Shown here: piece by piece, positions 1 through 64,000 of the stretch
How positions within the stretch are numbered: the stretch's first letter is position 1
Layout: every line of letters starts with the position of its first letter
NCBI GenBank assembly: GCA_025056175.1
Contig: JANWWK010000053.1
Span: forward strand, 1 to 64,000
Length of the DNA stretch: 64,000 nt
DNA from: Anaerolineales bacterium
GTDB taxonomy: Bacteria > Chloroflexota > Anaerolineae > Anaerolineales > Villigracilaceae
Direction of reading: 5' to 3'
Program-made: the position numbers and the translations under genes
Notes under the pieces: model-generated
The model's input: only the letters and a program-made list of their open reading frames with translations
Told to the model about the DNA's origin: nothing
Database searches by the model: none

Positions 1-2
1 TA

Positions 3-128
3 GTTGAAACCACTGGCAGCCTGATTGAACGCCTGTTGCCAAAATCCATTCATGCTGTTACTGCCAAAGGCTTTGAGTTGAAAGTCGCTCTTTTCGTGCT
101 GGCATGCTCCATCAACTTCCTTTGGTAG
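3..128 (+). mobile_element. Transposase C-terminal fragment (left-truncated by window)
   Basis: An open frame enters from the left edge and ends at TAG 126-128, giving about 41 residues. The tail includes ETTGSLIERLLPKSIHAVT followed by GFELKVALFVLA. This resembles the C-terminal end of DDE transposases, in which an ET(T/V)xSxL(T/I)E...IHAxT..GF..K segment closes the catalytic domain. The IS family cannot be fixed from the tail alone, and no terminal inverted repeat was identified. The same frame stays open after the stop into the next ORF, so the element probably inserted at or near the 5' end of the following gene. The assignment rests on family resemblance from memory. Confidence 0.5.
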
Positions 129-149
129 CAACTTGGGTTAAGATTATAT

Positions 150-845
150 TTGTTTTATTTATTCTTTTTTCTTGTTTCTCATATTGTTTTATCAAAAATA
201 CATGCTTGTTCTTTTCAACCTGAAATAAATGGATGTTTTGGTAATTGTTCTGGTGGAAGAATATGTTATAGAACAGGTAACAATTCATGTACTTGTCTTT
301 ATCCTACTAACACTCCTCGCCCTCCAACTGCTACTCCCCGGCCTCCAACCGACACTCCAATCCCTCCAACCCCAACCCGCACTCCAACCCCCATCCCTCC
401 CAGTCCAACCCGTACGCCAACACCTGCATATTATTGTTTACAACTTGGTGGAATATGCACGTCTATATATTTGCCATGCAGCGAATTAGGCTTATGCAGT
501 CGTTCTTATTCTTGTCCTTCAAATAATCCTTCTTGTTGCATGCCTTGTGTTTCTCCCACCTCCACCCCTGCCCCAACCAATACACCAACAGACAGACCCC
601 TCGCCACCCCGACCGCGACCTACTATCCCACTCCCACTCAGCGCCCCTGCGGATGCTCATCAAACGGAGTATGTGGCGGTTCCTGCTCTGCCGGATTTGA
701 ATGCAAAAGCATCGGCAGCGCCTGCGGAATAAACACCTGCTCCTGCCAGCCCCCAACCCTTCGGGGCGGTTCGCAGTTCCGCTGGGAGAGTAGAAATCGC
801 CCAGAGTTTCGCCGTTTTTGGCAGCTGTTTTCCTCTCCCGCTTGA
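150..845 (+). CDS. Cys-rich secreted protein with Pro/Thr linkers, probably a gene remnant
   Basis: The encoded protein has a hydrophobic start typical of a signal peptide and then Cys-rich modules separated by long Pro/Thr linkers (repeated TPTRTPTP-like units). The clearest modules are GNCSGGRICYRTGNNSCTC and a C-terminal block CGCSSNGVCGGSCSAGFEC. Such disulfide-rich modules on PT linkers suggest a surface-exposed secreted protein; no enzymatic motif is seen. The start is unconvincing: codon 150 is TTG, no ribosome site precedes it, and the frame is open back to the transposase stop at 128. After about residue 200 the composition changes and the frame runs into a dispersed repeat near 770-870, so the natural C-terminus may be lost. 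Base composition in the first part is more AT-rich than in the neighbours. Probably a decayed or 5'-truncated gene. Confidence 0.4.
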   Translation: MFYLFFFLVSHIVLSKIHACSFQPEINGCFGNCSGGRICYRTGNNSCTCLYPTNTPRPPTATPRPPTDTPIPPTPTRTPTPIPPSPTRTPTPAYYCLQLGGICTSIYLPCSELGLCSRSYSCPSNNPSCCMPCVSPTSTPAPTNTPTDRPLATPTATYYPTPTQRPCGCSSNGVCGGSCSAGFECKSIGSACGINTCSCQPPTLRGGSQFRWESRNRPEFRRFWQLFSSPA

Positions 846-876
846 CCCCACAGGGAGGTGAGAGAAACGCAGGGGG
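826..876. repeat. Dispersed CTCTCCC...GGGAG repeat copy
   Basis: The segment holds CCTCTCCCGC, a short spacer and CAGGGAGGTGAGAG, a degenerate inverted repeat. Related CTCTCCC/GGGAGAGG-type sequences occur at 16038-16075 and 19264-19450, so this looks like a copy of a small dispersed repeat. It forms the end of the Cys-rich ORF and the upstream region of the ABC operon. Confidence 0.45.
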
Positions 877-903
877 ATGGATAGATACGCGCAGGCGAGT
901 GAT

Positions 904-933
904 TTGCGGCAAGAGGCAAAATGGGTGTACAAT
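904..933 (+). promoter_or_regulatory. Putative promoter of the ABC export operon
   Basis: TTGCGG (904-909) and TACAAT (928-933) are 18 bp apart, a plausible sigma-70-type -35/-10 pair. Transcription would start about 20 nt before the ribosome site AAGGAGAG and the ATG at 961. Confidence 0.4.
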
Positions 934-960
934 CTCATCGAAGCGAACAAGGAGAGTCCT

Positions 961-2190
961 ATGCTGTTGTATTTTCGATTAGCCTGGCGGAATGTCTGGC
1001 GTCAACGGCGGCGCACGCTCATTATCGCGCTGGCGATGGGCGTCATCATGTCGCTGTTGATATTGTACGATGGTTTGATTGGCGGCTTTGAGCAGGCTAT
1101 CTATGGGAATGCCATCCAGCTGCTCGGCGGTAACGTTCAAATTCACGCGCCCGGATATAACCAGAAAGTCGGACGCAAACCCCTGCTGCCGCTGGCCGAC
1201 CCGACTGCCTTGACGCGCGTGGCAGAAGAACATCCCGACGTGGTGGCCGCCGCAAAACGGATTGTAACCAGTGGCATCGTCACCAACCGCGAGGGGGCGT
1301 TTGCCGTCTCGATTATCGGTGTCGAACCGGAAAGGGAAGCCCGCTTTAGTCCGGTGGCACAAAACATCACGCAGGGGCGCTACCTCGGCCCTGAAGCGGC
1401 GGATAACGTTGTCATCGGGCAGGGGTTGGCAACCGCCATGAGCGTGACCGTGGGCGATAAAATCACGATGGTGGGGCGCGCGGTCCACGAGCAAACCCGC
1501 CAGCGCACCCTGACGGTCATCGGGATTTACGATGTCGGTGTGCCAAGTGTCGAAAAAGGGACGATTTACCTCTCCCTGGCCGAAGCACAAAGTCTTTTCG
1601 GGTTAGACGGCCAGGTGACCGAAGTGGTCGTTTCGCTCCGGCAAATTGGGCAGGAGCCGGGCGTGGTGCGCCATCTTCACAACCACGCGCCGGGCTATGA
1701 AGTGGATACGTGGGTGAATTCCTTCCCCGAACTCAAGCAGACGATGGACATGAAAACCGGCGTAATGGGCGTATTTGGTGTCATCATGCTGTGTGTGGCG
1801 GCCATCGGCATTTTGAATTCGCAAATGATGGCTGTCTTCGAGCGCACCCGGGAAATCGGCATTTTAGGCGCGCTGGGCATGAAACCGGGCGGCATTATGT
1901 TGCTCTTTCTGCTGGAAGGCACGCTCATTGGCGTCATGGGTGCCCTGATAGGCGCGATTCTCGGCACACTCATCAACGGATTTATGGCATGGTTTGGGAT
2001 TGATTACAGCAGTTTTGCCGACCTGACCGAATATACGGCGCTCATCAGCGGGCGTATCTACTCCCAGATGGTGCCGTTAAAGGTCTTACAACATGGCTTG
2101 ACTGTGCTGGTGATTGCTACGCTGGCAGCGTTTTTGCCTGCCCGTGATGCCTCACGCCGTGAACCGGCCACAGCACTTCATCACGTTTAG
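961..2190 (+). CDS. ABC transporter permease, FtsX/MacB family (first of two)
   Basis: Membrane subunit of an ABC transporter of the FtsX/LolC/MacB superfamily. These proteins extract or export lipoproteins, peptides or drugs using a mechanotransmission mechanism rather than a through-channel. The 409-residue product has the family layout: one N-terminal membrane helix after LAWRNVWRQRRRTL, a large extracytoplasmic MacB-type periplasmic-core domain, and a C-terminal FtsX domain with three helices containing the conserved [14 protein letters not shown] segment. The start at 961 was chosen because AAGGAGAG lies just upstream; a longer in-frame start at 877 lacks this and would add a non-membrane extension. 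It is followed after 10 nt by a homologous permease, an ATPase and an adaptor lipoprotein, so the four probably form one exporter. Substrate unknown. Confidence 0.88.
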   Translation: MLLYFRLAWRNVWRQRRRTLIIALAMGVIMSLLILYDGLIGGFEQAIYGNAIQLLGGNVQIHAPGYNQKVGRKPLLPLADPTALTRVAEEHPDVVAAAKRIVTSGIVTNREGAFAVSIIGVEPEREARFSPVAQNITQGRYLGPEAADNVVIGQGLATAMSVTVGDKITMVGRAVHEQTRQRTLTVIGIYDVGVPSVEKGTIYLSLAEAQSLFGLDGQVTEVVVSLRQIGQEPGVVRHLHNHAPGYEVDTWVNSFPELKQTMDMKTGVMGVFGVIMLCVAAIGILNSQMMAVFERTREIGILGALGMKPGGIMLLFLLEGTLIGVMGALIGAILGTLINGFMAWFGIDYSSFADLTEYTALISGRIYSQMVPLKVLQHGLTVLVIATLAAFLPARDASRREPATALHHV

Positions 2191-2200
2191 GAGGCGGCAG

Positions 2201-3418
2201 ATGAGAAATTATCTCAAAATGGCCTACCGCAACCTGTTGCGTCACCGCCGCCGCTCGGCACTTTCGGCGCTGGCGCTGGCCATTGCCCTGGCTTTGCTCG
2301 TCTTCATGGCCGCTTTCTTCAAAGGAGAAATGCGCAGTTCACTGGAAGATACCCTGCGCCTGAGCAGCGGACATTTGCAGGTGCGCGATATAGATTACGA
2401 CCCGGATAAATCCAGCGTGGCATGGGGGTACCTCATCGAGAAGCCATCCGAAGTGGCTGCCAAAATCGCTTCTTTGCCGCCCGTGCGCACTGCTACGCCG
2501 CGTCTGTTCGCCAGCGGCATCGTCTCAGTCGGACAGGATTCGGCTGGGGTGCAAATCATCGGCATCGAACCAGACTCAGAAGCCAACGCACCTTACCGCC
2601 AGGGTCTGGTGGCAGGTGAATTTCTCACCGCCGAAGACCGCAACGGGATTGTGATTGGCACCCCCCTGGCCGAATCGTTGGGGCTACAGGTTGGCAGCAC
2701 GCTCAACCTGCTGGTCAACACCGCCGAGGGAACCGTAGATGAGCAGACCTTTACCGTGCGGGGCATTTTTTCCACTGGCTCCAGCAATTATGATAAGGGC
2801 ATCGTCCTGCTGCCACTTGCCAAAGCACAGGCGTTTTCGGGCGCAGGCGACCGCGCCAGCATCATCTTCGTTCTACTCGAAGACCGTGAACAGGCGCAGG
2901 CCGTGGCCTCCGCCATTACCGGTGCAGCCTACAAGGTGCTGACCTGGCAGGAGATGAATGAACTGCTCGTGCTGGTGAATGATTTCTCAAATGCGTACAT
3001 CACTTTTTTGAGCCTGATTATTCTGGGCGTCACCGTCACCGTCATCGTCAACACGATGCTGATGGCGGTGTTCGAGCGCACGCGTGAAATCGGTATTCTG
3101 GCTGCGCTGGGCATGAAAGGCCGTCAAATTATCACCCTCTTTCTGACGGAGGCCGCGCTTCTGGCGCTGGGCGGCGTGGCGGTAGGCTTGCTGGCCGGGG
3201 GGGCGCTTTCGGCCTATTTCGGCAGAGTCGGCATCTATTTTGGTGATTTGGGCGTCAGCGGCATGATTTTCGGCGACCGCATTTACCCCTACCTGATGCT
3301 GGACGATGTTCTCCGCCTGAGTGTGACAGCCTTCCTGGTCACTTTGCTGGCGTGTCTGTATCCGGCGCGCCTGGCCTCACGCATGGAACCAGTCGAAGCC
3401 CTGCGGGCAGAGAAATGA
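2201..3418 (+). CDS. ABC transporter permease, FtsX/MacB family (second of two)
   Basis: Second permease subunit, 405 residues, with the same architecture as its upstream neighbour: N-terminal helix ([18 protein letters not shown]), MacB-like extracytoplasmic domain, and three C-terminal helices with [17 protein letters not shown]. The pair most likely heterodimerises as LolC and LolE do. The start at 2201 follows TAGGAGGCGG, whose TAG is the stop codon of the previous gene, so translation is tightly coupled; an upstream in-frame start at 2114 lies inside the preceding gene and was rejected. Paralogy between the two permeases suggests an old duplication. Substrate cannot be inferred from sequence. 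Confidence 0.88.
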
Positions 3419-3470
3419 GCGGAGAACCGATAAACAGAGAACCGGACAACCGGATATGCAGGAGACAAAC

Positions 3471-4163
3471 ATGGAAGTCGCAAAAGTCGAAAATGTCAGT
3501 CGGGTATACCGCGTAGGCGAGGTAGAAACCTATGCCCTGCGCAATGTGAGCCTGACCATCCAAAACGGTGAATTCACGGCATTGGTAGGGCCTTCTGGCT
3601 CCGGTAAGACCACACTGCTGCAATTGCTTGGCTGCCTCGACCAGCCCACCAGTGGACGGGTTTTCATCAATGGGCAAGAGGTCAGCCGTCTGAACCGCGA
3701 CCAGCGCGCCGACATTCGGAAAGGCCATATCGGGTTCATCTTTCAGTTTTTTGCGCTCATTCCTACGCTTACGGCGTATGAAAACGTAGAAATGCCGCTC
3801 TTGCTCAACGGAATGAGCGCGCGTCAGCGGCACGAGCGTGTGATGGAGTTGCTCAAAGCGGTAGATTTGCTCGACCGCAAGGACAACCGTCCCGACCAGA
3901 TGAGCGGCGGACAGCAGCAGCGCGTTGCGATTGCCCGCGCCCTGGCTCCGAATCCATCCATTGTCCTGGCCGATGAACCAACCGCCAACCTGGATACCAC
4001 CAACGGTGAGCAGGTGATGACTCTGATGACCCGCCTGAACCAGGAAACTGGTGTCACCTTTGTCTTTGCCACGCATGACCCACGCGTTATCCGATATGCC
4101 CGGCGTGTCATCACACTGCGTGACGGGACAATTGCAGAAAACGGCACCGGACCCGCAAACTAG
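3471..4163 (+). CDS. ABC transporter ATP-binding protein, LolD/MacB type
   Basis: Cytoplasmic ATPase of the same transporter, 230 residues. All nucleotide-binding motifs are visible: Walker [11 protein letters not shown]-loop in [18 protein letters not shown], signature [15 protein letters not shown], Walker B IVLADEPT with the catalytic Glu, and the H-loop FATHDP. Length and the [14 protein letters not shown] form fit the LolD/MacB/FtsE group that pairs with FtsX-like permeases. Start 3471 is preferred over ATG 3456 because GGAGAC (3461-3466) is well placed before it. It lies 52 nt after the second permease and 86 nt before the adaptor gene. Confidence 0.9.
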
Positions 4164-4213
4164 ATAGGTTTGGAGAGCGTTTCCGCCGAGAATGGGTATA
4201 AATCCAAACGAAA

Positions 4214-4233
4214 AACCGGAATATTTTCCGGTT
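4214..4233 (+). other. Perfect 8-bp hairpin just before the adaptor gene ribosome site
   Basis: AACCGGAA and TTCCGGTT flank a 4-nt loop, ending one base before the AGGAG site at 4235-4239. There is no T-run, so it is not a terminator. It could set mRNA stability or the translation level of the adaptor relative to the ATPase. Confidence 0.45.
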
Positions 4234-4249
4234 CAGGAGTAAAAATCAG

Positions 4250-5425
4250 ATGAAACGAACATCATTGCTGGCATGGACGCTGACCGCTTTCTTGCTTGCG
4301 GCCTGTGCTTCGGGCGCAGGCGCACCTCAGGCGTTGCCGACCGTGGCGTTGGACGGCAGCAACCTTCCCCCAACAGTTTCCACAGCAGGCAGCGATGTAA
4401 CCGCGTCCGGTACGATTGTGCCAGCACAAGAAGCAAAAATGGCATTTGCCGTTGGCGGCATTGTGCGGACGGTGAACGTGAAGGTGGGGCAGACCGTTCG
4501 CGCGGGCGATTTACTGGTCGAACTGGATAACACCACCCTGCAACTGGAACTGGCGCAAGCCGAACGCACCCTGCGAGAGATGACCTCACAAGCGTCGATT
4601 GCGGCGGCTTTGCAGGCGGTTGCCAATGCGCGCAAGGAACTGGAAGATGCCCAAAAGAAGGCCGAAAGCCTGAAGTTTCGGCGCGGCTCCGACACAGTCA
4701 TTGAAAACACCCAGGCCGAAATAGACCTGGCACGGCAGGCGCTGGCGCGTGCTTCAGAGGCCTACCGTCAGGTGCAATCCCTGCCGGATGGCGACCCGAA
4801 AAAGGCCTCCGCGCTCCTGGCAATGACCAACGCACAACTGCGTCTGAACGCGCTGATTGCAAAATACAATTACCTGACCGGCGCTCCCACCGACCTGGAT
4901 GCCGCGCTCATTCAGGCGCGGCTCGAAACTGCACAGGCCGCCTATCAAGAAGCGCAGTGGTATCTTTCGGCGCTCAAGGGCGAGCAAATTCCTCCCGAAG
5001 CCACCGGCACAAAACTCGCAGCCTTGCAATCGGCACGCGATGCGATTGCTGCCATCCGGCAGCGGCTCGATGCCACCCGCCTGGTTGCCCCCATTGATGG
5101 CGTCATCACGCGCGTTGGCGTAACGGTTGGCGAGTACGCCGTCCCGGCCCAGCCACTGGTCTTCATCAGTGATGTGGAGCATCTCCAGGTGCAGACCACC
5201 GATTTGAGTGAGCGCGATGTGGTCAAAGTACAGGTCGGCCAAAAGGTGACCGTGTTCGTTGAGGCGCTGAATGAAACCCTCACCGGCAAAGTCGTTTTAA
5301 TTTCCCCCGTTTCCTCCACGCTCGGCGGAGATGTGGTCTATCAAACGACGATTGAACTCGACCGTCCATTTCCAAAAGAATTGCGCGCAGGTATGTCGGC
5401 GGATGTCACCTTCCAGACCGAGTGA
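4250..5425 (+). CDS. HlyD/MacA-type membrane fusion (adaptor) lipoprotein
   Basis: Extracytoplasmic adaptor of the ABC exporter, 391 residues. The N-terminus MKRTSLLAWTLTAFLLAAC is a lipoprotein signal with lipobox LLAAC. Residues about 45-95 form the first half of a biotinyl-lipoyl-like domain (VGGIVRTVNVKVGQTVRAGD), about 95-285 an Ala/Gln/Glu-rich alpha-helical coiled-coil hairpin, then the second lipoyl half (RLVAPIDGVITRVGVTVGEY) and a beta-barrel with TGKVVLISP. This is the MacA/HlyD order. In a monoderm such adaptors act on the outer face of the membrane with the FtsX-like permeases. AGGAG lies upstream of ATG 4250. It is the last gene of the operon and ends just before a strong terminator. 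Confidence 0.88.
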   Translation: MKRTSLLAWTLTAFLLAACASGAGAPQALPTVALDGSNLPPTVSTAGSDVTASGTIVPAQEAKMAFAVGGIVRTVNVKVGQTVRAGDLLVELDNTTLQLELAQAERTLREMTSQASIAAALQAVANARKELEDAQKKAESLKFRRGSDTVIENTQAEIDLARQALARASEAYRQVQSLPDGDPKKASALLAMTNAQLRLNALIAKYNYLTGAPTDLDAALIQARLETAQAAYQEAQWYLSALKGEQIPPEATGTKLAALQSARDAIAAIRQRLDATRLVAPIDGVITRVGVTVGEYAVPAQPLVFISDVEHLQVQTTDLSERDVVKVQVGQKVTVFVEALNETLTGKVVLISPVSSTLGGDVVYQTTIELDRPFPKELRAGMSADVTFQTE

Positions 5426-5428
5426 TGC

Positions 5429-5460
5429 AAAAAGAGCGGGAAAGCCTCCCGCTCTTTTTT
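5429..5460 (+). terminator. Bidirectional Rho-independent terminator
   Basis: The arms AAAAAGAGCGGGA and TCCCGCTCTTTTT pair perfectly over 13 bp around a 5-nt loop. A T-run follows on the + strand and the A-run gives a T-run on the other strand. It separates the convergent ABC operon and kinase gene. Confidence 0.92.
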
Positions 5461-5462
5461 AT

Positions 5463-8063
5463 TCAAGGATTGACCGTCGGTACGGCACTTAACTCGCCAT
5501 TCAACACGGCGGCATCGAACGGAATCCAGCAGGTTGAGGCATCGCGCTTTTCCGGGTTCTGGGTGAGCAGCCAGGTCCGGTCGGCAGAAATGCCCTTAAG
5601 CAGGGCGATGGTCCCGGCCCGAAAGCGTGCTACAACGTTGCCGGTGGGGGTATCCTTGCACTCCGTGTCAGTCCGCGCGGTGACACTGGCAACATCGGGC
5701 AGAGGAAAGCAATGGCCGCTATTCGGCAAAACGCTGTGATTCGGGTTCGCCACCAACGCGCACAGTTGCGCAGCATTGGCCGGGCGGTCGGAGGCGCGGT
5801 AGCCGCTGAATGGACGCGGGCCGCCATACACTTTCCAGGGGCCTTTGCCTGGCGCACCAGCCTGGTCGAACGGGACGGTATCGAAGAAGAAGTGAATGTG
5901 CGTGCCAGGCAGGGTTTCGGTGTACTCAAAAGTTTCATACTGAACGACGTACTGGTTCTGCGCGTTCAGGGTGATGCTGTTGATGCGGACGAACTTTTGC
6001 CCGGCGGGGATAACCAGCGGGGGCGGTTCAGGCAGGGCTTCGGCTTTTTGAACAGGTTCGATGACCGGCATACTGGTCACCAGTTCAGCACGGTCTTTTA
6101 TCGAGAAATGGATCCAGCACAGTTCCTGTGGGCTGCCAGGTGTGTGCGCCACCACCCATTCGGAATCGGCGCTGCGCCCTACCAGAGAGATGGTTTCTCC
6201 CATGGTGAACACCCCGCGAATTTCACTGCCGATATCCGGCGACGAAAAACACTCCACTTCCTGCCGCACGATGGCCTGGGCTGCTTCCTTCAAGGTGAAG
6301 GAAAAAAATTCTACTTCTCCAGTGGGAGGTGCTTCCAGCACGCCAATCCGCAGGTCTGAGAAATTGCGTTCATGCGTTCCAAGCGATTTCCAATCGGTAC
6401 GGTTGAGACTGTAAGCAGCCAGGAACAGGTTGCCGCTGCGCTGTAAGCGCAGATACAGCTCATTACCCAAAATTTTGGTAGCGAAACTGTTTTGGGCCAG
6501 TGTGGCCTGATTCAGCGAGAAGAAATACAACCCCTCGCCAATGCAGAGATTGGGCAACCGGCAGGTGCCGTATCCAAAAATCAGCTGGTTTTCGTCGTTC
6601 TCGTACAGAACCAACCCGCCCAGATGAAATTTGTCGAAACGAGGAGAGCGGATGAAGCCGGTCATTTCAAAATCTCCCTGCGGAGCCGGACGCAAGAGCA
6701 TGCGCGTGGAAATGCGCTCCTGTGCCAGAAGCGTGCCTTGCTGCCATTCCCAGCCGGGGCCGGGTTCGCCGCGAAATTCTGCTGAGTAGATTCGGCCTTG
6801 TTTGATGACCAGCGCTTCGAGCGGCGCGGAAGTGTTGGTGGGCTGGAGAGGCGGCTCAGCAGCCGTCGGAGCGGTTGCTTCCAGCGGCGTCGCGCTCGGT
6901 GAGGTTGCGGCAGAGGGAATAGCCGCTGACTGGATTCTGTTTCGGACCAGATTGACCCCTAACGCCAGAACGGCAAGACCAATCAGCCCAAAAATCACAA
7001 CCCCGGCACCAATCCAGCCCCATATCCCTGCGCCTTTGCGGGGGCGCGCTGAGACTGCCGAGGGATAAGGCGGCTGCGAGAGCGGATGGGTATCGAGCGG
7101 CGCGGTGGATGGGGGTCTGGACGCTGGCGGCACAGCGGGGGGCACCACCGAAGGGGGGCGTGAGGGCGGCCTGGGAGTCGGCTCCATCATCGTTGGCAGA
7201 TTGGTATCGTAAGCAGGGGACGCCATTCCGACGGCAGACCCGCGCGGCAGGGCTTCCTCAATGGCATGCACAAATTCATCGGTCGTCTGGTAGCGGTCTT
7301 CAGGGCGCTTGGCGAGCGATTTGAGTAAGACCAGTTCCAGCGCATCGGGCAAATCGGGGGCAAAGTTTCGCGCCGGTGGCAAAGGGTCCTGAATATGCTT
7401 GAAGACCACCGCAATCGGCGTTTCGGCAGAATACGGCACCCGGCCGGTCACCATCTCGTACAGGATGACGCCCAGCGAATAGATGTCACTGCGGTTATCT
7501 ACCGTGCCGCCCGCGCCCTGTTCAGGCGACATGTAAGCAGGAGTGCCCATGATAGCGCCGGACGAGGTGAGCATGGAAGTTGGCTCGGCCATGCGCGCCA
7601 GCCCAAAATCGGTCAACAGGCAATTGCCGCGCTCATCCAGCAAGACGTTACTGGGTTTCACGTCGCGGTGAATCATGCCGCGCGCGTGAGCGTAACCGAG
7701 CGCATCGGCAATTTGAACGATGATGCGGCGAATTTCAGGATAGGTCAGCCGCCGTGCTTTGAGCAGGTCAGCCAGCGTGCCGCTTTGCACGAACGGCATG
7801 ACGATGTAGGTATAGCCGTCGGCCTCGCCATAATCGAATACCGGCAAAATGTGGGGATGTTGCAACTGGGCCAGCAACCGCGCCTCGCGCCGAAAACGAG
7901 CAAGAAATTCTTCCGATTGCGCCATCTGACGCGGCAAGACTTTGAGGGCGACATAACGCTCCATCGAAGGCTGATAGGCTTTATAAACGGCGGCCATTCC
8001 CCCTTCACCCAGCGGCGCCACAATCTGATAGGGGCCGAATTGTCTACCGGTCAAATCTTCCAT
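5463..8063 (-). CDS. Transmembrane serine/threonine protein kinase with extracellular sensor domains
   Basis: Receptor-type Hanks kinase of 866 residues. The catalytic domain spans about residues 12-270: glycine loop GEGGMAAVYKA, invariant Lys in YVALKVL, HRDVKPSNVLL, DFGLA and the activation segment GTPAYMSPEQ. A Pro-rich linker follows, then one membrane helix near 350-375 (GWIGAGVVIFGLIGLAVLAL). The outside part has a laminin-G/DUF1349-like beta-sandwich (about 430-600) and two Cys-bearing SH3b-like segments (ECFSSPDIGSEIRG and TECKDTPTGNVVAR) flanking another beta-rich region. The extracellular ligand is unknown. ATG 8063 was chosen because GAGGTGG precedes it and it places the kinase fold at the N-terminus; 33 extra codons upstream look non-coding. 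A -10-like TATACT lies at 8128-8133. It is divergent from priA. Confidence 0.9.
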   Translation of the reverse strand: MEDLTGRQFGPYQIVAPLGEGGMAAVYKAYQPSMERYVALKVLPRQMAQSEEFLARFRREARLLAQLQHPHILPVFDYGEADGYTYIVMPFVQSGTLADLLKARRLTYPEIRRIIVQIADALGYAHARGMIHRDVKPSNVLLDERGNCLLTDFGLARMAEPTSMLTSSGAIMGTPAYMSPEQGAGGTVDNRSDIYSLGVILYEMVTGRVPYSAETPIAVVFKHIQDPLPPARNFAPDLPDALELVLLKSLAKRPEDRYQTTDEFVHAIEEALPRGSAVGMASPAYDTNLPTMMEPTPRPPSRPPSVVPPAVPPASRPPSTAPLDTHPLSQPPYPSAVSARPRKGAGIWGWIGAGVVIFGLIGLAVLALGVNLVRNRIQSAAIPSAATSPSATPLEATAPTAAEPPLQPTNTSAPLEALVIKQGRIYSAEFRGEPGPGWEWQQGTLLAQERISTRMLLRPAPQGDFEMTGFIRSPRFDKFHLGGLVLYENDENQLIFGYGTCRLPNLCIGEGLYFFSLNQATLAQNSFATKILGNELYLRLQRSGNLFLAAYSLNRTDWKSLGTHERNFSDLRIGVLEAPPTGEVEFFSFTLKEAAQAIVRQEVECFSSPDIGSEIRGVFTMGETISLVGRSADSEWVVAHTPGSPQELCWIHFSIKDRAELVTSMPVIEPVQKAEALPEPPPLVIPAGQKFVRINSITLNAQNQYVVQYETFEYTETLPGTHIHFFFDTVPFDQAGAPGKGPWKVYGGPRPFSGYRASDRPANAAQLCALVANPNHSVLPNSGHCFPLPDVASVTARTDTECKDTPTGNVVARFRAGTIALLKGISADRTWLLTQNPEKRDASTCWIPFDAAVLNGELSAVPTVNP

Positions 8064-8191
8064 AACCACCTCATCGTTTTGTCTGACTGCGGCTGCGCCG
8101 CAAGCAAAATTAAGACAAATTAAGCCTAGTATAGCATGTATTGCTTGTCGGCGTTCCTCCATCTTTTGGCGGATTCTGGCGCGAATCGCCG

Positions 8192-8197
8192 TATAAT
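8192..8197 (+). promoter_or_regulatory. TATAAT -10 box directly before priA (leaderless-type)
   Basis: A perfect TATAAT ends 6 nt before ATG 8204. Transcription would begin at or within a base or two of the start codon, and no Shine-Dalgarno sequence can fit. No good -35 is seen. Confidence 0.5.
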
Positions 8198-8203
8198 CAC
8201 GCC

Positions 8204-10762
8204 ATGCCGTTCGCCCGCGTTGTCGTCAACCTGCCTGCCGTCTCCGGCGAGTTCGATTACGCTGTGCCGCCTGAATTGCAGGTTGTGCCTGGTCAGCTGG
8301 TCAGCGTTCCGTTCGGTGCGCAGACGGCGCAAGGCGTGGTATTTGACCTGCTGGAGACCCCTTCCATTCCCAACCCCCGCCCCATTCTCAACGTCCTGGA
8401 CCCGCTGCCGGTGCTGACTGCTGCGCAACGGGTCTTTGCCCGTCAGCTGGCTGAGACCACGCTCAACCCGCTTTCAGCGATTGTGGGGCTGTTTTTGCCG
8501 GCAGGCCTGAGCCAGCAGGCCGATGTGTTATACACGCTCCGCACAGCGCCCTCCGACCCCCAGGGGCAGGTAGAAAAACGGTTGCTGACCCTGCTGGCCG
8601 AACGCGGCCCGTTGCGGGGGCGACAAATCGAGCGTCATTTTGGGCCAGCCAATTGGCGTAAAACTGCCGAAGCACTGGTGCGGCGTGGCGTGTTGAGCAA
8701 ACAGGCGGTGTTACCGCCGCCGGTGGTGCGTCCCAAATACGTCCGCATGGCGCAGCTGGCTGTGACGCCCAAAGCCGCAGAAGCCGAACTGCCGCATTTG
8801 GGCAAAACCCCAGAAACCCTGCGGCGACGCAGCGCAGCCTTACGCTTTCTGATTCAAGAACCAGATGCGGTTGCCGTCAGTTGGGTCTATGCGCAGTCAG
8901 GCTGCACCCTGACCGATTTGCAGGAACTGGAAGAGCGCGGTCTGATTCGCCTGTTCGAGAGCGAAATCTGGCGTGACCCGTTGGGACGACTGCCCCACCG
9001 AGAAGCGGCAGCCAATCACACGGAAGTCACACTTACCGGTGAGCAAGAGAGTGCCCTGACTTACCTCTTGCAGGCCCTGCGGTCTCCCGTTTCGCCAGCG
9101 CCAGTGTTTCTCTTGCACGGTATCACCGGTTCGGGTAAGACCGAACTGTACCTGCGCGCAGCGCGCGAAGCCGTCCAGCGCGGGCGGGGAGTGATTATCC
9201 TGGTGCCGGAAATTGCCCTCACGCCCCAAACTGTGCGCCGTTTTCTGCATCATTTTCCTGGCCAGGTAGGGCTGACGCATTCCCGCCTCTCGGAGGGCGA
9301 GCGCTATGATACCTGGCGGCGCGCACGAGCGGGGTTGCTCAAGGTAGTGATTGGCCCTCGTTCGGCGCTGTTCCTGCCCTTGCCTGATATCGGACTGATT
9401 GTGGTGGACGAATGTCACGATGGTTCCTATCACCAGGCCGAGCCGCCGTTCTATTCGGCCGTCAGTGCGGCGCAACTCTATGGCAGGTTGTGTGGCGCAG
9501 TAACGGTGTTGGGCAGTGCAACGCCACCGGTGGAACTGCGTTACCACGCAGCCCCTCCCCCTGTGGAGGTGCGTGCTATCCCCGCCGCCGGGCAAAGGCC
9601 GCCATTGTACCTGCTTGAGCTCAAAGAGCGCGTTGCTGCGTTAGGGGCCGCAAACACGCTCGAAGGCGGACTGCCACCTGTTGCGATTGTAGATATGCGC
9701 GAGGAAATCAAATCCGGCAACCGGAGCATCTTCAGCCGCGCGTTGACTGAAGCGCTGGCCGAAGTGCTGGAACGCGGCGAGCAGGCGATTCTCTACCTCA
9801 ACCGGCGCGGCACGGCCACTTACGTTTTTTGCCGCGATTGCGGTCACGTTCTCGCCTGCCCGCACTGCGAAATTCCGCTGACGTATCACGTTCACGCTTC
9901 TGCCGCTTTGCCGCCCGAAAGCAGCCTCGTCCCCGCAGAAAACCGCCCGGCCCCCAAACCTGTGAATCGTCTGATTTGTCATCACTGCGCGTATTCCCGT
10001 CAGATGCCGGCGGTTTGCCCTTCCTGTGCAGGAAAAAACATCCGCGCCTATGGGTTGGGCAGTGAAAAGGTGGACACAGACGTGAAAGCACTCTTCCCAC
10101 AGGCGCGCGTTTTGCGTTGGGATTGGGAAACCACCCGCGAACGCGATGCCCACGAAATTATCCTGACGCATTTCGCCAACCACCAGGCCGATATTCTGGT
10201 CGGTACACAAATGCTTGCCAAAGGGTTAGATTTGCCACTGGTCACCCTGGTTGGGATTGTGCTGGCCGATGTGGGTCTGACTTTGCCAGATGCCTTTGCC
10301 GGGGAGCGCGCGTTCCAATTGCTCACACAGGTGGCCGGGCGCGCCGGACGCTCCTCGCGCGGTGGAAAGGTTATTCTCCAAACCTTCCTGCCAGAGCATC
10401 CGGTCATTCAGGCTGCCGCACGGCACGATTATGCTGCTTTCTACCAGATGGAAATTGAACATCGCCGCTGGTTGCGTTACCCGCCTTTCTCGCGCCTGAT
10501 TCGGTTGGAATACCGTCACCCCGACCCCGAAAAAGCCGAACGCGAAGCGCGTGATTTGGCTGGACGGTTGCGAGCGCACATTCAATCCAGGCAACGCACG
10601 CAAACGGATTTAATTGGCCCCGCCCCCTGCTTCTTTGCCAGAGTGAACGATGTGTATCGCTGGCAGGTGATTGTGCGCGGACCCGACCCGCTCTCGCTCG
10701 TCCGTGAGTTGCCTGGCCTGCGAGATTGGCGTGTTGAAGTGAACCCCCCGAGTTTGCTATAA
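8204..10762 (+). CDS. priA: Primosomal protein N' (replication restart helicase PriA)
   Basis: Superfamily 2 DNA helicase that recognises abandoned replication forks and reloads the replicative helicase. The 852-residue product has the 3'-end-binding domain (FARVVVNLPAVSGEFDYAVP), a winged-helix region, helicase motif I GITGSGKTELYL, motif II as DECHD rather than the common DEEH, and motif V/VI region QVAGRAGRSSRGG. The zinc-binding insert is present as CRDCGHVLACPHC followed by CHHC and CPSC. About 25 Pro/Ala/Ser-rich residues are inserted between the two Cys clusters, longer than usual. ATG 8204 starts the conserved domain; an ORF start at 8141 would add non-conserved residues. Confidence 0.95.
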   Translation: MPFARVVVNLPAVSGEFDYAVPPELQVVPGQLVSVPFGAQTAQGVVFDLLETPSIPNPRPILNVLDPLPVLTAAQRVFARQLAETTLNPLSAIVGLFLPAGLSQQADVLYTLRTAPSDPQGQVEKRLLTLLAERGPLRGRQIERHFGPANWRKTAEALVRRGVLSKQAVLPPPVVRPKYVRMAQLAVTPKAAEAELPHLGKTPETLRRRSAALRFLIQEPDAVAVSWVYAQSGCTLTDLQELEERGLIRLFESEIWRDPLGRLPHREAAANHTEVTLTGEQESALTYLLQALRSPVSPAPVFLLHGITGSGKTELYLRAAREAVQRGRGVIILVPEIALTPQTVRRFLHHFPGQVGLTHSRLSEGERYDTWRRARAGLLKVVIGPRSALFLPLPDIGLIVVDECHDGSYHQAEPPFYSAVSAAQLYGRLCGAVTVLGSATPPVELRYHAAPPPVEVRAIPAAGQRPPLYLLELKERVAALGAANTLEGGLPPVAIVDMREEIKSGNRSIFSRALTEALAEVLERGEQAILYLNRRGTATYVFCRDCGHVLACPHCEIPLTYHVHASAALPPESSLVPAENRPAPKPVNRLICHHCAYSRQMPAVCPSCAGKNIRAYGLGSEKVDTDVKALFPQARVLRWDWETTRERDAHEIILTHFANHQADILVGTQMLAKGLDLPLVTLVGIVLADVGLTLPDAFAGERAFQLLTQVAGRAGRSSRGGKVILQTFLPEHPVIQAAARHDYAAFYQMEIEHRRWLRYPPFSRLIRLEYRHPDPEKAEREARDLAGRLRAHIQSRQRTQTDLIGPAPCFFARVNDVYRWQVIVRGPDPLSLVRELPGLRDWRVEVNPPSLL

Positions 10763-10763
10763 T
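10734..10763 (+). promoter_or_regulatory. Putative promoter inside the end of priA
   Basis: TTGAAG (10734-10739) and TATAAT (10758-10763) are separated by 18 bp and overlap the priA stop codon. They could drive the gene starting at 10904, although the weak hairpin terminator 10774-10796 lies just downstream and might attenuate it. Confidence 0.4.
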
Positions 10764-10773
10764 CATTTTTATC

Positions 10774-10796
10774 CGGCACGTCAGAATGCCGTTTTT
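10774..10796 (+). terminator. Weak Rho-independent terminator after priA
   Basis: CGGCA and TGCCG pair around an 8-nt loop and are followed by five T. The stem is only 5 bp, so efficiency is uncertain. Confidence 0.45.
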
Positions 10797-10903
10797 GAGA
10801 AAAGACACAGAAACTCAACATAAAGTGTCTGTGTAGTTGGCAGCGAAGTGCACCCTGTTTATGCGATTTGTTCTGGTATCAGCTCTGTGATCAAGGATGC
10901 GTT

Positions 10904-11959
10904 ATGAAAAATATCCTCCCTTTTTCCAACGATTTCAACCTGCTGGACCCTTCTGATGTAGAAGCAAATCGCGCCGGGCGAATTTCCGAAGCACAGTTGA
11001 AACGCCTGAACGCCACCATTTCCTGGAATCAGGGCTGTACAGCGTTCATCTTTCTGCCAATCGCGGGGTTGCTGTGTTTCTACGCGCTGTTTTGGCTGAC
11101 GGGAGCCACCCAACACTTTTTTAACCTGGTGCAGGCGGGTGTCTTTGCCGGTGTAGCGCTTTTTTTGCTGGTGATTGCCGCGAAAGGGATTTGGAACATC
11201 TTCAGCGAGTTGCAAAAAGTCAACCGTGACCGGCAAAACAATGCAATTCGTCAGACTCAGGGGCGACTGGCTTTCGACCAGAACGGTTACTTCTTCGATG
11301 CGGATGGGCGGCGGCTAAAACTGCCTGCTCCTGCAGAAACCGGCGGCCTCTTGCCTGGCGGGTTATACCGCGTTTTTTATCTGGAGGAGAGCGGCATCGT
11401 GCTTTCGGCGGAGGAGGCCTTTCCGCCCAGCCCGGCGCAGGTACGCACCGCGCTGAACGAAATTCTGGCGCACGCCAACCGGTTCACACTCGATGACCTG
11501 GCTGCTAACCGCGAGGGCGAACTAACCCTTGGGCAACGCATGAAACCGCTTGGACTGGTAATAGGCGGCCTGGTGATGGCCTTGTTCATCCTGGGGATTG
11601 TCGGTTTTATGTATTTCCTGGTGATTCCAGAAGTTGAGCTAGAAGCCAACTTCCTGCCCCTGCTGGTGTTCGGGGTTGTTCTGTCTGCCATCGGTTTGTT
11701 CAGCGTCCGCAACATCCTGACCGGCCTGCTCGATTTGTTTTTTCCAGCTCTCAAACAAATACAGGGCCGGGTACGCAGGGAAAAACGCACCAGCGGCGGT
11801 CGAAACCGCTCTACCACATATCACTATGTGATTAACGGTCAAAATTTCCGGGTCAGTCCACAGGCATACCAGGCATTGGTGGACGGATGGGAGTATCGCA
11901 TTTATTACCTGCCGCGCACCCGCAAATTGCTCTCCATCGAGGTAACCGAGGTGACGTGA
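10904..11959 (+). CDS. Hypothetical integral membrane protein
   Basis: A 351-residue protein not recognised as a known family. Hydrophobic segments occur in two pairs: one near residues 40-110 (FIFLPIAGLLCFYALFWL and a second helix ending before the IWNIFSELQKVNRDRQ stretch) and one near 215-280 (LGLVIGGLVMALFILGIVG and a following helix). Between the pairs is a soluble segment with YFFDADGRRLKLP and a tyrosine-rich turn GGLYRVFYLEESG; a similar YHYVINGQNFRVS and YRIYYLPRTRKLLSIE recur at the C-terminus. The two halves therefore look like diverged copies of a two-helix plus beta-domain unit. AAGGATG precedes ATG 10904. Function unknown. Confidence 0.65.
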   Translation: MKNILPFSNDFNLLDPSDVEANRAGRISEAQLKRLNATISWNQGCTAFIFLPIAGLLCFYALFWLTGATQHFFNLVQAGVFAGVALFLLVIAAKGIWNIFSELQKVNRDRQNNAIRQTQGRLAFDQNGYFFDADGRRLKLPAPAETGGLLPGGLYRVFYLEESGIVLSAEEAFPPSPAQVRTALNEILAHANRFTLDDLAANREGELTLGQRMKPLGLVIGGLVMALFILGIVGFMYFLVIPEVELEANFLPLLVFGVVLSAIGLFSVRNILTGLLDLFFPALKQIQGRVRREKRTSGGRNRSTTYHYVINGQNFRVSPQAYQALVDGWEYRIYYLPRTRKLLSIEVTEVT

Positions 11960-12014
11960 CAGGCACTGAATGCATCGCCGCGTTTTGGTGCCAGGTGTTC
12001 GGAGAACAAATTCG

Positions 12015-12332
12015 ATGTCGTTTACGAATGCACTGAAGATATTCCTTCAATACCAACTCTCCAGTTTTCTCTGGCTAGTGTTCAATCCGATGGGACTGGT
12101 TCAAACGTTGCGCCAGGCCATTGGTCAATGTATCGCAATTGTTCGCTCAATTTCCGCCGGTGTTCAATACGATGAAACCGCAGTATTTGCTTTGCCCCTG
12201 GAAGGAACCTGGAAGGCCGTCAACGGCGGCGTTCACAAACAAACCTCCCATTCATGGGACCTGATTGCTCAACGTATTCACCCTGTTTTTGATGATGCTT
12301 GGAATTTGGGTTCTGGTCATGCGACTGGTTGA
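12015..12332 (+). pseudogene. Truncated N-terminal fragment of an M23-peptidase-like protein
   Basis: A 105-codon ORF preceded by GGAGAAC. It begins with MSFTNALKIFLQYQL and a Val/Leu-rich stretch including FNPMGLVQTLRQ, and continues to ALPLEGTWKAVNGGVHKQTS and SHSWDLIAQR. That last part resembles the region preceding the catalytic core of some M23 (LytM-like) peptidases, where a LPFxGxWxVxNGG..K.TSHSW...QRYAYDF pattern is usual. Here the sequence diverges immediately after AQR, ends 20 codons later, and lacks the zinc motifs HxxxD and HxH. I read it as the front end of a broken gene. The family link is from memory and only moderately certain. Confidence 0.45.
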
Positions 12333-12349
12333 GGTGGTTCAAAACGCAC

Positions 12350-12355
12350 TATAAT
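12350..12355 (+). promoter_or_regulatory. TATAAT -10 box upstream of the phosphoribosyltransferase gene
   Basis: A perfect TATAAT with TTGAGG 15 bp upstream (12329-12334). It lies in the gene-poor stretch 12333-12527 and would give a leader of about 165 nt before ATG 12528. Nothing else recognisable is in that leader. Confidence 0.4.
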
Positions 12356-12527
12356 TTGCACCAGCCCATTTGCTTGCCAGCCATCCCCTTTGAAGTGTCA
12401 GGAGTTTTTATGCAATTATTTCTCTGCATCTGCAATCGTCTCAAGCCGCTCTGGAAAACGGCGCCCACCGATAGAAGCCAGATAAATGCCCTGCGGAGCG
12501 TCCTGTTCACCGGTGAGGAAAACTGAT

Positions 12528-13055
12528 ATGCACCCCGCTCCTGTTCCTGCTCCCCGCCGTTTGTTCCTTTCCTGGGACGATGTGGACCGCCTGATAGACA
12601 AACTCGTGCCGCAATTTCGGCGCGAATTCGATGCGATGGTGATGATAACGCGCGGCGGCATCATCCCCGGCGGTTTGCTGGCCGAAGCGATGGGGATTAC
12701 CCACGTTCTCACCGCCGCAGTAGATTTTCCCTTCGAGGCCAGCCGCGACCAGCGCTTGATGGCCTGGCCGCAGTTCATCCAGTTCCCCGCCGAAGATAAG
12801 CTGACCGGACGGGTGACGCTGATTGTAGATGATGTATGGGGGTCAGGACGGACGATTACCGCCGTCAAGAACCGTGTTTCGGCGGCAGGCGGTTTCCCGG
12901 AAACCTGCGTTTTACATTTCAACCCCTATCGCAGTCTGTTTGGCACCGTGCGCCCCGATTATTATGCGGATGTGACCGATGCGCATGTGATTTACCCGTG
13001 GGAAATTGCGCGCGGCTCAGACCGCGTCATTTTGGGCGAAGGTGACCGGTTGTAA
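12528..13055 (+). CDS. Phosphoribosyltransferase-domain protein
   Basis: A 175-residue type I phosphoribosyltransferase fold. The PRPP-binding signature is TLIVDDVWGSGRTI, with two acidic residues followed by the flexible loop, and MITRGGIIPGGLLAE matches the conserved RGG..PG segment that binds the pyrophosphate. Such small proteins are purine salvage enzymes (hypoxanthine, xanthine or guanine) or PRPP-binding proteins of unknown base preference. The base-specificity hood cannot be assigned by eye, so no gene symbol is given. GAGGAAAA precedes ATG 12528. It is followed by a gene-free gap. Confidence 0.78.
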   Translation: MHPAPVPAPRRLFLSWDDVDRLIDKLVPQFRREFDAMVMITRGGIIPGGLLAEAMGITHVLTAAVDFPFEASRDQRLMAWPQFIQFPAEDKLTGRVTLIVDDVWGSGRTITAVKNRVSAAGGFPETCVLHFNPYRSLFGTVRPDYYADVTDAHVIYPWEIARGSDRVILGEGDRL

Positions 13056-13334
13056 TTCTCCTTCTGCCGCGCGATAGATTCGCCCCCTGTGCCGCACAGC
13101 GTTAAAGCGGACTGAAAAGCCAGTTGGCCGTTTCCAAACGGCTTGGAACAAAATGTCTCTTTTTGTTCTTTCCCGCTGGCCTGAACCCCAGCTCTTAAAC
13201 CGCGTACCCAACCGGGCGTTTGGGATTTTCAAAGCGGCGGATGTCATTCGATGCGGGTCAGCTGCATTTTGCGCTCAGTGCTATTTTGGTTTGGCAACTG
13301 CTCATTCTGGTCTCTTGCAAAACCGAAACTTGCG
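13056..13334. other. Gene-free stretch between convergent genes
   Basis: No ORF with family resemblance is seen. It contains a perfect short inverted repeat GCCGTTTCCAAACGGC (about 13125-13145) between the phosphoribosyltransferase and ROK genes. This has no T-run, so terminator function is only possible. Confidence 0.4.
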
Positions 13335-14306
13335 CTACACATCCAACCGCTCCGCTGCCCAACTGGCGGCGCCAATCACCCCGGCATTGCCGCCCAACGT
13401 GGCAGTGACAAGTTCCACCTGCTCGACCGGCATCATCCGCACCCGTTCGCGCAGCGTTTGTTCCATCGGGTCGAGCAAGAGTCTGCCAGCAGCCGAAACA
13501 CCGCCGGCGATGATGATGCGGCGCGGAGCGACTGCCGCGCAAATACTTGAAGCCACAATCCCCAAATAGAACCCGGCCTGGCGGTAAATTTCACGAGCAA
13601 TCTCATCGCCCAATTCAGCCGCTTTGCCAATCAGTTCGGGAGTGATTCGGTTCAGGTCATACTCGCACAGTTCGCCGATTCGGGTCGTCAATCCCTGCGC
13701 AACCGCTTTCATCCCCATGGCGGCAATCGCTGGCCCGGAAGCATACACTTCGACGCAACCGTAATTGCCACAGCCGCAGCGCGGGCCGTTGAAATCAATC
13801 ACCATGTGGCCGAGTTCGCCTGCCGTGCCGCCAATGCCCAAATGCAACTTTCCATTGACCACCAGCCCACCGCCAATGCCGGTGCCGATGGCAAAGACCG
13901 CCACCGTATCCACGCCGCGCCCGGCGCCAAAGCGCCACTCCCCAAACGTGATAGCACGCACATCGTTCAGAAGCGCTACCGGCAGGCCGGTCAGGTCTGT
14001 AATGGTGGCAGCCAGCGGGACATTCGGCCAGTTACCGGGCAGATTCGGCAAAAACAGGGTTGCCCCCTTCTCCAGGTCGAGCCGGCCGGGAACACCGATG
14101 CCGATGCCACCGACCTGGTCTTTCGACAGCCCGGCAGCCTCGATGACCCGTAAAAACAATTCGGCCATACGCTGCATAACCGCCGCATGACCATCCCGCG
14201 CCAGAGTGGGAACACTTTGCAGGCGCAACACCTCGCCAGTTTCGACATCCACAATTGCAGCACGGAGATTCGTGCCGCCCAGGTCACAGCCAATGTAGAG
14301 TTTCAT
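13335..14306 (-). CDS. ROK-family sugar kinase (glucokinase-like)
   Basis: A 323-residue protein of the ROK (repressor, ORF, kinase) family, here a kinase because no N-terminal DNA-binding domain is present. Visible motifs are the phosphate-1 loop [24 protein letters not shown], the catalytic Asp region [18 protein letters not shown], and the zinc-binding ROK signature [22 protein letters not shown] with Cys and His ligands. The usual substrate is glucose or an N-acetylated hexosamine or mannose. It is divergent from the alpha-xylosidase/xylulokinase pair, which suits a role in oligosaccharide use. ATG 14306 begins the conserved fold. Confidence 0.88.
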
Positions 14307-14488
14307 GAAAAATGCCTTTCTGGTGATTGAAGATAACCGTGCGGAACGTGCCAAAACGCACAGAAACATTCCCTCAAATTATAGTGCCATCCCGCAAAAA
14401 ACATTTCTCACAAATCGAAAAACGGGGTAAACTGGGGGGAAACCCCTAAACTATTGTGAGCGCCCACAGCAAGCATAGGGAGAAACCG

Positions 14489-16843
14489 ATGAAGTTTACG
14501 GATGGATATTGGGAAATGCGGCCCGGCCACACCCCCTTCTACGCCGCCCAGCCGCACGAAATCGAAATCACAACCAACGCGCTGACCGTCTATGCCGCCA
14601 CCAAACGCCTGGTCGGACGCGGCGATACACTCAACCTGCCGCTTATCACGGTCCAGTTTTCCGCGCCGATGGAAGACGTGATTCGCGTCCGCATCATTCA
14701 CCACAAGGGAATCCGCAATCCCGGCCCGGAGTTTCAACTGCGCGAAGCGGACGCCCCGCAGCCGGTTGTGGTGAACGAGGAGCAGTTCGCTGCGCTCACG
14801 AGCGGGAAGTTGAGCGTCCGCATCCATAAGGGCGATTCGTGGCGGATAGAATACCAGGCCGAGGGGCGCACGCTCACTTCGAGCGGCTGGCGCAGCCTGG
14901 GGTTTGTGGATACGCCCGAAGGTCGGTTTATCCATGAGCAGTTGAGTCTCGGCGTGGGGGAGTGCGTCTATGGCCTGGGCGAACGCTTCACACCCTTCGT
15001 CAAGAACGGCCAGGTGGTGGAGATTTGGAACGAAGACGGCGGCACGAGCAGCGAACTGGCTTACAAAAACATCCCTTTTTATCTGACGAATCGCGGCTAC
15101 GGCGTGTTCGTCAACCATCCCGAAAAAGTCTCCTTCGAGGTCGCATCCGAAAAGGTCGAGCGAGTGCAGTTCAGCGTGCCAGGTGAAACGCTGGAGTATT
15201 TCGTCCTCTACGGCGCAACGCCCAAACAGGTGCTGGAACGCTACACCGCGCTCACCGGACGCCCCGCCCTGCCGCCGGCCTGGTCGTTTGGGCTATGGCT
15301 CTCCACCTCGTTCACCACCAATTACGACGAGCCAACCGTCACCGGCTTCCTCCAGGAGATGAAGGCGCGCGGCATCCCCTTGAGCGTCTTTCACTTCGAC
15401 TGCTTCTGGATGAAGGAATTCCGCTGGTGCGATTTCACCTGGGACGAGCGCTGTTTCCCCGACCCGGCGGGCATGTTGCGGCGGCTGAAGGAACACGGCG
15501 TGCGCATCTGCGTCTGGATTAATCCCTACATCGCCCAGCGCTCGGCCCTGTTTGACGAGGCCGCCGCGGCTGGCTACCTGCTCAAAAAGCCGAATGGCGA
15601 TGTCTGGCAATGGGACAAGTGGCAGGCCGGCATGGGGATTGTGGACTTCACCAACCCGGCGGCCTGCGCCTGGTTCCAGTCCAAACTGCGCGCCCTGCTG
15701 GAAATGGGCGTGGACGCCTTCAAGACCGACTTCGGCGAGCGCATCCCGACCGAAGATGTGGCCTGGTTCGACGGTTCCGACCCGCGCAAAATGCACAATT
15801 ATTACAGTTACCTGTATAACAAAACGGTCTTTGACCTGCTGAAAGAAACGCGCGGCGAGGGCGAGGCGGTGGTCTTTGCCCGCTCGGCTACGGCGGGCGG
15901 ACAGCAATTCCCCGTCCACTGGGGCGGCGACTGCACGGCCACGTTCGAGTCGATGGCCGAAAGTCTGCGCGGCGGCTTGTCGCTGGCACTTTCCGGCTTC
16001 GGCTTCTGGAGTCACGATATTGGCGGCTTCGAGGCTGCCCCCCTCTCCCTGCGGGAGAGGGACGGAGTGAGGGAGGCTGATGTCTATAAACGTTGGGTGG
16101 CCTTCGGCCTGCTCTCCTCGCACAGCCGACTGCACGGCAGCGGCTCCTACCGCGTTCCCTGGGTTTACGATGAGGAAGCGGTGGCAGTGCTGGCGAAGTT
16201 CACCCGCCTGAAGTGCCGACTCATGCCCTACCTGTATCGCGCCGCTCTGCAGGCCCACGAGCGCGGAACGCCCATGATGAGAGCCATGATGATGGAGTTT
16301 CCCGATGACCCCGCCTGCGAGACGCTCGACCGCCAATACATGCTGGGCGATTCGCTCCTGGTGGCGCCGGTCTTCTCTGCCGAGAACGAGGTGACATACT
16401 ACGTCCCGGCCGGGCGCTGGACAAACATCCTGAACCGCAAAGTGGTCGAAGGGCCGCGTTGGGTACGCGAAAGGCACGACTTCTTCAGCCTGCCCCTGCT
16501 GGCACGCCCGAATTCGGTCATCCCGCTGGGCTTCGACGACGAGCGCCCCGACTACGATTACAGTCAGGACATCACTTTGCACATTTACGAACTGGAAGAA
16601 GGGCAGCGGCTTGTGGTCGAAATCCCCAACGCACGCGGCAAAATCGAGACCCGCTTCGAGGTGCGGCGGGAAGCCGGAAACGTGACCATCACCCCCCAGA
16701 ATGCCTCCAAACCCTGGAAAGCCCTGCTGGTCAACGTGCGCGAGGCGCGCTCCATCGCGCAGTTGGAAGAAACGCCAGAGGGAATACTCGTCCTGCCCGA
16801 TGAGCCGTCTTCAGAAGTAAATCTTAAGGTCACACTCTCCTGA
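14489..16843 (+). CDS. yicI: GH31 alpha-xylosidase (YicI-like)
   Basis: Glycoside hydrolase family 31, 784 residues, close in length and motif order to YicI, which removes alpha-1,6-linked xylose from xyloglucan-type oligosaccharides. The nucleophile Asp is in DAFKTDFGERIPTEDV, the acid/base Asp in HWGGDCTATFESMAE; SFTTNYDE, FWMKEFRWCDFTWD and SRLHGSGSYRVPW are family blocks. GGGAG precedes ATG 14489. Between GGFE and DVYKRW there are about 10 extra residues reading PLSLRERDGVRE, encoded by a dispersed DNA repeat (16038-16075) that keeps the frame. Xylulokinase follows 21 nt later, which fits xylose release and metabolism. Confidence 0.92.
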   Translation: MKFTDGYWEMRPGHTPFYAAQPHEIEITTNALTVYAATKRLVGRGDTLNLPLITVQFSAPMEDVIRVRIIHHKGIRNPGPEFQLREADAPQPVVVNEEQFAALTSGKLSVRIHKGDSWRIEYQAEGRTLTSSGWRSLGFVDTPEGRFIHEQLSLGVGECVYGLGERFTPFVKNGQVVEIWNEDGGTSSELAYKNIPFYLTNRGYGVFVNHPEKVSFEVASEKVERVQFSVPGETLEYFVLYGATPKQVLERYTALTGRPALPPAWSFGLWLSTSFTTNYDEPTVTGFLQEMKARGIPLSVFHFDCFWMKEFRWCDFTWDERCFPDPAGMLRRLKEHGVRICVWINPYIAQRSALFDEAAAAGYLLKKPNGDVWQWDKWQAGMGIVDFTNPAACAWFQSKLRALLEMGVDAFKTDFGERIPTEDVAWFDGSDPRKMHNYYSYLYNKTVFDLLKETRGEGEAVVFARSATAGGQQFPVHWGGDCTATFESMAESLRGGLSLALSGFGFWSHDIGGFEAAPLSLRERDGVREADVYKRWVAFGLLSSHSRLHGSGSYRVPWVYDEEAVAVLAKFTRLKCRLMPYLYRAALQAHERGTPMMRAMMMEFPDDPACETLDRQYMLGDSLLVAPVFSAENEVTYYVPAGRWTNILNRKVVEGPRWVRERHDFFSLPLLARPNSVIPLGFDDERPDYDYSQDITLHIYELEEGQRLVVEIPNARGKIETRFEVRREAGNVTITPQNASKPWKALLVNVREARSIAQLEETPEGILVLPDEPSSEVNLKVTLS
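16038..16075. repeat. Dispersed repeat inserted in frame in the alpha-xylosidase gene
   Basis: The segment CCCCCTCTCCCTGCGGGAG continuing into AGGGACGGAGTGAGGG contains an inverted repeat CTCTCCC-TGC-GGGAGAG. It adds about 10-12 codons without a stop. Related but more degenerate copies lie at 826-876 and 19264-19450. Confidence 0.65.
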
Positions 16844-16864
16844 TATTCTCTCCCGGAGTTTGCC

Positions 16865-18361
16865 ATGAACCACACCTCGCCTTACTTTCTCGGAATTGAT
16901 GTTTCAACCACCGCCACCAAAGCCCTGTTGATGGATGCCACCGGGCAAGTGGCAGGCACAGCGGCCACCGAATACCCGTTTGAGACGCCTCGTCCGCTGT
17001 GGAGCGAACAACACCCTCGCCTGTGGTGGGAAGGGACGCAACAATCCATCCGCGCCGTTCTTGCCCAAACGAGCGTTTCTCCCGCCCAAATCGGCGGCGT
17101 AGGGCTGACCGGGCAAATGCACGGACTGGTGTTGCTGGATGAAAATGGTGAAGTCCTGCGCCCGGCTATCCTGTGGAATGACCAGCGCACCCAGGCACAA
17201 TGCGATGCCATCCATGCCCGCCTGGGACGTGAGCGCTTCATCCAAATCACAGGCAACGTGGCACTGACCGGCTTCACCGCCCCCAAAATTCTGTGGGTCA
17301 AAGAAAACGAGCCGGATGTCTATGCAAAAGCTGCCCACATCCTGCTGCCTAAGGACTACGTTCGTTACAAACTGACAGGTGCTTTCGGCATGGATAAGGC
17401 CGACGGCGCCGGCACAGTGCTGATGGACTTGCGGGCGCGCAACTGGAGCGGGGAGGTGCTATCAGCGCTCGACATTCCTCCCGCCTGGATGCCGCCCCTT
17501 TATGAAGGACCGCAAATCACCGGCAGAGTTACACCCGAAGCGGCGGCAGCCACCGGACTGCAAGCCGGCACGCCCGTCATGGCCGGCGGCGGCGACCAGG
17601 CAGCGCAAGCCGTGGGCGTTGGCGCAGTGACCGAAGGCATTGTAGCCCTGACGCTTGGCACCAGCGGCGTGGTCTTTGCAACTGCCAACGGCGCCTTCAT
17701 CGAACCGGAAGGTCGTCTGCACGCTTTTTGCCATTCGGTGCCGGGCAAATGGCACCTGATGGGCGTGATGCTCTCTGCAGCGGGCAGCCTGCGCTGGTAT
17801 CGAGATACCTTTGCGCCAGGAATCGGCTTCGATGACCTGCTGGCGCCGGCAGCGAACATTCCAGCAGGCAGCGATGGCCTGCTCTTCCTCCCTTATCTGA
17901 CCGGCGAACGCACACCGCATCCTGACCCGCTGGCGCGTGGTGCGTTCGTTGGATTAACCGTGCGCCACACCCTGCCACACCTGACGCGCGCCGTGCTGGA
18001 GGGCGTTGCGTTTGGCCTGCGCGACTCCTTTGCGTTGATGAAATCATCCGGGTTGGGAGCGATTCATCAGGTGCGTGTTTCCGGCGGCGGCGCAAAAAGC
18101 CCGCTCTGGCGGCAGATTCTGGCCGATGTGTTTGGCTGCGAACTGGTGACCGTGAACACGACGGAGGGCGCCGCCTACGGTGCCGCTCTGCTCGCGGCAG
18201 TAGGTGCGGGGCAATATCCCAGCGTCGAAGCGGCCTGCGAAGCGGCCATCCGACTGACCGGCAGCACAACGCCTCAGCCGGAACAGGTCAACGCATACGA
18301 ACAGGCCTATCGCTTATATCAAGGCTTGTATCCGGCGCTAAAACCAACCTTCCACGCCTAA
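16865..18361 (+). CDS. xylB: Xylulokinase
   Basis: FGGY-family carbohydrate kinase of 498 residues that phosphorylates D-xylulose. The N-terminal ATPase fold begins GIDVSTTATKALLMD; substrate-side motifs are GVGLTGQMHGLVLLDE (the MHG typical of xylulokinases) and ILWNDQRT; the catalytic Asp lies in MAGGGDQAAQAVGVG; the C-terminal FGGY-2 domain has LEGVAFGLRDSF and VSGGGAKSPLWRQILADVFG. It sits directly after the alpha-xylosidase gene with GGAG before ATG 16865, and a strong terminator follows. No xylose isomerase gene is in the window. Confidence 0.94.
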   Translation: MNHTSPYFLGIDVSTTATKALLMDATGQVAGTAATEYPFETPRPLWSEQHPRLWWEGTQQSIRAVLAQTSVSPAQIGGVGLTGQMHGLVLLDENGEVLRPAILWNDQRTQAQCDAIHARLGRERFIQITGNVALTGFTAPKILWVKENEPDVYAKAAHILLPKDYVRYKLTGAFGMDKADGAGTVLMDLRARNWSGEVLSALDIPPAWMPPLYEGPQITGRVTPEAAAATGLQAGTPVMAGGGDQAAQAVGVGAVTEGIVALTLGTSGVVFATANGAFIEPEGRLHAFCHSVPGKWHLMGVMLSAAGSLRWYRDTFAPGIGFDDLLAPAANIPAGSDGLLFLPYLTGERTPHPDPLARGAFVGLTVRHTLPHLTRAVLEGVAFGLRDSFALMKSSGLGAIHQVRVSGGGAKSPLWRQILADVFGCELVTVNTTEGAAYGAALLAAVGAGQYPSVEAACEAAIRLTGSTTPQPEQVNAYEQAYRLYQGLYPALKPTFHA

Positions 18362-18381
18362 TAGCCGCTCTCGTTTTTGTT

Positions 18382-18417
18382 CCGCCCGGGACCACACCCC
18401 CGGGCGGTTTGCTTTTT
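18382..18417 (+). terminator. Rho-independent terminator of the xylosidase-xylulokinase operon
   Basis: CCGCCCGGG and CCCGGGCGG form a perfect 9-bp GC stem with an 8-nt loop, followed by TTTGCTTTTT. Confidence 0.92.
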
Positions 18418-18549
18418 CGTTATGAAACAGCAATGAGTTTGCATTCTTTTTAACACCCTTCTGGAAACCTTAAAACTGTATAAGGGAAACGTAAGCGCGG
18501 TTTTCGGTTTCGCCCCACTGATTCCACTCTGCGACAAGGAGGAAAACTC

Positions 18550-19164
18550 ATGAAAAGAAAAGCTTTTTCACTATTTTTTGTGCTTTCTCTGGTGATGACG
18601 TTGTTCTCAACCGCCGCCGCCAGCCGGAAAATCTCGTTTATTTCGATGTACGAGGTGACGGGCAAAGGCTATGTGGCCCTGTTCGACGTCAAAGGAAACT
18701 GGCGGGAAGATGAACTATGGGGGTTCGTCAGCCTGCCCCGCAACCGCCAACTCAACATGGATTGTAACTTCCGCGATGATGGCCGCGTCTCGTGTGTCAT
18801 TCCAGGCAGCATCAGCCGCTATGCCGGGCGCATGGTCAAGGTGGTGGTATATGGCTATGCGTTCGATGTTGTCGTCCCACCGGAAGTGGCAAAGCGGCCT
18901 GTGTTCCAATCTCTCGGTCATTCGCCGGGCAAAGGGTACGTTGCCAAATTCAAATTGACGGGCAAATGGCATGCAGACGAAATCTGGGGGTTCGTGGTCT
19001 TGCCGAATGAAAAACAACTGAACATGGATTGCAAATTCAACGAAGACGACCGGGAAGCCGTCTGTGTCATTTCCGGCTCCCTGGAGCAGTGGAAGCAAAA
19101 GACGGTTAAGCTGGTTTTCTATGGCTATGTGTTCCCCGCCACAGTGCCAGGAAAAACGCCCTGA
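18550..19164 (+). CDS. Secreted protein with two tandem repeats, function unknown
   Basis: A 204-residue protein with a clear Sec signal peptide (MKRKAFSLFFVLSLVMTLFS, cleavage after STAAA). The mature part is two copies of one domain of about 65-70 residues. Copy one runs GKGYVALFDVKGNW, ELWGFVSLPRNRQLNMDCNF, VSCVIPGS and VKVVVYGYAFDVVVP; copy two runs GKGYVAKFKLTGKW, EIWGFVVLPNEKQLNMDCKF, AVCVISGS and VKLVFYGYVFPATVP. Each copy keeps two Cys (NMDC and (S/A)VC) that probably form an intradomain disulfide. No catalytic motif is seen. AAGGAGG precedes ATG 18550, and a hairpin terminator follows, so it is monocistronic. Confidence 0.72.
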   Translation: MKRKAFSLFFVLSLVMTLFSTAAASRKISFISMYEVTGKGYVALFDVKGNWREDELWGFVSLPRNRQLNMDCNFRDDGRVSCVIPGSISRYAGRMVKVVVYGYAFDVVVPPEVAKRPVFQSLGHSPGKGYVAKFKLTGKWHADEIWGFVVLPNEKQLNMDCKFNEDDREAVCVISGSLEQWKQKTVKLVFYGYVFPATVPGKTP

Positions 19165-19212
19165 CACGGGATAAACAGGCAACACCTCACGAAAAACCCG
19201 CTTATGCTCTCT

Positions 19213-19247
19213 GAAATGCGCCCCAAGGGCGCGTTTCATTCATTTTG
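19213..19247 (+). terminator. Rho-independent terminator after the two-repeat secreted protein
   Basis: GAAATGCGCCC and GGGCGCGTTTC pair over 11 bp (one G-T pair) around the loop CAA and are followed by ATTCATTTTG. The T-tract is interrupted but the stem is strong. Confidence 0.75.
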
Positions 19248-19263
19248 ACATTTTGATGTAACT

Positions 19264-19450
19264 ATCTACCCTCACCCTAACCTCCTCCCAGCCCCCTGCG
19301 AGGGCAAGCCCCCTGCGAGGGCAAGTGGGAAAGGGAAAGGCCGCAAACCGGCGATACCGCTGCCAAAGACGGCAAATCTCCTGGCAATTTCTCGCTTCTC
19401 CCATCAGGAGAGATACGGGGGGAAGCTCCACAAGGCGGGATGAGGGCAGC
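19264..19450. repeat. Non-coding repeat region with a 2 x 17-bp tandem
   Basis: No gene is seen in 19248-19492. It holds CCCTCACCCTAACCTCCTCC, then the 17-bp unit GCCCCCTGCGAGGGCAA twice in tandem (19291-19307 and 19308-19324), and later CTCCCATCAGGAGAGA and GGATGAGGG. This is the same class of CTCTCCC/GGGAGAGG dispersed repeat seen at 826-876 and 16038-16075, here probably a composite of two partial copies. Confidence 0.55.
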
Positions 19451-19492
19451 ACACTAATTACAAAATAACGAAAAAATCGGCCTGAGTTGGGT

Positions 19493-19498
19493 TAAAAT
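19493..19498 (+). promoter_or_regulatory. TAAAAT -10-like box directly before the kinase gene
   Basis: TAAAAT ends 7 nt before ATG 19506 and no ribosome site is present, so the transcript is likely leaderless or nearly so. Confidence 0.4.
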
Positions 19499-19505
19499 AA
19501 AAGAC

Positions 19506-21683
19506 ATGACAGTACAAAAATTTGGCCGTTACGAAATCAAATCGGAACTTGGGCGCGGCGGCATGGCAACCGTCTATAAGGCGTTCGACCCACTTCCAGA
19601 ACGTGAAGTGGCGCTCAAGGTATTGCCACGCGAAATGTTGCACGACCCCCAATTTCGCGTGCGCTTCGAGCGCGAAATTAAGACCGTCGCCGCCCTGGAA
19701 CATCCGGCGATTGTTCCCATCTACGATGTGGGGGAAGAAAACGGTCAACCGTATTATGTCATGCGCTATATGCCCGGCGGCTCGCTGCAAGACCGGATTG
19801 CCCAGGGACCGCTTTCCCTGCAAGAGACAGCGCGCATCTTCACGAAACTGGCCCCTGCGCTGGATGAAGCCCATGCCAAAGGCATCATCCACCGCGACTT
19901 AAAACCCGGCAATATCCTGTTCGACCGCGCTGGCGAGCCGTACATTTCCGATTTTGGCATCGCCAAAATTACCCAAACCCAAGGGGCCACCGTCACCGGC
20001 GGGGCTATCATTGGCACGCCGGCCTATATGAGCCCCGAGCAGGCGCAAGGCGACCAGGTAGACGGACGCAGCGATATTTACGCCCTGGGAGTCATCTTGT
20101 TCGAGATGCTCTCCGGCGTTCAGCCATATCAGGCAACGACGCCAATGGCGGTGGTGGTCAAGCACCTGACCGAACCAATTCCGCATATCCTGGATAGTAA
20201 CCCCAACCTTCCGCCGGATATTGAGCCGGTCATCGAGAAGGCAATGGCAAAAAATCGTGAGGAACGGTTCGGCACCGCTGCTGAACTGGCCGATGCGATT
20301 AGCGAAGTGGCACGCGGCGCCAGCGGACAGGAAGCCATCAAAACCGCCTCAATGCGGGCAACACAAGTCGCCGCTGCCAAAACCCGCCTGGCCGCCGCTC
20401 CAACCAAAGTCGGCGAAAAACCCACCGCGCCAGCGCAGCCCCAACCTGCTCCCGCTCGCCGCAGCGCACCAGCCTGGTGGTTGATTGCTCCTGTCATTCT
20501 CCTGTTTCTCGCAGCCGGCTTGGGCGGAGGCGGGTACTTTTTGCTGTCTGCCCTCTCGCCAACGGCCACCATGTCAGCCACCAATACGGTCGCGCCGCCT
20601 CCCCCGCCGACGAATACCCTTTCTCCATCCGAAACCCCAACCCTATCCCTGCCCACCGATACTCCGGTGCCACCGACCGCAACGCCCACATTCACGCCGC
20701 AACCACCGACATCTACGCCAACTCCAGCCCGCCCGGTTATTGGCGGCGCCGATATGCTGGCGTTCATCGCCAATAACGAAATCTGGACGGTCAACCTGGA
20801 CGGTTCAGAACTCACACAACTGACCAAAGACGGCCTGCCCAAGAGCGATTTGCAATGGATTCCCGGCACGCGCGACCTGGTATACATTACCGGCACAAGC
20901 GTCAAAGTGGTCAATGCCGATACGCGCGTCTCCGATGTGATTCTCTCCTTTCCAGGCGCCAAATTCCTCGAGGCTTTCCGCATATCGCCGGATGGCAAAC
21001 AGGTTGCCATTTCGCTGAACAAGGAAATGTACATCGTGCCGTTCGACCGCGAAAAATTCAAAGGCATACGCGGACGCGACGGCCTGCGCGCCCTTAACGG
21101 CTGTCTGGGTTACACGCCCGGGACGAAGGCTGCAATTGCGCTCAAAGAATTCCGCTGGGGACCGGATGGAAAAACTGTTGCCTGGTCTTACGCCATCAAC
21201 AATTTCGGCAACACAGAAGATGTCATCACCCTGGTAGACATCAGCACCTGTGACCCGAACCGGATTACGATAAAAGACCAGTTTCCAGCCAGCCGCTTCC
21301 GGCCAGAAGATTTTGCACGCGGCGGCGCCATTACCGACTTTGACTGGGACGGTGGAAACGTCTTCATCATGAACACTGCCCATCGCAACGATGGCTGGGG
21401 CTTCCTGTATCTCTACAATCTCGACATCCGCCAGGGCCAACCGCTTAACCCCCTGAACGCAAACTCACGTTGCTGCTACCGCGATGCCCGCTGGAGTCCA
21501 GACGGAACATATCTGTTCCTGGCGTTCCAAAACAAGGATACCCTGGATATGGGTGTCAGCGTATACTACGTTCCCGTCAGTGCGCTGGAAACCGGTGTGG
21601 GCGTTCAGGCACTATCCTTCCCGGAAGAATTCTTCAAAAACCCCAAAGAATCGCCCCAGTTTGCCCTGCATCGGGCGCAGTAA
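19506..21683 (+). CDS. Transmembrane serine/threonine protein kinase with C-terminal propeller-like domain
   Basis: A second Hanks-type receptor kinase, 725 residues. Kinase motifs: GRGGMATVYKA, EVALKVLPREM, HRDLKPGNILFD, DFGIAKI, GTPAYMSPEQAQGD. A cytoplasmic linker rich in Ala/Pro leads to one membrane helix near residue 330-348 (WLIAPVILLFLAAGLGGGG), then a Pro/Thr linker (TPVPPTATPTFTPQPPTST). The outer 300 residues have TolB/WD40-like strands: AFIANNEIWTVNLDGSELTQ, ISPDGKQVAISL, RWGPDGKTVAWSY, RWSPDGTYLFLAFQ. Such domains bind ligands or proteins; what is sensed is unknown. The catalytic half is clearly homologous to the 5463-8063 kinase but the sensor differs. Confidence 0.9.
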   Translation: MTVQKFGRYEIKSELGRGGMATVYKAFDPLPEREVALKVLPREMLHDPQFRVRFEREIKTVAALEHPAIVPIYDVGEENGQPYYVMRYMPGGSLQDRIAQGPLSLQETARIFTKLAPALDEAHAKGIIHRDLKPGNILFDRAGEPYISDFGIAKITQTQGATVTGGAIIGTPAYMSPEQAQGDQVDGRSDIYALGVILFEMLSGVQPYQATTPMAVVVKHLTEPIPHILDSNPNLPPDIEPVIEKAMAKNREERFGTAAELADAISEVARGASGQEAIKTASMRATQVAAAKTRLAAAPTKVGEKPTAPAQPQPAPARRSAPAWWLIAPVILLFLAAGLGGGGYFLLSALSPTATMSATNTVAPPPPPTNTLSPSETPTLSLPTDTPVPPTATPTFTPQPPTSTPTPARPVIGGADMLAFIANNEIWTVNLDGSELTQLTKDGLPKSDLQWIPGTRDLVYITGTSVKVVNADTRVSDVILSFPGAKFLEAFRISPDGKQVAISLNKEMYIVPFDREKFKGIRGRDGLRALNGCLGYTPGTKAAIALKEFRWGPDGKTVAWSYAINNFGNTEDVITLVDISTCDPNRITIKDQFPASRFRPEDFARGGAITDFDWDGGNVFIMNTAHRNDGWGFLYLYNLDIRQGQPLNPLNANSRCCYRDARWSPDGTYLFLAFQNKDTLDMGVSVYYVPVSALETGVGVQALSFPEEFFKNPKESPQFALHRAQ

Positions 21684-21684
21684 C

Positions 21685-22737
21685 TCAAATTGTCCGCACA
21701 ATGGCCTTCACCAGGCCCGGCCCGGCATACACCAGCCCGGTATAGACCTGGACGAGCGTTGCTCCCAGGTCGAGTTTTCGTCTGGCATCATCGGGGGTCA
21801 TAATTCCGCCTGCGGCAACGAGCGGCACACGTCCCTGCACGCGCGCGGCAGTTTTTTGCAAGACCGAATCGGCCAGCGCCGTGAGTGGCCTGCCACTCAA
21901 ACCGCCTGCTTCAGCACGTAAGGGAGAACGAACCCCCTCGCGGCTCAATGTGGTGTTGGTCGCAATGATGCCGTCCATGTCATTTTCCAAAATTGCGCCT
22001 ACAGCATCATCCAGCTCCTCATCCGACAAATCGGGAGCAATTTTGACCAGCACAGGGGGACAAACGCGCAAGCGGGAACGTTCGAGCCGAATTTGCCGCA
22101 ACAAACCTTCAAGCAGTTCGCGTCCCTGCAACCGGCGCAGCCCCACTGTGTTGGGAGACGAGATGTTGATAGCCAGGTAATCGGCCAACGGGGCGAAGGC
22201 GCGCATCAGGGCGATATAATCGTCGGCCGCCTGTTCCAGTGGGGTATCTTTATTCTTGCCCAAATTCACCCCCAGGACTACACCGCGCGGACCGCGCCCG
22301 CTCCCTGCGCTCTGCCCGGCAGTTTTTGGGAAACGTTCCGCAAAGACGGACAATTGCTGACGCACATACTGCATTCCCCGACCCGGAAACCCCATCCGGT
22401 TGATGACTCCCGCCTCTTCGACAAGCCGAAAAACGCGCGGCGGCGGGTTGCCCGGTTGCGGGCGCGGGGTGACCGTCCCCAATTCGAGATGCCCAAACCC
22501 CAGTGCAGATAACCCCTGCACGGCCACGCCGTCTTTATCGTAGCCGGCGGCCAGGCCAACCGGGTTAGGAAAAGTCAGCCCAAAGGCACGAACAGGCCGG
22601 GGCGGCGTAGAAAACATCCACTCCAGCAAGGCGCGGGTGGGTGGCAGCAGTCCGGCCAGGCGCACCAGTCGCAAGGTGAGATGATGCGCCGTCTCTGGCG
22701 GCAGTTTAAAAAGCAGAGAACGAAACACGGGATACAT
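21685..22737 (-). CDS. pyrD: Dihydroorotate dehydrogenase (quinone), class 2
   Basis: Flavoenzyme of pyrimidine synthesis that oxidises dihydroorotate and passes electrons to the quinone pool. The 350-residue length, including an N-terminal helical extension MYPVFRSLLFKLPPETAHHL, marks the membrane-associated class 2. Conserved parts are NPVGLAAGYDKDGVAV, LELGTVTPRPQPGNPPPRVF, NRMGFPGRG, INISSPNTVGLR (with the class 2 Ser base), LVKIAPDLSDEE, ATNTTLSREG and the FMN phosphate site AAGGIMTPDDARRKL. It shares a TGATG overlap with the upstream ABC permease gene, so it is translated from the same mRNA as the Fur-controlled metal transporter, an unexpected pairing. Confidence 0.93.
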   Translation of the reverse strand: MYPVFRSLLFKLPPETAHHLTLRLVRLAGLLPPTRALLEWMFSTPPRPVRAFGLTFPNPVGLAAGYDKDGVAVQGLSALGFGHLELGTVTPRPQPGNPPPRVFRLVEEAGVINRMGFPGRGMQYVRQQLSVFAERFPKTAGQSAGSGRGPRGVVLGVNLGKNKDTPLEQAADDYIALMRAFAPLADYLAINISSPNTVGLRRLQGRELLEGLLRQIRLERSRLRVCPPVLVKIAPDLSDEELDDAVGAILENDMDGIIATNTTLSREGVRSPLRAEAGGLSGRPLTALADSVLQKTAARVQGRVPLVAAGGIMTPDDARRKLDLGATLVQVYTGLVYAGPGLVKAIVRTI

Positions 22738-23549
22738 CAGCGCCTGCCTCGTTTGAAAGCAAACACCACCAGAAAAATCGTTGTGGCGGTCAAAACAATG
22801 GCCGAACCGGAGACGATGTTCAGGTAGTAGCTCAGGTACAACCCCACCAGCGCCGAGAATGCGCCAATGACGGCAGAAAGCAGCATCATCGGCAGCAGGC
22901 GGCGCGCCAGCAGATAGGCGGTGGCCGCCGGCGTGACCAGCATCGCCGCTACCAGACCAATCCCAACCGTCTGAAGCGAGATGACAACCGTCACCGACAG
23001 GAGAACCAGCATCAGGTTGCGCAACAGTTCAGTGGGCAAACGCAGGGTAGCAGCCAGCACCGGGTCGAAGGAAATCACCAGAAAAGGGCGGTAAAGCAAA
23101 AAGACCGTCAGCAAAATGCCGGCGCCCAGAGCAGATGTCAGCCATAAATCGGCAGGAGAGACCCCCAGTACATTCCCGAATAAAATGTGGCTCAAATCCA
23201 CCGCATACGTGCGTATGGACGAGATGAGCGCCACCCCCAACGCCAGCGCTGCCGCGAACAAAATGCCAATGGCGGTATCTTCTTTCACGACACCCTGACG
23301 GGAGAACATCCCAATCAAAAGTGCAACAATGACTGCCGCTGCCAACGCGCCCAGCAGTAGATTGCCTCCCAAAAGATAGGCTACAGCAACGCCCGGCAAA
23401 ATGGCATGAGCCAGCGCATCTCCCAGAAAAGCCATTCCGCGCAAGACGACATACGTCCCCATCACCGCGCATAGAATGCCCACCATCACAGCAGCAGCCA
23501 GGCCGCGCTGCATAAAAGCATAACTCAACGGTTGAAGCAAGAACTCCAT
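22737..23549 (-). CDS. Zinc/manganese-type ABC transporter permease (ZnuB/MntB family)
   Basis: Membrane subunit of a metal-ion ABC importer (ABC-3 family), 270 residues with about eight hydrophobic segments. Family marks are GTYVVLRGMAFLGDALAHAI near the N-terminus and LLVTPAATAYLLARRL-like sequence in the C-terminal half. It lies downstream of its ATPase and of a Fur-family regulator. The metal (Zn or Mn) cannot be read from the permease. No gene for the metal-binding lipoprotein (ZnuA/MntC-like) is in the cluster. It overlaps pyrD by one base. Confidence 0.9.
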   Translation of the reverse strand: MEFLLQPLSYAFMQRGLAAAVMVGILCAVMGTYVVLRGMAFLGDALAHAILPGVAVAYLLGGNLLLGALAAAVIVALLIGMFSRQGVVKEDTAIGILFAAALALGVALISSIRTYAVDLSHILFGNVLGVSPADLWLTSALGAGILLTVFLLYRPFLVISFDPVLAATLRLPTELLRNLMLVLLSVTVVISLQTVGIGLVAAMLVTPAATAYLLARRLLPMMLLSAVIGAFSALVGLYLSYYLNIVSGSAIVLTATTIFLVVFAFKRGRR

Positions 23550-23586
23550 CTCAACCCCAATCTACACAATCTGCAATTGTCCATCT

Positions 23587-24360
23587 TCAATCTCCCGAAC
23601 AGCACTCATCTACCAACAGCGCCCCTGTTTCAGTGACGAGCAAGGCACTACCAAATGCACGAGCCAGGTTCTCCTGTGTCAGCACGTCTTTCGGGGGGCC
23701 ATACGCAATCAGGGCTTTGTTGAGCAGCAAAATGCGGTCAAAACGGCTGGCGGCCAGGTTCAGGTCATGGGTGGAAATCAGGGTGGTTACCTGCCGTTCG
23801 CGCAGGGTATCGAGCAGGCGCAACGTGGTCTCCTGCGTGGTGACATCCACCCCCGTGAACGGTTCATCCATCAACAGAAGATGGGGTTCTTGCGCCAGCG
23901 CACGCGCCAGAAACACGCGCTGTTGCTGTCCTCCAGAAAGGTCACTGATAGAACGTTCAGCCAAATCGGCAATGCCCATCTCTTCCAGGCTGCGCTGGAC
24001 GATTTCACGGTCGGTTTTAGAGGGACGGCGCAGCCAGCCCTGCGTGCCGTAACGTCCCATCATCACCACGTCACGCACTGTCACTGGAAAGCGCCAGTCC
24101 ACCTCTTCGCGCTGCGGAACGTAGGCCACACAATCCTGATGACTACCCAGCGGCAGGCCATGAATCAAAATCCGCCCGCTTTGCAACGGCAACAAACCCA
24201 CCAGCGCCTTGAAGAGCGTGGATTTGCCCGCGCCATTCGGGCCGACCACCGCCACCCGTGCGCCATGTGGCACAACGAACGAGACTCCGCGCAGGATGGT
24301 CTTTTCTGCGTAAGCGATGGTAATATTTTCGACATCGAGACGATGAGGTGTATGATGCAT
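23587..24360 (-). CDS. Zinc/manganese-type ABC transporter ATP-binding protein
   Basis: A 257-residue ABC ATPase of the ZnuC/MntB group. Motifs: Walker A VGPNGAGKSTL, Q-loop AYVPQREEVDWRFPVTV (the VDWxFP pattern is typical of Mn/Zn/Fe chelate importers), signature [17 protein letters not shown], Walker B LLLMDEPFTGVD, H-loop ISTHDLN. ATG 24360 is used because the preceding small ORF stops one base before it, giving coupled translation; a more upstream in-frame start at 24399 would run through that gene. The C-terminus has adjacent cysteines (DECCSGD). Confidence 0.92.
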   Translation of the reverse strand: MHHTPHRLDVENITIAYAEKTILRGVSFVVPHGARVAVVGPNGAGKSTLFKALVGLLPLQSGRILIHGLPLGSHQDCVAYVPQREEVDWRFPVTVRDVVMMGRYGTQGWLRRPSKTDREIVQRSLEEMGIADLAERSISDLSGGQQQRVFLARALAQEPHLLLMDEPFTGVDVTTQETTLRLLDTLRERQVTTLISTHDLNLAASRFDRILLLNKALIAYGPPKDVLTQENLARAFGSALLVTETGALLVDECCSGD

Positions 24361-24361
24361 T

Positions 24362-24547
24362 TCAGGAATTGGTGACGGTATGGTATACCACCGAACCAAT
24401 CACCAGCAGGAGAATTACTCCACCGGTGAGTGCAGCAATGGGTTTTTCGGTTTGCGTTTCGCCGCGTGCCAGTTTCCTCTTCTGGTCGGCATTCAATTTG
24501 GCGCCTACAGCGCCAGCAGCAGGAATAGAAGCACAAAACATACACAT
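24362..24547 (-). CDS. Small membrane protein with N-terminal CxxC
   Basis: A 61-residue protein with a good ribosome site (AGGAGG) before ATG 24547. It starts MCMFCASIPA, a CxxC pair, continues through a charged stretch (LNADQKRKLARGET), and ends in one membrane helix (IAALTGGVILLLVIGSVVY). It lies between the Fur-family regulator and the metal ABC ATPase, one base from the latter. Position and the CxxC suggest a role in metal uptake or sensing, for example as an accessory chaperone; this is inference. Small size makes it easy to overlook. Confidence 0.7.
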   Translation of the reverse strand: MCMFCASIPAAGAVGAKLNADQKRKLARGETQTEKPIAALTGGVILLLVIGSVVYHTVTNS

Positions 24548-24556
24548 AGCAACCTC

Positions 24557-24973
24557 CTATTGACACGCACGGCACAACCCAAAGAGTTGCAACCAGTGTT
24601 CCTGGATGGCATAGCCGGTTTTTTCGGCAATCGAATCGAACAGTGGTTGCAGGTCGTCACCCTCGAAGAAGACCGCCCGACCGCATTTTTGACACAAGAG
24701 CAGGTGCTGATGACCTTGCCCGGCGGTCAAAAAGGCCTGACAACCACCCGGTTGATGCACTCGCTGGATGAGATGCATCTCTTCCAATTTTTCGAGCGTA
24801 CGATAGACCGTCACCAGCCCCAAATCGGGGTGCGCGGCGCGCGCCAGGTCAAAGACTTCTAACGGGGTCAGCGCACGCGCTGAAGCGGCAACAATTTCCA
24901 CCACTGCGCGACGTGACTCGGTCAGGCGGTAGCCGTTCTCTTGCAAAGCGGTCAGCCAGCGTTCCGCAGACAT
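24557..24973 (-). CDS. Fur-family metalloregulator
   Basis: A 138-residue transcription regulator of the Fur/Zur/Mur family. The winged helix covers LQENGYRLTESRRAVVEIV to VTVYRTLEKLEEMHLIQRV. The dimerisation/metal domain has the His-rich turn GHQHLLLCQKCGRAVFFE and a C-terminal LCRACQ, giving two CxxC pairs that form the structural zinc site. The usual metal is Fe, Zn or Mn; the neighbouring Zn/Mn-type ABC genes favour Zn or Mn. ATG 24973 follows AGGAG. Its own promoter overlaps a perfect palindrome, which suggests autoregulation of the whole operon. Confidence 0.9.
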   Translation of the reverse strand: MSAERWLTALQENGYRLTESRRAVVEIVAASARALTPLEVFDLARAAHPDLGLVTVYRTLEKLEEMHLIQRVHQPGGCQAFLTAGQGHQHLLLCQKCGRAVFFEGDDLQPLFDSIAEKTGYAIQEHWLQLFGLCRACQ

Positions 24974-24985
24974 ACGCTTCTCCTG

Positions 24986-25002
24986 ATGAAAATTGTTTTC
25001 AT
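24986..25002 (-). promoter_or_regulatory. Fur/Zur-type operator palindrome
   Basis: ATGAAAA and TTTTCAT flank TTG, a perfect 7-bp dyad. It overlaps the first bases of the -10 box and lies between the promoter and the fur-family start codon, a classic repression position. The metal class cannot be told from the site. Confidence 0.65.
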
Positions 25003-25028
25003 TATAAAGCAAAAAAGGACATGGTCAA
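25001..25028 (-). promoter_or_regulatory. Promoter of the fur-metal transporter-pyrD operon
   Basis: On the minus strand TTGACC (25028-25023) and TATAAT (25006-25001) are 16 bp apart, close to consensus. The start point falls inside the operator palindrome. Confidence 0.7.
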
Positions 25029-25071
25029 GGCATTCATATTTTGTCAAGTGTTTAGGATGGGTCAAAATGGC

Positions 25072-25100
25072 TTGTCACTCCCCTTCACCTATGCTATCCT
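25072..25100 (+). promoter_or_regulatory. Promoter of the HD-GYP/GGDEF pair (leaderless-type)
   Basis: TTGTCA (25072-25077) and TATCCT (25095-25100) are 17 bp apart. The start codon at 25110 lies 9 nt after the -10 box and no ribosome site is present, so the mRNA probably starts at or next to the ATG. Confidence 0.55.
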
Positions 25101-25109
25101 CCAGCACTG

Positions 25110-28100
25110 ATGAAACCAAAGAAAAATTATTCCCTGGCAGCCAGTGGCCTGTTTTTGTTGACCTTTGCCGCGCAGTTTGTATTCCTGGCGCCATACGAAA
25201 AGACAGGTCTGTTTGCCAGCGCATCCGAAGGGGCGATAAACTTACTGGGCGCGGCATTCTTTCTGCACGGGGTTCTTGTGATTGCCGCCAAGCTGCTGGA
25301 TGCCCCTCCAGCAACCCAATCTATGTTCAATCTGGTTGCAGCGATGATGCTGACGCTGATGGGATGGGCGTATTTCCAATTTTCGCTGTTTATCGAGAGT
25401 TTTGTTTTGATTGCGCTCAGCCTGGCATTCGTCCTGTGCAACTGGATGACTCCACACCGCGACTGGCTGGTGATGACCATGCAATGGGTCAATCTGGCGG
25501 TTGGCGCGGGCTTGTTATGGAATCCCGGTCTGCTGCTGGCTGCACCTGCCTATCAGCCGCTGATGGGGGTCAGCGTTCTGCTGGGTGTCATCTTTCTCGC
25601 AAGCGGTCTGGTCAGCCTGGCAATGGGCTTGTTCCCAGCGTTCTATCACGGCAGAGCCGGACGTTTCCTTTCCTTACCCTGGCTGCTATGGCTGCTACCG
25701 TTTGTACCTTCGTTGGAACTGCCGCATGTAGGAGTGGCCCTGAGCGTTGGCGTGGCGCTGGCCGTCAACGAGTTCATTCCCTGGAAGCGGGTCGCCATGC
25801 GCCAGGCGATGGACATCAGCCGGCGATTCTTTGTGCTTACAGCGCTCTCTCAGGCAGTGCTGTTGGCGCTTATGGCCTGGCTTATCCAGTATCTCGAAAT
25901 TCACCTCGCCTTGCCGGCAGAAGAAACGCGCGCCATCCGTTACGGGATGCTGATTGCATTCAACTTTATGGCTGCGCTGGCGATTCTGACGGTGGTTTGG
26001 GTCAATCTTTCCATCAACGGGGCGTTTGCCGGTCTCATCGGCCAAAAGCCGCCAGAGAAGGCGAAAACGCGCCCCAACGGTTTTTGGCGACGCTTTGCCC
26101 GTAGTCTGCTCGAACCGTTTGAGACCTCGCAAAGCTACGTCAGCGAAATTGTACAGGCGCGCCGCGATTACGAAACCCTGCTGGCGCAGCAACTGGCCGC
26201 CGAAAAACGCCGTGTGGCGCAGTTGGGCCTGCTGCATGATTTGAATCGCCAGCTCGAAGTCGTCCTCGACCCGCCCGTTTCGGCACAACTGACCGCCAGC
26301 GCCGTGCAGAACGCCATCGGCGGATGCCTGACCGCGGTCATGCGTTATGACGAGACGCGTGAGGAAATGGTCTTGCTGGCAGCCAGCGGGCCCAGTGCCG
26401 CACATCTGCCGCCTGGCTATCGGCAGGCAATCTCTCTCGGAATCATTGGACGAACCGCACGCCTGCGCCGTACACAAATTGCCTCCGATACGCTGCTGGA
26501 TGCCGACTATCTGCACCTGGAACATCACCACGCGCGCTCCGAACTGGTCGTACCGTTGCTGCACAACAACCGTCTGCGGGGAGTCATCCTGGTAGACCAC
26601 CCAGACACCAATTACTTCGATGATAGCGACATCCGCACCATCGAAACCGTTGCGATACAACTGGTGACCTCCTGGCTGCGCAGCGAACACGACCAACGGC
26701 TGACCAATCTTATCAATGCCGGTATCTCTCTTTCCACCACGCTGGATGTCGAGGGGGTCATTCAGCAAATTGCACAAGTGGCGCAGAACACACTCGAAGC
26801 GCAATTTATTTTCGTAGCACTGGCTGACCAGACGGGCGGGTTCAACCGCATTGCGCACATCGGGTATGCCCCACCTCTTCTGGAACGACTCTCCGTTAAC
26901 CTGGAGCGGAACACTATCGTACAGGCCGTTTTGAACAGCACCACACCACTCCGCCTGCGCGATGTGCGCAAAAAATTCAGCACCTTGCAGACAGAGAACA
27001 ACGAGTTAAGAAGTTTTCTGGCCGTCCCCATCCGCCTGCGCCAATCGGCCATCGGGGTCATTCTGGCCTTTGGCAAACAGGGAAACAACCCCTTTTCCGA
27101 AAACGACGAGGCCCTCATCACGCTGCTGGCAACTCAATCGGCTGCCGCCATCGAAGCCACCTGGCTCTATCAGGAATTACGCTCCATGCTGGCAACCGTC
27201 ACCCATCTTTATCAACTCAGCACCAAAATCCTGCTCTCCGAACACCTGTCCGATGCCGCCAGCGCCATCGCTGAGACCACTTACCAGCTGAGCAAAGGTT
27301 CTGCTGCCGGAATCGTCTTGCTCTCCCCTGAAAAGGAAATCGAAGCGCGCGTGCAGATTGACGAGAGCGGCCTGCACCCTGGTTGGCACCATCCCATGCC
27401 GCTCATCACCGATGCGCTTGAACACGGACAAATGATTATTACCACTGGTAAACACAACACCCAGCGGATTTGCCTGCCTTTACAAACGCCGCGCCGTCAA
27501 TATGGCGCGCTCTGGCTGGAAGTGGACGAGAGTCAGGCTTCCAGCAGCCGCTTCACCGATACAATGCGCTCGCTGGCAAACCAGGCAGCCATTGCGCTCG
27601 AACGCGGCATTCTTCTGGTCGAAACCCGCAAACAAGCCGAACAACTTGAAGCGGCTTACCGTGAACTCGAATTGACCTACGACCAAACGCTGCGCGCGCT
27701 TTCTTCTGCGCTCGATGCACGTGACCGTGAAACCGAAGGCCACAGCCTGCGCGTCTCACGCCTGGCAACCGCGCTGAGCAAACGTATGGGCTTCACCGCC
27801 GAACAGGCCAAAGTGATGGAACGCGGCGCTATCTTGCACGACATCGGCAAAATCGGCATCAGCGATACTATTCTGCTCAAACCCGGCCCGCTGACCCCCG
27901 ATGAATGGGAAACCATGCGCTTACACCCCGATATTGGAGCGCGAATTATCGAGGGAGTTCCTTTTCTTAAGGATGCTTTGCCGGTCATCCGCTACCATCA
28001 AGAACGCTGGGATGGCAGCGGCTACCCGATTGGGCTGAAAGGCTATGATATTCCGCTGATGGCGCGCATTTTTGCCGTCGTAGATGCCTTCGACGCGCTT

Positions 28101-28250
28101 ACTTCTGAGCGTCCCTACCGCAAACCCATTTCGGTCATCGAGGCCATAGAGTACCTCCGCAAAAATGCCGGCATTTTGTTCGACCCCGACATCGTGGAAA
28201 CGTTTGCCAGAATGGCCGAAGACGGTTCACTGGATGAACTCCTCGAATAA
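25110..28250 (+). CDS. Membrane GAF/HD-GYP protein, predicted c-di-GMP phosphodiesterase
   Basis: A 1046-residue signalling protein. About eight hydrophobic segments fill residues 1-310, then a coiled region leads to three GAF-like modules (roughly 370-530, 535-700, 700-850), and the C-terminus is an HD-GYP domain. Visible HD-GYP residues: GHSLRVSRLA, ILHDIGKIGI, LHPDIGARII, IRYHQERWDGSGYPIGLKG and VVDAFDALTSERPYR. HD-GYP domains hydrolyse c-di-GMP with a di- or trinuclear metal site. Signals would be sensed by the membrane region or GAFs; ligands unknown. It is followed after 2 nt by a diguanylate cyclase gene, so opposing activities are co-expressed. Confidence 0.9.
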   Translation: MKPKKNYSLAASGLFLLTFAAQFVFLAPYEKTGLFASASEGAINLLGAAFFLHGVLVIAAKLLDAPPATQSMFNLVAAMMLTLMGWAYFQFSLFIESFVLIALSLAFVLCNWMTPHRDWLVMTMQWVNLAVGAGLLWNPGLLLAAPAYQPLMGVSVLLGVIFLASGLVSLAMGLFPAFYHGRAGRFLSLPWLLWLLPFVPSLELPHVGVALSVGVALAVNEFIPWKRVAMRQAMDISRRFFVLTALSQAVLLALMAWLIQYLEIHLALPAEETRAIRYGMLIAFNFMAALAILTVVWVNLSINGAFAGLIGQKPPEKAKTRPNGFWRRFARSLLEPFETSQSYVSEIVQARRDYETLLAQQLAAEKRRVAQLGLLHDLNRQLEVVLDPPVSAQLTASAVQNAIGGCLTAVMRYDETREEMVLLAASGPSAAHLPPGYRQAISLGIIGRTARLRRTQIASDTLLDADYLHLEHHHARSELVVPLLHNNRLRGVILVDHPDTNYFDDSDIRTIETVAIQLVTSWLRSEHDQRLTNLINAGISLSTTLDVEGVIQQIAQVAQNTLEAQFIFVALADQTGGFNRIAHIGYAPPLLERLSVNLERNTIVQAVLNSTTPLRLRDVRKKFSTLQTENNELRSFLAVPIRLRQSAIGVILAFGKQGNNPFSENDEALITLLATQSAAAIEATWLYQELRSMLATVTHLYQLSTKILLSEHLSDAASAIAETTYQLSKGSAAGIVLLSPEKEIEARVQIDESGLHPGWHHPMPLITDALEHGQMIITTGKHNTQRICLPLQTPRRQYGALWLEVDESQASSSRFTDTMRSLANQAAIALERGILLVETRKQAEQLEAAYRELELTYDQTLRALSSALDARDRETEGHSLRVSRLATALSKRMGFTAEQAKVMERGAILHDIGKIGISDTILLKPGPLTPDEWETMRLHPDIGARIIEGVPFLKDALPVIRYHQERWDGSGYPIGLKGYDIPLMARIFAVVDAFDALTSERPYRKPISVIEAIEYLRKNAGILFDPDIVETFARMAEDGSLDELLE

Positions 28251-28252
28251 CT

Positions 28253-29815
28253 ATGCTCCGGCGCATCTCTTTTCCGAAAGACCTGCTGGAACACGAACTC
28301 AAAAACATCCTTCGCCCCTCGCTGTTTGGCGTATTGCTGTTGAGCCTGTTGCTGGGCGGTCTGGCGCTGTTCACTCTGTCGAATAGTGAAGAACGCAACC
28401 GCATTCTCTTCATCGCCAGTTTAGGATTGGGGTACAGCATTTTCCTCTTGTTGCGATTCCGCCAATTTCCCTATCAACAACGCACCTTTCGGATTTTGCT
28501 GGTCATTTTCCACGCTGGCTTATCCCTGCTGGCAATTGAGTGGGTGCCGGCTTCTCTGCTGACTTTTCCAGCAGCGGCAATTGTGCTGGCAATTGCCATG
28601 AGCAGTATTTTGATGGGACGCAGGGCAGCGTATGCATATGTGGCTGTTGTTCTGCTTGGGTTGGTCTCAATTCGCACAGGCAGAGCGACACTCGAAAGCA
28701 TTCTGCCCGGCATGGCCGCTCTCTCTATTCTGGCGGTCGCCATCGTGGAATTCGTTACCGGAATGTTGCAAATCAACCTGCAACGCATTCGGCGCTTACA
28801 AACCATCAACGAATTTGCGCGCCGCATCGGTTCGAGCATCGAACAAGAACAGGTGTTGCACATTTTGGGCGAAGCCATTCGCAACGCTATGCCGATAGAT
28901 ACCTGTTTTCTGGCAATACAGGTGACAGAAGAAAAACTCTACCTGCTCCTGACCTACGACGGGGGACGATACTTCCCCCCACAAGAAGTAGACCTGGACG
29001 GGACGCTCTCCGGATGGGTCATCCGCAATCAGCGTCCACTCTTCGTGGCCGATGCCCAGAAAGATGTCAACCTGGAGGGGGTACGCATTGTACTCACCGG
29101 CAACAAACGGAACAGTGCCTGTTGGATGGGCGTTCCCATCCGGATTGGTGAACGTAAAGGCGTGCTGGCAGTTGCCTCCTACATCCCCAACGCGTTCGAC
29201 AGCACCGACCTGGAACTTCTGGAAAATCTGGCGCAACACGCCGCTCTGGCTTTACACAATGCCGCACATCACAGTGAAGTCGAGTTCAAGGCACAACTCG
29301 ATAGCCTGACCGGCGTGTACAATCACGGTAGTATCGTCCAGATTCTGGAAAGAGAAATCGAAAAAGCGTATGCAAACGGCAAACCGCTCAGCCTGATTAT
29401 GCTGGATGTGGATTATTTCAAACAATACAACGATACGTATGGACACCAGACCGGCGATGAAGTACTGGTGCGGCTGGCGCAAACCATCAAGCGACACATT
29501 AAATCTTCCGACTTTGTCGGACGCTGGGGCGGAGAAGAATTTACCATTGTCTTACCGGCAGCCAGTGCCGCACAGGCCGGGCAGGTTGCCCTGCGCTTGC
29601 AAACTGCGCTCCAGACGCTTTCGTTGCGCCCTGTTCACGCAAAAACGCTCCCTTTTCCCACCATCAGTCAGGGTGTGGCCGAATTTCCACGGGAAGCCAG
29701 CAACAGCGAAGCGCTCATTCAACTGGCCGACCGGCGGCTGTACCTCGCCAAATCACGTGGACGCAACCAGATTGAACCAGAGCCAGTGCCTTTGGACGAA
29801 GACGAACCCTCATAA
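28253..29815 (+). CDS. Membrane GAF-GGDEF protein, predicted diguanylate cyclase
   Basis: A 520-residue protein: an N-terminal membrane region of several helices (about 20-170), a GAF domain (about 190-340) and a C-terminal GGDEF domain. The active-site loop is RWGGEEFTIVLP (GGEEF), with the upstream NHGSIVQILEREIEKA and DVDYFKQYNDTYGHQTGDE metal- and substrate-binding region intact, so c-di-GMP synthesis is expected. The inhibitory I-site position (RxxD before the loop) reads KSSD, so product inhibition is probably weak or absent. ATG 28253 follows the HD-GYP stop by 2 nt without its own ribosome site. It ends 6 nt inside the convergent threonine aldolase gene. Confidence 0.9.
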   Translation: MLRRISFPKDLLEHELKNILRPSLFGVLLLSLLLGGLALFTLSNSEERNRILFIASLGLGYSIFLLLRFRQFPYQQRTFRILLVIFHAGLSLLAIEWVPASLLTFPAAAIVLAIAMSSILMGRRAAYAYVAVVLLGLVSIRTGRATLESILPGMAALSILAVAIVEFVTGMLQINLQRIRRLQTINEFARRIGSSIEQEQVLHILGEAIRNAMPIDTCFLAIQVTEEKLYLLLTYDGGRYFPPQEVDLDGTLSGWVIRNQRPLFVADAQKDVNLEGVRIVLTGNKRNSACWMGVPIRIGERKGVLAVASYIPNAFDSTDLELLENLAQHAALALHNAAHHSEVEFKAQLDSLTGVYNHGSIVQILEREIEKAYANGKPLSLIMLDVDYFKQYNDTYGHQTGDEVLVRLAQTIKRHIKSSDFVGRWGGEEFTIVLPAASAAQAGQVALRLQTALQTLSLRPVHAKTLPFPTISQGVAEFPREASNSEALIQLADRRLYLAKSRGRNQIEPEPVPLDEDEPS

Positions 29816-30844
29816 CAGGAGCGCGCGGAATGCTTCGACTGTCCGCTCGATCGACGTATCATCAATCCAGTAATGCGTCACCAGGCGGAAACGTCGGCGG
29901 CCATCCGCGTGAATCAGGATTCCGCGCTCCTGCATCCGCGCTTCAATTTGCTCCACCGTCAGCGTGACCGATTCATCCAGATCGAAATAAACCATATTCG
30001 TCTGCGGCATCCCCTGCAGACGCACAAAAGGTAACCCGGCCAACCCTTCGGCCAGTTTCCGCGCACGGATATGGTCTTCGGCCAGGCGGTCTATCATCTG
30101 CTCCAGCGCCACAATCCCCGCCGCCGCCAGCACCCCGGCCTGACGCATGCCTCCACCCAACTGTTTGCGGATGCGCCGCGCCCGGGCGATAAACTCCCGT
30201 GAACCGCATAACACCGACCCCACCGGCGCGCACAACCCTTTAGAAAGACAAAAGGTGACCGAATCAAGCGGCGCGGTCAACGTGCGTGCTTCTACCCCCT
30301 GCGCCACCGCCGCGTTGAAGAGCCGCGCGCCGTCCATGTGAACCACCAATCCACGCGCGTGGGCAAAATCGGCCAGAACGCGTAGATAGGCGGGGGACTG
30401 GAACACACCGCCACAGCGGTTATGCGTGCTTTCGATGGCAATCAGACGGGTCACTGGTTCGTGAACATCGTCCGGGCGGATGGCTGCCTCCAGGTCTTGC
30501 AACGCCAGCGAACCATCGGGTTGTTCACGCACCTGCCGGGAATGAATCCCGCCAAGCGCCGACATCCCTCCGGCCTCGTAGAGCAGGATGTGCGACTGTG
30601 CGCCCACAATTGCTTCCTCGCCGCGTCCACAATGCGTAAGCAAGGCAGCCAGGTTGCCCATTGTGCCAGAGGGGACGAACAGCCCGGCTTCCATCCCCAC
30701 CTTTTCAGCGGCCAGCTCCTGCAGACGGTTGACCGTTGGGTCTTCGCCAAACACGTCATCCCCTACCGGAGCAGCAGCCATCGCCGCGCGCATTTCCGGC
30801 GTCGGGTGCGTGACGGTATCGGAGCGCAGGTCAATCCACTCCAT
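29810..30844 (-). CDS. ltaE: Low-specificity L-threonine aldolase
   Basis: PLP enzyme (fold type I, 344 residues) cleaving threonine or allo-threonine to glycine and acetaldehyde. Family blocks: [74 protein letters not shown], and the PLP lysine in [17 protein letters not shown]. The order and length match LtaE. Its start lies 3 nt after the stop of the glycyl-tRNA synthetase gene, so both belong to one operon: the aldolase makes glycine and the synthetase uses it. Confidence 0.92.
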
Positions 30845-30847
30845 GAA

Positions 30848-33800
30848 CTAAAAACCTTCCAGTTTGCTCAAATCGGCAATTCCCTGCGCCAAATCGCGGA
30901 TACGTGCCACCAACATCAGGCGGTTGCGGCGGATGGCTTCATCGGGGTCCATCACCAGCACTTTATCGAAGAATTCGGTGATGAATGGAAGCAATGCCTG
31001 GATAGCACCCAAAAACGCATGTACCGAAGATGGCGGACGGCTGACCACGACCTGGAGCGCATCATACAACTTGCGCTCGGCCTCTTCTACCAGGCGTTCC
31101 CTCTCCACAGGAGATTGCAGGTTCTTCAGCGCGTCTGGAGCGCTGCGCACAATCCGCGCACAACGCGCATATCCTTCGAGAATCGGCATCCAATCGGCGC
31201 GGTTGACCCACTCAGTCAGCGCACGCGCTGCACTGGCACACGCTGCCGGGTTATGGCTTTGTGCCGCCAGAACTGCATCTACCACATCATAACGGAAGCC
31301 TGCTTCGATGAGCAAAACGCGCATGCGCCCGGTCAAAAACTCCAACACCTGGGCTTTCACTTCCTCTGAAACCGCAATCGGCTGAAGCGCGGCAGCTGCT
31401 TCGACTGCTTGCCGCAAATCGAAATCCAGTTGATGTTGGATAAGCGGTTCTACCGTGCCAATCGCCGCGCGGCGCAGTCCAAAGGGGTCTTTCGTCCCGC
31501 TGGGCGCCAAACCGGCAGCAAACAACCCCACCAGCGAGTCAATTCGGTCGGCCAGAGCCACCACCACCCCAGGCAAAGTGCGCGGCACGGGTTGATATTG
31601 CTCACCAATCGCTTCAGCGACTTCCACCGGTTCGCCCCCACGCAGTGCATATTCGCGCCCGATGATGCCCTGTAAGGACGTCATCTCCGTCACCATTTGA
31701 GTCGTCAGGTCGGCTTTGGCAAGGAAAGCGGCGCGATAAACGATAGCGCGCTGAGCCTCGTCCAGGCCAAGCAAAAGGCCAATTTTTTCTGCCAGACGCA
31801 CAATTCGCTCGGACTTCTCGAACATCGAACCGAGCCGGGTCTGAAAAACCAGCTTCTTCAGGCCCTCGCGGTAGTGTTCAAGCGGGAATTTGACATCTTC
31901 ACGCACGAAGAAATTGGCATCAGCAAAACGCGCCCCAAGCACGTGTTCATTGCCCTGGCGAACCAGGTCAAGAAACTCCGCATCGCCGTTGCGAATAGCG
32001 ATGAAGAAAGGCAGCAAATCGGTGGGCGTACCTGCGCCCTGTTGTTGCAACTCTTGCACTGCCCCACTGACCTGCGAAGTCGGAGCGCGGAGAACCGGAA
32101 AATAGCGCTGATGTTTTTTCATTGTACCAATCAAGACATCGCGCGGCAGAGCGAGAAATTCCGCGTCAAATGCCCCCAAAACAGCGGTGGGCTTTTCGAT
32201 GAGATTCGCCACCTCTGCCAGCAAACCCGGCTCGATGAGCGCCTGCCCTCCGACGGATTGCGCCGCAGCGTTGACCTGTTCCACAATCGCAGCCTTCCGC
32301 TCTTCCAAATCCAACAGGATACCAGCCTGCCGAATGGCCTGAAAATACGTCTCGGCAGAGGAAATGATGATTTCCGGCGAATCGCAGGGTCGCAGGCCGC
32401 GCGAAATACGTCCCGACGATACCCCCGCATACGCAAAGGGGATGACCTGTTCACCAAGCAGCGCAACGAACCAGCGAATCGGGCGGCTAAAGGCTACTCC
32501 GCTCTGGTTCCAGCGCATGGTCTTGACGAAAGCAATACCCGCCACCCAACCGGGTAGGGCTTCGGCCAGAATTTCCAGCGCCGGACGGCCTTTGGATTTC
32601 ACAACCGCAACCACATATTTGCCGCCATCCATGTCCCGCACCTGCAAATCGGCCACCTGCAGGCCGTTTTTTCTGGCAAAACCCAGCGCTGCTGGGGTGG
32701 GGTTTCCTGCCGGGTCAAAGGCTTTTTCCGCAGGCGGGCCTTTTACCAGTTCTTCGCGGTCGGCCTGCGCCGGCGCCAGGTTCTCTACAAAGACGGTCAG
32801 GCGGCGCGGTGTGGCATGAACAGAAACCGTGCCATGCTCCAGGCGCAATTCCTGTAACCAGGCAGGAACGCGCTCGCGCAACTGGGCCAGGGCAGCATCC
32901 ACATCGCCAGCGGGTAATTCTTCAGTGCCGATTTCCAGCAAGAACGACGACGGATAGTTGACGGTGGACTGCGGCACCACCGGCTGAAGTGCAGGGGTGG
33001 GGGTCTCTTTCAGCAAAGGATACCCCAATTCCTTCCTTTGCTCCAGATATGCCAGGGCCACGCGGCGAGCCAGTTCGCGCATTTTGCCAAAACTGGCCTG
33101 ACGCTCGGTCAGGCTCACCGCGCCGCGCGCATCCATCACATTGAAGGCGTGCGAAGATTTGAGCACATAATCGTGCGCCGGCAAGACCAACCCCGCAGCA
33201 AGACAGGCCTCACACTCGGCCAGGTAGAGTTCATACATCTGGCGGGCGCGCGCTACATCTGCAATTTCGTAATAGTACTTCGAGTGTTCGTATTCCTCGC
33301 GGCGGCGAATTTCACCATACGTAATTTGTTCATTCCAGGGTTCATTCCAGATTCCGCTGGCGTTGTTGAGTGCAATCAAAATGCGGTCTAATCCATAGGT
33401 AATTTCCACCGCCACCGGGTCGAGCATCACCCCGCCCACCTGTTGGAAATACGTGAACTGCGTAATTTCCTGCCCATCGAGCCATACTTCCCAGCCCAAG
33501 CCCCAGGCAGAGATAGCCGGCTGTTCCCAGTTATCTTCCACAAAGCGAATGTCATGCTGACGAGGGTCAATGCCCAACGCTTTGAGCGAATCCAGATAAA
33601 TTTCCTGCGGATTGCCGGGGTCGGGCTTGAGAATGACCTGGTACTGATAGTGCATTTGGAGACGATTTGGATTCTCGCCATAACGACCATCATCCGGGCG
33701 GACGGAAGGCTCAACATAGGCCACATTCCACGGCTCCGGGCCAAGAACGCGCAGAAACGTAGCCGGATTCATCGTCCCCGCGCCAACCTGGGTGTAATAA

Positions 33801-33877
33801 GGCTGCCAAATCAGGCATCCGCGCGAGGCCCAAAATTCTTGTAATTTGATAATGATGGATTGAAATGTGTGAGACAT
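30848..33877 (-). CDS. glyQS: Glycyl-tRNA synthetase, fused alpha and beta chains
   Basis: A 1009-residue fusion. Residues 1 to about 290 are the alpha chain ([68 protein letters not shown]), the catalytic class II core of the alpha2-beta2 type enzyme. After a short linker, [19 protein letters not shown] begins the beta chain, with [33 protein letters not shown], a DALR-like end and [19 protein letters not shown]. In most bacteria these are two genes. ATG 33877 is at the conserved alpha start; about 80 upstream codons in the frame have no homology. Upstream -10 TATAAT lies at 33992-33997 (minus strand). Confidence 0.95.
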
Positions 33878-34236
33878 GAGAAATTTCCGAATTGGAGATG
33901 GAGATAGAGATTGAAAATAGGAGATTTCAGGCTTGTCCCCAGCCGTGAGAAAATGTATCGCGGAGGGAGAAAGGGCGCAACTGCGCGGAGGATTATACCG
34001 CGCTTTCTTCATTCTCTCGCCCACCCTGTTGGCGTTCCCAGATGCAGCCCGAAAACCGCTGCACAGAACACGCAGAATGGACGAAAACGCTGTGTCGCCT
34101 GCGAGAAAAAACATTTTCAACCAGACACAAGCTTCAAATAAGAACCTCCCTTTGTGAAAAGCGTTTCAAAAGCAGAACGCGGTATAATCCAGCCGACTTT
34201 ATCAAAAACATTCTGCGAATTTTTCTGGAGAAGGGC
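33878..34236. promoter_or_regulatory. Divergent promoter region, glyQS (-) and pfkA (+)
   Basis: No gene is seen. A minus-strand TATAAT (33992-33997) is positioned for glyQS with a leader of about 110 nt. A plus-strand TATAAT (34183-34188) is positioned for pfkA with a leader of about 45 nt. Neither has a clear -35. A short GGAGAT-type hexamer repeat lies at about 33894-33930. I looked for a T-box before glyQS and found no GGTGGNACCGCG motif. Confidence 0.5.
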
Positions 34237-35361
34237 ATGTCCACACCAAATCTCAAACCCATCAAACGCGTCGCCATCAGCACCGGCGGCGGCGACGCGC
34301 CCGGCCTGAATGCGGTCATCCGCGCCGCCGTGCTGGCCGGGATGAAACGCGGCTGGGAAATGTACGGCATTCGAGATGGTTATCATGGTTTGTTGAACCC
34401 GGAGCAGTACCCGGAAGGCGGCATCGTGCGCCTGAACCGCGTCCGTGTGCGCGGAATCACGCATCTGGGCGGCACCATCATCGGCACCAGCAACCGCAAT
34501 CATCCCATGCGCTATCCCATCACTTTGCCAGACGGCACCCACGAAGAAGTGGACCGTACCGATGAAATTGTGCGCGCTTTTGCCCTGCACGGTCTGGATG
34601 CCCTCATCACCGTTGGCGGCGATGGTTCCCTGGAAATTGCTCAGGTGCTGGCCAAAAAAGGTTTGCGCGTGATTGCCGTGCCGAAAACAATTGATAACGA
34701 CCTGGACAAAACCGACCTGACCTTTGGTTTCGACAGTGCCGTTGCCTTCGCCACCGAAGGCATTGACCGCCTGCACTCCACCGCCGCCTCGCACGGGCGT
34801 GTGATGGTCGTGGAGGTCATGGGGCGGTATGCCGGTTGGATTGCGCTCGAAGCAGGCATCGCCGGCTCCGCCGACATCATCCTGATTCCCGAAATCCCCT
34901 ACGACTTGCGAAAAGTGACCCAGAAAATTCAAGAACGCGAGGAAATGGGGCGTTTCTTCACGATTGTGGTCGTGGCCGAAGGCGCCAAACCGGTCGGCGG
35001 CACCCTCTCGGTCATCGGCAAAGAAGCCGGGCGCGCCGAACGACTGGGAGGCATTGGCGAAAAGGTGGCGGCGGAAATCACCAAACTCACCGGCAAAGAA
35101 ACCCGCGTGGTCGTGCTGGGTCATCTTCTGCGCGGGGGCACTCCCACTGCCTTCGACCGGGTCATTGCCCTGCGCTTTGGCGCCGCAGCGGTACGCGCGC
35201 TGGAGCAGGGGCTTTCCAACGTGATGGTTTCACTGGACGGGCAGAAGATGAAATTCATCCCCATCGAAGAAGCTTACGGACGCATGAAATCGGTGCCGCT
35301 TGACAGCGACATCATCCAAACTGCCCGCGACCTGGGCATCAGCTTCTGCGAGCCAGATTAA
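34237..35361 (+). CDS. pfkA: 6-phosphofructokinase
   Basis: A 374-residue enzyme phosphorylating fructose 6-phosphate in glycolysis. Motifs: STGGGDAPGLNAVIRAAV, GGTIIGTSNRNHP, the nucleotide loop LITVGGDGSLEIA, PKTIDNDLDKTDLTFGFDSA, and VVEVMGRYAGWIAL. The loop residue is Gly (GGDGS), as in ATP-using enzymes, while PKTIDND carries Lys where E. coli PfkA has Gly, a combination seen in the longer group III enzymes. The phosphoryl donor is therefore probably ATP, but pyrophosphate cannot be fully excluded by eye. GGAGAAGG precedes ATG 34237, and a strong terminator follows. Confidence 0.9.
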   Translation: MSTPNLKPIKRVAISTGGGDAPGLNAVIRAAVLAGMKRGWEMYGIRDGYHGLLNPEQYPEGGIVRLNRVRVRGITHLGGTIIGTSNRNHPMRYPITLPDGTHEEVDRTDEIVRAFALHGLDALITVGGDGSLEIAQVLAKKGLRVIAVPKTIDNDLDKTDLTFGFDSAVAFATEGIDRLHSTAASHGRVMVVEVMGRYAGWIALEAGIAGSADIILIPEIPYDLRKVTQKIQEREEMGRFFTIVVVAEGAKPVGGTLSVIGKEAGRAERLGGIGEKVAAEITKLTGKETRVVVLGHLLRGGTPTAFDRVIALRFGAAAVRALEQGLSNVMVSLDGQKMKFIPIEEAYGRMKSVPLDSDIIQTARDLGISFCEPD

Positions 35362-35370
35362 GAAACAAGC

Positions 35371-35403
35371 CCGGAGGGCTGTTCGCCCTCCGGTTCTTTG
35401 TTC
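35371..35403. terminator. Rho-independent terminator between convergent pfkA and thrS
   Basis: CCGGAGGGC and GCCCTCCGG pair over 9 bp around TGTTC, followed by TTCTTTGTT on the + strand. The minus strand also has a T-rich tail, so it may serve both genes. Confidence 0.88.
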
Positions 35404-35413
35404 TGCCTCTGCT

Positions 35414-37219
35414 TTAAAGTTCACTGGCGCGGCGTGCAATTCGGTCTCTCACGCGTGCTTCAAACTCGGCCAGCGGGATATTGTTGACCTGTGAACCATC
35501 ACGCAAGCGCAGGGAAACGGTACCGGCAGCGGCTTCGTTGGCCCCAACGACCAGCATATACGGCACTTTGAACATCTGCGCAGCGCGAATTTTGGCATTC
35601 ATGCGCTCCGAACCCAAATCGGCGCTGACGCGCACACCCTGCGCACGCAAGCGAGCGGTAATTTGCGCAGCATAATCGTTCTGCGAATCGGTAATCGGAA
35701 TGACGCGCACCTGCTCCGGCGAGAGCCAGACCGGAAAAGCGCCCGCATAATGCTCAATCAGAAAGCCGACCATGCGTTCGTGCGTGCTGAGTGGCGCACG
35801 GTGAATGCACAGGGGCGTTTCCTCCTGCCCATCCTTGTTAATGAACTTCAGGTCAAATCGTTCCGGCACGGCAAAATCTACCTGATTGGTTGCCAGAGTA
35901 AACTCACGCCCAATTGCGCTCCAGATTTGCACGTCAATTTTCGGACCATAGAACGCGGCTTCGTCTTCGGCTTCCACAAACGGCACGCCACCGTTTTGCA
36001 TCGCACGCCGCACCATATCTTCGGTTTTGAGCCATAAGCGTTCGTTATCCACATACTTTTTGCCCAGCCCGGCTTTGCCATGCAGCGAAAGACGCATGAC
36101 ATATTTGCGAATCCCGAACAACTCAAAATACTTCTTGTACAGTTCCACAACGCCCATGAACTCCTGCTCGAACTGCTCCTCCGAGCAATAGATATGCGCA
36201 TCATTCATCTGCATCGAGCGCACGCGCATCAGCCCGAACAATTCGCCCGATTTTTCGTAGCGATAGCACGTGCCATATTCCGCCAGGCGAATGGGCAGCT
36301 CGCGGTAAGAACGGGGACGCGCAGCAAAAATTTTGTGGTGCATCGGGCAGTTCATTGGTTTGACGTAATAACGCACGCCCTCCAGTTCCATCGGCGGATA
36401 CATGCTCTCAGCATAATAGGGCAAATGGCCGGAACGCAGATACAAATCTTCTTTGGTCAGGTGCGGGGTACGCACGCGCTGGTAGCCGGCCTGTTCTTCC
36501 ATCTCTTTGGCGAGCTTTTCCAGTTCCTCAATGAGAATCGCGCCGTTCGGCATCCACAGCGGCAACCCGGGGCCTACTTCGTCATCGAACGTGAAAATCT
36601 CCAGGTCGCGGCCCAGTTTACGATGGTCGCGCTTCTTCGCTTCCTCCAGCATTTGCAAATAGTGCTTCAGGTCATCGGGCTTTTCCCATGCCGTGCCGTA
36701 AATGCGCGTGAGCATCTTATTCTTTTCGTCGCCACGCCAGTATGCGCCGGCAATAGACATCAGCTTGAACGCGCTGGGATTGATTTGCCTGGTATTTTCG
36801 ACGTGCGGCCCACGGCATAAATCTACAAACGTATCGTGTTGATAAATCGAAATTTCAGGCCGGCTGTCGAGCGGATTACCATCTTCATCGAATGCGCCTT
36901 TTTCCAGGCCTTCAATAAGTTCCAGTTTATAGGGCTGGTTACGGAAAATCTGACGCGCTTCTTCGGCAGAAACGACCTTTTTGATAAACGGATGTTGACC
37001 GGCCACAATCTGACGCATCCGTTTTTCGATTTTCTCCAGGTCTTCCTGCGTAATAGGTTGCGGCAGGTCGAAATCGTAATAAAAACCGTTTTCCACCGGC
37101 GGGCCAATCGTGTATTTGGTATCGGGGTAAAACTCCAAAACAGCCTGCGCCATGACATGCGCGAGGGAATGGCGAATGCGATACAGAAGCGTATCTTCGT
37201 AACGAAGATTTTCGGACAT
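35414..37219 (-). CDS. thrS: Threonyl-tRNA synthetase
   Basis: Class II synthetase, 601 residues from ATG 37219, which follows AAAGGAG. It lacks most of the N-terminal TGS domain found in long ThrRS and begins close to the editing region: HSLAHVMAQAVLEFYPDTK, HPFIKKVVSAEEA, DLCRGPHVENT. The catalytic core has RVRTPHLTKEDLYLRSGHLP, PMNCPMHHKIFA, RLAEYGTCYRYEKSGEL, SMQMNDAHIYC and LSPEQVRVIPITDSQ before the anticodon-binding domain. The zinc Cys is in NCPMHH. Expression is probably controlled by the T-box leader immediately upstream. Confidence 0.95.
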   Translation of the reverse strand: MSENLRYEDTLLYRIRHSLAHVMAQAVLEFYPDTKYTIGPPVENGFYYDFDLPQPITQEDLEKIEKRMRQIVAGQHPFIKKVVSAEEARQIFRNQPYKLELIEGLEKGAFDEDGNPLDSRPEISIYQHDTFVDLCRGPHVENTRQINPSAFKLMSIAGAYWRGDEKNKMLTRIYGTAWEKPDDLKHYLQMLEEAKKRDHRKLGRDLEIFTFDDEVGPGLPLWMPNGAILIEELEKLAKEMEEQAGYQRVRTPHLTKEDLYLRSGHLPYYAESMYPPMELEGVRYYVKPMNCPMHHKIFAARPRSYRELPIRLAEYGTCYRYEKSGELFGLMRVRSMQMNDAHIYCSEEQFEQEFMGVVELYKKYFELFGIRKYVMRLSLHGKAGLGKKYVDNERLWLKTEDMVRRAMQNGGVPFVEAEDEAAFYGPKIDVQIWSAIGREFTLATNQVDFAVPERFDLKFINKDGQEETPLCIHRAPLSTHERMVGFLIEHYAGAFPVWLSPEQVRVIPITDSQNDYAAQITARLRAQGVRVSADLGSERMNAKIRAAQMFKVPYMLVVGANEAAAGTVSLRLRDGSQVNNIPLAEFEARVRDRIARRASEL

Positions 37220-37237
37220 ACCTTCACTCCTTTCTAA

Positions 37238-37500
37238 ACAAAAAGCCCCCACCCCACACGGGGCGGGAGCCTGGCTCACGCGGTACCACCCGATTTACCC
37301 ACCCGGCGGCCACCGCCGCCGTTTTGGGCATCTCTCTGGCCGATAACGAGGCCAACCGTTTTCCTTACTGAGCGCTCTGCGCTGTTCGGGTCAACGCTCG
37401 CGGGGGGTTTTAGGCGGTTCTGGCTGAGGCAGGCTCTCAATCGGCGGCCTGCCCTCCCTGTCGGCTGAACTCCGCTTACTCGTCCCGGTCATCGCGTTTG
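37238..37500 (-). promoter_or_regulatory. T-box riboswitch (Thr-specific) upstream of thrS
   Basis: The minus strand at 37279-37291 reads GGGTGGTACCGCG, the conserved T-box antiterminator sequence that pairs with the 3' end of uncharged tRNA. Downstream, GCTCCCGCCCC and GGGGTGGGGGC form an 11-bp terminator stem followed by TTTTTGTTT (to about 37238). In stem I, GACGAGTAAG, a GGCAGGC...GCCTGCC hairpin, and then CAGAACCGCC are recognisable; the codon ACC (37418-37416), followed by G, fits a threonine specifier. Uncharged tRNA-Thr would favour antitermination and thrS expression. Exact stem I pairing was not folded. Confidence 0.87.
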
Positions 37501-37524
37501 GAAATGATTATGAGAAAACAACAG

Positions 37525-37598
37525 TGGGCGGGATAGGACTCGAACCTACGGCCTTTGCGATGTCAACGCAATGCTCTAACCAACTGAGCTACCCGCCC
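37525..37598 (-). tRNA. tRNA-Val (anticodon GAC)
   Basis: A 74-nt cloverleaf on the minus strand. Acceptor arms GGGCGGG and CCCGCCC pair fully; the D arm has AGCTCAGTTGGTTAGAGC; the anticodon stem TTGCG/CGCAA encloses loop TTGACAT with anticodon GAC; the T arm has GGTTCGAGTCC. The CCA end is not encoded. The T-box leader of thrS starts about 25 nt downstream with no terminator between, so the two may be co-transcribed. Confidence 0.95.
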
Positions 37599-37610
37599 GA
37601 GCGAGTGAGT

Positions 37611-37639
37611 ATTATACACAGGACACGGAAAAATAGCAA
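37611..37639 (-). promoter_or_regulatory. Promoter of tRNA-Val (and possibly thrS)
   Basis: On the minus strand TTGCTA (37639-37634) and TATAAT (37616-37611) are 17 bp apart, with the tRNA 5' end 12 nt after the -10 box. Confidence 0.7.
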
Positions 37640-37731
37640 TGCTTAAATTTGGATGTCAACCAGCGCATCAGCGCTCGCCAGAGCGCAGAACGAAAAAACT
37701 TGAACACAGTGCACACCCTCGCACGCGCTGG

Positions 37732-37737
37732 TAAAAT
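37732..37737 (+). promoter_or_regulatory. TAAAAT -10-like box directly before the rRNA methyltransferase gene
   Basis: TAAAAT ends 7 nt before ATG 37745 and no ribosome site is seen, another leaderless-type arrangement. Confidence 0.4.
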
Positions 37738-37744
37738 ACAAATA

Positions 37745-38479
37745 ATGAAAGAATTCCTCTACTCCCGCAACGCCGTCTATGAAGCCCTGCGCGCCGGGCG
37801 GCGGCAGGCATTCACCCTGCTGCTGGCGGAGGGACTCCAGCCGAGCGATAAACTGACACAGATTGTGAAGCTGGCCCAGGAGCGCAAATGCAAAATCGAG
37901 AAAGCGCCGCGCACGCGACTGGATAAAATTCATCAAAACCACCAGGGCGTCGCGCTGGAAGTCTCTGGCTATCCGTATGCCGACCTGACCGATATTTTTG
38001 AGCAAGCCGGGCAACGCGCTGAACCGCTGTTCGTCCTTTTGCTCGATACACTCAATGACCCGCAGAACTTTGGCACGCTCTTGCGCACAGCAGAAGCGGT
38101 GGGCGTGCATGGCGTGGTCATCCCCCTGGCGCGAACGGTAGAAGTGACCCCGGCAGTGGTCAATGCCTCTTCGGGCGCAAGCGAACACCTGCGGGTAGCG
38201 CAGGCCAACCTGCACCAGGCCATCCTGGAACTGAAAAAAGCCGGGGCCTGGGTGGTCGGGCTGGAGGGTGGCGCAGGGGCAACCGATGCCAGTCAGGTGC
38301 GGCTGGAGGGCGCGCTGGGACTGGTGGTCGGCTCCGAAGGCGAGGGCATGCGCCCGCTGACGCGCAAATCCTGTGACGTGCTGATGAAACTGCCCATGCG
38401 CGGCCACATCGCGTCGCTCAATGCGGCGGTGGCCGGGTCGGTGGCGTTGTATCTGGCCTATCTGGCGAGGAAAAAATAG
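37745..38479 (+). CDS. TrmH/SpoU-family RNA 2'-O-ribose methyltransferase (RlmB-like)
   Basis: A 244-residue SPOUT enzyme that methylates a ribose 2'-OH in rRNA or tRNA. The N-terminal substrate-binding domain starts EFLYSRNAVYEALRAGRRQ. The knotted catalytic domain has motif 1 LLLDTLNDPQNFGTLLRTAE, motif 2 LVVGSEGEGMRPLTRKSCD, and motif 3 MKLPMRGHIASLNAAVAGSV. Domain layout fits RlmB (23S rRNA G2251), but other SpoU paralogs are similar, so no symbol is assigned. ATG 37745 begins at the conserved domain. The glycosidase gene follows 9 nt later. Confidence 0.88.
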   Translation: MKEFLYSRNAVYEALRAGRRQAFTLLLAEGLQPSDKLTQIVKLAQERKCKIEKAPRTRLDKIHQNHQGVALEVSGYPYADLTDIFEQAGQRAEPLFVLLLDTLNDPQNFGTLLRTAEAVGVHGVVIPLARTVEVTPAVVNASSGASEHLRVAQANLHQAILELKKAGAWVVGLEGGAGATDASQVRLEGALGLVVGSEGEGMRPLTRKSCDVLMKLPMRGHIASLNAAVAGSVALYLAYLARKK

Positions 38480-38488
38480 GAGAAACGC

Positions 38489-39823
38489 ATGGCCGAAGCA
38501 ACCATTCACTTTCCCAAAGGCTTCCTGTGGGGTTGCGCCACTGCTGCGCACCAGGTGGAAGGCAACAACACCAACAACAACTGGTATTATTGGGAAGAGC
38601 AAGGGCGCACCAGACACAAAGCAGGCCTGGCCTGTGACTGGTGGGGCGGACGCTGGCGCGAGGACATGGACCGTGCTGCCGAAACCGGACAAAACACGCA
38701 TCGCCTCTCGATTGAGTGGAGCCGCATCCAGCCCACCCCCGACCGCTGGGATGAAGACGCGCTGGAACGCTACCGCGCCATGCTGCGCGGCATGAACGAG
38801 CGTGGCATCACCCCGCTCGTCACCCTGCACCATTTCAGCGACCCGCTCTGGCTGTTCGAGCAGGATTCGTGGGAAAACGAAACCGTTGTCCCCCTGTTTG
38901 AAAAATACGTCCGCAAAGCGGTGGAAGCGCTCAAAGAGTACACCAACCTGTGGTGTACCATCAACGAACCAAACGTCTATGCGCTCAACGGCTATGTGGC
39001 GGGTGATTTCCCCACCGGCAAATCGGGCCACAAGGGTATGAATCTGGCCATGCGTGTCCTGGTGAACATGCTGCGCGCACACGCTGCGGCTTACAAAGCC
39101 ATTCACGAAATTCAACGCGAAGCGCGCGTGGGCTATGCCCTGCATTACCGCCCGATGGTGGCAGCGCGCTCCTGGATGCCGCTGGATGCCCTGATGCGCA
39201 ACATTCAGTACAAAGGCATCAACATGGCCTTCCCTACCGCCCTGCGCACCGGGGTTATGCAGTCGCCGCTGGGAAACGTCCGCGTTCCCGAAGTGAAAGG
39301 CTTACAAGACTATTTAGGGCTGAACTACTACTCCGTAGATACTGTCAAATTCGACTTATTCAACCCCAAAGAATTGTTTGCCCGCCGCTACTATCCCGCC
39401 CATGCCGACCTCTCGGCCACGAAATTCATCGCCAACATCCCCGAAGGACTGTTCGACAGCCTGCAGTGGGCGGTGAAAACCTACCCCGATTTGCCGATTA
39501 TCATCACCGAAAACGGCGTGGAAGACCCCGATGACCGTATCCGCCCGCGTTACCTGGCCCAGCACATCCAGCAAGTGTGGCGCGCCGTCAACTTCAACTG
39601 GCCGGTCAAAGGCTACTATCACTGGTCACTGATAGATAACTTCGAGTGGGAGCGCGGCTGGACGCAGCGCTTTGGCCTGTGGGGGTTAGATGTCGAAACA
39701 CAGGCGCGTATTCGCCGCCCCAGTGTAGACCTGTACGCCGAAATTTGCCGCGAAAACGGCCTTTCGAGCGAGATGGTGCGGAAATACGCGCCCGAAGTGC
39801 TGGAAAAAATGTTCCCCGGCTAG
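38489..39823 (+). CDS. GH1 beta-glycosidase
   Basis: Glycoside hydrolase family 1, 444 residues, a (beta/alpha)8 retaining enzyme. Start FPKGFLWGCATAAHQVEGN is typical; acid/base Glu in WCTINEPNVYAL; nucleophile Glu in PIIITENGVEDP; substrate site residues in GYYHWSLIDNFEWERGW. Substrates of the family include cellobiose, other beta-glucosides and beta-galactosides. No signal peptide is present, so it acts in the cytoplasm on imported sugars. TAGGAGA precedes ATG 38489 and overlaps the stop codon of the methyltransferase gene, so the two are coupled although functionally unrelated. Confidence 0.93.
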   Translation: MAEATIHFPKGFLWGCATAAHQVEGNNTNNNWYYWEEQGRTRHKAGLACDWWGGRWREDMDRAAETGQNTHRLSIEWSRIQPTPDRWDEDALERYRAMLRGMNERGITPLVTLHHFSDPLWLFEQDSWENETVVPLFEKYVRKAVEALKEYTNLWCTINEPNVYALNGYVAGDFPTGKSGHKGMNLAMRVLVNMLRAHAAAYKAIHEIQREARVGYALHYRPMVAARSWMPLDALMRNIQYKGINMAFPTALRTGVMQSPLGNVRVPEVKGLQDYLGLNYYSVDTVKFDLFNPKELFARRYYPAHADLSATKFIANIPEGLFDSLQWAVKTYPDLPIIITENGVEDPDDRIRPRYLAQHIQQVWRAVNFNWPVKGYYHWSLIDNFEWERGWTQRFGLWGLDVETQARIRRPSVDLYAEICRENGLSSEMVRKYAPEVLEKMFPG

Positions 39824-39842
39824 AGACGAGAACGTCGCACCG

Positions 39843-41051
39843 TCAGCAAATCAGCCCCAACGCCTTGCCGGCCTGCTCAATCACGCCCATCGCACGGCGG
39901 ATTTCGTCCTCTTCGTGCGAGGCCAGAACCGTAGCACGCAAACGCGCCAGACCTTCTGGCACTGCCGGAGAGACAACCGGCAGCACGAAGACATCGTTTT
40001 CCTGGCAGGCGCGCGTCAGGGCAAAAGCGCGTTCATCTGTGCCGCACAAAACCGGCACGATGGCAGTGGTCGTTTGCATGGTATCGAAGCCCATCGCTTT
40101 CAAGCCGTTAATAAACAAATTGGCGTTATACGTCAGTTTTTCGATACGCCAGGGTTCATCCAGAATGACTTTGAAAGCCTCGTTGGCTGCCGCCGCCTGC
40201 GCAGGCGGAAGCGCCGCCGAGAAGATATAAGCACGCGAAGCGTGCCGCAGGAACTCAATCAGTTCCCGCTTCCCGGCCACATAACCGCCCACTGAGGGGA
40301 TGGTCTTGGAGAGCGTTCCCATCTTAATATCCACGCTCCCCCACAGGTCAAAATACTCTTCAATGCCGCGTCCAGTCTTCCCCAACACGCCGACCGAGTG
40401 TGCCTCGTCAATCATCAGATATGCGCCATATTTGCGGCACAGTTCCACCATGCGCGGCAGGTCAATCACATCGCCATCCATGCTAAAGACGGCATCAGCC
40501 ACCACCAGTTTGGCCGCGCCATCCGGCACCTGTTGCAGGCGCTTTTCCAGGTCATCCATATCGTTGTGGCGAAAACGCCGAAACTCCGCACCCGACATCA
40601 AACAACCATCCACAATCGAAGCGTGATTGAGCTTATCGGAGAGAACATAATCACCGCGGCCCATCAGCGTCGCAATCACCGTCAGGTTAGTAGCATAGCC
40701 TGATGAGTACGTAATAGCCGCTTCAGCGCGTTTAAAATCGGCAATCGTCTCTTCCAATTCGCGGTGAATTGAAAGCGTGCCAGCCAACATGCGAACGCCA
40801 TGCGTGCCGGTGCCATATTTTTCGATGGCTGCCTGAGCCGCCGCATTGATGCGGGGATGTCCAATCAACCCCAGATAACTATACGAGGCATACATCCCCA
40901 TCTCGCGCCCGTTAACAATTACCTTCGAGCCGCCGCGCAGTTCCTGCACAGGCTGGTTATAGAAATACAGGTTGTTCTCGCGCAGGTACTTCACGCGCTC
41001 ATTCATAACGGCCAAACGTCGGGAAACAGAATCGCCATTTTGGAAATTCAT
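39843..41051 (-). CDS. Alpha-oxoamine synthase family PLP enzyme (KBL/BioF/SPT-like)
   Basis: A 402-residue fold type I PLP enzyme condensing an amino acid with an acyl-CoA. Motifs: NYLG-type block as SYSYLGLIGHPRI, GTGTHGVRMLAGTLSIHREL, HASIVDGCLMSGAEFRRFRH, DAVFSMDGDVIDLPRMVEL, DEAHSVGVLGKTGRGI, and the PLP lysine in GTLSKTIPSVGGYVAG. Candidates are 2-amino-3-ketobutyrate CoA ligase (glycine plus acetyl-CoA), 8-amino-7-oxononanoate synthase (biotin), and serine palmitoyltransferase. No neighbouring bio or tdh gene decides the matter. AAGGAG precedes ATG 41051. Divergent from tsaC across a palindromic promoter. Confidence 0.87.
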   Translation of the reverse strand: MNFQNGDSVSRRLAVMNERVKYLRENNLYFYNQPVQELRGGSKVIVNGREMGMYASYSYLGLIGHPRINAAAQAAIEKYGTGTHGVRMLAGTLSIHRELEETIADFKRAEAAITYSSGYATNLTVIATLMGRGDYVLSDKLNHASIVDGCLMSGAEFRRFRHNDMDDLEKRLQQVPDGAAKLVVADAVFSMDGDVIDLPRMVELCRKYGAYLMIDEAHSVGVLGKTGRGIEEYFDLWGSVDIKMGTLSKTIPSVGGYVAGKRELIEFLRHASRAYIFSAALPPAQAAAANEAFKVILDEPWRIEKLTYNANLFINGLKAMGFDTMQTTTAIVPVLCGTDERAFALTRACQENDVFVLPVVSPAVPEGLARLRATVLASHEEDEIRRAMGVIEQAGKALGLIC

Positions 41052-41077
41052 GATGCACTCCTTGAACAGAATGGCGC

Positions 41078-41112
41078 AATTGTAGCGCAAGATGACATCT
41101 TACGCTACAATT
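41078..41112. promoter_or_regulatory. 35-bp near-perfect palindrome with two divergent -10 boxes
   Basis: The outer arms AATTGTAGCG and CGCTACAATT (41078-41087, 41103-41112) and the inner arms AAGATG and CATCTT around a central A are perfect; only one pair between them (C and A) mismatches. TACAAT (41106-41111, +) and its mirror (41084-41079, -) are properly oriented -10 boxes for tsaC and the oxoamine synthase. No separate -35 is seen. Could be a shared operator or simply a symmetric divergent promoter. Confidence 0.65.
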
Positions 41113-41135
41113 ATCGCCCCTGACCATGAGTTGCC

Positions 41136-42152
41136 ATGACTGAATTACTCCCTGCCACCCCCGAAAACATTGCGCACGCCGCCAAAATTCTCCACCAGGG
41201 CGGCCTGGTGGCGTTTCCGACCGAAACGGTTTACGGCCTGGGCGCGAATGCGTTGAACGAACAAGCCGCACGGAACATTTTTACCGCCAAAGGGAGACCA
41301 ACCGCCGACCCGCTCATCGTTCATTTAAGTGGAGTAGAACAACTCCCACTGGTAGCGCATTCTGTTCCCCAAGCAGCTTACCAGCTGATGCAGCGCTTCT
41401 GGCCCGGCCCGCTCACCCTGCTCCTGCCCAAACAGCCCACCGTGCCAGACCTGGTCACCTCCGGTCTGGAGACGGTCGCCGTCCGCGTGCCGGCCCACCC
41501 CGTGGCGCTGGCGCTTCTGCGCCAGAGCGGTTTGCCTCTGGCCGCGCCTTCGGCAAACCGTTTTGGACACACCAGCCCCACCACCGCCCAGCACGTATGG
41601 CACGATTTGCGCGGACGCATTGACCTGATTCTCGATGGCGGGCCGACCACCATCGGGGTCGAATCCACCGTTCTCGACCTGTCCACCTCCCCGGCGCGCA
41701 TTCTGCGCCCCGGCGGCGTGACGCGCGAGATGCTGGAAGCCGTGATTGGCCCGGTGACCGTGCTGGGGCAAAAACGCAAAGCCGAACCCGGTCTGCCCTC
41801 GCCCGGCCTCCTGGAAAAACACTATGCTCCCCGCGCCGAAATGATTTTGTTCACCGGCGAACATGCCCGCCAGGCGCTGCAAACCTACGTGGCAGAACAG
41901 GCACACACACGCAAAATCGGCGCACTGGCAGCAGATGAAGAAGCCGAAATGCTGGAACGAACCGGTGCACTGGTCTATCGCCTTGGGTCAGATTTAGAGA
42001 GCATTGCCCGCCACATCTACGCCGGGATGCGCTGGCTGGATTCTCAAGGCGTGGAGGTGATTGTGTGCCGCGATTTTGGCGAAAGCGGTCTGGGGCTGGC
42101 CGTGCGAGACCGCCTGACGCGCGCGGCAGGCAAAGTGATACGCAGCACGTAA
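41136..42152 (+). CDS. L-threonylcarbamoyladenylate synthase, Sua5 type
   Basis: First enzyme of tRNA t6A37 synthesis; it makes threonylcarbamoyl-AMP from threonine, bicarbonate and ATP. The YrdC domain fills about residues 5-200 with GGLVAFPTETVYGLGANA, FTAKGRPTADPLIVHL, FWPGPLTLLLP, VRVPAHPVALALL, APSANRFGHTSPT and GPTTIGVESTVLDLS. A C-terminal Sua5 domain (about 230-338, beginning after PGLLEKHYAPRAEMILF) makes the protein 338 residues, the longer Sua5 rather than short TsaC form. Start 41136 fits the conserved N-terminus. The TsaD, TsaB and TsaE partners are not in the window. Confidence 0.92.
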   Translation: MTELLPATPENIAHAAKILHQGGLVAFPTETVYGLGANALNEQAARNIFTAKGRPTADPLIVHLSGVEQLPLVAHSVPQAAYQLMQRFWPGPLTLLLPKQPTVPDLVTSGLETVAVRVPAHPVALALLRQSGLPLAAPSANRFGHTSPTTAQHVWHDLRGRIDLILDGGPTTIGVESTVLDLSTSPARILRPGGVTREMLEAVIGPVTVLGQKRKAEPGLPSPGLLEKHYAPRAEMILFTGEHARQALQTYVAEQAHTRKIGALAADEEAEMLERTGALVYRLGSDLESIARHIYAGMRWLDSQGVEVIVCRDFGESGLGLAVRDRLTRAAGKVIRST

Positions 42153-42176
42153 AGAGCAGGCCCGCGTCAGCAACAC

Positions 42177-42956
42177 TCAATAAATAATTCCCCAGTTGTA
42201 TTTCACCAGCGTTTCATCGCTCATCTCCAAAATCTGATGCGGAAAGGTGCGGCTGATGGTATAGGTGCGGCGGACAAAACCTTTCCAGTTGCTAAAGATG
42301 ACCACGCGAACGATGGCACGGTCAGCGTGGAGTTCAATCTCCGGGTCGGGATGAGAGATAGCACGTGCTTGAGCAATCTGAGCAGGGGTCATTTCGCGGT
42401 ACTCGCCGTTCTGATGCCCGTTAATGACCTGCTCGATGTCTGCCGCACCACACAAAAGTTGCCAATCTTTGGCATTGGCGTGCCAGTACAGGTAAAACTG
42501 GTCTGCCGTCAGGCTCAGGAGCGCAAATTGCAAATAGCCTTCGGCGGCATCTTCCACCACCACTGCGTTGAGATAAGAATCTGGTTTGGCGGCGTAGTAT
42601 TCAATATCGGTTGCGTAGGGTGGCTGGTCCAGCGGGCGGGCATACAAAAGCGGGAAACCGCCAAAGTTATCTTGATAATAGACGTAATCGAGCGTCCAAC
42701 CTTCCTGCATCTTCAGGCGCGCCAGCACATCGAAGTAGGCATTTGGGTCGAACTCACCGCCCAGTTTGCGGGGATGCGGTTTGAGAAACTGTTCAGGAAA
42801 CGTCAGGTCGGCCTGCAACGCCGCCAGGCCGTCTCTCGCCTGGCGGCAGGCATCTTCGTATTGCCCGGGCTGAACCTCGCCCGGCACAAGCGTCCGGCAG
42901 GCCAGGCTGGATGCCAGCAACACCAGTATGCCCGTCAAAATCAGAATTGTCTTCAT
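42177..42956 (-). CDS. Hypothetical lipoprotein
   Basis: A 259-residue protein whose N-terminus MKTILILTGILVLLASSLAC is a lipoprotein signal with lipobox SLAC; ATG 42956 is therefore chosen over an upstream start that would bury the signal. The mature region is mixed alpha/beta, with FPLLYARPLDQPPYATDIEY, FALLSLTADQFYLYWHANA and the Arg/Tyr-rich end GFVRRTYTISRTFPHQILEM. It is not recognised as a known family. It sits 82 nt downstream of mutS2 on the same strand and converges with the threonylcarbamoyl-AMP synthase gene. Confidence 0.68.
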   Translation of the reverse strand: MKTILILTGILVLLASSLACRTLVPGEVQPGQYEDACRQARDGLAALQADLTFPEQFLKPHPRKLGGEFDPNAYFDVLARLKMQEGWTLDYVYYQDNFGGFPLLYARPLDQPPYATDIEYYAAKPDSYLNAVVVEDAAEGYLQFALLSLTADQFYLYWHANAKDWQLLCGAADIEQVINGHQNGEYREMTPAQIAQARAISHPDPEIELHADRAIVRVVIFSNWKGFVRRTYTISRTFPHQILEMSDETLVKYNWGIIY

Positions 42957-43038
42957 AGAAAACGCCTCCTTCCATCTCCAATCGGCTGCCTGCAATACGA
43001 AACAGCGACGCTGACGCGCCGCTGTTTGTTCCTCCAGG

Positions 43039-45573
43039 TCAATCTCGCGCAATTTTCACCACCGTCACGCCATCGCCGCCTTCGTTGGGATGCCCCTCTT
43101 CGAATGACAGGACATACTCGTGGCCTTTGAGAGCCGCGCGCACCTGCTGACGCAGAATGCCCGTCCCCTTGCCGTGAATGATGCGAACGAAAGGCATCCC
43201 GGCCAGATAGGCTTTTTCCAGATAGTTCTGAAGCTGCACCAGGGCGTCCTCGGCGCGTTGACCACGCAAATCAAGCTCCAGGCCCGGCGAAGCCACAAGC
43301 GGCACAAGCGTCTGCCCGGCCGATGGGACGGTTTCAGCGGAGGTTCGCCGCCTGGCAGAGCGCGGTCTCTTCTCCGCCGGCGCATTCTGCAGCGAGACGA
43401 CTCCCTCGCGACCTTCTACATCCATTTTTCGCACCAGCTCACCCAACCTGGCCCGCACACGCAAAGGCCCAACCTGCACTTCGGCATCCGATTCGCTCAA
43501 TGCCGTGATGACGCCCTCCGACCCCAGCGCGCGCAAAATCACCTTTTCTCCCAGCCGAAACGGCGCAGGGATACCTGCCGCTGATGGTTCTGTGCTTTTG
43601 GCCCGTTCCACCGGCGCAGCAGCTTTCGCCTGCACGGCTTCGACCTTTTCTTCCAATTTTTGCAGGGCTTCTACAGGCTGGCGCAATTTCTTCAGTTCGG
43701 CCTTAAGCCGGCCAAGATTGCGTTTCAACACTTCAACTTCCAGCTCGGCTTCGGCGCGTGCGCGGGCAATCACCTCGCGGCGTTCGTCTTCGATTTTCTC
43801 CAGGCGTTCGGCCAGCTCCCGACGCAAGGCCTCGGCTTCACGGCGGGCTTTTTCGGCCTTTTCGCGCTCGCGGCTGGCACGGTTGCGCTCTTTGCGCAGG
43901 TCGTCGAGCAATTTATCGGCACGCAACTCATCCGGGTTGACGGTGCTGCGCGCAGCGTTGACAATCGTTTCGGGCAAACCGAGCCGGCTGGCAATTGCAA
44001 GTGCATTGGAGCGCCCGGGCAGACCAATTGTCAATTTGTAGGTTGGCCGCAAAGTGGCGAGGTCAAACTCCAGCGAGGCATTCACCACCCCCTCGGCGCT
44101 ATGGGCAAACATCTTGAGTTCAGGGTAATGCGTGGCAATGAACGCAGTACAACCGGTTTCCAACAGGTGCTGAAGAATGGCGCGTGCCAGGGCAGCCCCT
44201 TCTTGGGGGTCGGTACCAGCGCCTAATTCATCGAGCAATACCAGGGAACGGGCATCCAGCTGCTTGAGAATGCGGATGATGTTGGTGATATGACCGCTGA
44301 AGGTTGAAAGCGACTGCTCAATAGATTGTTCATCGCCAATATCGGCAAACACATCCCGAAACAGGCCCAACTCCGACCCACTTTGCGCCGGCAAATGCAG
44401 GCCGCTCTGCGCCATCAAGACGAGCAGGCCTACTGTTTTAAGCGAGACGGTCTTGCCGCCGGTGTTCGGCCCGGTGATGACCACGGCGCGAGCGCCGGGC
44501 GGCAGTTGAATGTCGTTCGGGACAGCCGAAGCCGGGTCCAGCAAAGGGTGGCGCGCCTGATACAGGCGCAAAACAACGTTTGGTGGGTGGGCGGCTTCGC
44601 GCCGCAAGAGAATCGGCTCACTGGCGCGCAATTCTTCGGCATATCTGGCTTTTGCAAAAGCCAGGTCAAGTTCGGCCAGGGCTTCGATGCCGGGCAGCAA
44701 TTCGCTCGCGGCGGCGCCCACCTGCGCGGAGACTTCGGCCAGAACGCGGCGAATTTCATCGCGCTCTTCCATCTGCTTCTGACGATATTCGTTGTTCAAC
44801 TCCACTACCGCCAGCGGCTCAATGAACAACGTCGCCCCGCTGGCCGACTGGTCATGCACGATGGCCTTGATTTGGCCTTTGAACTCGGCCCGCAGCGGGA
44901 TGACATAACGGCCTTCGCGCTGGGTGATGATGGTATCCTGAAGCATCGCGGCAGTGGCGCTGTCGGTGAGATAGCGCTGCAAGCGGCTCATCAGCCGCTC
45001 ATGGGCAATCCGTAACTCCTTGCGGATAGCGGCTAATTGTGGCGAAGCAGAATCTGGCACTTCCCCCCGTTCATTCACCGCGCGCGAGATGGCATCTACC
45101 AATCCCCGCACAGCAGGCAAACGCAGAGAGAGTTCGGCCAGACGCGGATAGAGATAGGCAGGCACGGCGTCCTCGCCAGGAGTACGCCGCCGGGCGCGGT
45201 TCGAGGACGGTTGGGACGTCTCGTCGGCGGAGGATGGCGCGCCTTTGCGCGACTTTTCGAGCGTTTTCTTAAGTTCGCGGCAGGCGATGAGCGTGGCTTT
45301 GATGTCGAGCAGGTCTTGCGGCTCCAGCACGCCGCCGCGCCGCGCCAAATCCACCGAGGGGCGAATGTCGCGGGCGCCGCCAATACTCACATCCTGGACC
45401 GCCAGCAGGCGACGGGCTTCGGTCGTCTCTTGCTGGCGCATGCACGCCAGGTCGTAAGAGTCGGTTGGCTGAAGGGCCAGCGCCAATTCTCTGGAAGCAG
45501 AGAAATCGCAGTGGGCGGCTAACCGCTCCAGTACTTTGGGATATTCGAGAACAGCGAGGGTTTTCGTATCCAT
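43039..45573 (-). CDS. mutS2: MutS2 family endonuclease/ATPase
   Basis: An 844-residue MutS2 protein. In characterised members it acts in recombination suppression or ribosome collision rescue rather than mismatch repair. Domains: N-terminal core and clamp region starting LAVLEYPKVLERLAAHCDFS, ATPase with Walker A ITGPNTGGKTVSLKTVGLL and Walker B LVLLDELGAGTDPQEG, a long charged coiled coil (about 520-650), a KOW-like segment (FRLGEKVILRALGSEGVITA), and a C-terminal Smr nuclease domain with LDLRGQRAEDAL and FVRIIHGKGTGILRQQV. A low-complexity insertion of about 30 residues (SSADETSQPSSNRARRR) interrupts the N-terminal region. It starts about 100 nt after jag. Confidence 0.93.
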   Translation of the reverse strand: MDTKTLAVLEYPKVLERLAAHCDFSASRELALALQPTDSYDLACMRQQETTEARRLLAVQDVSIGGARDIRPSVDLARRGGVLEPQDLLDIKATLIACRELKKTLEKSRKGAPSSADETSQPSSNRARRRTPGEDAVPAYLYPRLAELSLRLPAVRGLVDAISRAVNERGEVPDSASPQLAAIRKELRIAHERLMSRLQRYLTDSATAAMLQDTIITQREGRYVIPLRAEFKGQIKAIVHDQSASGATLFIEPLAVVELNNEYRQKQMEERDEIRRVLAEVSAQVGAAASELLPGIEALAELDLAFAKARYAEELRASEPILLRREAAHPPNVVLRLYQARHPLLDPASAVPNDIQLPPGARAVVITGPNTGGKTVSLKTVGLLVLMAQSGLHLPAQSGSELGLFRDVFADIGDEQSIEQSLSTFSGHITNIIRILKQLDARSLVLLDELGAGTDPQEGAALARAILQHLLETGCTAFIATHYPELKMFAHSAEGVVNASLEFDLATLRPTYKLTIGLPGRSNALAIASRLGLPETIVNAARSTVNPDELRADKLLDDLRKERNRASREREKAEKARREAEALRRELAERLEKIEDERREVIARARAEAELEVEVLKRNLGRLKAELKKLRQPVEALQKLEEKVEAVQAKAAAPVERAKSTEPSAAGIPAPFRLGEKVILRALGSEGVITALSESDAEVQVGPLRVRARLGELVRKMDVEGREGVVSLQNAPAEKRPRSARRRTSAETVPSAGQTLVPLVASPGLELDLRGQRAEDALVQLQNYLEKAYLAGMPFVRIIHGKGTGILRQQVRAALKGHEYVLSFEEGHPNEGGDGVTVVKIARD

Positions 45574-45587
45574 AACAGGAACAAACA

Positions 45588-45618
45588 GCGCAAAGGCGAA
45601 ACCGATATGCCTTTGCGC
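45588..45618 (-). terminator. Inverted repeat between jag and mutS2, possible terminator
   Basis: GCGCAAAGGC and GCCTTTGCGC pair perfectly over 10 bp around an 11-nt loop. On the minus strand the stem is followed by TGTTTGTT, a weak T-rich tail. It may end or attenuate the rpmH-jag transcript before mutS2. Confidence 0.55.
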
Positions 45619-45672
45619 CGCTCAACAAACAACGTCAGGAGTTCGTCAGAGTGCCTGACAGGCTGAAAAGGG

Positions 45673-46383
45673 TCACTTCTTCAGCACAATGGTTACTTTG
45701 CGGTTGGGTTCTTCGCCGATGGATTCGCTGGTCACCTGAGGGTGGTCGCGCAGTTCCAGATGAATGATTCTACGCTCAGCGGAGGACATCGGCTCCAACA
45801 CCTGACGCTTACCAGTACGAATGGCCTGCTCGGCCATGCGGCGGGCCAGCTGCCGCAATTGACGTTCGCGGCGGGCGCGATAGCCTTCCACATCTACCAC
45901 CACCTGCACCCACCGGTCAGCTTCTTTGCTCACAATCAACGCAAGGATGTATTGCAGCGCATTCAGGGTTTCGGCACGGCGGCCAATCAGAACGCTCAAG
46001 TCGTCGCCGCGAATTTCAACGTGCAGAGGCACATCCCCCTGCAAATCGGGTTCCCCATAGCGGGTTTCAACGCGCGCGGTAAGTTTCATGCGCGAGAGCA
46101 GGTCGCGCGTGGTTTGGGCGGCAAATTCCAGCAAATGGTCATCCGCCGCCGCAGAAGAGACAGGGGGCGAAACCAGAGAGGCTTGCACCGTAGAGACGGC
46201 CTCAAGCGGCTTGAGTGTCAGCCGCACCCGCACCTGACGGGCGCCAAAACCCAGAAATCCTTTGGAGCCTTCATCGAGAACGTCCACCTCCACGCTCTCC
46301 CGCGAAACTCCCAACTGTTCCAGGCCGCGCGCAACGGCTTCCTCAATGCTCGGAGCGATGATTTCGAGTGTCGTTCGTTCCAT
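45673..46383 (-). CDS. jag: Jag/KhpB-type RNA-binding protein
   Basis: A 236-residue protein with the three-part Jag layout. Jag-N: TLEIIAPSIEEAVARGLEQL to GSKGFLGFGARQVRVRL. KH type II domain: LHVEIRGDDLSVLIGRRAET, where the usual GKRGETL loop is GRRAETL. R3H domain: MSSAERRIIHLELRDHPQV. In Gram-positives the KhpA-KhpB pair binds RNA and affects cell division and envelope homeostasis; jag is normally beside yidC, as here (10 nt apart). GAGGA precedes ATG 46383. It is the last gene of the rpmH cluster. Confidence 0.92.
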   Translation of the reverse strand: MERTTLEIIAPSIEEAVARGLEQLGVSRESVEVDVLDEGSKGFLGFGARQVRVRLTLKPLEAVSTVQASLVSPPVSSAAADDHLLEFAAQTTRDLLSRMKLTARVETRYGEPDLQGDVPLHVEIRGDDLSVLIGRRAETLNALQYILALIVSKEADRWVQVVVDVEGYRARRERQLRQLARRMAEQAIRTGKRQVLEPMSSAERRIIHLELRDHPQVTSESIGEEPNRKVTIVLKK

Positions 46384-46392
46384 GCGTCCTCT

Positions 46393-47208
46393 TTATTTGC
46401 CCGATTTCTTAACAGGAGCGGCGGCAGGCGCTTTGGGAGCGCCAAACAAATTGCTCCAGTTCACTTTGCCCAAAGCGGCATATTGCAAAATACCAATGAT
46501 GTTGCTGGCAATGAAATACACGGCCAGTCCCGAAGCAAAGTTCAAAGAAAAGTAGAACAACATGAGCGGCATCATAATGCTCATCTGCTGATTCATGATG
46601 GCGGTCTGGTCGTTGGGATTGGCCGAAGGGGTCATGGTCAATTTGGTTTGAATGTACGTGGTCAGGCCAACAATAATCGCCAGCACCGGTATCCCAAACG
46701 CCAGGCCCGGAATGATGACGCGCTCCGGCTGGCCCAAATCCATCCACAGAAACTGGCTGTTGATGGGGATAAGCGCCGACAGGCTGGCTTTGGCGGTGAT
46801 GTTTTCGAGCCACGGGTAAATGCCGCGCACCAGTTCAATCATCTGCATCGGCGTTGCCGAAATGGCGCGCACAATGCTTTGATAAAAGCCGATGAGAATC
46901 GGGAACTGAATCAGGGTCGGTAGGCATGAGCCAAAGGGGTTGATGCCGCGTTCCTGGTAAATACGCATTTGCTCTTGCGCCAGTTTTTCTTTGTCATTCT
47001 TGTACTTTTCCTGAATTTTCTTCCATTCTTCAGAAGCCATCAGCTCCTGCATGGCCGCGCCGGATTTGATTTGCTTTGCCATGAGGGGATGCGTGACAAT
47101 ACGAATGAGAATGGTAAACAGGATGATTGAGACGCCAAAGTTACCGACCAGCGCGTAAATGAAGAGCAGGATGTTGGTAAAGGGGTTGACAATCAAGAAA
47201 TCCCACAT
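46393..47208 (-). CDS. yidC: Membrane protein insertase YidC (monoderm type)
   Basis: A 271-residue Oxa1/YidC insertase that helps membrane proteins enter the bilayer with or after SecYEG. It lacks the large periplasmic domain of proteobacterial YidC. Five hydrophobic segments are present; the hydrophilic groove Arg is in FTILIRIVTHPLMAKQI, followed by a charged cytoplasmic hairpin (EEWKKIQEKYKNDKEKLAQE), and NPFGSCLPTLIQFPILIGFY is the conserved second helix. The C-terminus is Lys/Ala/Pro-rich. It lies between a PQQ-propeller lipoprotein gene (10 nt) and jag (10 nt). Confidence 0.94.
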   Translation of the reverse strand: MWDFLIVNPFTNILLFIYALVGNFGVSIILFTILIRIVTHPLMAKQIKSGAAMQELMASEEWKKIQEKYKNDKEKLAQEQMRIYQERGINPFGSCLPTLIQFPILIGFYQSIVRAISATPMQMIELVRGIYPWLENITAKASLSALIPINSQFLWMDLGQPERVIIPGLAFGIPVLAIIVGLTTYIQTKLTMTPSANPNDQTAIMNQQMSIMMPLMLFYFSLNFASGLAVYFIASNIIGILQYAALGKVNWSNLFGAPKAPAAAPVKKSGK

Positions 47209-47217
47209 GGTTTCATC

Positions 47218-48324
47218 CTATTGAGCAGGGGTAAAGGTCCACTTTTTCGCGCCGTTGCGGTCGTAGGCTACCATCAGGAACTGCGACCCCATCGGGGCAA
47301 CCACAATCATATCATTGACCAGCAGGGGTGGGGTATAGATTTTGTTTTTCTCGAAGTTATCCTGCCATTGAGGCGCGCCATTCAGGTCGAGCGATTGCAC
47401 ACGGCCCATCTCCGTCACATAGATGACTTGTTCATCCAGCACAAGCGGGCCGGCCACAATTGAGCCTTCTTCATCGCGGAACCACTTCACATCGCCGGTA
47501 GCGGCCTCAAGCGCATAGAATTTGCCGCTTCTGCCGAAAACCGTGCCAACGTACAGCGTTTCGTCACGCAATCCCGGCGTTCCCCAGATACTGCCTTCCA
47601 GCGTTTTGACCCACTTCACATTGCCATCGGCGGCCTGGATGGCATACAAGTTACCCGAAAGCGTACCGAGATATAAAACGCCTTCCGAGAGCGCAGGCGC
47701 ACCAATGATGCCATTTTCCAGGTCTTTGCTCCACAAAATGTCACCGCTTTGGGGGTCGAGGCAGTAGAGCATGTGGTCGAGCGTGGCAAGATAGAGATGT
47801 TCGCCATCAGTAACAGGCGAGGTCCACAGCGCATGTTCAGAGAGTTTCTTCTCCCAGCGTTTGCCGCCGTTCAGGTCGAAGGCATACAAATACCCATCAC
47901 CAGCGGGGGCGAAGACCGTCTCACCGAGCAAAAGCGGACCGGCCAGCCAGGGTTTGGTGCCCTCAAAGGCCCAGACAATGCTGGCATTGGAAGCCTGTGC
48001 AGCATACAGAGCATGGCCGGTGGAAGAAGCGCTCCCGACGATGAAAACACCCTGTGGCGCAAGCGCAACGGGGGCATAGAAACTCATGCGCCCATCGAAC
48101 TCCAGCGGAAAACGCAGAGGGGTCACCTTGCCAGAAAGGTTGACGGTGGTCTCGGTACCGTTTTGAGCCTGCACCAGGTAAACATGGCTGTTAGCGGAGA
48201 GATAAATTAAGTTGCCATCGGTGGAAAGGCCCGGCCAGTTCGTAGCCGGGGGCGCGCCGCAGGCGCTCAATGCAAGTGTGAGCAAAATGAACAGCGCAAA
48301 CAAAAACATGCGATTGAACTTCAT
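47218..48324 (-). CDS. PQQ-repeat beta-propeller lipoprotein (BamB-like)
   Basis: A 368-residue lipoprotein: signal MKFNRMFLFALFILLTLALS with lipobox LSAC, then a beta-propeller of PQQ-type repeats, for example GDGYLYAFDLNGGKRWEKKL, MLYCLDPQSGDILWSKDLE, LYLGTLSGNLYAIQAADGN and GKFYALEAATGDVKWF. These AxDxxTGxxxW-like repeats resemble BamB, but a BAM complex is not expected in a monoderm. The gene is inserted between yidD and yidC, where these are normally adjacent, with TAGGAG before ATG 48324 and 8-10 nt spacing. A role in folding or quality control of proteins inserted by YidC is a reasonable inference only. Confidence 0.85.
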   Translation of the reverse strand: MKFNRMFLFALFILLTLALSACGAPPATNWPGLSTDGNLIYLSANSHVYLVQAQNGTETTVNLSGKVTPLRFPLEFDGRMSFYAPVALAPQGVFIVGSASSTGHALYAAQASNASIVWAFEGTKPWLAGPLLLGETVFAPAGDGYLYAFDLNGGKRWEKKLSEHALWTSPVTDGEHLYLATLDHMLYCLDPQSGDILWSKDLENGIIGAPALSEGVLYLGTLSGNLYAIQAADGNVKWVKTLEGSIWGTPGLRDETLYVGTVFGRSGKFYALEAATGDVKWFRDEEGSIVAGPLVLDEQVIYVTEMGRVQSLDLNGAPQWQDNFEKNKIYTPPLLVNDMIVVAPMGSQFLMVAYDRNGAKKWTFTPAQ

Positions 48325-48332
48325 CGAAACTC

Positions 48333-48626
48333 CTAAGGGACGGGGTCATATCCGCCCGGATTGAACGGGTTACAGCGCAAAACGCGCCAGCCAGCCATCA
48401 GGCCGCCCTTAAGCGCGCCATATTTATAGATAGCCTGATAGCCGTAGTGTGAGCAAGAAGGATAGAACCGGCACGTGTTGGGCGGCATGGCTTTGGAGAG
48501 GGTCATTTGATACAACCGAATGAGTGCAAGCAAAACCAGACGCGGCCAGTTACGGGGTGTGCGGGGCAGGTCGCGCAGGGCTGGTTCGTCAGGATATTCA
48601 TTCGGCAGATAGTGTTCGGCGCACAT
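48333..48626 (-). CDS. yidD: Membrane protein insertion efficiency factor YidD
   Basis: A 97-residue protein of the YidD family. The family core is complete: [39 protein letters not shown], and [19 protein letters not shown] with its conserved cysteines. YidD is a small membrane-associated protein that supports insertion by YidC. ATG 48626 overlaps the end of rnpA by 29 nt and follows GGAGA; an ORF start at 48728 lies deeper in rnpA and is not supported. The N-terminus carries an extra 25 residues ([20 protein letters not shown]) compared with short homologs. Confidence 0.93.
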
Positions 48627-48975
48627 GGTCAGAAATCTCCGGCTTGAACAGCCCGGCTCGCCGCAACAAACTCTGTACGGCAACCTGAATTTCGGAGAAA
48701 TGTGCCTGAAGCAAGGGCGCGCGGGCAATCAGAATCACATCCCACCCGCCGGGCAAATTTGGCAAGAGCAGGCGCGTGGCTTCACGCAACAGACGCCGGG
48801 CGCGGTTACGCTGCACGGCTTTGCCCATCGAACGGCTGGCACTCACCCCAATGCGCGGACGCTCTTCTTCGGAACGGGCAGCCACCAACACAACAAGCGG
48901 GTGCGCGTAAGACTTTCCTTCACTTCGCACCCGCTTGAAATCGGTGGACCGGGTCAGGCGAAAGCGGCGATTCAC
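48598..48975 (-). CDS. rnpA: Ribonuclease P protein component
   Basis: Protein subunit of RNase P, about 125 residues, which helps the catalytic RNA cut 5' leaders from tRNA precursors. Motifs: [18 protein letters not shown] at the start, [19 protein letters not shown] followed by RRLLREA (the RNR signature), and [19 protein letters not shown]. The start is uncertain: GTG 48975 gives the usual VNRRFRL N-terminus, while TTG codons at 48981 and 48990 are in frame upstream. It lies 54 nt after rpmH and overlaps yidD. Confidence 0.93.
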
Positions 48976-49029
48976 CGGCAACTCGCACAAATGACCAGAG
49001 CGCGCAGGGCGGCCTTGCCCTGCTGCGCC

Positions 49030-49203
49030 TTACCAGCGAATCCGCTTGACGTGATTGTTCGACTTGACCGTCAGTTTGTAGCGTCCGCGCTGGCGGCGGC
49101 GGCGAAGCACTTCGCGCCCATCGGCAGTGGCATTGCGGGAGCGAAACCCATGCACGCGCACCCGGCGGCGAATTTTCGGTTGATATGTACGCTTGGTAGC
49201 CAT
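49030..49203 (-). CDS. rpmH: 50S ribosomal protein L34
   Basis: A 57-residue basic protein: [20 protein letters not shown], then [18 protein letters not shown] and a C-terminus longer than the common 44-46 residues ([16 protein letters not shown]). L34 usually has KRTxQPxxxxRxxxHGFRxRM; here M is N. ATG 49203 follows AAAAGGA. It opens the rpmH-rnpA-yidD-(propeller)-yidC-jag cluster. In many bacteria dnaA is divergent next to rpmH; here that place is taken by a peroxiredoxin-like gene. Confidence 0.96.
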
Positions 49204-49353
49204 TCCTTTTACCTCACACAACGAAAGATAATGACCGCTTTCCTTGTTCTAGAGACAACCTGGCGGGAAATCTTCGCACACTTTGCGTGCAGTTCCCGGT
49301 CAGCGGCTTAAAGATAACGAAACGATGCCGTTCGAGGCTTCGAGCGGCACGCC

Positions 49354-49382
49354 ATTATACCGTAAAGTTGGAGAATGTAGAA
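49354..49382 (-). promoter_or_regulatory. Promoter of the rpmH cluster
   Basis: On the minus strand TTCTAC (49382-49377) and a perfect TATAAT (49359-49354) are 17 bp apart. The leader to ATG 49203 is about 145 nt. Confidence 0.6.
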
Positions 49383-49454
49383 GGAATTTTTTGCGCCGCC
49401 AAACGCATATAAAAAATTAACCCTTTCCTGATAGTCTTTGAGACCTCCAGGCGT

Positions 49455-49460
49455 TACAAT
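49455..49460 (+). promoter_or_regulatory. TACAAT -10 box directly before the peroxiredoxin-like gene
   Basis: TACAAT ends 6 nt before ATG 49467 with no ribosome site between, so the redox/ABC operon mRNA is probably leaderless. Confidence 0.45.
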
Positions 49461-49466
49461 GCGCGC

Positions 49467-50075
49467 ATGTCGAGAATAGCGCATTTGAAATTTAACGATT
49501 CCGCACCCGATGTAGAACTTCTGACGGTCGAAGGTCAACCGGTGCGGCTCTCCACCTTCTGGCAAGGACGGGTGGTTGTGCTGGCATTTACCCGGCACTT
49601 CGGCTGCCCGCAGTGCAAAGAAATGGTGGATACACTTATCCACTATAAACCAGACATGGCCGCGCGCGGCCTGTCACTGGTCATCGTAACGCAGGGAACG
49701 CCAGAAGCTGCCAAAGCCTTCTGCGAGGAACGCGCTCCGGGCGCAATCTGCCTGGCCGACCCGGAACGAAGAGCCTACCACGCTTACGGACTGGGACGTG
49801 CTTCACTGTGGCAATCCATCCTTTCTGTGCGCGTATGGCGCTCGAACCGACGCCTGGCGCGCGAAAAAGGCTGGAAGCCCGAACTGCCTCCGCCCGGTCA
49901 GGATGCTTTTCAAATGTCCGGCACGTTCATCATCGGGCCAGACGGCAAAATCCGCCTTCCATATTACTATGATGACATCGCCGACCACCCACCCGTAGAA
50001 TTGCTCCTGCGCGGGGTGATGGGCATGGATTGGGCTGCGCCGCTGGATGCGCCGATTGCCGGAGGAGTATCGTGA
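49467..50075 (+). CDS. Peroxiredoxin-like (AhpC/TSA family) protein with CPQC motif
   Basis: A 202-residue thioredoxin-fold protein. The N-terminus SAPDVELLTVEGQPVRLSTF and VVVLAFTRHFGCPQCKEMVD fit AhpC/TSA-like peroxiredoxins of the group that carries a CxxC (CPQC) in place of the single peroxidatic Cys motif. Further on, LSLVIVTQGTPEAAKAFCEE and GAICLADPERRAYHAYGLGR are family blocks, and SGTFIIGPDGKIRLPYYYDD closes the fold. No signal peptide. Likely a thiol reductase or peroxidase; the substrate is unknown. It opens an operon with an ABC permease, ATPase and the putative selenocysteine thioredoxin lipoprotein, which suggests a shared thiol-redox theme. Confidence 0.82.
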   Translation: MSRIAHLKFNDSAPDVELLTVEGQPVRLSTFWQGRVVVLAFTRHFGCPQCKEMVDTLIHYKPDMAARGLSLVIVTQGTPEAAKAFCEERAPGAICLADPERRAYHAYGLGRASLWQSILSVRVWRSNRRLAREKGWKPELPPPGQDAFQMSGTFIIGPDGKIRLPYYYDDIADHPPVELLLRGVMGMDWAAPLDAPIAGGVS

Positions 50076-50077
50076 CG

Positions 50078-51241
50078 ATGGGACTGGCATTCTATCTCGC
50101 GTTCAAAGAAGTCTGGCGCAACAAAGGGCGTTTCTTGCTGGTCAGCCTGGTGATTGCGTTGATTACGTTGCTGGTGTTGTTCATTGCCGCTCTCGGCGAG
50201 GGCCTGGGGACGAATAACCGGGAGTACATCTCGAAACTCGATGGGCAGCTGGTGGTCTTCCTGGAAAAGTCGGATTACATCATTACCGCCAGCCGGCTGC
50301 GGCAATCTACCCTGCGGGCGGTGCGACGCGTCGAAGGTGTAGACGACGCCGGACCGGTTTCCACATCCAATACAGCCATTCTGCTTCCGCCGGGCAGCAA
50401 GAACGAAGTGCTGAAAGTTTCACTGCTGGGGGTCGAAGCCGGACGCCCGGGCTTTCCGCAATTGACCGCCGGACGCACTTTTCTCTCCTCCACCGCGCGC
50501 GAAGTCATCGTAGACCAGCGCGTTCTCGACCGCACTGACATTCAAATCGGCGATACCATCACCATCCGCTCCACGCAGGGTGTGGAAGACAACTTTTATG
50601 ATTTGAAGGTGGTCGGCACCACCAGCGGACAGGCATATTTCTTTCAACCTTCCATCTTCGTCACGCCAGCGGTGTGGGAAAAAATCCGCCCAAAGTCAGA
50701 TGCCGAACTGGGCAACACCGTCCCAGCCATCAACATTATCGTTGTGCGTGTAAAAGACCCGGCACAAATCGAACAAGTTAGAAACAACCTGCTGGAGAGC
50801 GTGAAAAACATCGAAGTCGCCGATATTCAGACGACCATCAATAACATCCCCGGTTACACCGCACAACAAGGCACAGTGCAAACGCAGGGCGGGTTTACGC
50901 TGCTGATTGGCATTCTGGTCATCGGCGGGTTTTTCCAGATTCAGGTTCTGCAAAAAGTGCCGCAAATTGGCGTGTTGAAAGCGATTGGGGCATCGAATCC
51001 GGTGGTGGGAGCAGCGGCAGTGATTCAAATTTCGCTGGTAACGGCTTTTGGCGTGGCTATCGGCGGCGTGCTGACCTGGCTGTTCTCACTCGGTTTTCCG
51101 CCCACCGTGCCGCTGTTCTTCAATGGTACCGCCTCGGCCCTGGCGCTGGCTGCGCTTCTGGCGATTGGACCGCTGGGCGGCCTGGTTTCGGTCATTTACG
51201 CGGTGCGTATCGAACCACTCAAAGCGTTGCGACTTTCTTAG
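50078..51241 (+). CDS. ABC transporter permease, FtsX/DevC family
   Basis: A 387-residue permease with an N-terminal helix (FYLAFKEVWRNKGRFLLVSL), a MacB-like external domain (about 45-255) and three C-terminal helices (for example TLLIGILVIGGFFQIQVLQK and VIQISLVTAFGVAIGGVLTW, with VPQIGVLKAIGASN as the coupling segment). The DevC/FtsX group normally works with an adaptor protein; none is seen here. GGAGGAG overlaps the end of the preceding gene; ATG 50078 is 2 nt after its stop, and GTG 50072 is an alternative. The ATPase gene follows after 8 nt. Confidence 0.88.
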   Translation: MGLAFYLAFKEVWRNKGRFLLVSLVIALITLLVLFIAALGEGLGTNNREYISKLDGQLVVFLEKSDYIITASRLRQSTLRAVRRVEGVDDAGPVSTSNTAILLPPGSKNEVLKVSLLGVEAGRPGFPQLTAGRTFLSSTAREVIVDQRVLDRTDIQIGDTITIRSTQGVEDNFYDLKVVGTTSGQAYFFQPSIFVTPAVWEKIRPKSDAELGNTVPAINIIVVRVKDPAQIEQVRNNLLESVKNIEVADIQTTINNIPGYTAQQGTVQTQGGFTLLIGILVIGGFFQIQVLQKVPQIGVLKAIGASNPVVGAAAVIQISLVTAFGVAIGGVLTWLFSLGFPPTVPLFFNGTASALALAALLAIGPLGGLVSVIYAVRIEPLKALRLS

Positions 51242-51249
51242 GAGACCCC

Positions 51250-52038
51250 ATGAGCGTTCTTGTGCATTCCTCCATGCCCTCTGTATTCACGGAGAACACT
51301 GTCCAGGCCAAACCAATTGCACTGGAAGTGCGAAACGTGGTGAAAACCTTCCCCACCGATAGCGGGCCTATCAACGCTGTGGATGACGTTTCGTTTTCGG
51401 TGCGACAGGGAGAATTCGTGGCACTGGTCGGACCGAGCGGCTCTGGTAAGACGACCATGCTCTCTATCCTGGCAGCCCTGCTCACGCCCACCAGCGGTCA
51501 GGTGCTGATAGACGGCCAAGACCTGGCAAAGATGAACGAACGCGAGCGTGTGCGCCTGCGGCGCGAAAAAATCGGGTTTACATTTCAATCGAACAATCTG
51601 ATTCCGTTCCTGAACGCGCTCGAAAACGTGGAATTGATGCTGCGCCTGAACAACCGGCTCGACAAAGCTGGACGGATGCGCTCTGCTGAACTGCTGGCGC
51701 GGCTGGGGCTGGGAGAACGTCTGTACAACCTGCCCAGCCAGATGTCGGGCGGTCAGCAGCAACGCGTTGCGATTGCCCGCGCGCTCATCCACGCGCCGAC
51801 CGTCGTCCTGGCCGACGAACCCACCGCCAGCCTGGATACCGAACGCGCTTTTCAGGTCGTGCAGACCTTTGCGGCGCTCATTCACGAAAACGACCGCGCC
51901 GGCATCATGGTCACACACGATTTGCGGATGTGCCAGTATGTAGACCGCGTTCTGCAAATGCGGGATGGCAAACTGGTGCGGGTGTATGAAACACGCGAGG
52001 AAATCCTCGCCCTGGCTCGGGGCGGGGAACATGAATGA
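51250..52038 (+). CDS. ABC transporter ATP-binding protein, LolD/DevA type
   Basis: A 262-residue ATPase partner of the preceding permease. An N-terminal extension of about 20 residues precedes the fold. Motifs: Walker [16 protein letters not shown]-loop FTFQSNNLIPFLNALENVEL, signature [16 protein letters not shown], Walker [14 protein letters not shown]-loop MVTHDLRM. TAGGAGA lies before ATG 51250 and overlaps the stop of the permease gene. The thioredoxin-like lipoprotein gene follows 34 nt later on the same strand. Confidence 0.92.
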   Translation: MSVLVHSSMPSVFTENTVQAKPIALEVRNVVKTFPTDSGPINAVDDVSFSVRQGEFVALVGPSGSGKTTMLSILAALLTPTSGQVLIDGQDLAKMNERERVRLRREKIGFTFQSNNLIPFLNALENVELMLRLNNRLDKAGRMRSAELLARLGLGERLYNLPSQMSGGQQQRVAIARALIHAPTVVLADEPTASLDTERAFQVVQTFAALIHENDRAGIMVTHDLRMCQYVDRVLQMRDGKLVRVYETREEILALARGGEHE

Positions 52039-52072
52039 CCCCATCTGGTCAGTTTTTTGAAGGAGTGCGTAC

Positions 52073-52561
52073 ATGAGACGTTTATGGATACTGACTCTGA
52101 TATTTGTCCTGAGTGCGTGCGCAACGCCCCCAACCATCTCTACCGCTACCGCGCCGTCCACCGCTCCCGAAACGCCTGCCGCAGGCGTCGAAACCGTGCA
52201 AGCCCCACAGCCGACGCCACAGGCCACTTCGCGGGGCGACCAGCTGGTCGCCAGCGACCCCGCGAGCGTGCAGGTTGGGATGGGAAAACCCGTTCTGCTG
52301 GAGTTCTTCCGCTTCACCTGAGGTGCCTGCCGCGCGATGGCGCCCATGGTGCATGGGCTGGAAGCAAAATATGCCGGACAGATTGACTTTTTCTATCTCG
52401 ATGCGAGCGACCCGGCTACCCAGGAATTTCAGCGCACGTATGAGTTTCGCTATCAACCTTACTTTGTGCTTTTGGATGCCGAGGGGAACGTGGTTAAACG
52501 CTGGACGGGCATGGTGCGGCAACAAGATTTCGAGGCGGCCTTTGCCGAAGTGCTGAAATAA
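52073..52561 (+). CDS. Thioredoxin-like lipoprotein, putative selenoprotein (Sec83, in-frame TGA 52319-52321)
   Basis: Read through the TGA this is a 162-residue lipoprotein. Signal MRRLWILTLIFVLSAC ends in lipobox LSAC (Cys16); a Pro/Ala/Thr linker follows; the thioredoxin fold begins at VGMGKPVLLEFFRFT. The next codons are TGA-GGT-GCC-TGC, so the CxxC motif becomes U-G-A-C, and the frame continues with RAMAPMVHGLEAKYAGQIDF, FYLDASDPATQEF and YQPYFVLLDAEGNVVKRW (cis-Pro region), ending at TAA 52561. The conserved fold on both sides argues that TGA is read as selenocysteine at the nucleophilic position. GCCCATG-GTG-CATGGGC (52342-52358) forms a hairpin 20-37 nt after the TGA with G in the loop, as in bacterial SECIS. 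AGGAG precedes ATG 52073. Alternatives: a TGC/TGT to TGA mutation or base-call error. Confidence 0.75.
52342..52358 (+). promoter_or_regulatory. Putative bacterial SECIS hairpin
   Basis: GCCCATG and CATGGGC pair perfectly (7 bp, loop GTG; or 6 bp with loop GGTGC). The apical loop lies about 26-27 nt after the TGA at 52319-52321 and begins with G, within the spacing and loop rules described for bacterial SECIS elements. The same bases encode APMVHG, so chance pairing is possible. Confidence 0.55.
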
Positions 52562-52566
52562 AATGT

Positions 52567-52602
52567 GTCCCGAAGGTCAGGATACCTTCGGGACATTCTT
52601 TG
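52567..52602. terminator. Rho-independent terminator after the redox/ABC operon
   Basis: GTCCCGAAGGT and ACCTTCGGGAC pair perfectly over 11 bp around CAGGAT, followed by ATTCTTTG. It separates convergent transcription units. Confidence 0.85.
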
Positions 52603-52604
52603 CT

Positions 52605-53777
52605 TCACGCGCCACCATCTCCGTAAAAGGCGGGGTCGGTGGGGGTTTGACCGCTCGGGTCATGCACCCACACCCAATCGCCCTCTTGCGCCCACAGGAA
52701 TAACCAGCGCGCATCCCCCACCGACAGGTTGACGCATCCATGCGAGGCCGGATACCCGAACATCGTCCCCCAATAAGCGCCGTGCAGAGCGCGCGCCTTG
52801 TCGAAATACATCGTCCAGGGGACATTTTCCAGATAGTAGAAATCAGAACGGTCGGCCTCGAACGCCCCCTGCATGTTTTCAGTTTCTAATTTTTTGTAAA
52901 TGGGGAACAGGCCCGGCCGGGTGTAAAAGGGTTCAACGCCGGTGGTGACGAGCGTGGCAAAGACCAGGCGAGACTCCTGATACACGGCAAGGGTTTGTTC
53001 GGCCAGGTTGACCTCGATCCAGCGTCCATTGTTGACGCCCTCCGGCGGGAGGGGACGGGGGATAACAATCCCGAGCAAGCGATCTTCGACCCATTCATCG
53101 GGACCAATCAGCGCCCATTCCACACCTTCAACGTTCTGACGGGCATACACCTGTACCACCTCGAAGCGCGCCAGCGTGCGCAGGGAGGTGCGTCCACGCT
53201 GCGGCAGGGCATAGACCGGTGCGCCGGAAGGGTGAATCACCCAGCCGAAGGCGTTACGCGGCGTGGCGAGAAACTCTAACCCCTGAAAAGAACTCGCCAC
53301 CTGGGCCGTTGAGCCATCACCGGGCATGTAACTGCCAGAAGGGAGCAGGAAATACGTCCCGTTGCGTTCGGTTTCAATGCGTGAGGAATAAACGACATAC
53401 AGCAACCGACCAGGAGGCAAAATCCGGGTAGCGCCTTGCCGGTTGATGGCAGCTTCCAACGAGGGGTAAAAGCCCGTACCGGTCTGGTTATTCACTTTAT
53501 AGTAACGATATGGCAGAGCATTCAGAGCCGGGTCGGGCTTGAGGGCCGGCAACGGACGGGGCGGATACTCCACGCCCAACGCAGCCAGGCGGGTGAGAGT
53601 TTCCGAAGGTCCGAGCGGAACACAATCACCGGGTGCATGCAGGTACACTGCCGGCACGCATAACACCGCACCGCTGTTTTCTTCCGGCGCGGGCGCAGTT
53701 TCGGCCAAAACACTCTGCGCCGGTAAAAGAGAAAGGAGCATCATCCATACGATTAAAACTCGAACAACACGGTTCAC
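52605..53777 (-). CDS. L,D-transpeptidase (YkuD domain)
   Basis: A secreted peptidoglycan cross-linking or anchoring enzyme of about 390 residues. The N-terminus has a signal peptide (RVVRVLIVWMMLLSLLPAQS, then VLA). The C-terminal YkuD domain starts at RWIEVNLAEQTLAVYQESRL and ends with the catalytic block LHGAYWGTMFGYPASHGCVN, with the nucleophilic Cys and His of SHGCVN. The N-terminal 200 residues contain an SH3-like part (APVYALPQRGRTSLRTLARF). GTG 53777 is preferred as the start: AGGAGG lies 4 nt upstream and the GTGA overlaps the stop of cysH. ATG 53804 is an in-frame alternative without this site. Confidence 0.9.
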   Translation of the reverse strand: MNRVVRVLIVWMMLLSLLPAQSVLAETAPAPEENSGAVLCVPAVYLHAPGDCVPLGPSETLTRLAALGVEYPPRPLPALKPDPALNALPYRYYKVNNQTGTGFYPSLEAAINRQGATRILPPGRLLYVVYSSRIETERNGTYFLLPSGSYMPGDGSTAQVASSFQGLEFLATPRNAFGWVIHPSGAPVYALPQRGRTSLRTLARFEVVQVYARQNVEGVEWALIGPDEWVEDRLLGIVIPRPLPPEGVNNGRWIEVNLAEQTLAVYQESRLVFATLVTTGVEPFYTRPGLFPIYKKLETENMQGAFEADRSDFYYLENVPWTMYFDKARALHGAYWGTMFGYPASHGCVNLSVGDARWLFLWAQEGDWVWVHDPSGQTPTDPAFYGDGGA

Positions 53778-54478
53778 TTTTCCTCCTGTAAATGAATCCC
53801 ACACTCCACTTTTTTATGACCCACCCAACGGCCCGAACGCGGGTCAGCGCCTTCCATCACCGGGCGGGTGCAGGGTGCGCAGCCAATGCTGGGATAGCCG
53901 CGCGTGTGCAGGATATTGTAGGGCAACTCGAAGAGATGAATGTACGTCCAGACCTGTTCTTGTGTCCAATCGAGCAGGGGGTTTATCTTCACCAGGCCGT
54001 TGGCTTTATCCCATTCAATGTGCCGTGAATGGGCGCGTTGCGCAGTCTGGTCGCGGCGGATGCCGGTTATCCAGGCTTTTTTATCTTTCAAGAAAGCGCG
54101 CAGTGGTTCCACTTTGCGAATCCGACAACACCGGTCGGGTTGCGTGGCCCATAATTCGGGCGCTATCTGCTCGTTTTGTTCGCTCACGCTTATGGAAGTT
54201 GCCACGCGCGTAAAGCGGATGCCGAAATGCGCCTCCAGCCGGTCGCGCAACTCGTACGTTTCGGGAAAGAGCAAATCAGTATCGAGATAAAACACCTGCG
54301 TGCCGGGCGCCACTTGCTGGACGATGTGCAGGATGACGATGCCCTCCGGGCCAAAACCGGTTGCCATCACCAGGCCATCTCCAAAGCGGTGACGCGCCCA
54401 GGCGATGATTTCGTGCGGATAACTGTGGGTGAAGTTGTCCGCAAGCAGGGCAATTTCGTCATGAATGCTGAAATCCAT
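53774..54478 (-). CDS. cysH: Adenylylsulfate/phosphoadenylylsulfate reductase (CysH family)
   Basis: A 234-residue assimilatory sulfate reductase. The PAPS-reductase fold shows MATGFGPEGIVILHIV, VFYLDTDLLFPETYELRDRL, and WITGIRRDQTAQRAHSRHIE. The paired cysteines DRCCRIRKVEPL and GCAPCTRPV are the four ligands of a [4Fe-4S] cluster, which marks the APS reductase subtype, and the C-terminal VECGIHLQ carries the catalytic Cys. It produces sulfite with electrons from thioredoxin. ATG 54478 is used; a TTG at 54487 is in frame. It overlaps the L,D-transpeptidase start by 4 nt (GTGA). Confidence 0.92.
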   Translation of the reverse strand: MDFSIHDEIALLADNFTHSYPHEIIAWARHRFGDGLVMATGFGPEGIVILHIVQQVAPGTQVFYLDTDLLFPETYELRDRLEAHFGIRFTRVATSISVSEQNEQIAPELWATQPDRCCRIRKVEPLRAFLKDKKAWITGIRRDQTAQRAHSRHIEWDKANGLVKINPLLDWTQEQVWTYIHLFELPYNILHTRGYPSIGCAPCTRPVMEGADPRSGRWVGHKKVECGIHLQEEK

Positions 54479-54483
54479 ACCGT

Positions 54484-54627
54484 TCAAGGACAGAAAGATA
54501 GATTAGGAAACAACTGGCCGCCGTGGTGTCGCAGATAGTCACCCATACGATTGCGCTGCAGGTCTCCGAAAGCCAGGTACGCAGCCCATCATAAATCTGC
54601 GGGGAACAGGTTGTTTTTATTCGTCAT
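54484..54627 (-). pseudogene. Small ORF with an in-frame TGA, coupled to the VOC gene
   Basis: The ATG at 54627-54625 overlaps the TGA stop of the VOC gene (ATGA), a coupling signature. The frame reads MTNKNNLFPADL, then TGA at 54591-54589, then WAAYLAFGDLQRNRMGDYLR and HHGGQLFPNLSFCP to a stop at 54484, just before cysH. The second part looks protein-like in composition. No Cys partner flanks the TGA and no SECIS-like hairpin was found, so decay or a sequencing difference is more likely than recoding. Family not recognised. Confidence 0.35.
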
Positions 54628-55049
54628 CCACCGGTCAATTGCAAACTTCGGGGACCGTATTCCATCAGTTCGATGGCGTTGCCATCGGGGTCGGTGATCC
54701 AGGCCTGGCGAGAATTGTCCATGCCGAGCGTGATTTCGGTGACGGGCACGCCTTTTTCGAGCAGATTTTGGCGATATTCATCCAATCCAACAACCTCCAG
54801 GCAAAAGTGCTTATAGCGCGTGCCAGGAGTGAGAGCCTGCACTTCTCCACCCCACTGCTTCACGGCCAGCGCCTGGTCAAAAAACTCCAGAAAGGTGGTG
54901 TTGCCGCAGCCAAAGTAATATCCGAATGGCACGCCTTCGTTGTTGTTGAGCGTGAATTGGACCTTCATACCCAGTTTGTTGACGTAGAAATCAATGATGG
55001 CGGGCAGGTTATTGGTTACAAAATTGAGATGTGCAAGTTGACGAATCAT
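54624..55049 (-). CDS. VOC (glyoxalase/bleomycin-resistance fold) protein
   Basis: A 141-residue vicinal-oxygen-chelate fold protein made of two beta-alpha-beta-beta-beta modules: HLNFVTNNLPAIIDFYVNKL with GMKVQFTL, and HFCLEVVGLDEYRQNLLEKG with AWITDPDGNAIELMEYGP. Likely metal ligands are His at the start of each module and Glu in FLEFF and IELMEY. The substrate is unknown; the family includes glyoxalases, dioxygenases and resistance proteins. GAGGTAATC precedes ATG 55049, which lies 2 nt after the aminotransferase stop, so both genes are co-translated. Confidence 0.85.
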   Translation of the reverse strand: MIRQLAHLNFVTNNLPAIIDFYVNKLGMKVQFTLNNNEGVPFGYYFGCGNTTFLEFFDQALAVKQWGGEVQALTPGTRYKHFCLEVVGLDEYRQNLLEKGVPVTEITLGMDNSRQAWITDPDGNAIELMEYGPRSLQLTGG

Positions 55050-55051
55050 GA

Positions 55052-56449
55052 TTACCTCAACAATCCTTTGCAAAAGTTCAGGAATTTCTGGATGTCCTCG
55101 AAATGGGTAACCATACCGATTGAGATACGTACCGCGCCGCTCGATTTGCCATCAATACACAGACGGAAATCGTCGAGCGTCAGACGGCTCTCACGGCCAG
55201 GCCGGTTGAAGCACACATCCAGTTCAACGCGCGAAATGCCGAGCGCCACCTCACCGGCACCAGGATTGCAGAAACAGCCGGTGCGCAGGGAAATACTGGC
55301 GCGGTTGGCCTGTTCTTCGATGAAACGATGGTCAATAGCGTGGCCTTGCGCGTCAAAGAAATTGACTGTCACTGCACCGCCGCGCCCTTCGGTATCGGTC
55401 GGCCCATACACGCGGACAAGGGGCAAACCGGTGGAATGGCGCATGTCCGTCAGATTGTCCAGGAGCCAGCCCGTCAGCGTCCGCACACGCTCTTGAATGG
55501 TCTCGATGCCAATAGATTCGAGGTGTCGCAGGCCAATTTCCACTGCCGGGATGTTCAGGTAGTCCACTGTGCCATCTTCAAAGGCAGCATGGCCCTCTGC
55601 CAGGTAGTATCTTCCGCCTTGCACCGAAGCGACCGTAATCGTACCGCCGGCAAACCAGGGGCGGCGCAGTTTGTGTAGTTTATCACGTCGGGCAATCAAC
55701 GCGCCAATGCCGGTGGGGTAACCGAACATTTTGTAGAACGAGAGCGGGATAAAATCTGGCTTAACCTGCGAAAGGTCGAGGCGGCTGGTGGGAGCAAACG
55801 CAGCGGCATCGAGCAGGACATCCCAGCCGCGCTCCTGCGCTTTCTCAACCCATGAGAGCGGATGTTTGACCGAAGAGAAGTTGGATTGCGCCGGGTAAGC
55901 AAACAGGTTATCGGCATCAGGCCGCGCCAGAGAGAGATAGGCGTCCAGCTGAGCTTCATCCACACGCAAATCGGGCAAAACAACCGGCAAATAGGTTACT
56001 TCCGCGCCGCGCGCCCGCGCAAACTCACGAATGCCGTTGACTGAGTTGTGATTATCGAACGTCAACAGATACCGTCCGCCCGGTGCAAAGGGATACGATT
56101 CGCCCACCAGTTTGAGCGCACCGCTGGCATTGGGGGTGAAGGCTACATCATATTCGTGCGGGTCAGCGCGGAAGAAGTGCAAGACATATTCCCGCGTGCG
56201 TTCCACCAGACGGGTGGCGGCCATCGAGGTCGGGTTGGTGGAATGCGGGTTACCATACACGCCAGAAAGCAACAGTTCCTGATGCTTTCGCACCTGCGAA
56301 TCGGCGTATAACCCACCACCGGTGTAATCGAGATAGACCTGTCCGGTTCGGTCCAGACGGCTGTAATCGCTGGCACGCAATTCATCAAGAATATGGGTCG
56401 TTGCGTAGGTCGGGTATCGTTGCAAGAAGGCAGAATACGCTGCGTTCAT
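55052..56449 (-). CDS. Class V aminotransferase, cysteine desulfurase / MoCo sulfurase N-domain-like
   Basis: A 465-residue PLP enzyme of the NifS/Csd/molybdenum cofactor sulfurase group. Motifs: YLDYTGGGLYADSQVRKHQE, GNPHSTNPTSMAATRLVERT, FTPNASGALKLVGESYPF, FDNHNSVNGIREFARARGAE, DAAAFAPTSRLDLSQVKPDF, the PLP lysine in PLSFYKMFGYPTGIGALIAR, and a candidate persulfide Cys in ISLRTGCFCNPGAGE. This pattern is closest to the N-terminal domain of MoCo sulfurases, without their MOSC domain. It may supply sulfur; its neighbour cysH makes sulfite, so a sulfur theme is plausible. AGGAGA precedes ATG 56449. Confidence 0.85.
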   Translation of the reverse strand: MNAAYSAFLQRYPTYATTHILDELRASDYSRLDRTGQVYLDYTGGGLYADSQVRKHQELLLSGVYGNPHSTNPTSMAATRLVERTREYVLHFFRADPHEYDVAFTPNASGALKLVGESYPFAPGGRYLLTFDNHNSVNGIREFARARGAEVTYLPVVLPDLRVDEAQLDAYLSLARPDADNLFAYPAQSNFSSVKHPLSWVEKAQERGWDVLLDAAAFAPTSRLDLSQVKPDFIPLSFYKMFGYPTGIGALIARRDKLHKLRRPWFAGGTITVASVQGGRYYLAEGHAAFEDGTVDYLNIPAVEIGLRHLESIGIETIQERVRTLTGWLLDNLTDMRHSTGLPLVRVYGPTDTEGRGGAVTVNFFDAQGHAIDHRFIEEQANRASISLRTGCFCNPGAGEVALGISRVELDVCFNRPGRESRLTLDDFRLCIDGKSSGAVRISIGMVTHFEDIQKFLNFCKGLLR

Positions 56450-56489
56450 TGGCCGGCTCTCCTGGGGTAATTTAACCATAGAATTTGCC

Positions 56490-56517
56490 TTGTTTCGAGA
56501 AGAAAGAACAGTATAAT
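56490..56517. promoter_or_regulatory. Overlapping divergent -10 boxes
   Basis: On the + strand TTGTTT (56490-56495) and TATAAT (56512-56517) are 16 bp apart and point at the methyltransferase gene. On the minus strand TATACT (56515-56510) points at the aminotransferase gene. A second + strand pair, TTCAAT (56553-56558) and TATATT (56575-56580), lies 10 nt before ATG 56591. Confidence 0.5.
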
Positions 56518-56590
56518 CACCAACCGTAGAAATTCATTTCTCGGGTTAAATATTCAATCTCCGATAACATCTGGTATATTACAACCTGCT

Positions 56591-58177
56591 ATGGAACTCA
56601 TGACAATTATTGACGCCAGTAAGTGGGCAAGCGATTATCTCAAGAAAAAAGTCACTCCCTCGAACATTTCGTATTTGATTACATATGGACGTATTCACAA
56701 GTACACAGAAAATGGTGTAACCAAAGTTTCTCGCAAAGATTTGCTCGAGTATTACCAGTCTTTTTTAGGGCAAAGGGAAATTTCCTGGCGCTCACAACTT
56801 GGAGAAGATATAAACTGGCATCTTTCGTTCGACCATCTCAAAGAGGCCGAAACAACAAAACACGTCCATCGTTTGCATCCATACAAAGGAAAGTTCATTC
56901 CCCAGCTCGTAGAATACTTCATAGATGGGCATGTTGACGAGTTCAAGCAATCCGTCTATTTTCGGCCAGGTGATGTTATTCTAGACCCTTTTTGCGGAAG
57001 CGGCACAACGCTGGTACAGGCGTGCGAGCTGGGGATACATGCAATTGGGATTGACATCTCTGAATTCAACACACTCATCAGCAACGTTAAAATTGAAAAA
57101 CATCACCTGGTTGAAGTACAGCGGGAAATTTTGAGAATCACGAGAGGATTGAAATCTTTTGCAGAAAGCCATCGCGTTCGAGAGTTCGAGCAAGCACTTT
57201 TGGAAAAGTTGAATGAGTTCAATGACGAATTCTTTCCATCTCCAGATTTCAAGCGCAAGGTTCGGCAACGAGTTCTCGATGAAGAAGCGTATGGGGAAGA
57301 ACAAGAGAAGCGCTTCCTGCCCGTTTACCAGGAATTAGTCAACGCATACGGCATAGCGATTGAACAACAAAACCAGGACTCGTTTTTAGGAAAGTGGTTT
57401 TTACAACCGGTAAGACGGGAAATAGATTTAGTAAATACGATGATAAACCAAGTCGAGGATCGCGCAACCCGCCGAGTACTTCAGGTTATCTTGAGCCGAA
57501 CTGTTCGCTCATGCCGTGCCACGACCCACGCAGATTTAGGCACATTAGTCAAACCAGTAACCAAACCCTATTATTGCTCCAAGCACGGAAAAGTATGCAA
57601 GCCACTATTTTCAATTCTGAGTTGGTGGGAACGATACAGTAAAGACACGCTTGAACGCCTGTTGCAGTTCGACAAACTGCGAACAAATACACATCAGCGC
57701 TGTATTACGGGTGACTCACGAGAAATTGACATTCTGGATGCCCTTCAACGAGAAAACCTCGAGTTGAGTGAGATTGTCAAGAGACAAAAAATTAAGGGGA
57801 TTTTTTCCAGTCCTCCTTACGTCGGTCTGATTGATTACCACGAACAACACGCCTATGCTTACGAGTTATTTGGTTTCCTACGACAGGATGAACTGGAAAT
57901 TGGGCCTTTATACAGAGGACAGGGAAGAGAAGCCCGAGAATCGTATGTACAAGGCATCGTTGATGTTCTGAAGAATTGCAAAAAATTCCTGTCAAACGAC
58001 TATCATGTCTTTTTGGTTGCCAACGATAAGTACAATCTTTATCCTGCGATTGCGGAGCGCGCCGGAATGCAAATCATCAATCAATTCAAGCGACCGGTTC
58101 TCAATCGAACAGAGCGCGATAAATCGGCATACGCCGAAACCATTTTCCACTTGAGAGAAAAACATGGCCTTGTCTGA
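56591..58177 (+). CDS. DNA methyltransferase of a type II restriction-modification system
   Basis: A 528-residue SAM-dependent DNA amino-methyltransferase. Residues about 1-60 form an excisionase/MerR-like helix-turn-helix. Motif I is VILDPFCGSGTTLVQACELG with IGIDISEFN after it; the catalytic motif IV is GIFSSPPYVGLIDYHEQHAY near residue 400. The SPPY form is typical of N4-cytosine enzymes, and the order motif I, recognition region, motif IV is the alpha-type layout. A Cys/His pair region (PYYCSKHGKVCKPLFS) lies between them. The gene is more AT-rich than its surroundings and overlaps the following nuclease gene by 14 nt, so the pair looks like a horizontally acquired unit. Confidence 0.87.
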   Translation: MELMTIIDASKWASDYLKKKVTPSNISYLITYGRIHKYTENGVTKVSRKDLLEYYQSFLGQREISWRSQLGEDINWHLSFDHLKEAETTKHVHRLHPYKGKFIPQLVEYFIDGHVDEFKQSVYFRPGDVILDPFCGSGTTLVQACELGIHAIGIDISEFNTLISNVKIEKHHLVEVQREILRITRGLKSFAESHRVREFEQALLEKLNEFNDEFFPSPDFKRKVRQRVLDEEAYGEEQEKRFLPVYQELVNAYGIAIEQQNQDSFLGKWFLQPVRREIDLVNTMINQVEDRATRRVLQVILSRTVRSCRATTHADLGTLVKPVTKPYYCSKHGKVCKPLFSILSWWERYSKDTLERLLQFDKLRTNTHQRCITGDSREIDILDALQRENLELSEIVKRQKIKGIFSSPPYVGLIDYHEQHAYAYELFGFLRQDELEIGPLYRGQGREARESYVQGIVDVLKNCKKFLSNDYHVFLVANDKYNLYPAIAERAGMQIINQFKRPVLNRTERDKSAYAETIFHLREKHGLV

Positions 58178-58946
58178 AAATCAACAAAAAGCGATTACAG
58201 AGCTTTTAGAGAAAACCATCAGAAGCAAATTGAAAAGATATGATAGAGAGACAACCTCAATGCCCTTCCTGGCACGTCTGATACAAGACAGCGAAAAAAT
58301 CAGCGCATACTCTTTCATTCACTCTATTTCGACTTCACTGGGAATGTCGATTTATGAACAAGCTTCCGTCATTATCGCCAGCGAGCGCGGCTTTGAATGT
58401 GCCAGAAATTACGGTGTAGGGGGTGCGATTTCAAGAGAACAGAGAGAAACTATCCAGAGAATTGTCAATCAGCTTAGAAATAAACAACGAGTCGCAAACA
58501 TCCAACAGGAGATTCAAGAGGTTCTGGGTGCATCCTGGCAAGGTGGTGTTTTCCAAAAATCAGGAAATATCGCCGATTTTTACATGCGAAAAGATGGTCA
58601 AGAACACTTCTTTGAAATTAAGACTGTCAAGCCTAACATTGATGTATTTGAAAAAAGCAAAACGAAATTACTGGAATGGGTTGCGCGCAGACGATTAGCA
58701 GTGAATGTACATCTTGCTTTTCCATATAACCCCTATCACCCAAAACCATACTCTCGCTATACCGAACAAGGTCTGATGCAACCTGGAGCAGATTTGCTGG
58801 TGGGAGAAGAATACTGGGATTTTATTGGTGGCGAACAAACGTTTAAGGATTTGCTCGTAGTATTCGATAAGGTGGGAAAACAATTCAAAAATGAACTATC
58901 TGCGAAATTCAAACAAATAGCCCGGCAACAAATAGATTCATATTAG
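58164..58946 (+). CDS. Type II restriction endonuclease, TdeIII-like
   Basis: A 260-residue protein that overlaps the methyltransferase gene by 14 nt. A PD-(D/E)xK nuclease core is visible: GNIADFYMRKDGQEHFFEIK, with Asp in IADF and EIK about 15 residues later. The N-terminal helices TTSMPFLARLIQDSEKISAY and FIHSISTSLGMSIYEQASVI recall TdeIII-family enzymes (TdeIII cuts GGNCC). Family assignment is from memory and the recognition site here is not predicted with confidence. Low GC and unusual codon use match the methyltransferase gene and support transfer as a unit. Confidence 0.75.
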   Translation: MALSENQQKAITELLEKTIRSKLKRYDRETTSMPFLARLIQDSEKISAYSFIHSISTSLGMSIYEQASVIIASERGFECARNYGVGGAISREQRETIQRIVNQLRNKQRVANIQQEIQEVLGASWQGGVFQKSGNIADFYMRKDGQEHFFEIKTVKPNIDVFEKSKTKLLEWVARRRLAVNVHLAFPYNPYHPKPYSRYTEQGLMQPGADLLVGEEYWDFIGGEQTFKDLLVVFDKVGKQFKNELSAKFKQIARQQIDSY

Positions 58947-59002
58947 AGACCTCTAGTATCTTCACTCTCACCCAGAAATCTAGATTGATCAGGAGTTACT
59001 CA

Positions 59003-59743
59003 ATGAAGATTGCCTCCCCCTGGAAACGACTGCAAGGCAACCATTTTTGGCGCGCGGTTGATAGAGAACACAACCGTATCATCATCGAGCAACTGGCAGG
59101 TTGTACGCACATCCTTGACCTGGGCTGCGGGTACGGTTCACTGACTGCGGCGCTTCAACAGGCAGGGTTTCAGGCGGTGGGAGTAGATGCCGATGCAGAG
59201 CAAATTGCACAAGCGCGTGCATTGTTTCCTGAGGCGGCCAATGCGCTTTTCCCAATGGATGCTGCCAGGCTGGAATTTCCCGACCAGCGCTTCGACGCCA
59301 TCGTGTTGCGCGATACGCTTCACCATCTCTGGGAAGAAGCCGACACAGAACAAGCATTTTCTGAGATTGAACGAATCTTACGCCCAGGAGGACGTCTGGT
59401 TATTTTTGACCCCAACCCCAATTTTGTTGTCCGCACAGCCCGGCGCCTCATCGCGCATCAAGACGCAGAATGTACGTTCCAGCAAGCCCGAACCTGGCTG
59501 GAGCAACGCGATTGGAAAATCCAACGCCAGTTCTTCACAGAACTGTTTGCCCTGCCATTGAGCGGGGGGTATGTGGGGTTAGAACTCGTGCCTGCCTGGC
59601 CGGCGTTATATCCTCCCCTGATTGCAGCCAACCGCATCCTTTCCAGCGCGCTCTCGCGTTGGGGATTGGGGCCGCATCTGCTCTGGCGATATGTACTTAC
59701 AGCAGTGCGTCAGACATCCTTCGGCGCTTCACGCACTACATAG
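59003..59743 (+). CDS. Class I SAM-dependent methyltransferase
   Basis: A 246-residue Methyltransf_11-type protein. SAM-binding motif I is [20 protein letters not shown]; the acidic end of strand 2 is [10 protein letters not shown]; motif III is [40 protein letters not shown] follows. The C-terminal third has hydrophobic segments ([20 protein letters not shown]), suggesting membrane association. Substrate unknown; the neighbouring GT2 gene of polyprenyl-phosphate type makes a lipid or glycolipid target possible. AGGAG precedes ATG 59003. Its end overlaps the convergent glycosyltransferase gene by 34 nt. Confidence 0.85.
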
Positions 59744-60642
59744 AGCGGGCGTCCTTTGACTTCATCGTAAATACGCCCAACGTACTCGCCCAAAATCCCC
59801 AGCGAAATCAACTGCACACCGCCCAGAAAGAGAACCGAAATCAGGGTGGTAGTTTGCCCCTCAAAGAAGTGCGACCCGGCCAGGCGTAAAACCGCCACGA
59901 TGGGAATGGCAAGAATGGCAAGCCCCGCAGAGATGAAGCCGAAATAAGTGGCAACCTGTAAGGGAAAATACGAAAAACCGGTGATGGCGTTAAGCGCCAG
60001 TTTGAGCATCTTTCGGAAAGGATACTTGGTCACTCCGGCGTGGCGCGCGGCGCGCTTATATTCCACGCCGATTTGCTTGAAGCCAATCCAGGAGGACATG
60101 CCGCGCAAAAAGCGATGTTTCTCTCGCATCGAGTTCATTACATCCACCACTTTACGGTCAATCAGCCGAAAATCACCCGTATCGAGCGGAATTTTGACAT
60201 CGGTAATGCGGTAAATCAGCCGATAGAACATCGAAGCAGTCAACAATTTAAACCAGGTTTCGCCTTCCCGCTCGGCGCGAACGGCATAAACGACCTCGTA
60301 GCCCTCTCTCCACTTCTTTATCAGTTCCAGAATCGTTTCGGGTGGGTCCTGTAAATCAGCGTCTATGATGACCACCGCCTGCCCACGGGAATAATCTAAC
60401 CCGGCGGTGACGGCAATCTGATGACCGAAATTACGGGCAAAAATGACCGGGCGTACCCGCTCGTCCTGCGCTGCCAGCGCACGAATGCGCTCGGTCGAGC
60501 CATCCGTGGAACCGTCGTCCACCAGAATCAGTTCCCACGGTTCGCCCGTGGAATTCATCACTTCACTCACCCGGCGGTAGAGTTCGGGGATGTTCTCGTA
60601 TTCGTTGAAGATGGGGGCAATGATAGAGTAGGTAATCGGCAT
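59710..60642 (-). CDS. GT2 glycosyltransferase, GtrB/DPM1-like with two membrane helices
   Basis: A 310-residue enzyme that probably moves a sugar from a nucleotide sugar to polyprenyl phosphate. GT-A motifs: [40 protein letters not shown], and the metal-binding [31 protein letters not shown] and [20 protein letters not shown] are typical of the GtrB/ArnC/DPM1 group, and two C-terminal helices ([40 protein letters not shown]) complete it. ATG 60642 follows AGGAAG. It lies 25 nt downstream of threonine synthase and is likely co-transcribed. Confidence 0.92.
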
Positions 60643-60667
60643 AGAAGGGCTTCCTATCTGCGGAGAA

Positions 60668-61948
60668 TCACAATGCCTTTTCAACGGCCTTCAGGGTCGG
60701 TTCGATAACCGGCGCGGGGGTCACGGCTTGCATGGCGGCGCGGACATCCTTTAGTCCACTGCCAGTATTCAACACCAGCACTGGGGTATCGGCTTCCAGC
60801 CAGCCGGTGGATTTTGCAGCCATCAGGCCGGCCAGCGCCGTCGCCCCGGCAGGTTCGGCAAAAATGCCAAAACGTCCCAGCAAAGCAATGGCCTGGAGAA
60901 TGGCAGAATCGGGAACGGTGAGATACGTCCCGCCGGTTTCACGGGCAGCGCGCACCGCCCGCACGCCATCACGTGGCAAATCTACGGAAATGGAATCGGC
61001 CAGCGTCGAAGCGCGCACCGGCACAATCGTCTCCCCCCCGGCATGAAAAGCGTGCGCAATGGCTGCCGAACCTTCGGCCTGCACCCCAACCAGGCGCGGC
61101 GTGTGTTCCAACCAGCCCAGAGCGCGCAAATCTTTGAACCCTTTGTGCAACCCGGAAATAATGTTGCCATCTCCTACCGAGACGAAGATAGTCAGACGCG
61201 GGTGATGGAGCGGAGCAGTGACTTCGGCAGACTTACGACCAAAGCCCACGTTGGCATACTTGCGGAGGCCCTCCCAAATTTCGTAAGCGGCTGTCTTTTT
61301 GCCTTCGGCAGTGAACGGATTGTAGCCGGTATTCCGGCAATACCACCCAAAGGCTTGTGCGGCCTTCACTGATAAATCAAAGGCATCATCATACGTGCCA
61401 TCCACAAGCAGGACTTTGGCGCCAAATACCAGCAACTGCGCCACTTTGGCCGGTGGTGCGTTTTTGGGTGCGAAGATGACCGTCTTCTGCCCAACCGCTG
61501 CTGCCATGCCCGCCAGCGCCGCGCCGGCGTTTCCGGTGGAAGCAGTGACCACCACTTCTGCTTTCATCTCGATGGCACGGGCCACCACAACCGCCGAAGC
61601 ACGGTCTTTGAAGGAAGCCGTCGGGTTGCGGCTTTCGTCTTTAACCCATAACTGCTTGAGACCGAGTTCGGCGGCCAGGCGGGGTAGCGCCAGAATGGGC
61701 GTGCCGCCTGCCAGGTTCAAGGGGGTGCCTTCTGCTCCCGGCGGCAGGGAGACCGGCAGCAGCGGCAGGTATCTCCACAGAGAAGAGTCATCCCGACACA
61801 AGACATCATCCGGCTGATATTTCTTTTTGATGGCTTCGTAGTCGAGGATGACATCCAGGTTGCCGCCGCAGGAACAGGTATAAGTCACCTGGCCGGGCAG
61901 GTATTCCGTGCGACATAGCGAACAGCGATAACCGAGAAAGGGGGACAT
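60668..61948 (-). CDS. thrC: Threonine synthase
   Basis: PLP fold type II enzyme of 426 residues converting O-phosphohomoserine to threonine. The N-terminus has a zinc-ribbon-like segment ([20 protein letters not shown] then CGG), as in archaeal/plant-type threonine synthases. Core motifs: [35 protein letters not shown] with the PLP lysine, [38 protein letters not shown], and [10 protein letters not shown] at the C-terminus. ATG 61948 is chosen because it begins the zinc ribbon and has a TATAAT box 7 nt upstream; 21 further codons upstream would span the promoter. Confidence 0.92.
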
Positions 61949-61955
61949 AGGGGAT

Positions 61956-61961
61956 ATTATA
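61956..61961 (-). promoter_or_regulatory. TATAAT -10 box directly before thrC (leaderless-type)
   Basis: On the minus strand a perfect TATAAT ends 7 nt before ATG 61948, and there is no room for a ribosome site. Confidence 0.5.
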
Positions 61962-62047
61962 CTCAACTCACTGCGCGTTTCTCTTGCTCCTGGCTGCAAT
62001 TTCTCATACACTTGTATCGTGGATACACAACCGTAAAGGAGACCAAT

Positions 62048-62992
62048 ATGTCACTCTCGCAAGTTCTGGAAGTTGCCCTGGGGCTGGCGCTCACCTATTA
62101 TTTGATGAGCATGGTTGTTTCGTGGATGTGTCAGTTCGTGATGACCACCTTCGAGACGCGCGGACGGACTCTGGAAAGTGTTCTCCGGCGCATTGTGGGC
62201 GGCAAAGCGTTGGGACAACTGTTGAGTATGCCGCAGATTCGCTCGCTGGCTCCTGTGCGGTATCAGGATTGGCGCAGTCTGTTCTCCCGGAATGTGCAGT
62301 TGGTGGAAAAGCGGGTGGAACGCATTCCGGTCTCGAACCTGCTGGATGCGTTCTTCGACCTGGCAAAGCTCGATATTGCCGCCAACAGCGAGGAACTTGT
62401 GGAACTCATCAACAAATTGCCCCCCTCCGAAGGGAAGACGGAACTGTTGCGGCTGGTGAACAGCGGTGTGAGCAGTGTGCTGGAACTGCGCGCCAAGATG
62501 GCGTTGTGGTTCGAGGGCCTGATGCAACAGGCTTCGGAGATGTTTGCGGCGATGGCAAAGCGCTATGTCGTGTTCTTTTCGCTCGCACTGACGCTGCTCT
62601 TGGGAGTAGATAGCATTGACCTCTTCCGCCAACTGTGGGCGACGCCCGATATGCGCGCGATTGCTTCGGTCAAAGCACAGGCGTACATTGCACAATACGG
62701 CTACGACGCCGACACCGAACCCCTGTTGGCCGACCTGGAGCAATTGACCATTCACATCGGCTGGAGTTCGGTGCTGAAGAATGCGCCTTCGCTGGAAAGG
62801 CCCGACGCGTTTGTACGTTTTTGGTTCTTGAAACTGCTCGGCCTGTTGATGACAACCATAGCGGTCGCCCAGGGCGCGCCGTTCTGGTATGATTTGCTCC
62901 GCAAGATGACCAGCGTCAAATCGCCTGGCTCGAACCCATCACGGAGCGAAGAGACAGCCTCTTCTGAAGCGGCCACGCGCGCATACGGATGA
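62048..62992 (+). CDS. Hypothetical membrane protein
   Basis: A 314-residue protein with an N-terminal helix (LEVALGLALTYYLMSMVVSW), a central charged region (about 35-175; ANSEELVELINKLPPSEGKT), a middle helix (YVVFFSLALTLLLGVDSIDL) and a C-terminal helix ending in GAPFWYDLLRKMTSVKSPGS. The C-terminal FWYDLL...R(S/T) pattern recalls an unnamed bacterial membrane family; no enzymatic motif is visible. GGAG lies before ATG 62048. It is divergent from threonine synthase and convergent with the next gene. Confidence 0.72.
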   Translation: MSLSQVLEVALGLALTYYLMSMVVSWMCQFVMTTFETRGRTLESVLRRIVGGKALGQLLSMPQIRSLAPVRYQDWRSLFSRNVQLVEKRVERIPVSNLLDAFFDLAKLDIAANSEELVELINKLPPSEGKTELLRLVNSGVSSVLELRAKMALWFEGLMQQASEMFAAMAKRYVVFFSLALTLLLGVDSIDLFRQLWATPDMRAIASVKAQAYIAQYGYDADTEPLLADLEQLTIHIGWSSVLKNAPSLERPDAFVRFWFLKLLGLLMTTIAVAQGAPFWYDLLRKMTSVKSPGSNPSRSEETASSEAATRAYG

Positions 62993-62996
62993 AATG

Positions 62997-63028
62997 GGGA
63001 CGCGCGAGAGGTTTTCTCTCGCGCGCCC
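62997..63028. terminator. Strong hairpin between convergent genes
   Basis: CGCGCGAGAG and CTCTCGCGCG pair over 10 bp around GTTTT, extended by GGG/CCC across one bulged A. There is no T-run; it probably blocks or stabilises both convergent transcripts. Confidence 0.55.
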
Positions 63029-63033
63029 GATTG

Positions 63034-64000
63034 CTATCTGCCTTCCAGCACTTTCAACTCACGGTAGGTGAGAGTCCACACGCTCGATTGGTAGATGTAG
63101 AACCAGCCGCTCACCAGGAAAATGGGAGCGAACGCGATGGTAAAGAAAATGGGAGCGGCAGTGATGGCGGCAAAAATCCACGGCCAATAATCGGGCGCAG
63201 AGAAGAGCGCGGCAGCGCCGGCTGTCAACAACGCCGGGAAGAGCGCCGTCAGGAAACCTGCCACTGCTGTCAGTATCGAAACCGCCAGGAGTGGCCAAAT
63301 CAGGATGAAGAAGGCCAGCGCCCAGGCGATGCTCACGCCAATCATCACCAGCCACATCAGCCCCACGTTCTTCCACTGCCGTTTGGCTAACTCAAACGCG
63401 CTGCGGAGCGAATCCAGGGTGCTTTGCTGCTCCAGCACGATGAAACGCCAGGCCAGATACCCCAGCACACGCAGCAGAGCCAGTATCACCACCAGCACAA
63501 TGACCGTGACAAACACCAGGCCAATTCCGCCAATCAGGGCAGTGACCAGGCTGGCGCGCACGCCGCTCAACGCCGCCGAGAAAATCCACCAAATCACCAG
63601 CAAGATGACCAGCACCAGCAGAAGCGCAGGCAGGTTGACCACAACATCCACCAGGAACACCCGCCAGGCAGTGCGCGACCAGCCATAGCGCCACCCTTGC
63701 CAGAAGCCTACTTTCGTCTCGCTCTGTTCGTACTCATCGACCATGCGGATAACGGCAGTTTCGGCCACATACCGCAAAACGGTCAGCGCCAGACCGAAGA
63801 GAGAAAAGACAATCAACGCAAAGACAATCGCCGCCAGCCCCATCTGGAACTCAACCGGATACTGTGCCTGCAATTGACGCAGGGCCTCACCCGCCAGCCG
63901 CAGCAATTCATCAAAGACCTGACGCGGAGTAGCGCCCTGAAGCTTCTCCAGGCCGCTCCAGGTTTGGAAATGCGCGCCTTCTTCCCGGCCCGAATAGCCG
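63034..64000 (-). CDS. Hypothetical multi-helix membrane protein (5' end beyond window)
   Basis: The frame is open to the right edge, so the start is missing; at least 321 residues are encoded. About six to seven long hydrophobic segments are present (for example AAIVFALIVFSLFGLALTVL, LPALLLVLVILLVIWWIFSA, FVTVIVLVVILALLRVLGYL). Between them are VRMVDEYEQSETKVGFWQGW-like soluble turns and the motif RFIVLEQQSTLDSLRSAFEL. The repeated pattern of paired helices with an ExxS(x)WxG(W) turn resembles glycerophosphodiester-type or DUF membrane domains found in many bacteria, but I cannot assign a function. A TTG at 63906 is not a credible start because the frame continues upstream. Confidence 0.7.
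   Translation of the reverse strand, partial: GYSGREEGAHFQTWSGLEKLQGATPRQVFDELLRLAGEALRQLQAQYPVEFQMGLAAIVFALIVFSLFGLALTVLRYVAETAVIRMVDEYEQSETKVGFWQGWRYGWSRTAWRVFLVDVVVNLPALLLVLVILLVIWWIFSAALSGVRASLVTALIGGIGLVFVTVIVLVVILALLRVLGYLAWRFIVLEQQSTLDSLRSAFELAKRQWKNVGLMWLVMIGVSIAWALAFFILIWPLLAVSILTAVAGFLTALFPALLTAGAAALFSAPDYWPWIFAAITAAPIFFTIAFAPIFLVSGWFYIYQSSVWTLTYRELKVLEGR

Follow-up and report, generated by a model that had tools for sequence, protein, structure and literature searches.

The gene at positions 52073 to 52561 of the window (the whole 64,000-nucleotide stretch analyzed here, from contig JANWWK010000053.1 of an Anaerolineales bacterium) almost certainly encodes a selenoprotein, judging from its sequence and that of its relatives. 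An ATG at 52073 starts an 82-aa open reading frame (MRRLWILTLIFVLSAC...) that is closed by a TGA at 52319-52321, and beyond this codon GGT GCC TGC follows in frame, with no further stop before a TAA at 52559-52561. The original prediction had placed an in-frame TGA at the first Cys of a CxxC motif; its coordinates are correct, and the frame is open to the TAA ending at 52561. When TGA is read as selenocysteine (Sec, U), the product is a 162-aa protein with an LSAC lipobox (residues 13 to 16), the active site FFRFTUGAC, and a thioredoxin core, as seen in the joined sequence MRRLWILTLIFVLSACATPP...VLLEFFRFTUGACRAMAPMVHGLEAKYAGQIDFFYLDASDP...YQPYFVLLDAEGNVVKRWTGMV.... Taken together, the orthologues, the Sec machinery, the conservation of the SECIS hairpin, and purifying selection indicate a selenoprotein rather than a pseudogene or a sequencing error. 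The features of the locus are listed in Table 1.

Table 1. Features of the Sec-thioredoxin lipoprotein gene and its upstream neighbors (window coordinates)
Feature	Position	Strand	Evidence
Sec-thioredoxin lipoprotein gene, 162 aa, U83 (UGAC), probable selenoprotein	52073..52561	+	ORF reading, domain match, orthologues
Predicted type II signal peptide, lipobox LSA/C (MRRLWILTLIFVLSAC)	52073..52120	+	Sequence; lipobox-like motif in homologues
Selenocysteine UGA codon, first position of UxxC motif	52319..52321	+	74 aligned domains
bSECIS hairpin: stem 52342-52348/52352-52358, loop GUG 52349-52351	52342..52358	+	Comparison, folding
Thioredoxin fold domain	52280..52558	+	Pfam; AlphaFold2 model; Foldseek
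AhpC/TSA peroxiredoxin-like protein with CPQC, first gene of putative operon	49467..50075	+	PF00578; kept in G001
FtsX-like permease, same putative operon as thioredoxin	50078..51241	+	PF02687; kept in G001
ABC transporter ATPase, 34 nt upstream of thioredoxin gene, putative operon	51250..52038	+	PF00005; order kept in G001/Nak57

Two possible explanations for the TGA are a decayed gene and a sequencing or assembly error, with a Cys codon (TGC or TGT) mutated or misread as TGA. A single base change would suffice, and the assembly is a draft of 95 contigs. However, this TGA recurs independently in two further genomes of the genus and in about a hundred of the order. The two same-genus orthologues (71% identity in G001 and 60% in G003) each carry one TGA, at the same codon. 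We surveyed 301 genomes of the order, counting a relative at E <= 1e-12, and found one in 138 of them; in 106 genomes the best match has one in-frame TGA, in 30 it has none, and there are two further weak matches. The count of 106 refers to the presence of a TGA in the best match; its placement was read in 53 aligned copies, and it lies at the active-site codon in all 53. In the alignment of 74 homologous domains from the fetched loci, the column at the TGA codon contains U in 53, C in 16, and D, S, or A in 5, so that the homologues show mostly Sec or Cys at this position, as anticipated. The region past the TGA is under purifying selection, with a median dN/dS of 0.23 (341 pairs) and zero further stops, which agrees with the original expectation that the 3' half would not be decayed in homologues. 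These observations, and a SECIS that is kept only in TGA forms, leave a pseudogene or an error with a negligible likelihood.

Among the matches from a profile search of public GTDB contigs, 81 had U and 2 had C; this search used conserved patterns that favor Sec forms, and its set partly overlaps the first one (e.g., the L122 contig, QEXW01000061.1, agrees with G001:C36 in length and match region). The records containing these loci are titled Anaerolineae, Anaerolineales, Chloroflexi, and similar, and outside the class Anaerolineae there were few, weak matches among 400 genomes of the phylum. The lipoprotein subfamily is nearly confined to Anaerolineae. One family locus (L201, JAKOWL010000208.1) lies in a record titled Pseudomonadota, perhaps through a binning error. 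The tree requires a minimum of four changes of the U label, in either direction. Some loci depart from the common form: L110 has tandem Sec-thioredoxin domains in one open stretch (UPVC, frame residue 190; UTTC, residue 345), and L120 has two UxxC domains in two adjacent frames. Asp, Ser, or Ala occupies the Sec position in L084, L087, L089, L099, and the first domain of L106; these homologues, located near Lgt/TlpA and often near copper-export genes, are apparently redox-dead paralogues that have kept the fold.

A genome that decodes UGA as Sec should encode the corresponding machinery, and the original prediction had called for a genome-wide search for selA, selB, selD, and tRNA-Sec. In the genome to which the window belongs (G000; 3.57 Mb, 95 contigs), family searches recovered all four: SelA (E 9e-132), the C-terminal wing domain of SelB (E 1e-19), SelD (E 6e-108), and tRNA-Sec (76 bits, anticodon tca [UCA]). 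SelD, encoded at L051 (G000:C31:24680-25612), itself has one in-frame TGA, in SSCAGUASKL, which makes it a second likely selenoprotein gene in the genome. A hairpin predicted from this single sequence follows the selD TGA (GCGCAG-GUU-CUGCGU), and its GGUUC apex is shared with many thioredoxin homologues. No convincing candidate for a further read-through gene emerged from a scan of the window, which was insensitive, its overlap filter having dropped the thioredoxin gene too. Across the order, selA was found in 101 of the 106 genomes with a TGA versus 18 of the 30 without one (Fisher p 5e-6, kinship ignored), and the five TGA-bearing genomes lacking a selA match are all incomplete assemblies (68 to 91% completeness).

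The TGA could also be recoded without selenium, either as Trp or another residue or by plain stop-codon read-through, given that TGA reassignment occurs in some bacteria and that read-through is possible. Yet active-site forms without TGA have Cys in the aligned column, and Trp does not occur there. All components of the Sec machinery are encoded in the genome, the hairpin agrees with the bSECIS model, and TGA serves as an ordinary stop for other genes in the window, such as that of the ABC ATPase ending at 52038. The orthologues rule out the Trp reassignment, along with the pseudogene and sequencing-error readings, and recoding without selenium as a whole is highly improbable, if marginally less so than an error. 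Decoding as Sec is the reading that we retain.

The published bSECIS model has a loop of 3 to 9 nt with G in one of its first two positions, a stem of 4 to 16 bp, a spacing of 16 to 37 nt, and an MFE of -7.5 or lower (PMC13188914). The window hairpin, GCCCAUG-GUG-CAUGGGC, lies within all of these limits: a 7-bp stem, a 3-nt loop opening with G, 27 nt between UGA and loop, and -11.3 kcal/mol for the isolated 22-mer. Its stability in the single sequence is unremarkable, since 17 of 200 shuffles fold equally well, and in a longer segment around it a different fold is preferred, with a stability not above that of shuffles. The evidence for a SECIS therefore rests on comparison. Numbering the U of UGA as 1, positions 25 to 29 pair with positions 35 to 39 in all 53 Sec forms but in none of the 16 Cys forms, and loop bases G31-U32 are invariant among the Sec forms. 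The hairpin is also kept in 81/81 TGA matches of the public contigs, which partly overlap the first set. Such retention in TGA but not in Cys homologues is beyond chance, and the hairpin first proposed about 27 nt past the TGA holds up as a SECIS.

Pairs within the stem have changed together. Positions 28 and 36 are A with U in 38 cases and G with C in 15, with zero mixed cases. Position 36 falls on the synonymous third base of a His codon, and the protein therefore does not account for this covariation: CAT accompanies A28 in 38/38 cases and CAC accompanies G28 in 15/15 (Fisher p 1.6e-13, kinship ignored). A CCC/GGG pairing has become CCU/AGG in two sequences, replacing Gly by Arg, and UCC/GGA in one, with the pair kept each time. 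In one Sec form among the public contigs, GTC and CAT occur together, which gives a wobble pair instead of a Watson-Crick pair. When codons were shuffled among rows with the same amino acid, a mean of 39.7 stems (maximum, 45) remained intact, versus 53 observed. Codons +8 and +12 are synonymously frozen, Pro +8 being CCC in 48/52 and Gly +12 being GGG in 50/51, whereas all four Pro codons occur at +31 and the Ala, Leu, and Thr codons of other positions are freely variable. Correcting for phylogeny leaves two well-supported independent pairs, both concordant, and seven pairs on the best tree.

The 162-aa protein belongs to the thioredoxin superfamily by score, fold, and placement of the redox motif. 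In a Pfam search, it scores 38.8 bits with PF00085 (Thioredoxin; cut-off, 23.5) and a lower 28.1 with PF13098 (cut-off, 27). In the AlphaFold2 model, elements follow the order E-H-E-H-E-E-H from residue 74 with a mean pLDDT of >90 for the domain, and U83 immediately precedes helix 84-99, which puts the redox motif at the N terminus of helix 1. The closest solved structures to the model are thioredoxins (Foldseek; E about 3e-8), and a PDB search with the family profile matches thioredoxins as well as protein disulfide isomerases, the latter in their thioredoxin domains.

The original prediction of a membrane-anchored, extracytoplasmic location draws its support from the lipobox, which is well conserved in the homologous sequences (a lipobox-like motif in 54 of 68). 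Three Lgt matches in the genome go with the lipobox Cys, as expected for a bacterial lipoprotein. The linker between the predicted lipid anchor and the thioredoxin domain differs in sequence among orthologues. This bears on another possibility, namely, that the UGA acts mainly as a selenium-dependent switch, the truncated 82-aa lipoprotein functioning as a short form under selenium scarcity. Truncation would indeed yield a lipid-anchored linker peptide, but the linker is not conserved, and a short form without the thioredoxin domain was not seen among the homologues; we consider a switch very unlikely, although it is the least improbable of the alternatives to a full-length selenoprotein raised so far.

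UxxC thioredoxins are a known kind of selenoprotein (PMC13188914, e.g., WP_010956703.1; earlier counts in PMC1794560), and the thioredoxin lipoprotein is a subfamily within it, sharing the PF00085 fold, Sec as the first residue of UxxC, and a bacterial SECIS just downstream. Compared with that kind in general, the window protein is a predicted exported lipoprotein with a long linker, is Anaerolineae centered, falls far below the equivalog cut-off of classical thioredoxin TrxA (TIGR01068; 37.2 versus 96.8 bits), and has a conserved MAPxVHGLExKY segment whose coding sequence doubles as the SECIS. Two other selenoproteins listed in PMC13188914 are similar. With the thiol:disulfide interchange selenoprotein (PF13098, UxxC) it shares UxxC and the thioredoxin fold, yet it scores higher with PF00085 and has no membrane domain beyond the lipoprotein signal. 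With SaoT it shares a thioredoxin-like UxxC, but it had no match to the SaoT model (NF040730) at E <= 0.1. ResA-type thioredoxins are also of a membrane-tethered extracytoplasmic type, as predicted here; the match to PRK03147 is weak (17.7 versus 170 bits, far under the ResA cut-off), and the window protein has Sec in place of Cys. No model in NCBIfam of June 2026 claims the protein, and our search of open-licence papers found no description of the lipoprotein subfamily, although automated Sec-thioredoxin searches elsewhere may already have counted members.

Gene structure, recoding machinery, SECIS selection, thioredoxin fold, and lipobox are the steps of our proposed mechanism that sequence supports. 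SelB and Sec-tRNA(Sec) would decode the UGA as Sec, aided by the hairpin 27 nt downstream. The product would be exported and lipid modified at Cys16, its flexible linker anchoring it on the outside of the membrane, with Sec83 as the nucleophile of the thioredoxin domain and Cys86 as its partner. The direction of the redox reaction, the electron donor, and the substrates are our inference: the protein probably acts as a thiol/selenol-disulfide oxidoreductase that reduces extracytoplasmic targets, a role held with less assurance than its identity as a selenoprotein. It might be recharged by a DsbD/CcdA-type transmembrane protein; the genome encodes a DsbD_TM protein that could feed electrons outward.

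Gene neighborhoods vary. In the window, the thioredoxin gene is the last of a putative peroxiredoxin/FtsX/ABC operon on one strand with short gaps, and the same-genus genome G001/Nak57 retains the order peroxiredoxin-FtsX-ABC ATPase-thioredoxin. An aminotransferase class V-like protein (identified by eye; 55052-56479, minus strand) lies a few genes away. In other, more distant families of the order, Sec and Cys forms in many cases directly precede csoR, a copZ-like gene with an HMA domain, and a gene for a copA-like P-type ATPase, often together with a divergent TlpA-like gene and lgt (the latter named by eye). This cluster occurs in most of L082 to L101 and in L106, L107, L112, L113, L117, and L120. 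The main job of the protein may accordingly be copper handling, which is compatible with a selenoprotein: the Sec/Cys pair would reduce or bind thiols of extracytoplasmic copper sites alongside CsoR-CopZ-CopA export. We regard this as possible but rather unlikely, since many loci have such neighbors, whereas the window's genus has peroxiredoxin and FtsX/ABC genes and the commonest upstream neighbor in other members is a divergent aldehyde dehydrogenase gene (47/80 public loci). No universal partner gene was found across the loci, and because the lineage-specific neighborhoods differ, naming substrates is guesswork.

Chances seem to us evenly balanced that these proteins form an undescribed, Anaerolineae-centered family of lipid-anchored Sec-thioredoxins that serve copper or envelope redox homeostasis on the outside of the membrane, and that an mRNA hairpin has shaped their VHGLE residues after the active site. 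The last element is suggested by the Gly-to-Arg replacement that keeps the stem base pair in two sequences. The 53 Sec and 16 Cys homologues are an exceptionally clear example of joint protein and SECIS constraint on a coding sequence, and the Asp/Ser/Ala copies and the csoR-copZ-copA neighbors suggest testable functions. Standard gene calling would cut a gene with an internal TGA to a short fragment, which affects about a hundred of the searched genomes of the order; the selenium use of Chloroflexota, a major environmental phylum, is therefore probably underestimated.
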